A stretch of 24,108 nt of DNA from assembly GCA_937951485.1 (NCBI GenBank), contig CALEDJ010000077.1, positions 1-24,108 of the forward strand. The letters run 5' to 3'. Under the pieces are notes generated by a model. That model was given only the letters and a program-made list of their open reading frames with translations. It made no database searches and was not told where the DNA came from. This DNA comes from an uncultured bacterium. Lineage in GTDB: Bacteria; Hydrogenedentota; Hydrogenedentia; Hydrogenedentales; CAILVY01. The position numbers and the translations under genes were made by a program. Within the stretch, counting starts at the first letter, position 1. Every line of letters begins with the position of its first letter. Of this stretch, positions 1 through 24,108 are shown piece by piece.

Positions 1-140
1 CCCGGAGGGAGAGGAAGCAACAGCATTCCCCAGGTGGCGCGCCAAACACCCTCTCCCGGAGGGAGAGGAAGCAACAGCATTCCCCAGGTGGCGCGCCAAA
101 CACCCTCTCCCTCCGGGAGAGGGGTGGGGTGAGGGGGAAA
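1..140. repeat. Tandem 54-bp repeat with palindromic ends
   Basis: Two identical 54-bp copies lie head to tail at 1-54 and 55-108. A final hairpin, CCCTCTCCC-TCC-GGGAGAGGG, and a GTGGGGTGAGGG tail follow it. Each junction carries CCTCTCCC-x-GGGAGAGG, which can fold back on itself, so a hairpin recurs every 54 bp. The window opens inside a unit, so the array probably continues upstream. The CCCTCTCCC/GGGAGAGGG hairpin with a GGGTGAGGG tail resembles dispersed intergenic palindromes seen in many GC-rich bacteria. No coding potential was recognised. Confidence 0.85.
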
Positions 141-429
141 AAACAGAACATCCTGGCACACGAGTCAATGATGCTTCAGGAATCCCACGCAGAGCTTTGC
201 GTATATGAAAGGCCCGCCACATCATCTTGATTCAACAGGATTTTCCAAGGATTTTGTCCATATCCTTTCATTTTCTTGACGGCCTGTTTTAGACCACACT
301 GATCGGGGACATAGTTATCGTTCCGGCAAGTGTGTCGGCGTTTTGCCCACGCTGCCCGCACCACCCCGATGGGTTCAATGCCATGAATACAGTCGTTTCG
401 ATTTGGTACAATACAGGAAACATTTCAGG
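141..429. other. Non-coding stretch upstream of the sigma-54 activator
   Basis: About 290 bases with no convincing gene. Positions 220-277 read like a degenerate CAGGATT-type dispersed repeat and include the small inverted repeat AAGGAT (247-252) / ATCCTT (262-267). A TTGACG near 270 could be a -35 box, but no good -10 box sits at the right distance. The Shine-Dalgarno sequence of the following gene is at 415-420. Confidence 0.4.
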
Positions 430-1809
430 ATGCCTGTTTCGATGCGAAGCACACTCAAAACACGAAAGCCAACCGTCCTGGTCGCCACCAATGACCTGTC
501 CTATGGCGCGACGCTCTCTGAGTTTCTTCGGAGCCAGGGGTGTCGCGTGGAACGCTGTCATGACGCGGCGGGTGTTTTACGTTTGGCGGGTCGTCATCAT
601 TACGAGGTGCTGGTGTTGGATTTGGAACTGAGCATAGAGGGCGACTTGGACCTGGTTTCCTATGCCCGCCAGAAAAGCCCCGAAACACAGGTGGTCCTCC
701 TGTTCGATCCGGCACTTATGGAGAAAGCCCTGGAGGGTATTCGGCAGGGCGCGTTCTTCTATCTTCCCAGGAATAGCGCCCCATCCGATGTGGCGTTGGT
801 GGTGGAGAAAGCCCTGCAACAGCGCACTGCAGAAGCGGCGGCGGCGGACTTCGAGCAGACCCTGTTCGAGGAATTGGCGGGGCAGACCGCTGCGATGCAG
901 CGGGTGCTGGAACTGATTCAGAAGGTGGCGCCCACCGACAGCACGGTGCTGTTGCTCGGAGAAAGCGGGACAGGCAAGGAAGTGCTGGCAAACACCATCC
1001 ATCGTCTGAGCCGTCGCAGGGATCGGCCTTTCGTCGCGATCAACTGCGCAGCGCTGCCGGAGGGGCTGCTCGAAAGCGAACTTTTCGGCCATGTGCGCGG
1101 AGCCTTCACCGGGGCGGAACGCGACAAACGCGGTCTCTTTGAGGAGGCGGACGGCGGCACGATTTTCCTGGATGAAATCGGCGACATGTCGCCCATCACC
1201 CAGGCAAAAGTGCTGCGCGTGCTGCAGAACGGCGAAATCCGACGCGTGGGTTCCGCCGCTTCCCAGCGGGTGGATGTGCGCATCCTGGCCGCCACCAACC
1301 GCGACCTGGTGCAGGCCGTCGCGAACAATGCCTTCCGCGAAGACCTCTATTTCCGGCTGAACGTAATCCAGATTCGCATTCCGCCGCTGCGCGAACGCAT
1401 GGACGCCCTGCCCGCACTCGTCAACCATTTCCTCGCGCGCGCCAACGCGCGCTATGGAAAACAGGTGCGCCGCGTGGATGACCACGCCATGATCCTCCTG
1501 CGGCATTATGACTATCCCGGCAACGTGCGCGAGTTGGAAAGCATCATCGCGCACGCCGTCATTCTCGCCGAGGGCGACACGATCCGCGCCAGGGATTTGC
1601 CGGACCAGGTCCAGTTCGGCCGCGCCCCCCGGCTTGCGCTGCCCTACCGCGCTGAGGACGGCATCCTGACGCTGGCCGCCATGGAGGAAAAGCATATCCG
1701 GGAAGTCCTGGAACGACTGAACGGCAACCAGAGCCTCGCCGCGAAGAAACTGGGTATCTCGCGGTCCACCCTCTGGCGCAAGATGCGCGAGTACGGCATC
1801 GGCAAATAG
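430..1809 (+). CDS. Sigma-54-dependent activator, NtrC family, with degenerate receiver
   Basis: A 459-residue enhancer-binding protein that would use ATP to open sigma-54 RNA polymerase complexes. The order is receiver-like domain (about 14-130), AAA+ domain (about 150-385) and a Fis-type helix-turn-helix at the end (LAAKKLGISRSTLWRKMRE). Walker A is GESGTGKE (177-184), the sigma-54 contact loop is GAFTGA (224-229), and Walker B lies in GGTIFLDEIGD. The receiver keeps an aspartate in the phosphoacceptor position (D64). The usual DD acidic pair reads TN (20-21), the conserved Thr/Ser is F92 and the conserved Lys is R114, so normal phosphorylation is doubtful. The ATG at 430 is chosen because AGGAAA lies 9 bases upstream; ATG 442 is the alternative. 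No kinase gene is adjacent. The family call is firm; the target genes are unknown. Confidence 0.95.
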   Translation: MPVSMRSTLKTRKPTVLVATNDLSYGATLSEFLRSQGCRVERCHDAAGVLRLAGRHHYEVLVLDLELSIEGDLDLVSYARQKSPETQVVLLFDPALMEKALEGIRQGAFFYLPRNSAPSDVALVVEKALQQRTAEAAAADFEQTLFEELAGQTAAMQRVLELIQKVAPTDSTVLLLGESGTGKEVLANTIHRLSRRRDRPFVAINCAALPEGLLESELFGHVRGAFTGAERDKRGLFEEADGGTIFLDEIGDMSPITQAKVLRVLQNGEIRRVGSAASQRVDVRILAATNRDLVQAVANNAFREDLYFRLNVIQIRIPPLRERMDALPALVNHFLARANARYGKQVRRVDDHAMILLRHYDYPGNVRELESIIAHAVILAEGDTIRARDLPDQVQFGRAPRLALPYRAEDGILTLAAMEEKHIREVLERLNGNQSLAAKKLGISRSTLWRKMREYGIGK

Positions 1810-1889
1810 GGCGGGTTTTTGCGCACCTTTTTCCGGTTATCGGACGTGGTTGGATGCGTCGGACAAAGTCGGTCGTAGGCAAACCATCG

Positions 1890-1928
1890 CGAAAAAGAAC
1901 ACAGGCCGCCGCGTTTTGCGACGGCCTG
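1890..1928 (-). terminator. Rho-independent terminator of the exported EGEGE protein gene
   Basis: A hairpin at 1902-1928 has a 7-bp GC-rich outer stem (CAGGCCG/CGGCCTG), one mismatch, three more pairs and a 5-base loop. Read on the minus strand it is followed by TGTTCTTTTT, a U-rich tail. It lies about 30 bases past the minus-strand stop at 1961. It also sits between two converging genes, so it may stop read-through from the activator gene. Confidence 0.75.
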
Positions 1929-1960
1929 CGTATGTTCTTGTTTATGTTACTTGTGCTTGA

Positions 1961-3106
1961 TTATTTCTTGCGGCGGATACCCGCGAATCCCACCAATGCG
2001 CATGCACCGGCGAGCACCGCAAGGCCCAAACCGCTCGCCAGTGGCAGCGACCCGGCGGGAACCACGGTCACCCAGAAGGTCGGGGATGTGTACAGGGCTT
2101 TCCCGCCCGTATCCACAATAACCCGGTATCCGCCGGCATCGGCTTCGGTCACCCTTTCAATAACCAGCGATGACCCGCTTTCATCCGGACATACTTCTTC
2201 GTCCTTCAGCCATGTGAAGGTTCCGTTCAACGCCGTCACGGCCCGCAGTTCAAGACGTGCATTGATCTCAACAGTCCCCGGGCCGATGATCACGACCTGC
2301 CCCGGAATCTCGCCTTCGCCTTCGCCCTCGCCTTCGCCTTCCGCGCCGCAACCTTCAGGGAACACAGCCGGATTCAGGGCATTGGCGACGTAGGTTGATG
2401 CGCCCAGTGCTGCATAGGCTTCATATTCCACGCGGTTCGTGCAGCCGTCACCGTCCGCGTCGGCGTTAGGTGCAAACCACGCACCCATGGTGACGAAATC
2501 TTCGGGGTCCGGCGGCGTCACCCCAATGTCCGCCAGCAAGCCTACCAGGGCGTCCAGCGCGGCGAGGCTGTTTTCATCACCCAGTATTGCATAGCCGGCC
2601 AGCCCATAGGAAAGAGAATTAATGAGATGAGGCGCAATCATGTTTACGAGAGGCAAATAACCTACTGCAGCCAGCGCATCCTCTATCGTCGTTTTCAGGA
2701 GGGCGAAATTAGTGTTGAACGCCGCCAGGGTCGCCGCATGGGTCAACCCATTCTGGTTGAAGCCGGTATTGTTCAACACGGCGGCGATCACGCCCAATTC
2801 GTATTGGCCATCCAGCATGCCGTTGGGCTGAACATATGGTTCCTCCTCAATCGGCGCTCCATTGATGTCGGCCGTTTCACACATGACAAGGTTGGCAAAC
2901 ATGGCAATTTCCGGAACCAGACCGGCCACCGGAATAAGCGAACAATATACCGTGTCCAATGCCCCGCAGAAATTGAAATTGCCCGGAGAAGGTGGCAATG
3001 GCGTTAAGGGCAACGTGCTACAATTCGGTAGCGCCATCGCAGGTCCCGCAGCCACGAAAATCGCCACGGCAATCGCCAACACGCTCAGGTTCTTTTTCTT
3101 CATCAT
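1961..3106 (-). CDS. Exported protein: EGEGE linker, Ig-like domain, C-terminal anchor
   Basis: A 381-residue envelope protein of unknown function. A signal peptide (basic MMKKK, hydrophobic core, AMA cleavage near residue 25) starts it. A largely alpha-helical-looking region follows to about 205. A DADADGDG motif (215-222) resembles calcium-binding thrombospondin-3/dockerin loops. An EGEGEGEGEGE linker lies at 256-266 and an Ig-like beta domain at about 270-350. A C-terminal hydrophobic helix (about 354-376) ends in RRKK, the layout of PEP-CTERM/IPTL-CTERM sorting tails, though no exact signature motif was recognised. Met 3106 (or the next Met, 3103) is preferred because GGGAGGA lies upstream at good spacing; an in-frame ATG at 3145 lacks this. 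A strong promoter is visible upstream and a terminator downstream, so it is probably monocistronic and well expressed. Confidence 0.88.
   Translation of the reverse strand: MMKKKNLSVLAIAVAIFVAAGPAMALPNCSTLPLTPLPPSPGNFNFCGALDTVYCSLIPVAGLVPEIAMFANLVMCETADINGAPIEEEPYVQPNGMLDGQYELGVIAAVLNNTGFNQNGLTHAATLAAFNTNFALLKTTIEDALAAVGYLPLVNMIAPHLINSLSYGLAGYAILGDENSLAALDALVGLLADIGVTPPDPEDFVTMGAWFAPNADADGDGCTNRVEYEAYAALGASTYVANALNPAVFPEGCGAEGEGEGEGEGEIPGQVVIIGPGTVEINARLELRAVTALNGTFTWLKDEEVCPDESGSSLVIERVTEADAGGYRVIVDTGGKALYTSPTFWVTVVPAGSLPLASGLGLAVLAGACALVGFAGIRRKK
2310..2342 (-). repeat. Hexanucleotide repeat encoding the EGEGE linker
   Basis: About five imperfect copies of a 6-base unit (CGCCTT on the plus strand) encode alternating Glu and Gly. 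One copy reads CGCCCT. A tract like this can change length by slippage in steps of two residues without shifting the frame. Confidence 0.8.
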
Positions 3107-3270
3107 GACGCTTGGTTCCTCCCTTTCGAGATTACTGATTTCCACAAATCCAACCCACGGGCTCCAGCCTCACGTTTAGCGCGCCCACATCTTTGTCTTC
3201 CCTCGACACGATACCATCGTACACATCTTTCACAAATAAGATCAGGGAATGCCTTCCCCGTACCTACGTA

Positions 3271-3320
3271 ATCATATATCAAGACATCTGGTTTGTCAAC
3301 CCTTTTTTTCAATTTTTTTT
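3271..3320 (-). promoter_or_regulatory. Near-consensus sigma-70 promoter with A-tract UP element
   Basis: On the minus strand a perfect -35 TTGACA (3294-3299) and -10 TATGAT (3271-3276) are separated by exactly 17 bases. Directly upstream of the -35 box are two A-tracts of 8 and 7 bases (3313-3320 and 3303-3309), as in UP elements. The expected transcript start is near 3264. That leaves a leader of roughly 160 bases before the exported protein at 3106. I recognised no riboswitch class in the leader. Confidence 0.8.
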
Positions 3321-3410
3321 GCCTGCTTCTGGGGCAGTGGGAGGCGCTTTCCGGGAGGGCGCTGTTTCAGGGACCACTTCCCACGCACTCCCCGGGCGTT
3401 CATGGTTATT

Positions 3411-5009
3411 TCATCTTGTTGCATTGCGCCAGCCAAGCATCTCCACAAAATAGTGCAACTCTTTTATTTTCATTGCTTTACAGAGGCAAAGATAGAGGAG
3501 ACATGCCCCCGAAATCGCCGTGCCCGCCGCAAAACACTGCGCTCCGAGAGAGTCCCCAGCGCTCCGCAGCGCGATGCGCGTCCACAGTCCGTAAGCCGCT
3601 GCCGTCGCGATTAGCGTCGCCAGCGCGGTGCGCCCCAGCGCGGAGGCTGTGGCGGCATCCCAAAGCAGGCCATGGCGGTTGCACAGGAATACATACAGCA
3701 GAAAAAAGTTGACGGTGAAGGAAAGCGTGGTGGCTATGGCCAGCCCGCGATACCCCAGGGGGCCTGCCAGTGCGCAGTTCAACAGGATGTTCAGGACCAT
3801 GCTCGCTGACGCGATAATCACCGGTGTCCGGGTGTTCTGCTCGGCATAGAAGCCCTGCACGCTGATTTTCACCCATACAAACGAAAGAATGCCCAATCCA
3901 TAATAGAATAGAGCGATGGATGTCATATTTGTCATGTTTTCATCGAAATGTCCGCGCTCGAAGAGCAGCCGGACGATGGGACGGCCCAGCACAAGCAGTC
4001 CGAACATGGCGGGCGCGGCAAGAAAAAAACTCTGGCGATAGCCGTGGAGCAGGGTTTCACGCATGGCGCGGTCATCGCGGCGGGCCGCCGCGCGTGAAAT
4101 ATCGGGCAGAATCGCCACGGCCACCGCCACGCCGAAAACGGACAGCGGCAGTTGCACCAGCCGGTTGGCGTAGAACAACGCCGACACCACGCCGTCGGAC
4201 AATGAATACGCGAAGAACCCATCCACGAGTTTGTTCACCTCGCCCGCGGCCTGCCCCAGAATCACCGGCCCCAGCAGCCATGCTGCGCGGCGTATGGCCG
4301 GATGACCGAGGCGGAAATTGGGGAGCAGCACCCCGGTGTGGCGCTTCATGGCGATCCACATCACCGCCCATTGCGCCACGCCGCCCATCCATACGCCCGT
4401 CACCAGCGCCCACGCCGGGTCGGGAAACCAGTCGCGCAACCCAAGACATGTTGCAATGAGCGCCAGATTCAGCAGCACCGGCGACCACGACGGCGTGCCG
4501 TAGTGACGCGCCACAAAGAGCGGCCCCATCGCAAAGACCGCCATCCCAATGAAGAAGAGGTAGGGAAAAGTCCAGTAAATCAGGCGCACTGTCAGGCGCA
4601 GTTGTTCGGCATCCTTCGGTTCGGCGCGGGTCAACGGACGCAACGCCTCGATGATGGCAGGCACCCAGGGAATCAGCAGCAGCCCGATCACGGTCAGTGC
4701 GCCGAAAAGAAGGATCATCGCCGACAGACACGCCGAAACCAGTTCGCGGTATTTCGCCTCGGTGTCCCTTTCCCGCGCCTCGGCGAACACCGGCACGAAC
4801 GCCGCGTTTGCCGCGCCCTCCCCCAGCATGTCGCGCAGCATGTTCGGAAAGCGGAACGCAAAGAGAAACGCGTCGCGCGAGGCGTCCGGCACCAGCCCGC
4901 CGATCACCATGTCGCGGACCAGCCCCAGCACCCGGCTCAGCATCGTGCCCCCGGCGAATACCGCCGCAAAGCGCGTCACCCGTCGGTTTGTTTCTTTGTT
5001 GTCGCTCAT
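3411..5009 (-). CDS. murJ: Lipid II flippase MurJ
   Basis: A 532-residue polytopic inner-membrane protein of the MurJ/MviN family (MOP superfamily). It flips lipid-linked peptidoglycan precursor to the outer face of the membrane. The N-terminal signature is intact: SRVLGLVRD (25-33) followed by SRDAFLFAFRFPNMLRDM. It supplies residues matching E. coli R18, R24, D39 and R52 as R26, R32, D46 and R59. The length is close to the usual 510-530 residues with about 14 membrane segments. The start at 5009 has only a weak ribosome site but fits the family N-terminus. It is separated from the ABC genes upstream by 291 bases with a hairpin, so it is probably transcribed on its own. Confidence 0.96.
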   Translation of the reverse strand: MSDNKETNRRVTRFAAVFAGGTMLSRVLGLVRDMVIGGLVPDASRDAFLFAFRFPNMLRDMLGEGAANAAFVPVFAEARERDTEAKYRELVSACLSAMILLFGALTVIGLLLIPWVPAIIEALRPLTRAEPKDAEQLRLTVRLIYWTFPYLFFIGMAVFAMGPLFVARHYGTPSWSPVLLNLALIATCLGLRDWFPDPAWALVTGVWMGGVAQWAVMWIAMKRHTGVLLPNFRLGHPAIRRAAWLLGPVILGQAAGEVNKLVDGFFAYSLSDGVVSALFYANRLVQLPLSVFGVAVAVAILPDISRAAARRDDRAMRETLLHGYRQSFFLAAPAMFGLLVLGRPIVRLLFERGHFDENMTNMTSIALFYYGLGILSFVWVKISVQGFYAEQNTRTPVIIASASMVLNILLNCALAGPLGYRGLAIATTLSFTVNFFLLYVFLCNRHGLLWDAATASALGRTALATLIATAAAYGLWTRIALRSAGDSLGAQCFAAGTAISGACLLYLCLCKAMKIKELHYFVEMLGWRNATR

Positions 5010-5227
5010 ATCGGTTCACAGGGCAGGGTTGGAGTCCCGCATGAATCCCAACAGGCTGAAACCCGTACCCGGCGTTCGGCCCTTTGATGCGAATTCTGTT
5101 GCGCAGAATAGGGGGGATTCAAGTTTTGGATTTCATTTTTCGTCGTGGCGGGTGTGCGTCGTGGCGGGCGATTCCATACCGGTCGGCCCAGACAACCTCT
5201 GGTCGGACCGGCAGGAAAGAGAAAGCG

Positions 5228-5270
5228 CAGGCAGGGCCTGCACACTCCAGAGACGCCGTGTGCCTGCCTG
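5228..5270 (-). terminator. Hairpin terminator after the ABC permease gene
   Basis: CAGGCAG (5228-5234) pairs with CTGCCTG (5264-5270) and GCACAC (5240-5245) with GTGTGC (5258-5263), with a 5-base bulge on one arm and a 12-base loop. On the minus strand it is followed by a pyrimidine-rich tail, GCTTTCTCTTT. It lies about 30 bases past the permease stop. The imperfect U-tract lowers confidence. Confidence 0.5.
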
Positions 5271-5300
5271 GGACCCTGGAACGCCGGGCATCTTGTGTGA

Positions 5301-6260
<960 letters not shown>

Positions 6261-7211
6261 CTAGCCGGCCTGTTCCGCGGTGATGAGGTCCACGGGGGTT
6301 TCGCGGTCTTCGGGGTCGGTGCGCCGTTCAAGCATTTGCAGGGCGTATTCGATGCCGAAGACGGCGAGTCGGTCGGCGTGCTGGTCGGCGGTGGCGAGCA
6401 CCTCGCCCTTTTTCAACAGTTCCTGGATCGCCGAGATGTTGTCAAAGCCGACCACTTTGATCTCGCCAAGTTTCCCGGCGGCGCGCAGCGCCGCTACAGC
6501 CCCCAGCGCCATGCTGTCGTTCGCGCAGAGGATCGCCTTCAGGTCCGGGCGTTCTGTAATCATCGCCGAGACGACGCGGTTGGCCTTGGCCATCTCCCAG
6601 TCGCCGGACTGTGCCGCGACGATGTTCATGCCGGCGGCCTTCATCGCGTCCTCGAAGCCCAGCCGTCGCTGAATGGCATTGAAGGCGCCCGGCACGCCCT
6701 CGACAATCGCGACGGCGTCGCCCGGTTGCAAATGCTTCGCCAGGTATTCGCCCACCATTCGCGCGCCTTTGCGGTTGTCCGGACCGACAAAGGGGATGCG
6801 CAGACCGCGGTCCGCCAGCACCGCGTCGTCGAATTTATTGTCTATGTTGACCACGATGACGCCCGCGGCTATTGCGCGCCCGCAGACCGGCGCGAGCGCC
6901 TTGGAATCCGCCGGCGCAATCACAATCGCGTCCACCTTTCGCGCGATCATCTGCTCCACCAGTTGCACCTGGCGGTTCACGTCCAGTTCGTCCTTGATGC
7001 CCTCCGCGATGAGCGCGTAGCGGTCGGCGTGTTCCGCCTGATGCTGTCGCGCGCCCTGCTCCATCGTCAGGAAAAACTCGTTGGCCAGCGATTTCATGAT
7101 CAACGCGATGCGCGGCTTTTCATCCGCCGGGGGTCGCCCGCCGCACCCCGTTATCAGCAATCCCGCCCACAGCGCCGCGCACAATGCCACCCATGCCACC
7201 CGCCACGCCAT
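6261..7211 (-). CDS. Sugar-binding lipoprotein of an ABC transporter
   Basis: A 316-residue substrate-binding protein of the Peripla_BP_4 (ribose-binding RbsB-like) family. A hydrophobic leader ends in the lipobox LITGC, giving a lipidated Cys23, so it should be membrane-tethered. Family hallmarks are ALIMKSLANEFF at the N-terminus, VDAIVIAPADSKAL, and ILCANDSMALGAVAAL with VVGFDN toward the C-terminus. The ATG at 7211 is chosen because GAGGAGGG lies 8 bases upstream. An upstream in-frame ATG (7229) overlaps that ribosome site. It forms a two-gene unit with the permease. The missing ATPase may be encoded elsewhere and shared. Confidence 0.93.
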   Translation of the reverse strand: MAWRVAWVALCAALWAGLLITGCGGRPPADEKPRIALIMKSLANEFFLTMEQGARQHQAEHADRYALIAEGIKDELDVNRQVQLVEQMIARKVDAIVIAPADSKALAPVCGRAIAAGVIVVNIDNKFDDAVLADRGLRIPFVGPDNRKGARMVGEYLAKHLQPGDAVAIVEGVPGAFNAIQRRLGFEDAMKAAGMNIVAAQSGDWEMAKANRVVSAMITERPDLKAILCANDSMALGAVAALRAAGKLGEIKVVGFDNISAIQELLKKGEVLATADQHADRLAVFGIEYALQMLERRTDPEDRETPVDLITAEQAG

Positions 7212-7300
7212 AGTTCCGTCCCTCCTCATGCCGTCCGGCAGCGTCCACCCCGTTCATAAAGTCCACGGAAATCTTGAAGTTCAATCACAAGGTCGCCATT

Positions 7301-7329
7301 ATCATACCGAAAGTGGGGGCGCTTGGCCA
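7301..7329 (-). promoter_or_regulatory. Candidate sigma-70 promoter for the binding protein/permease pair
   Basis: On the minus strand TGGCCA (7324-7329, 4 of 6 matches to the -35 box) is followed by 17 bases and TATGAT (7301-7306). This would give a leader of about 80 bases. It is a plausible but not strong match. Confidence 0.4.
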
Positions 7330-7435
7330 TTTTTCCGCCCATTCAAGACGGCAAAGGTTGCAGTACGGTGCGTGATTGGGCTAGTTTCAGGCGTTGAGAA
7401 GAGCGACGATTGCCGAAAAACAATGGAGACATTTC

Positions 7436-9064
7436 ATGCGCAAGCAAAATCGCATCGTCTGGAAGACGGCCGTATGTGTCGCGGCATATCTGGGCTGCCT
7501 TGCAGCAGCGGCGGATACGGTTACGGGCATCGTGTTCCACGACAAGAACGGCAACGGCGTGCTTGACCGGCGCGAAAAGGGTATCCGCGATGTGCTGGTC
7601 AGCAATGGCCGCGATGTGGTGGCGACGGACAAGCACGGCCGCTACACCCTGCCCATCGAAGACGACATGGTGGTTTTCGTGATCAAGCCGGCGGGCTGGA
7701 CCCCGCCGGTCTGCCCGGAACTCAATATCCCGCTGTTCCATTATGTGCACAAGCCCGCGGGTTCTCCGGAAATGCGGTATGCCGGCGTGGCGCCGACCGG
7801 CCCGGTGCCGGATTCGGTGAATTTCCCACTGCGTCCCCAAAAAGAGCGGAAACGTTTCCGGATTGTGTGCATGGGGGACACCCAGACCCGCAACCAGCAG
7901 GAAGTGGATTATCTTTCGCATGCGATTGTTTCGGAACTCGATGGCATTGACGCGGCTTTTGGCGTGACGCTGGGCGACGTGGTTTTCGATGATCTCAGCG
8001 TGTTCGAGCCGATGGCGCGCAGCATTGCCCGCATCGGTCTGCCCTGGCGGCATGTGCCCGGCAACCACGACCTGAACCAGGATGCGCCGGAACAGCGCTA
8101 CACCGCCGACAGTTTCATCCGCGTTTTTGGCCCGCCCTATTACGCCTTCGCCTACGGCCCGGTGCATTTCATTGTGTTGAAAAACATCCACTGGCACATC
8201 GGCGAGCGCAGTTATCATGCGGAACTTGGCGCCGACCAGTTGAAATTCGTGGAAGGCTATTTGCGTCATGTGCCGAGAAACCGGCTGGTCGTCCTGTTCA
8301 TGCACATCCCGATCACCGAAATCCGCGACCGCAAGCAACTTTTTGACTTGCTCCAGAATCGTCCCCACACCTTCTCGCTTTCGGCGCACACGCATGATCA
8401 GCGGCATGTCTTTCTCGACGCCACGCATGGCTGGCACGGGGCCAAGCCGCACCACCACCTGATTCACGCGACCGCCTGCGGCGCCTGGTGGGGCGGCAAT
8501 TTTGATGAACTCAGCATCCCGCTGTCCCCGATGGCCGACGGCAAGCCCAAGGGCTATTCCCTGATCTATTTCGATGACAGCCGTTATCAGGTGGTTTTCA
8601 AGGCCGCGGGCCGCCCCGCCGGCCACCAGATGAGCATCTATGCGCCGGACCCCGTGCCGGCGCATTCCCCGGAATTCACCGACGTGATCGTGAACGTGTT
8701 CGCGGGGTCGGAGCGGTCCCGGGTGGAAATGCGCGTGGGAGAGAGCGGCGCGTGGACCCTGATGCAGCCTTTCCGCGGGGAAGACCCATATTACCTCAAA
8801 CTTCACGGGCGACAGGTCGCATTCGTGGAGAAAATCGCCGCGATGAAAGAGGCGGCGGAAATCAACGACGCGTTGCTGCGGCAAATCCAGGCGGAATTCA
8901 TGCACATCATCGGGCGCGGCATGGCCCGGCCCAAAGATTCGGCGCATTTGTGGAAAGCGCCGCTGCCCGCCGGGCTGCGCCCCGGCTGCCACACCGTCCA
9001 CGTGCGCACCACCGACATGTTCGGCGCACAGCATGCCGCCGCCCGCGTCATCCGCGTGGAGTAG
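7436..9064 (+). CDS. Secreted calcineurin-like phosphoesterase with N-terminal beta domain
   Basis: A 542-residue exported metallophosphoesterase. A signal peptide (about 1-26) leads into a beta-sandwich-like N-terminal domain with an EF-hand-like DKNGNGVLD (36-44), as in the family's usual N-terminal domain. The catalytic domain carries the binuclear-metal motifs in order: GDTQ (D148, Q150), GDVVFDD (D181), GNHD (N210, H211), H290 in MHIP, and AHTH (H318, H320). The first block has Gln where many relatives have His. A C-terminal beta domain (about 400-542) matches the calcineurin-like C-terminal layout. ATG 7436 is chosen because GGAG lies 7 bases upstream. It diverges from the transporter genes. 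The substrate is unknown; phosphodiesters outside the cytoplasm are likely. Confidence 0.9.
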   Translation: MRKQNRIVWKTAVCVAAYLGCLAAAADTVTGIVFHDKNGNGVLDRREKGIRDVLVSNGRDVVATDKHGRYTLPIEDDMVVFVIKPAGWTPPVCPELNIPLFHYVHKPAGSPEMRYAGVAPTGPVPDSVNFPLRPQKERKRFRIVCMGDTQTRNQQEVDYLSHAIVSELDGIDAAFGVTLGDVVFDDLSVFEPMARSIARIGLPWRHVPGNHDLNQDAPEQRYTADSFIRVFGPPYYAFAYGPVHFIVLKNIHWHIGERSYHAELGADQLKFVEGYLRHVPRNRLVVLFMHIPITEIRDRKQLFDLLQNRPHTFSLSAHTHDQRHVFLDATHGWHGAKPHHHLIHATACGAWWGGNFDELSIPLSPMADGKPKGYSLIYFDDSRYQVVFKAAGRPAGHQMSIYAPDPVPAHSPEFTDVIVNVFAGSERSRVEMRVGESGAWTLMQPFRGEDPYYLKLHGRQVAFVEKIAAMKEAAEINDALLRQIQAEFMHIIGRGMARPKDSAHLWKAPLPAGLRPGCHTVHVRTTDMFGAQHAAARVIRVE

Positions 9065-9070
9065 TCGGGG

Positions 9071-9598
9071 TTATGCAGCCTCCAGCGCGGCGCGGAACGC
9101 ATTGAAGGTGTCCGGGCCGAAGAGCACGAAGCGGACCCGCTCGATGCCGGTGTGTGTTTCGAGAAACGCTTTCACAGTTCCGACCGCGATGCGCGCCGCC
9201 TCCGGGATGGGATATCCATAGACCCCGCAACTTACCGCGGGGAATGCCACCGACCTCACGCCGTTTTCCAGCGCCACCTCGAGGCTTCGGCGATAGCAAC
9301 TCGCCAGCAGTTCCGCCTCGCCGCGCGTGCCGTCGCGGTACCTTGGTCCCACCGTGTGAATGACATGCTTCGCCGGCAATCGTCCGCCCGTCGTGATCTT
9401 GGCGTCGCCGGTCTTGCAGCCCCCGAGTTTGCGGCATTCCGCCACAATCGCCGGCCCGCCCGCGCGGTGGATGGCCCCATCCACCCCGCCGCCGCCCAGA
9501 AGGCTCTCGTTCGCCGCGTTCACAATCGCGTCCACGCATTCCCTGGTGATATCCCCCTGCACCACCTCGATTACGGCCCCGCTGACCTGTTTCTGCAT
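9071..9598 (-). CDS. Macro-domain protein (ADP-ribose-binding / O-acetyl-ADP-ribose deacetylase type)
   Basis: A 175-residue single macro domain, probably cytoplasmic, of the YmdB/MacroD type. These proteins bind ADP-ribose and often hydrolyse O-acetyl-ADP-ribose or mono-ADP-ribosyl esters. Visible motifs are QGDIT (14-18), IVNAAN (25-30), the [14 protein letters not shown] loop (35-48), the HTVGPRY stretch and [16 protein letters not shown] 9598 is used because AGGAGG is 8 bases upstream; the in-frame GTG at 9607 overlaps that site. It converges with the phosphoesterase (6-base gap) and diverges from the kinase. No partner transferase gene was seen, so this is probably a stand-alone housekeeping gene and not a toxin-antitoxin pair. 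Confidence 0.95.
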
Positions 9599-9767
9599 GG
9601 CGTTCACCTCCTCAAGGGAAAACCCATATCCACCGCAATCATGCTATCGAAGCAGTGCGATCGGGTGCAAGAAGCGCCGTTGGGCGCGTCTTTGCTCGCA
9701 AATTGCTCAAAGAAAGCGCTTTGTTGGATTTGTGAAATCATAGACTTGCCATGTATGATCGCGCGCT

Positions 9768-11495
9768 ATGATACGAGTGACGTGTTCACACTGCGGGCTG
9801 AGCATATTTGTTCCTCCGGAGGTGCAGGGGCGAAAGGGGATATGTTTCCGTTGCGGTCTCCCCCTGATCATTCCATCGGCGGTGGAACGCTCGCGCCATG
9901 ACCACGTGCAGTATGAGCGGGGCGACCGCGTTGGAGACCGATATGTGATTGAAGAACAGATCGGCAAGGGCGGGGTGGGCGTGGTGTACCGCGCCCTGGA
10001 CACGTTGGTGCAGGACACTGTGGCGCTCAAGTTTCTGCATCCGAACATGCTCCGAACCGAGCAGGGCCGGCAGTTGTTCATCCGGGAAGCCCAGTTCGCA
10101 CGCCGCCTGCGCCATGAAAATATTGTGGCCGTGCATGATGTCAGTTGGACCGCCGAAGGGACTCTGTTCATTTCGATGGAATTTGCGCAAGGGCAATCCC
10201 TGCGTGCGCTGTTGCGGAGGCACCGCCAGGAGCGCCATGTCATTCCCGTGCGCCTTGCGGTGACCTATCTGCGCCAGATTCTGATGGCGCTGGAATATGC
10301 CCATCAGACGGTGGTCCACCGCGACATCAAACCCGAAAACGTGATGGTGATGCCCAACGAACGGGTGAAGGTGCTTGATTTCGGCCTTGCCAAGGCCGCG
10401 CATGAGGAGTATTTTCAGGAGAACGAGGAAATAAAAACGGTGCGGATGGTGGGCACGTGGGCCTACGCCGCGCCGGAGCAGCGCAAGCGACAGAGGGTGG
10501 ACCTGCGCGCGGATATTTACGCCGTGGGACTGCTCATGCACGAACTGCTCACCCTGCGCACGCCGCTCGATGATCCCGTCGAAGTGGTGGATGTGCGGCA
10601 TGATGTGTCGCCTTCGCTGGTATCTGTTCTGGAACGCGCCCTTGCATCGGAAAAGGAGCAGCGCTGGCCCTCGGCGAAGGACTTCCGCGTTGCGTTGGAA
10701 ACCGCCTTTGAGGGATCGTATCGCAAGACGGTGGCGGTCTTTGACAGCGACGGGATGGTGAAGACCCCGTCCACCAAAGGCATGGTCTTTCTGGAGGGGG
10801 GGCATTTTCTAATGGGGAACAATGAGATACGGGAGGAGGCCCCTGAGCACGAAGTGCTTGTGCATCCGTTCTGGATGGACGCATATCCTGTGACCAACAG
10901 GCAATACCAGGAATATCTGGAGGAGACCGGCGCGCCGGAGCCGCGCTTCTGGCATGATCCCCAATACAACGGCCCGAATCAGCCGGTGACCGGTGTGAGT
11001 TGGGCGGAGGCCAAGGCGTACGCCGCCTGGGCGGGGAAGACCCTTCCGACAGAGGCGCAGTGGGAATTCGCCGCGCGCGGCCGCGAAAACCGGAAGTATC
11101 CCTGGGGCAATCTGCCGCCGGATGCCACGCTCGCCAATTTTAACGACAATCTCGGCATGCCCTCGATCGTGACGATGCACGAAGACGGGGGCACGCCGGA
11201 CGGCATCTATGATCTGGCGGGAAATGTGTACGAATGGACGCTGGACCCTTTTGTGAGTTACACCGCCAGACGGCAGAATCCGCAGGCCGCCGCCGCCGCG
11301 CCGCGCCGCGCGCTCCGCGGCGGGTCCTACAAGTCGCCGCCCAATGAACTGCTGTGCACGGCGCGCAAGGGGCTATTTCCCGAAGTGCGCGAAAACACGA
11401 TCGGCTTTCGCTGTGTGATCCCCGCCAGTCGCCTGATTCATGCGCAACCCGCCACCACGAACAGCGACGCCCCAGAGGAGAAAGCCTCCGAATGA
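9768..11495 (+). CDS. Zinc-ribbon Ser/Thr kinase fused to formylglycine-enzyme-like domain
   Basis: A 575-residue soluble protein. The N-terminus has a CxxC-x16-CxxC zinc ribbon (C6, C9, C26, C29). A Hanks-type kinase follows (about 59-325) with IGKGGVGVVY (65-74), catalytic K88, HRDIKPEN (184-191), DFG (204-206) and an APE motif, so it should be active. The last part (about 337-560) is an FGE-sulfatase/SUMF1-like fold with the family's TLPTEAQWEFAARG and GFRC motifs. Only one cysteine (C530) is seen where the true enzyme uses a nearby pair, so it is more likely a binding or regulatory domain. No membrane helix was found. No Shine-Dalgarno precedes ATG 9768, and a TATGAT at 9754-9759 raises the chance of a leaderless message. 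The target is unknown. Confidence 0.93.
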   Translation: MIRVTCSHCGLSIFVPPEVQGRKGICFRCGLPLIIPSAVERSRHDHVQYERGDRVGDRYVIEEQIGKGGVGVVYRALDTLVQDTVALKFLHPNMLRTEQGRQLFIREAQFARRLRHENIVAVHDVSWTAEGTLFISMEFAQGQSLRALLRRHRQERHVIPVRLAVTYLRQILMALEYAHQTVVHRDIKPENVMVMPNERVKVLDFGLAKAAHEEYFQENEEIKTVRMVGTWAYAAPEQRKRQRVDLRADIYAVGLLMHELLTLRTPLDDPVEVVDVRHDVSPSLVSVLERALASEKEQRWPSAKDFRVALETAFEGSYRKTVAVFDSDGMVKTPSTKGMVFLEGGHFLMGNNEIREEAPEHEVLVHPFWMDAYPVTNRQYQEYLEETGAPEPRFWHDPQYNGPNQPVTGVSWAEAKAYAAWAGKTLPTEAQWEFAARGRENRKYPWGNLPPDATLANFNDNLGMPSIVTMHEDGGTPDGIYDLAGNVYEWTLDPFVSYTARRQNPQAAAAAPRRALRGGSYKSPPNELLCTARKGLFPEVRENTIGFRCVIPASRLIHAQPATTNSDAPEEKASE

Positions 11496-11560
11496 CGGGC
11501 CGCATAGTGTGCGTTACGGCGAGCAGTAATGCCGTCAAGGCTTGTGTTCAGACATGAAAC

Positions 11561-11580
11561 AGCCCCACTGCAATGGGACC
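11561..11580 (-). terminator. Possible terminator hairpin downstream of the PqaA-like hydrolase
   Basis: On the minus strand CCCA-TTGCAG-TGGG forms a short stem extended by G-C and wobble pairs, followed by TGTTTCAT. It lies about 75 bases past the hydrolase stop and between two converging genes. The weak stem and short U-run make this tentative. Confidence 0.3.
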
Positions 11581-11653
11581 GTCGGGGCGCGCGACAAACG
11601 ACTTTCCTGCGGCGCCCGTGAGCGGTTGCCATACCCCCATCCCGCAACCACCG

Positions 11654-13099
11654 TCAGCGGCTCAGGAAGCCCTTGGGCGGATCAGGGGTGGGAACATACG
11701 CATGGGGGTAGGTATCGGGTACAAAGCGGACGGGGGTGGTGAACTTGTGGTGTAGTCCATCGCCGGCATCAAAGGTCAACTCGACGAAGAAGGCGGTCCA
11801 TCCTTTTTCGGGCGTTTCCACACGACCGACATAGGATCCATCGGCCTCTTTCTCCAGCAGGGTTTCCGTATAGGCCGTGCCCAGGATTTTATAGGTGCGA
11901 AAATCACGGGCTTCCGGATTGGTTCCCTGCCAGAGTTTCACCGCAACGGGATTGTCCGGCGTGGTCACTCGGGTGGTGTTTGCGTCCGGGAACGACCACG
12001 AATAAGCCGGCAACGGTTTGTCTTCGACGATGGCCCGGAAGAAGGTGAGCAGGCTCAGGGGCGCATCGGAGGGAAGAAGGGCATGGCCGACGTTCGGCAC
12101 GTACCTCAGATAGGTCGGCCCTTTCAGGTCATCAATGTAGAACAGCGAGGAATCGGGACAGAAGAATTCGTCCTGGGTGCCGTTCATGATAAGTTTCGGC
12201 ATGGTGAGCCGGTCCCGGTATGAGTAGGGTTCCACAAGCCGCATCAACGCGGCGAATTCCGGCGTTTCGATCCAGTCCATGATCTTCATGCGGACATAGT
12301 CGTTGATAGCCGGCGCCCATTCTCCGTACATCGCGTAATGATGGCGGAATGACGGGATGAGATTGAGCAGGTCAATGACGGCGGGGACGATGGCGATGAC
12401 GCGCTTGTCCACGATTGCCGTGGTCCAGGTGGTCCAGCCGCGTTTCGAGCCGCCCGCGACGATGAAATCGCGCACGGTCACGCCGCCGCCCTCTTCGCCC
12501 GCGCAGAAAGATTGAATCGTGTCCATGGCGCGCACGGCGGCCTTGGTCATGGGCATGCGCAACGGCCAGGTTTCATCCCCGGTGAGCATGTACTTTTCCC
12601 AGGTGTACGCGATGGTGGCGTCCTCGGACCGGTTGCGTTCCTCATCGGCGAAGCGGAGCGGCTGGTTGGGCACCTGGTGCAGGACCGCCCCCACGGAATT
12701 TGTCGTGCGGGCAACATGCAGCACCATGGGGTCGGGCGCATCCGGCGCGGGCCGGTTGTTCCCGCCGCCACCGATATAGAGCAACGCCGTCTCGTGCGCC
12801 GGCTGGTCGGGCACGACCACCACCAGCCAGTGCTTCCACACCGGCCGGTCCACCTCCTCCTCCGTACGCCACGCCTGCGAGGTCAATTCCAGAACGTGAA
12901 TCTTGCCGCCGTCATAGGTGTCCGTCCGGTGCAAGGCGTATGCGTAATGATCATCCGGTGCGTACACATAGCGGTCCAGGCCCGTCGGATTCTCCGTCTC
13001 CCGGGCGAATCCCGCCGGATTTTCGAGGGAAAACGCCGAAAAATGGGCAATAAGCAACAAGCCAAGGCACAACGCGGTCCACCGGGCGCGCAGTTTCAT
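11654..13099 (-). CDS. Secreted PhoPQ-activated pathogenicity-related (PqaA-like) hydrolase
   Basis: A 481-residue exported alpha/beta-hydrolase of the PhoPQ-regulated/PqaA family (PF10142 type). A signal peptide covers about 1-24. Family features are WKHWLVVVVPD, the LYIGGGGN turn (108-114) and the nucleophile elbow GGSKRGW with S218. D310 in NGTQDEFF and H339 in NVGHALL complete a likely catalytic triad. A C-terminal beta region (about 375-481) follows. ATG 13099 is chosen because AAAGGA is 8 bases upstream and it gives a clean signal peptide; an in-frame start at 13243 would place 48 residues before it. A 243-base gap with a 7-bp inverted repeat separates it from the glycosyltransferase upstream. 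The family's physiological substrate is not well established. Confidence 0.9.
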   Translation of the reverse strand: MKLRARWTALCLGLLLIAHFSAFSLENPAGFARETENPTGLDRYVYAPDDHYAYALHRTDTYDGGKIHVLELTSQAWRTEEEVDRPVWKHWLVVVVPDQPAHETALLYIGGGGNNRPAPDAPDPMVLHVARTTNSVGAVLHQVPNQPLRFADEERNRSEDATIAYTWEKYMLTGDETWPLRMPMTKAAVRAMDTIQSFCAGEEGGGVTVRDFIVAGGSKRGWTTWTTAIVDKRVIAIVPAVIDLLNLIPSFRHHYAMYGEWAPAINDYVRMKIMDWIETPEFAALMRLVEPYSYRDRLTMPKLIMNGTQDEFFCPDSSLFYIDDLKGPTYLRYVPNVGHALLPSDAPLSLLTFFRAIVEDKPLPAYSWSFPDANTTRVTTPDNPVAVKLWQGTNPEARDFRTYKILGTAYTETLLEKEADGSYVGRVETPEKGWTAFFVELTFDAGDGLHHKFTTPVRFVPDTYPHAYVPTPDPPKGFLSR

Positions 13100-13147
13100 T
13101 GCAGCAATCCTTTCACATGGGGTGTTTCTTTTCAGACCGATTTGTCC

Positions 13148-13175
13148 GGGCGTTTGTTTCAAAAAAGCAACGCCC
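13148..13175. repeat. Inverted repeat in the leader of the PqaA-like gene
   Basis: A perfect 7-bp inverted repeat, GGGCGTT (13148-13154) and AACGCCC (13169-13175), is separated by 14 bases rich in A and T. It lies about 50 bases upstream of the hydrolase start. It could be an operator, an attenuator hairpin, or chance. Confidence 0.5.
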
Positions 13176-13226
13176 ATCGGGCGGATATGCCGGTGATATT
13201 GCAGGGACAACATAGCGACAGGAGAA

Positions 13227-13248
13227 CGCCGGATGAACGACACCGGCG
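13227..13248 (-). terminator. Weak hairpin downstream of the glycosyltransferase gene
   Basis: CGCCGG (13227-13232) and CCGGCG (13243-13248) pair around a 10-base loop. On the minus strand the hairpin is followed by TTCTCCTGTC. It lies about 95 bases past the glycosyltransferase stop. There is no true U-tract, so termination is only a suggestion. Confidence 0.3.
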
Positions 13249-13341
13249 ATCATTGTTGTCTGTTACATCTTGCGTCAGGCTTCGGCTTTCTTCAACAGCC
13301 CCGACCATATAGCCGACAGAGGCGGTCCCGGCATCCTTGGG

Positions 13342-15132
13342 TCATTTCATCGGAACGAACACATGTGGAAGTGTTATATCTTCCTCCGTGTTTCCGATCA
13401 GCACCAGGTCTTTATTTGTGACGGGGCCGGCGATGATATGGGGGCCGTCTTCCGCGCCGAGTCCCTGCACCATGCCCATGAACTGCTTGCGGGTGAGATA
13501 GAAATAGGGAGCGTCTCCGCGCAGTTTCGCGTTGATGGCCGCCTCATCCACGGTTTCCGGAATGGGCCGTCCCGCATAGAAGGTGAAGGCCGGATAGATT
13601 TTGGTCGCTTCGACGGGATAGCCCGCTTCCATAATGCGTCCGCATAATTGCGCCATCTCCTTGGGGGACCGGTCGCCGGTATAGTGGAAGGAACGAATCA
13701 GCAACGAAGCGAGAATCACCGCCAGGACGCCGAGCGCGATGCGGGTGAGGGCGGCGGAAGGGGTGTAACCGCGCCGCCAGAATGCCGCGCCCGCCGCGAA
13801 GACGGCAAGCAAGGCCAATTCCGTGAACAGGGGAATAGAGGGATAGCGGATGGCGCCATACAGGAGCAGCCCTAGCGCCCCCAGCGGCATCAGGGGCAGC
13901 AGCAGCCGTGTCCACCATTCCAGGTAAGGCCGCAGCCATCCTGTGATACCTCCCTGCTCGAAATCGCTGAGATGGAATCCGGTGGGCAGGAGCAGCAGGG
14001 GGACGATCGGCAGGATGTACTCATACTCCTTGCCGGCGATGAGCGAACAAAGCCCCACACTGAGCCACCCTGCCAGCAAGGCGAAACGCCGGATGGGCGC
14101 GCCCTCGGTCCATTGGCTTCGTGAAGCGTGAAAGGGCAGCAGAAACCCCCAGGGCGCCAGCATAAACGGCAGGGCGATCAGGTAATAGAAAGGCGATCCG
14201 CTGTTAATGCGGGTTGCCGTATGGGTGCGCTCGACCACTTCGGTTTGCGCCAGTTCTTTGATAAAGTCCCAGCCATTTTCCGCAAGCACCGTCGCCGCCC
14301 ATGGCGTCACGAGGGCTATGCCGCAAAGCACTGTGACCGCCAGCGGCGCCCACGAACGCCGAAGTGCGTCGCCGCCATACCACAGGGCCACCCCCCCCCA
14401 CACCGCCGCCAACAGCACCACCGGCAAAGGAAACCGGATACTCAGCGGCCACCAGCACAGCCACCCGACGATGAAGGCGACAATGGTCCACTTCAGGCCA
14501 ATGCGCAGCGCGCCGAGGGGATTGCCGCCTTCCATCACGCAAAAAGCGGCAAATGCCGCCGCGAGAAACAGATAGGGCGCCGGGTATTTGAGCAGCGTGC
14601 CTGCCGCCAGCGCCACCCCGCTTAGCACCGCCATCACCCAGCGCCGACGGCGCGATGTCGCCGTCCAGGCGTCGTAGGAAGCCATAATGCAACAGAACGT
14701 CGCGAGCGACAACGGCACGTCCAGTTCCGCCCAACGCGACCTCTCAAGATAATAGGGCGACGCCATCAGCGCGATGGCCGTCCAGCGCGCCGGGCCTTCA
14801 CCCGCGCGGCGGCGAAACGCGAAATACACACACAAGACCAGCGCCAGCGAACAGGCCGCCGTCGGAATCCGCGCCGTCCACTCGTTGATGTAGCCCGTGA
14901 CCGCATAAACGACGGCGATGGTCCAGTACAACAGCGGCGGCTTGGCCAGATAGACCCGGCCGTTCAGGGTGGGCGTTGCATAACTGCCGCTGCGCAGCAT
15001 TTCCGCGGGGGGCGCTGCGCGCTGGCCCTCGTTATCGCTGACCACGTCCATGCGGCCCAGTTCAAAAAAGACCGCCACCCCCCCCATCACCAGCAACGCA
15101 ATCACGAACGCCCTTGGCGTCAGTGCGCTCAT
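13342..15132 (-). CDS. Membrane glycosyltransferase, ArnT/PMT (family 39/83-like)
   Basis: A 596-residue polytopic membrane protein of the PMT_2/ArnT superfamily, which moves a sugar from a polyprenyl-phosphate donor outside the cytoplasm. The N-terminal helix leads into a first outer loop with acidic D33 and E35 in SDNEGQRAAPPAEML. LNGRVYLAKPPLLYW follows (57-71), the family's typical signature. Many hydrophobic segments follow, then a soluble C-terminal region of about 120 residues. AGGAG lies 9 bases before the start. The gene begins 24 bases after the rhamnose isomerase stop, so the two are probably co-transcribed. The sugar and acceptor are unknown; lipid A modification cannot be claimed. 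Confidence 0.92.
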   Translation of the reverse strand: MSALTPRAFVIALLVMGGVAVFFELGRMDVVSDNEGQRAAPPAEMLRSGSYATPTLNGRVYLAKPPLLYWTIAVVYAVTGYINEWTARIPTAACSLALVLCVYFAFRRRAGEGPARWTAIALMASPYYLERSRWAELDVPLSLATFCCIMASYDAWTATSRRRRWVMAVLSGVALAAGTLLKYPAPYLFLAAAFAAFCVMEGGNPLGALRIGLKWTIVAFIVGWLCWWPLSIRFPLPVVLLAAVWGGVALWYGGDALRRSWAPLAVTVLCGIALVTPWAATVLAENGWDFIKELAQTEVVERTHTATRINSGSPFYYLIALPFMLAPWGFLLPFHASRSQWTEGAPIRRFALLAGWLSVGLCSLIAGKEYEYILPIVPLLLLPTGFHLSDFEQGGITGWLRPYLEWWTRLLLPLMPLGALGLLLYGAIRYPSIPLFTELALLAVFAAGAAFWRRGYTPSAALTRIALGVLAVILASLLIRSFHYTGDRSPKEMAQLCGRIMEAGYPVEATKIYPAFTFYAGRPIPETVDEAAINAKLRGDAPYFYLTRKQFMGMVQGLGAEDGPHIIAGPVTNKDLVLIGNTEEDITLPHVFVPMK

Positions 15133-15156
15133 TCGGCTGATTCTCCTGTATGGTCC

Positions 15157-16434
15157 TCAATTCCGCTTCGACAGCACGTCTTTCTCATATTGTTTCACTT
15201 CATTTATCCACGCCGCCCCTGCGGGGACGCCCTGTTTCAGGCAATAATAGTCCCAGACCGCGCCGAAGGGCAGGGTCTTGATTTCCTCCAGCAGGGCAAG
15301 CCGCGCCGTAAAATCGCCGTCCTGTTCGAGGGCGCGCAGGGTCTCCGCGGGTTCCAGCAGGGCAATCAGCAGTGCCTTGATCATTGCGCGCGTGCCTGTC
15401 ACCCAGGCTGCGATGCGGTTGATGCTGGCGTCAAAGAAGTCCAGCCCGATATGCACCCGGTCCGTGGCGTTGTGCCGGATGATTTCCTCGGCGATGGCCC
15501 GCAACTCGTCGGACAGGATCACCACATGGTCGCTGTCCCACCTCACACCCCGGCTGACATGCAACAGCAGTTCCTTGACGTAGAGCAGCGTCGAAGAAAT
15601 TTTGTCCGCGATGCTCTCCGTCGGGTGGAAGTGTCCGGCGTCCAGTGTGAGCAGGACGCCTTTGTGCACCGCGTAACCCAGGTAGAACTCATGCGAACCG
15701 ACGACATAACTTTCCGAGCCGATGCCGAAGAGTTTCGATTCCACGGCGTCCAGGTTGTGCGACGGATCAATGGGTTCGGCCAGCACGGCGTCCAGCGCGT
15801 CGCGCAGCCGCGCGCGCGGGGCCATACGGTCCACCGGGATATCCTTCATGCCGTCGGGAATCCAGATGTTGGTGACGGTGGGCGTGCCGAGCGCGCGCCC
15901 CATGGCCGCGCCGATCCTGCGGCAGGCGACACAATGATCAATCCAGAAGCGGCGGACGGCGGGGTCCGCGTGCGCGAGGGTCATCCCGCTGTCGGCCATG
16001 GGATGCGCGAAACAGGTCGGGTTGAAGTCCATGCCCAGGCCCCTCGCCCTGGCCCAGTCAATCCACCCGGCGAAATGCGCGGGTTCCAGGGCGTCGCGGT
16101 CCACTTTCTTCCCGCCGGTTTCCGCGTACATGGCGTGAATGTTGAAACGATGCCGTCCCGGAATCAGGCTGAACGCCTTGTCCGCGTCCGCGCGCAATTC
16201 ATCGGCGCTGCGCGCCTTGCCGGGATAATTGCCCGTCGCCTGGATGCCGCCGCCGTCCATCGCGGCCAGCGACTCGAAGCCCCCCACGTCGTCGCCCTGC
16301 CAGCAATGAAGCGATATGGGAATTCCGGCCAGACGCTGCATCGCCGTTTCGGCGTCAACGCCGTAGGCGGCATAGCGTGCTTTCGCGTGCGAATAGGCGG
16401 TTTCGATTTGTTTGTCAGTAGATGTTGGAAACAT
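15157..16434 (-). CDS. rhaA: L-rhamnose isomerase
   Basis: A 425-residue cytoplasmic enzyme that converts L-rhamnose to L-rhamnulose, the first step of rhamnose catabolism. It aligns along its whole length with E. coli RhaA (419 residues) as I recall it. Shared stretches include HCWQGDDV (43-50), [23 protein letters not shown] and [10 protein letters not shown]. Metal ligands match as H268, D300 and D302, a constant offset of 6 from the E. coli enzyme. ATG 16434 fits the E. coli N-terminus; longer in-frame starts add 25 unrelated residues. No rhamnulokinase, aldolase or rhamnose regulator is adjacent; instead a glycosyltransferase follows after 24 bases. Confidence 0.97.
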
Positions 16435-16745
16435 GACGACCTCACTGGTTTTTGGCATCGGACATTGCGCCGCCACAGGAAATCCCCGGCACACACCAGG
16501 CAAGCCCATACTAAAGCATATTCGCCGGGATCATGGCAAGGCTGACTGCGCTGGGCGACTGCGCTGCGCACCGGAGGCATTGCCAGCCCTGCGAAATGCG
16601 CTCAGGAGGGAAGGACTTGACCATATTGCGCCATCATGATAGCGTAATGGCAGGTGATGTCGGGACCATGTGTGCGAAGCGTTCGCCGGCGGGTCCGGAT
16701 TCGGCGGCGCGTGAGACAGCAGATAAGGAATCCCCGGAGGCGGCA
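16435..16745. other. Divergent intergenic region between rhaA and the hybrid kinase
   Basis: 311 bases with no gene that I can support. It holds a candidate rhaA promoter (16510-16539) and the kinase's Shine-Dalgarno just before 16746. In-frame ATGs upstream of the kinase start exist (16533, 16647), but they lack ribosome sites and would add low-complexity, unrelated residues. Confidence 0.5.
16510..16539 (-). promoter_or_regulatory. Candidate sigma-70 promoter for rhaA
   Basis: On the minus strand TTGCCA (16534-16539, 5 of 6 to the -35 box) is followed by 18 bases and TTTAGT (16510-16515, 4 of 6 to the -10 box). It would give a leader of about 70 bases. No catabolite or rhamnose-regulator site was recognised. 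Confidence 0.35.
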
Positions 16746-18977
16746 ATGGTCACACGAGTGGGCTTGGCGTTGGCGGACCATATTACATCGCATCTGGACG
16801 AATTATGCGAATCCGTGCTGGCCGCGCAGAAACCCATTTACGTTGATCAAAGCAAGCCGTTTCTGCGGGCATGGCTTCAGAGCGAGGCGGATTATCTTCG
16901 GGGCGAGGCCGACCGCACACATGAGTGGGTGGCGATGCTTTCGGAAGGGATGCGGGCCTTGGGCGGCGGCATCGAGGAAATCCTCGAACAGGTCCGCATT
17001 TTCCGCGACGCCGTGGCCAGGGCCTGTGAGGGGAAAGTGCGGGGGCTGAGTGGCGCCGAACTCCTGGAAATCCTCCTGGAACAGCAGGATCGCCACCATC
17101 GGCACATCGGCGCCTACTGGGCGCAGCGTATGCGCGAGGACGTCGCCGCCGAGCGGCGACGCCAGCGCGCCATGGCCGACCTGATGGATCGCCCATTCGC
17201 CATGCTTGACGTGGAGGGAACCATCACGATGGCCAATCATCCCTTTGCGCGGGAACTGGGCATGCCCATCGAGTCACTGAACGGCAAGGAATTCGCCGCG
17301 CTATGTGAGGCCGACACAGCGGCGCAGGTGCGCCGCGCCGTGCGCCAGAAGCGGTCCACCCAGCCGAGTTTCTTCGAGGGAACCTTGGTTTCGGCGAAAA
17401 CCCGCGCACCCCAGTTTCGATTCAGTGTGCAACCCATCTTTGATGCGCACGGCCGCCGTGACGGCGTATTGGTTTTCATGCGGCATCTGTATACGGTGCG
17501 TTCAGAGAATTCCGATCTGCTTGCAGACGCGGCAGACCAGATTATCGGCATTGCCCCGATCGCCATCGAAATTTTCGACCGGGATCGCCGAATTCTGTAT
17601 CGAAACGACTTTGCCACCGCATTGCCAAGCACAGACGCCATGTCCACGCCCTTCTGCTGTCGGCTTTCTTTTGCGCAAAGCGATCGCGCCTATGCCTGTC
17701 CCTGCGATTGGGTTTTTGCCACCGGCGAGACATTCCAGGGGGAGGGCCATCTTGTGCTGGGCGCCAGAACGCACTGGTATCAGGCCGTGATCGCGCAACT
17801 CGAGCACAGCGATGATGCGCCGGCGCGGCTGGTCTGCATGTTTCGGGATATCACGGTGCAGCGGACAATCGAAAACCAATTGATGCGGCAACAGCAGAGT
17901 TCGCTCGCGTCACAATTGGCCGTGACGGTCGCGCATCAATTGCGCAATCCGCTCGGCGTCATGGTGGGGTTTTCGGAAATGCTGGCCCGCGGCCTGCCGC
18001 CGGAGCACATCCCCGGCGCCGTGAACAAAGTGCTCCGCAACGGCCTGCGCTGCAAGGAAATCGTGGAAGACCTGCTCCGATTCGGCCAGGGTTATCCCGG
18101 CGAACGGGTCTCCATGAGTTTTCAAGTCCTTGTGAAGGAGTATCTGCAGCCGATGTTCTCCCAAAGCGATTGCGCCCGCATCACCTGGCAGTTGCCGGAA
18201 GAACAGACTTATATTGAGTGTGTCCCGGCGCAGATATCCCAGGTCTTCTTTTGTCTCCTCCAGAATGCCATTCAGACCGGGGCGGCCGAAATTCATTTCA
18301 CGGCGCACTGCGAGAACGGATGGATTGTCGTGCGTGTCCGGGACGATGGACCGGGCGTGCCACCCGAATTGCGCGAGGTGATCTTCCAGCCCTTCTTCAG
18401 CACCGGCAAGCATGAAGGGGCGTTGGGGCTGGGGCTGAGCCTTTCGCAGGCGGTTGTCAATGACTACGGCGGACGGCTCTATCTTGAAGATGCGGAACCT
18501 GAAGATGCGGAACCCGGCGCGTGTTTCGTGGTGCAGTTGCCACGCCGGAAACCCGCTGCGCCGGAGGAATATGTTCCGCCGTCGCCGGAATCGCCTGTGC
18601 AGCGCCGCCGCCTGCTCGTGGTGGACGACGAGGTGGACCTCCTGGAAATGCTGGAGATGACGCTTCAGATGCGCGGCTATGAGGTGGACACGACCGGCAC
18701 CGCCGCCGAAGCAATGAAATTGCTCCAACGCATCGAGTACGACGCCGTGGTGCTGGATATCCGCCTGCCCGGAGACATGAGCGGTTCGCAACTCTATGAG
18801 TATATCGCCGCAGCGTATCCCGGACTGGCGAAACGTTCCCTGTTTATCACCGCGGACACGATGAATTACGAAACCCGGAAGTTCCTGGAAAAAGTGCAGC
18901 GACCCGCGATGGAAAAACCCTTTCTCGTTTATGAATTCGCCGCGAAAGTCGCGCAACTATTCGACGAGAATCCCTGA
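16746..18977 (+). CDS. Soluble hybrid histidine kinase with Cys-rich PAS and receiver domain
   Basis: A 743-residue sensor kinase without membrane helices. An all-helical N-terminal region (about 1-135, perhaps RsbRD_N-like) is followed by a PAS domain (about 145-250). A second PAS-like domain (about 265-380) carries C304, C305, C318 and C320 in a CC-x12-CPC pattern. The kinase core has the phosphoacceptor H397 in VAHQLRNPLGV, the N-box QNAIQTGA, and DDGPGVP with GLGLGLSLSQ for ATP. A C-terminal receiver (about 620-743) has the DDE pocket, D671, a Thr in FITAD and a Lys in EKPF, so it looks competent. ATG 16746 is chosen because GGAGG is 6 bases upstream. It has no adjacent partner regulator and converges on the esterase gene with a 9-base gap. 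The signal may be redox or a metal centre (inference). Confidence 0.93.
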   Translation: MVTRVGLALADHITSHLDELCESVLAAQKPIYVDQSKPFLRAWLQSEADYLRGEADRTHEWVAMLSEGMRALGGGIEEILEQVRIFRDAVARACEGKVRGLSGAELLEILLEQQDRHHRHIGAYWAQRMREDVAAERRRQRAMADLMDRPFAMLDVEGTITMANHPFARELGMPIESLNGKEFAALCEADTAAQVRRAVRQKRSTQPSFFEGTLVSAKTRAPQFRFSVQPIFDAHGRRDGVLVFMRHLYTVRSENSDLLADAADQIIGIAPIAIEIFDRDRRILYRNDFATALPSTDAMSTPFCCRLSFAQSDRAYACPCDWVFATGETFQGEGHLVLGARTHWYQAVIAQLEHSDDAPARLVCMFRDITVQRTIENQLMRQQQSSLASQLAVTVAHQLRNPLGVMVGFSEMLARGLPPEHIPGAVNKVLRNGLRCKEIVEDLLRFGQGYPGERVSMSFQVLVKEYLQPMFSQSDCARITWQLPEEQTYIECVPAQISQVFFCLLQNAIQTGAAEIHFTAHCENGWIVVRVRDDGPGVPPELREVIFQPFFSTGKHEGALGLGLSLSQAVVNDYGGRLYLEDAEPEDAEPGACFVVQLPRRKPAAPEEYVPPSPESPVQRRRLLVVDDEVDLLEMLEMTLQMRGYEVDTTGTAAEAMKLLQRIEYDAVVLDIRLPGDMSGSQLYEYIAAAYPGLAKRSLFITADTMNYETRKFLEKVQRPAMEKPFLVYEFAAKVAQLFDENP

Positions 18978-18986
18978 ATCCGCCGC

Positions 18987-19940
18987 TTACGCCGCCATCA
19001 GGCAGCGGCGCGCCCACACAAGCATCTCCTCGATCATGAGGCCGCCTTCATGCCCGTTGTAGGGGAAGCGCAGCAGGCGCTTCTCCTTTGCGGGGATGCG
19101 GTTATATGCGCTGAAAATGCCGGACGGCACGCAGATCATGTCGGCGAGCGCGACATTCATGAGCACGGGGCACTGGATGCGCTCCGCAAGGTTGTTCAGT
19201 TCGATGTAACTCAGGGTGCGCATCGCCGGATCCAGGCGATCCGGGTATATCCGGAAATAGTCAATGAGTTCCGTCCAGGGCGCTTCGCGGGTGATTTCCA
19301 GGGTGCGTCCGAAATGGCAGAAAGCGGGCACCTCCGACATGCACAACTTGGGGCGGCTGTCCAAACTGCACACAGCCAGTGAAAGACCGCCCCCCTGGCT
19401 GCATCCCGTGACACCGATGCGACCGGGGTCGGTTTCCTCACGGGCGACGGCAAAGTCCACCGCCCGCACGGCATCCAGATAGGCGCGCGTGAAATAATAC
19501 TGCTCCGGATCGAGGATGCCCCGGGTGATCCAGCCGGGCCGGTGGCCGCCGTCATACGACGCCGCGTCGGTGCTGTCGCCGGATTGGCCGCGCACATCGA
19601 ACGCGAAGCAGGAGAATCCCTGTAACGCCCACATCAGATAATCGGCGACATGGCGCTTGTTGCCGGTATAACCGTGGAAAAAGAGCAGCGTCGGACGTGG
19701 GCGAATCTGTTCGGGCGTGACGGCCCAGCCCACGATGCGGCCGCCGTCGAACGCGGCGTAGGAAAAGCGCTCCACGCGCACGCCCGGCACGGAATAGGCC
19801 ACCGGTTCCGATTCCGGATGCAGCGGCTGCGCCTTGCTTTTCGCCAGCATGCGTTCCCAGAAGGCGTCAAAATCCGGCGCCTTGGTCTGCGGCAGCAGGC
19901 ACACTTCGAGTTCAGGCAACGGCAGATCAAATAGAAACAT
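18987..19940 (-). CDS. Acetyl xylan esterase / cephalosporin-C deacetylase family hydrolase
   Basis: A 317-residue alpha/beta-hydrolase of the AXE1 family (carbohydrate esterase 7), which removes acetyl groups from short xylo-oligosaccharides and related esters. The catalytic triad is visible: S181 in GCSQGG, D267 in LADMICVPS and H297 in NGHEGG. S181 has the same number as in the Bacillus subtilis enzyme. RGQSGDS (118-124) and the YYFTRAYLDAVRAVDF stretch are further family marks. The length matches the usual 318-325 residues. No signal peptide was seen, in line with cytoplasmic family members. GGAGG lies 7 bases before ATG 19940. The start is 16 bases past the comB stop, so it is the last gene of the tatD-tcdA-comB run. 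Confidence 0.94.
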   Translation of the reverse strand: MFLFDLPLPELEVCLLPQTKAPDFDAFWERMLAKSKAQPLHPESEPVAYSVPGVRVERFSYAAFDGGRIVGWAVTPEQIRPRPTLLFFHGYTGNKRHVADYLMWALQGFSCFAFDVRGQSGDSTDAASYDGGHRPGWITRGILDPEQYYFTRAYLDAVRAVDFAVAREETDPGRIGVTGCSQGGGLSLAVCSLDSRPKLCMSEVPAFCHFGRTLEITREAPWTELIDYFRIYPDRLDPAMRTLSYIELNNLAERIQCPVLMNVALADMICVPSGIFSAYNRIPAKEKRLLRFPYNGHEGGLMIEEMLVWARRCLMAA

Positions 19941-19956
19941 CCTTTTTCCTCCAGGT

Positions 19957-20760
19957 TCACGGCGCGGCCCGCGCAGCCCACGCGGCACGCACCCACACAC
20001 CCAAAGCATCCCGCGACGCCGCTGCCGGCACGACTGCGGTGACGTCCACCTGCGCGCAACAGGCGATGTCCTGCGCCATGCCGACACGCCGCAATTTCTC
20101 CGCATGTGGCGCGGACTGAAACAGCGCTTCCACGCCTTCCCGGTCAATCCGCTTCTTCCAGAACGCTAAGCGGTCCGCGCCTTCGGCGATTTGCGCGCCG
20201 GATTTTATCGCAATGACGGCGGACGCGACCCAGTCCTCCTGTGCGTCAAATGACGGATCATCCGCAAGTCCGGCGGGAATGATCGCCACTTCGCGGTCAT
20301 GGCGCGCCGCTGCGCGCGCCACTGCCGACGCATTGACGGTGGACCCGAAATATACCGCTTCGGCCCCCCACGCAGCCACCAGGCGTCCCGCGCCGGTCGT
20401 CGTGGTGAAAATCACCTGTCTTCCCTGGGCCGGGGCCGCCTCCAACGGGCTGTTGCCATAGTCAAAGCCCTCCGGCGGCAGGCCGCCGCGTTCGCCGTAA
20501 AGCAGCGCGTGGGGAAAACGCCGCCGGGCCGCGAACGCCTCCTCCACCGTGCGCACCACCAGCAGTTCCGTCGCGCCGGCGTCCAGCAGCATCGCCGCCG
20601 TGGCGCTTGCCCGCAGTGCATCCACTACCACCGCGACCGCCCCGCGATCCACCGCGAAGCGGCAGCCCGCTTCGCCTTCCACGATGTGCCATGGATGTGA
20701 GGGGGCGGATAACGCCTCAGCGGGGGTTTTTTTGAGAACTGTCTGATCCATCGAATCCAT
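19957..20760 (-). CDS. comB: 2-phosphosulfolactate phosphatase (ComB family)
   Basis: A 267-residue cytoplasmic protein of the ComB family. In methanogens ComB removes phosphate from 2-phosphosulfolactate on the way to coenzyme M; in bacteria the role is less clear and may concern sulfolactate. Family motifs are VVVDALRAS (44-52), GERGG (89-93), GFDYGNSP (98-105) and TTTTGAG (119-125). The length is slightly above the usual 230-245 residues because of an N-terminal tail of about 20. The start codon overlaps the tcdA stop by one base (TGATG), which implies translational coupling. No ComA or ComC gene is nearby. Confidence 0.92.
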   Translation of the reverse strand: MDSMDQTVLKKTPAEALSAPSHPWHIVEGEAGCRFAVDRGAVAVVVDALRASATAAMLLDAGATELLVVRTVEEAFAARRRFPHALLYGERGGLPPEGFDYGNSPLEAAPAQGRQVIFTTTTGAGRLVAAWGAEAVYFGSTVNASAVARAAARHDREVAIIPAGLADDPSFDAQEDWVASAVIAIKSGAQIAEGADRLAFWKKRIDREGVEALFQSAPHAEKLRRVGMAQDIACCAQVDVTAVVPAAASRDALGVWVRAAWAARAAP

Positions 20761-21593
20761 CAGATACTTCCGAAGAATCTGTCGGACCCGTCCGACTGAC
20801 CTTGATCATGCACATCTGAAACGCCGGCAAACGCCCTTTGCCCAAACGAAACGCAGCCCGTGATCGCCCCGATGATCACCCCGGCGGCGGTGAGGCCGAA
20901 AATTCCCGGCATATGGGCGATACTGCCCTGCACGCGTGTCTTTCGGTGCGGCGCGTCAGGCGTCACTGCCACCGTGGCATTGCGGCGTTCGCGGGAATAC
21001 ACGCATAAAATGCCCTTCGCGACGCCCGCCTTGCGGAGTTGCTGCCGGACCGCGCGCGCCAGCGGACAGTCCCGCGTGGCGCTGATGTCGTCCACCAGCA
21101 CCCCGCGCGGGTCCACCTTGTTCCCCGCGCCCATGCAACTCACCGTGAATGCGCCTGCGCGATGCGCCGCCGCGAGCAGGTGCGCCTTGGCCGATACGGT
21201 GTCAATCGCATCCAGCACATACGCCCCGGCCATCGGCGGCAATTGGTCCAGGGTGTCCGGCCCGGCGAAGACCTGGAAGCATTCCACGGTTGCGTCGGGA
21301 TTGATGTCCAGAATCCGCGCGCGCGCCACCTCGGTCTTGAATTGTCCGATGGTGCTGTCCAGGGCGAACAATTGCCGGTTGATGTTGGTCGGCGCCACGA
21401 CATCGAAGTCCACGAGCGCCAGGCGGCCCACGCCCGCCCGCGCCAGCGCCTCCACCGCATAGGACCCGACCCCGCCCAGGCCGAAGACCATCACGCGCGC
21501 GCCGGCAAGGCGCGCGACCCCCTCGCGGCCAACGAGCAATTCCATGCGCTGAAAGCGTTCAGGGATTCTCGGGGACCTTTCGTCGTTTGTCAT
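20760..21593 (-). CDS. tcdA: tRNA threonylcarbamoyladenosine dehydratase (TcdA/CsdL)
   Basis: A 277-residue E1-like ATP-dependent enzyme of the ThiF/MoeB superfamily. TcdA cyclises t6A37 of tRNA to ct6A. The nucleotide-binding GLGGVGS (38-44) and VDFDVVAPTNINRQ (61-74) are intact, and a C-terminal hydrophobic stretch (AAGVIIGAITG) is present as in E. coli TcdA (268 residues). The PERFQRMELLVG opening is typical of this subfamily, not of ThiF or MoeB. Its ATG overlaps the tatD stop in an ATGA (4-base overlap), so the two are coupled. Confidence 0.95.
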   Translation of the reverse strand: MTNDERSPRIPERFQRMELLVGREGVARLAGARVMVFGLGGVGSYAVEALARAGVGRLALVDFDVVAPTNINRQLFALDSTIGQFKTEVARARILDINPDATVECFQVFAGPDTLDQLPPMAGAYVLDAIDTVSAKAHLLAAAHRAGAFTVSCMGAGNKVDPRGVLVDDISATRDCPLARAVRQQLRKAGVAKGILCVYSRERRNATVAVTPDAPHRKTRVQGSIAHMPGIFGLTAAGVIIGAITGCVSFGQRAFAGVSDVHDQGQSDGSDRFFGSI

Positions 21594-22393
21594 ACCCCGC
21601 CTTCCCCCAGCCCCAGGCAAAAAAGGCGGTCGGCGTTTCGCGTCGTTTGTTCGGCGATGGTTGCTTCCAGCAGCCCCAGATAGGCCGACGCGCCCGCGAG
21701 ATTGTGGACGATATTTGCGGGGACGTTGGTCTGTCCCGCCGCCTGCACCGGCGGGATGTCCGGGCTGTCCGTCTCCAAAAGCAAATGGTCCGGCCAGATG
21801 CGGCGCAGGGTGCGGTCGCGCTTGTTGCTCTTGCGGTAACTCAGCGCGCCGCCCATCGAAAAACGCAGCCCCTGCGCCATGCACGCCTCCGCCACCTCCG
21901 CGCTTCCGGAAAAGGCATGCACCATGCCGCCGCGCGCGGGCGCGCCCACCCGCTTCAAGGATTCCAGCAATTCATTGAACGCGCCCCGGCAATGCAGCAC
22001 CACCGGCAAATCCAATTCCCGCGCTATCCGCAGTTGGTCTTCGAAAATCCGCCGCTGCAATTCCATTTCGGGGGACGCAATTTTGCCGTCCAGACCGATT
22101 TCGCCAATCGCGCACGCGCCCCGCGCGCGCGCCGTGGCCAGCCCCGGCAACGCCGCGAAATGCTCCTCCCGCGCATACCAGGGATGCACGCCCCAGGCAA
22201 ACGCGACCTCCGGATGCGCCGCCGCAATCGCCGCCGATTGCTCCCACTGCTCCGGCACAATCGCCGCCGTGATCAGTTTCACGACGCCCGCCGCACGCGC
22301 ATCCGCGATGATACGATCCAGGCGCCCCGAAAACTCCTCCGCTTCCAGGTGACAATGCGCATCCACGAGCCGTATCCGATTCGCCTGATCCAT
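21590..22393 (-). CDS. tatD: TatD-family metal-dependent hydrolase
   Basis: A 267-residue cytoplasmic TatD-family protein; members are metal-dependent DNases of the amidohydrolase fold. Metal-site motifs appear in order: DAHCHL (D11, H13, H15), GEIGLDG (E98), LHCRGA (H134), HAFSGS (H159) and LETDSP (D209). The length matches the family (about 255-270). It heads the tight minus-strand run tatD-tcdA-comB-esterase. The ribosome site before 22393 is weak. A 187-base gap separates it from the LysM-M23 gene, so read-through from that promoter is possible but not shown. Confidence 0.95.
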   Translation of the reverse strand: MDQANRIRLVDAHCHLEAEEFSGRLDRIIADARAAGVVKLITAAIVPEQWEQSAAIAAAHPEVAFAWGVHPWYAREEHFAALPGLATARARGACAIGEIGLDGKIASPEMELQRRIFEDQLRIARELDLPVVLHCRGAFNELLESLKRVGAPARGGMVHAFSGSAEVAEACMAQGLRFSMGGALSYRKSNKRDRTLRRIWPDHLLLETDSPDIPPVQAAGQTNVPANIVHNLAGASAYLGLLEATIAEQTTRNADRLFCLGLGEGGV

Positions 22394-22580
22394 AGCGCAT
22401 CATTGTGCACAACCAGCACAGGCGAAACCAAACGGCGGGAGCGGTAAAAGAAGCATTCGCACGGATGTTGGGCTTATTCACAGAACCGACCGAAAGGTTC
22501 CAGAAAGTTGCATGTCTCCTTTCGCGCGCACGACCGAAAGAAGATCACCCGCGCTGCATTCCCCATTCCGCATTCCGCGA

Positions 22581-23510
22581 TCAGGGCGTCCGCGCTGTGG
22601 TTGTCGGCGCGTTTGCGGCATCCAGATAACGCATGGGATTGACCGCGCGCCCGTCGCGGCGCACCTCAAAATGCAGGTGCGGGCCGGAGGACCGCCCGGA
22701 ATCGCCCACCGTGCCCAGCGGCGTCTGCGCATCCACGAGGTCGCCCGCGCGCACCAGATTCCGGGCGTTGTGCGCATAGAGCGATTCCACGCCATCGGCG
22801 TGGCGCACAATGACGGTGCGGCCATAGCCCCCCCGCCAGCCGCTGAACACCACCGTCCCGGAGGCCATGGGATAAATGAACGCGCCTGCCGGCGCGGCAA
22901 TATCCACGCCGGTGTGGAATGCGGGACGCCGCGTGAAGGGATCGCGGCGCAGTCCATATTCCGAACTGATTGTCGCCGGACCACCCACCAACCGTTTCCA
23001 TGACGCTCCCGTGGCAGTTTCTCCCGGCCCATCCGCGCTTAGAATTTGCCGCACCCTGGCGGCCACGCCGTTCGCCGTCTCCGTCACCGTTTCCAGCCGT
23101 AGCGCCGACAGCGCGATGCCCCCTTGCGCCGGTATCGGGTCGCTCGCACGCAAGGCAGGATAAATCAGGCTGTCCGGTGCGCGAAGCGCGGAGAGGTCCA
23201 ACGACTGCCCCGCGTAGATGCGGTCGGGATTGGAAAGGCCGTTGGCCTGCGCCACCTGCCGCACCACCGCATACACTTTCGCCTGGGTCACATCCCCCCC
23301 CAGCGCCTTGAGTTGATTGCGGACAATCCCCGACAACGTATCGCCCGCCCGCACCTCATAGGCGGGCGTGGCGGGCGCGATGCTTCCCGAAGACCGCATC
23401 GCCTGTTCCAGATGCCCGCGAAATCCGGGCGACAGCATCTCCCGCCGCTGCACCGAGAAAGAGGTGCGCGGCGTGCGAGGCGCGGCTATCCCTTCCACCA
23501 TCCGATACAC
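22581..23510 (-). CDS. LysM-M23 family peptidoglycan peptidase without visible signal peptide
   Basis: A protein of about 309 residues. After a basic, non-hydrophobic N-terminal tail of about 50 residues comes a LysM domain (about 51-107: YEVRAGDTLSGIV to GQSLDLS). A linker follows, then an M23 (LytM/lysostaphin-type) domain at about 180-295. Its zinc and catalytic residues are H199, D203, H247 and the HLH pair H278/H280. Such enzymes cut peptidoglycan cross-bridges or act as hydrolase activators. The start is uncertain: GTG 23510 has GGAG 8 bases upstream; ATG 23501 and TTG 23537 are alternatives. None gives a Sec signal, which is odd for a wall enzyme. A sigma-54-type promoter sits about 25 bases upstream. 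Confidence 0.85.
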   Translation of the reverse strand: MYRMVEGIAAPRTPRTSFSVQRREMLSPGFRGHLEQAMRSSGSIAPATPAYEVRAGDTLSGIVRNQLKALGGDVTQAKVYAVVRQVAQANGLSNPDRIYAGQSLDLSALRAPDSLIYPALRASDPIPAQGGIALSALRLETVTETANGVAARVRQILSADGPGETATGASWKRLVGGPATISSEYGLRRDPFTRRPAFHTGVDIAAPAGAFIYPMASGTVVFSGWRGGYGRTVIVRHADGVESLYAHNARNLVRAGDLVDAQTPLGTVGDSGRSSGPHLHFEVRRDGRAVNPMRYLDAANAPTTTARTP

Positions 23511-23844
23511 TACCCAGGCTCCGTGCTTTACTGTCAATCAATGCCGTGCAATGGTCATGCCATTTTTTCCATAAGCGGCAAATACCGGAAAAACGCGCTC
23601 TTGGACATGACCATCGGACCGCTCCGGCGCAAAGAATATGCAGATATTGCCCATAGAGGCGGCGGAATATGCCGTCCAATCCGATTGCTCCTGTCTTTAT
23701 TGAATTAAGTATTATTTCTGCTTGTTTGATTGCCAGACCTTTTGTATCATGAAGGGGAATCATTGTACGGGAACGATCCGGGCTGTGGGGGCTGCATACA
23801 TCGCGACGCTTCCTGCACCCGACATATTGGTGGGAGTAGTAAAA
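23511..23844. other. Divergent intergenic region with sigma-54 site
   Basis: 334 bases between the LysM-M23 gene and the SGNH hydrolase gene. It contains the sigma-54-type element at 23547-23562 facing the peptidase. An AT-rich stretch at 23690-23730 might hold the SGNH promoter (TTGCTC, 19 bases, TATTAT), but the fit is poor. No gene was recognised inside. Confidence 0.5.
23547..23562 (-). promoter_or_regulatory. Sigma-54 (RpoN) type promoter for the LysM-M23 gene
   Basis: Read on the minus strand the 16 bases are TGGCATGACCATTGCA. This fits the -24/-12 consensus TGGCAYG-N4-TTGCW at every defined position and with the required spacing between GG and GC. Transcription would begin near 23536, about 25 bases ahead of the proposed GTG start at 23510 and upstream of its Shine-Dalgarno sequence. 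No enhancer site for an activator was identified. Confidence 0.75.
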
Positions 23845-24108
23845 ATGCAGAGTTCAAGGCATCAGACCACGTGGATTCTCCGGGCGTTGCTTGTATGGAC
23901 GCTTGTGACAAGCATAGGCGTTACGGCAATTGCCGATACGCCGGTTACCCCCCGAATATTGCTTGTTGGGGACAGTTGGACGGGGTTTTTGCTGGCGTTT
24001 CGGTCGTTCCGGATCGTGATGCCGGAGTATGCGGGGCTGGAGCGGTGGGTGGAGGTGGGCAACCGGACGGCGGTGATGGGGGCGCGGGCCTTTGAGTTGC
24101 ACGACCCG
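23845..24108 (+). CDS. SGNH/GDSL hydrolase, 5' part (cut by window edge)
   Basis: The first 88 codons of an open frame that runs off the right end. A signal peptide (about 1-31: polar start, hydrophobic core, cleavage near AIA) precedes RILLVGDSWTGFL, the block I motif of SGNH hydrolases with the nucleophilic Ser in GDSW. A later GNRTAVMG stretch could contribute to block II. It would be an exported esterase, lipase-like enzyme or carbohydrate deacetylase; the visible part does not tell which. GGGAG lies 8 bases before the ATG, which supports this start. Confidence 0.8.
   Translation, partial: MQSSRHQTTWILRALLVWTLVTSIGVTAIADTPVTPRILLVGDSWTGFLLAFRSFRIVMPEYAGLERWVEVGNRTAVMGARAFELHDP

What the first reader, a model, noticed from the sequence alone, without database searches (positions are those of the whole stretch)
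23490..23565. Textbook sigma-54 promoter in front of a cell-wall peptidase gene
The 16-base element at 23547-23562 (minus) matches the RpoN consensus at each defined base with exact spacing, and it is correctly placed 5' of the LysM-M23 gene. Sigma-54 often drives envelope, flagellar and exopolysaccharide functions, so this hints at condition-dependent wall remodelling. An NtrC-family activator is encoded in the same window, but no link is shown.
Basis: partly seen in the sequence, partly recalled or inferred. Interest (0 to 1): 0.65.

Follow-up and report, generated by a model that had tools for sequence, protein, structure and literature searches.

The report
Sigma-54 promoter of flagellar wall-cutting enzyme
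The promoter is real and conserved, and it shows that an overlooked cell-wall-cutting enzyme belongs with the flagellum genes: the enzyme probably opens the cell wall so that the flagellar rod can pass through, and it is probably shipped out by the flagellum's own export machine.

Summary
TGGCATGACCATTGCA lies at 23562-23547 (minus), is the only exact match in the window and one of five in the 4.55-Mb genome (reversed-pattern control: 0). The genome has rpoN. Other exact sites precede flgB, a PII gene and a pilin gene. A -24/-12 box precedes 36 of 39 readable orthologues across the phylum (2 of 288 control ORFs), usually 35-46 nt before the start codon. The same box precedes flgBC in 28 of 30 genomes.

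The interpretation changes: probably not general wall remodelling. The LysM-M23 gene is in 42 of 48 genomes with flagellar FlhA and in none of 20 without, although never beside flagellar genes. Its products lack a signal peptide but carry M-x-[VI]-x-x-[VI] plus FxxxΦ about 29 residues in, the two-part export signal of early flagellar type III substrates. FlgJ is a single rod-cap domain here, so a separate wall enzyme is expected. Best reading: a sigma-54-controlled flagellar peptidoglycan endopeptidase, probably exported through the flagellar channel. Known stand-alone flagellar enzymes are Sec-exported lytic transglycosylases, so this is a new variant of a known kind. Transcription, export and cleavage are untested.

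The parts
23547..23562 (-). Sigma-54 -24/-12 promoter element TGGCATGACCATTGCA
   Evidence: Exact match; 5 exact matches in the genome, 0 reversed; box conserved upstream of 36 of 39 orthologues with readable upstream DNA
23535..23538 (-). Expected transcription start, about 12 nt after the -12 GC
   Evidence: Inferred from standard sigma-54 geometry; not measured
23519..23522 (-). Shine-Dalgarno-like GGAG, 8 nt before GTG 23510
   Evidence: Sequence
22581..23510 (-). LysM-M23 peptidase gene (309 aa from GTG 23510; alternative start ATG 23501); proposed flagellar peptidoglycan endopeptidase
   Evidence: Pfam LysM 1e-06 and Peptidase_M23 4e-33; invariant H199, D203, H247, H278 and H280; co-occurs with FlhA
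23409..23423 (-). FRGHL, the FxxxPhi motif resembling the gate-recognition motif (residues 27-31 counted from ATG 23501)
   Evidence: Motif in 30 of 36 orthologues, shuffle mean 6.8 and maximum 17 in 2000; background ORFs 36 of 285

Best explanation
The element is a sigma-54 promoter that puts a stand-alone LysM-M23 peptidoglycan endopeptidase into the flagellar rod regulon. RNA polymerase with RpoN, helped by an unidentified enhancer-binding activator, transcribes it in step with flgBC-fliE-fliF and the flgF-flgG operon. The protein has no Sec signal. It carries the two-part N-terminal signal of early flagellar substrates and is probably exported through the flagellar type III gate. Outside the membrane the LysM holds peptidoglycan and the M23 zinc site cuts peptide cross-links so that the rod can pass, the job done by the glucosaminidase half of FlgJ in enterobacteria. 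Shown by computation: promoter conservation, the shared box with rod operons, co-occurrence with flagella, intact catalytic residues, absence of a hydrophobic signal sequence, the FxxxPhi motif and single-domain FlgJ. Inferred: export route, cleavage activity, timing and site of action.
For: Box upstream of 36 of 39 readable orthologues outside the window against 2 of 288 control ORFs. Same box upstream of flgBC in 28 of 30 genomes and at the flgB and flgF operons of this genome, but not at its flagellin genes. Orthologue in 42 of 48 FlhA+ and 0 of 20 FlhA- genomes, Fisher p = 3e-12 without correction for relatedness; in family f10 only genus g19 has both. rpoN is in 60 of 68 genomes, most non-flagellated ones included, so the link is to flagella and not to rpoN. 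FxxxPhi in 30 of 36 orthologues, 29 of them at residues 27-37, and V/I/L/M at residue 3 in 78%; background 36 of 285. Own FliE, FlgB, FlgC, FlgG and FlgJ carry the same motif, and PMC8983047 describes the two-part rule. FlgJ here is 136 aa, rod-binding domain only. M23 domains fused to FlgJ rod-binding domains occur in other bacteria.
Against: No orthologue lies next to flagellar genes. Six FlhA+ genomes have no detected orthologue (G008, G013, G018, G028, G032, G061; several incomplete). G056 and G023 have no good box and G009 has it 411 nt upstream. FxxxPhi is short and frequent (12.6% of background), and most of family f11 lacks it. No enhancer site or activator was identified. Export, activity and transcription are untested. 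The organism is known only from a draft genome.
Confidence: 0.75

Rival explanations
1. A sigma-54 flagellar-regulon wall hydrolase that reaches the periplasm by a non-classical route other than the flagellar gate; the FxxxPhi resemblance is incidental.
For: FxxxPhi is a weak motif (background 12.6%), and most of family f11 lacks it. Known stand-alone flagellar enzymes SltF and BB0259 use Sec.
Against: No orthologue has a hydrophobic signal (maximum 12-residue hydropathy 1.85 against 2.1 or more in Sec-exported controls). Motif position clusters near residue 29, and residues 3 and 6 are hydrophobic as in early flagellar substrates.
Confidence: 0.15
2. A general, stress- or nutrient-responsive wall-remodelling enzyme under sigma-54, unrelated to flagella.
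For: Sigma-54 boxes in this genome also precede pilin, PII, CO dehydrogenase and other genes; the gene is unlinked to flagellar loci.
Against: Absent from all 20 FlhA- genomes although most keep rpoN; no signal peptide; tracks flagella even within families f5, f7 and f10.
Confidence: 0.07
3. A flagellar protein that uses LysM-M23 mainly to bind or anchor in peptidoglycan (rod cap, length control) rather than to cut it.
For: Some M23 proteins, such as EnvC and NlpD, act as activators without cutting (family knowledge). Two family f7 members keep M23 but lack LysM.
Against: All zinc and catalytic residues are invariant in 28 orthologues.
Confidence: 0.05

Closest known systems
FlgJ of beta/gamma-proteobacteria (rod cap plus glucosaminidase)
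   Same: Flagellum-linked peptidoglycan hydrolase, exported by the flagellar type III system; expected to open the wall for the rod
   Different: No rod-binding domain (PF10135) and no glucosaminidase; LysM plus M23 instead; stand-alone gene away from flagellar operons
SltF of Rhodobacter sphaeroides / BB0259 of Borrelia (stand-alone flagellar lytic transglycosylases)
   Same: Separate enzyme serving a single-domain FlgJ; fla1 genes, SltF's flgG operon among them, are sigma-54 dependent in Rhodobacter (PMC7277832)
   Different: Those cut glycan strands (SLT fold) and carry Sec signals; this has an M23 peptidase and no Sec signal
FlgJ-M23 fusion proteins (found here in two deltaproteobacterial genomes and, with a weaker rod-binding match, an Aminicenantes genome)
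   Same: M23 domain serving the flagellar rod
   Different: Fused to the rod cap and inside flagellar clusters; the M23 tree does not make them sisters of this family
Sigma-54 promoters of flagellar rod and hook operons
   Same: -24/-12 box, spacing and class of target
   Different: Target is a wall peptidase that lies outside every flagellar cluster examined

Membership tests
Sigma-54 (-24/-12) promoter | TGGCAYR-N4-TTGCW with exact spacing upstream of a gene | tested here: met
Sigma-54 (-24/-12) promoter | Genome encodes RpoN and AAA+ enhancer-binding activators | tested here: met
Sigma-54 (-24/-12) promoter | Conserved upstream of orthologues | tested here: met
   36 of 39 readable orthologues; controls 2 of 288
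Sigma-54 (-24/-12) promoter | RpoN-dependent transcript starting about 12 nt after the -12 element | not testable with these tools
   No RNA data
Sigma-54 (-24/-12) promoter | Upstream activator site | tested here: inconclusive
   Dyad TGGTCATGTCCA 51 nt upstream in this genome only
Peptidase family M23 | M23 fold with HxxxD and HxH metal and catalytic residues | tested here: met
   Pfam 4e-33; invariant in 28 orthologues
FlgJ | Rod-binding domain PF10135 | tested here: not met
   Absent from P0001; the genome has a separate 136-aa FlgJ
FlgJ | Glucosaminidase (GH73) domain | tested here: not met
SltF-type flagellar lytic transglycosylase | SLT domain and Sec signal | tested here: not met
Early flagellar type III substrate | N-terminal hydrophobic residues plus FxxxPhi gate-recognition motif about 30 residues in, no Sec signal | tested here: met
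   by sequence only, met by most but not all orthologues, and the motif is weak
Early flagellar type III substrate | FlhA/FlhB-dependent export | not testable with these tools
   Needs an export assay
Flagellar regulon member | Occurs with flagella and shares the promoter of rod operons | tested here: met

The most novel reading that the evidence does not exclude
A whole bacterial phylum uses a dedicated stand-alone LysM-M23 endopeptidase, exported through the flagellar type III gate by its own recognition motif and controlled with the rod operons by sigma-54, in place of the FlgJ glucosaminidase or a Sec-exported transglycosylase.
Probability: 0.6. Interest if true: 0.68.

Novelty: new variant of a known kind. 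Interest (0 to 1): 0.6.

Why it matters
How the flagellar rod crosses the cell wall is known for FlgJ glucosaminidase and for a few Sec-exported transglycosylases; many flagellated bacteria have a single-domain FlgJ and no known wall enzyme. This finding names a candidate for one whole phylum, of a different chemistry (peptide cross-links) and probably a different route (through the flagellar channel, which would limit damage to the right spot). It also shows how a promoter box can tie a distant gene to a machine that gene neighbourhood misses.

Tried and rejected
The first start codon (TTG 23537) was rejected because it sits at the expected transcription start. A fixed activator site was looked for and not found: the dyad upstream of the box is not shared by other promoters. 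A link to the NtrC-type gene in the window was rejected as arbitrary. Neighbourhood evidence for a flagellar role failed: no orthologue is near flagellar genes. The tree of M23 domains did not place FlgJ-M23 fusions next to this family, so the fusions are used as analogy only. No curated NCBIfam name applies: all matches fall far below their cut-offs.

Full report
OBSERVATION. The 16-base element TGGCATGACCATTGCA lies at 23562-23547 on the minus strand and matches TGGCAYG-N4-TTGCW exactly; it is the only exact match in the window. In the 4.55-Mb draft genome (77 contigs; the window is contig C77) the exact pattern occurs five times and the reversed control pattern never. A looser pattern gives 20 matches against 12 for its control, so single weak matches are not trustworthy and the rest of the case rests on position and conservation. 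The genome encodes one RpoN and about 16 strong sigma-54 activator domains.

START OF THE GENE. The longest ORF begins at TTG 23537, which is where transcription is expected to start (about 12 nt after the -12 GC, 23538-23535). The usable starts are GTG 23510, with GGAG 8 nt upstream, or ATG 23501, 36 or 45 nt after the box. Orthologues mostly show 35-46 nt.

OTHER TARGETS IN THE GENOME. Sites were read against their downstream genes. The exact or near-exact ones precede flgB (62 nt), a PII (glnB-type) gene, a type IV pilin gene, CO-dehydrogenase genes, a porin-like gene and a polysaccharide glycosyltransferase gene. One precedes the flgF-flgG-flgA-flgH-flgI-flgJ operon. Flagellin genes show no such box. 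FlgB, FlgC and FliE were confirmed above NCBIfam cut-offs; FliF, FlgG, FlgI and FlgJ by Pfam.

CONSERVATION. The protein was searched in 60 relatives and the upstream DNA of its orthologues was scored with a hand-made sigma-54 weight matrix. Outside the window, 36 of 39 orthologues with readable upstream sequence have a box scoring 20 or more out of 23.4, usually 35-46 nt before the start, typically GGCAYR-N4-TTGCT. The exceptions are G056, G023 and G009 (a perfect box, but 411 nt upstream). Controls: 2 of 288 other ORFs in the same loci have a box of that score at the right distance, and 3.6% of random 520-nt windows reach 21. The surrounding intergenic DNA is not visibly similar between species, and the proteins are only 33-45% identical to the window's, so the box is retained by selection. 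The same box precedes flgBC in 28 of 30 genomes.

DISTRIBUTION. All 68 held genomes of the phylum were searched with a profile of the family (alignment A1) and with FlhA. Telling orthologues from other M23 proteins by coverage of the LysM and N-terminal region, by length and by the box, 42 of 48 FlhA-positive genomes have the gene and none of 20 FlhA-negative genomes does (Fisher p = 3e-12, not corrected for relatedness). The pattern repeats within families: in f10 only genus g19 has FlhA and only it has the gene; G024 (f5) and G025 (f7) lack both. G040 counts as FlhA-negative but has FlgC and FlgJ and is only 60% complete. RpoN is present in 60 of 68 genomes, most non-flagellated ones included, so the link is to flagella and not to rpoN.

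THE PROTEIN. It has LysM and Peptidase_M23. H199, D203, H247, H278 and H280 are invariant in 28 orthologues, so the zinc peptidase should be active. The best solved relatives are M23 peptidases (3slu, 6muk, ShyA). No orthologue has a hydrophobic signal sequence: the maximum 12-residue hydropathy in the N-terminal region is 1.85 at most (mean 0.81), against 2.1 or more for Sec-exported controls such as FlgH, FlgI and other M23 proteins. Instead the N-terminus reads M-x-[VI]-x-x-[VI], and F-x-x-x-[LIVMF] occurs in 30 of 36 orthologues, nearly always at residue 27-37 (most often 29); shuffles give 6.8 on average and 17 at most in 2000. Only 36 of 285 background ORFs have the motif there. This is the two-signal layout reported for early flagellar substrates in Salmonella: hydrophobic residues near positions 3-7 and a gate-recognition motif about 30 or more residues from the start (PMC8983047). 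In this genome FliE (FKAVL), FlgB (FQKTL), FlgC (FRRQL), FlgG (FQDLL) and FlgJ (FLYQL) carry the motif. Two members of family f7 lack LysM but keep the box, M23 and the N-terminal style.

WHY A SEPARATE ENZYME IS EXPECTED. FlgJ here is 136 aa with only the rod-binding domain, and short in two other relatives inspected. In bacteria with such a FlgJ a separate enzyme opens the wall: SltF in Rhodobacter (PMC7277832) and BB0259 in Borrelia (PMC8517470), both Sec-exported lytic transglycosylases. In two deltaproteobacterial genomes the FlgJ rod-binding domain is fused to an M23 domain (Pfam-confirmed), and an Aminicenantes protein has the same layout with a weaker rod-binding match below Pfam's threshold. 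This shows that M23 chemistry is used at the rod elsewhere. A tree of M23 domains does not make these the sisters of the present family, so they are an analogy.

MECHANISM AND LIMITS. The best-supported account is a sigma-54-controlled flagellar peptidoglycan endopeptidase transcribed in step with the rod operons and probably exported through the flagellar gate. The promoter is close to certain by computation (about 0.95), the flagellar role very likely (about 0.9) and the type III route likely (about 0.7). Transcription, export and cleavage were not measured. No activator or enhancer site was identified; the FHA-type activator beside a flagellin gene on contig C45 is a lead. The phylum was not named by any tool; from memory of its genome features Hydrogenedentota is possible, unverified.

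LITERATURE. In the held open-access library I found no report of a stand-alone M23 flagellar enzyme or of one exported by the flagellar system. A review of M23 enzymes does not mention flagella. Subscription papers are not held, so prior description cannot be excluded.

Noticed in passing
window 343-1809 (+): NtrC-type response regulator with AAA+ and Fis-type HTH; one of about 16 strong sigma-54 activators in the genome, below cut-off for every named NCBIfam type.
   Followed up: partly
window 23603-23614: Near-perfect palindrome TGGTCATGTCCA 51 nt upstream of the sigma-54 box; part of it (CATGACCA, inverted) recurs in the box itself. Not found at the other promoters examined; possible activator site.
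   Followed up: partly
window 23845-24108 (+): Divergent gene, cut by the contig end, with an N-terminal signal-like stretch followed by a GDSW motif (SGNH-hydrolase-like).
   Followed up: no
L093 9064-10911 (genome contig C45): FHA-domain sigma-54 activator next to a flagellin gene; a candidate flagellar activator.
   Followed up: partly
L072 about 1500 (contig C6): Sigma-54-like box AGGCATAGCGCTTGCA 56 nt upstream of a clpB-like chaperone gene; unusual target, may be chance.
   Followed up: no
L078 and L081 (contig C15): Sigma-54-like boxes upstream of CO-dehydrogenase-type genes.
   Followed up: no
L180 and L181 (genomes G015 and G020): Orthologues that lost the LysM domain but keep the box, the M23 domain and the signal-less N-terminus.
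   Followed up: partly
L091 10921-11379 (contig C28): EF-hand protein directly after flgJ in the rod/ring operon; role unknown.
   Followed up: no
L102, L136, L141: M23 domains fused to FlgJ: rod-binding domain Pfam-confirmed in two deltaproteobacterial genomes (L102, L136); weaker, below Pfam's threshold, in an Aminicenantes genome (L141).
   Followed up: yes
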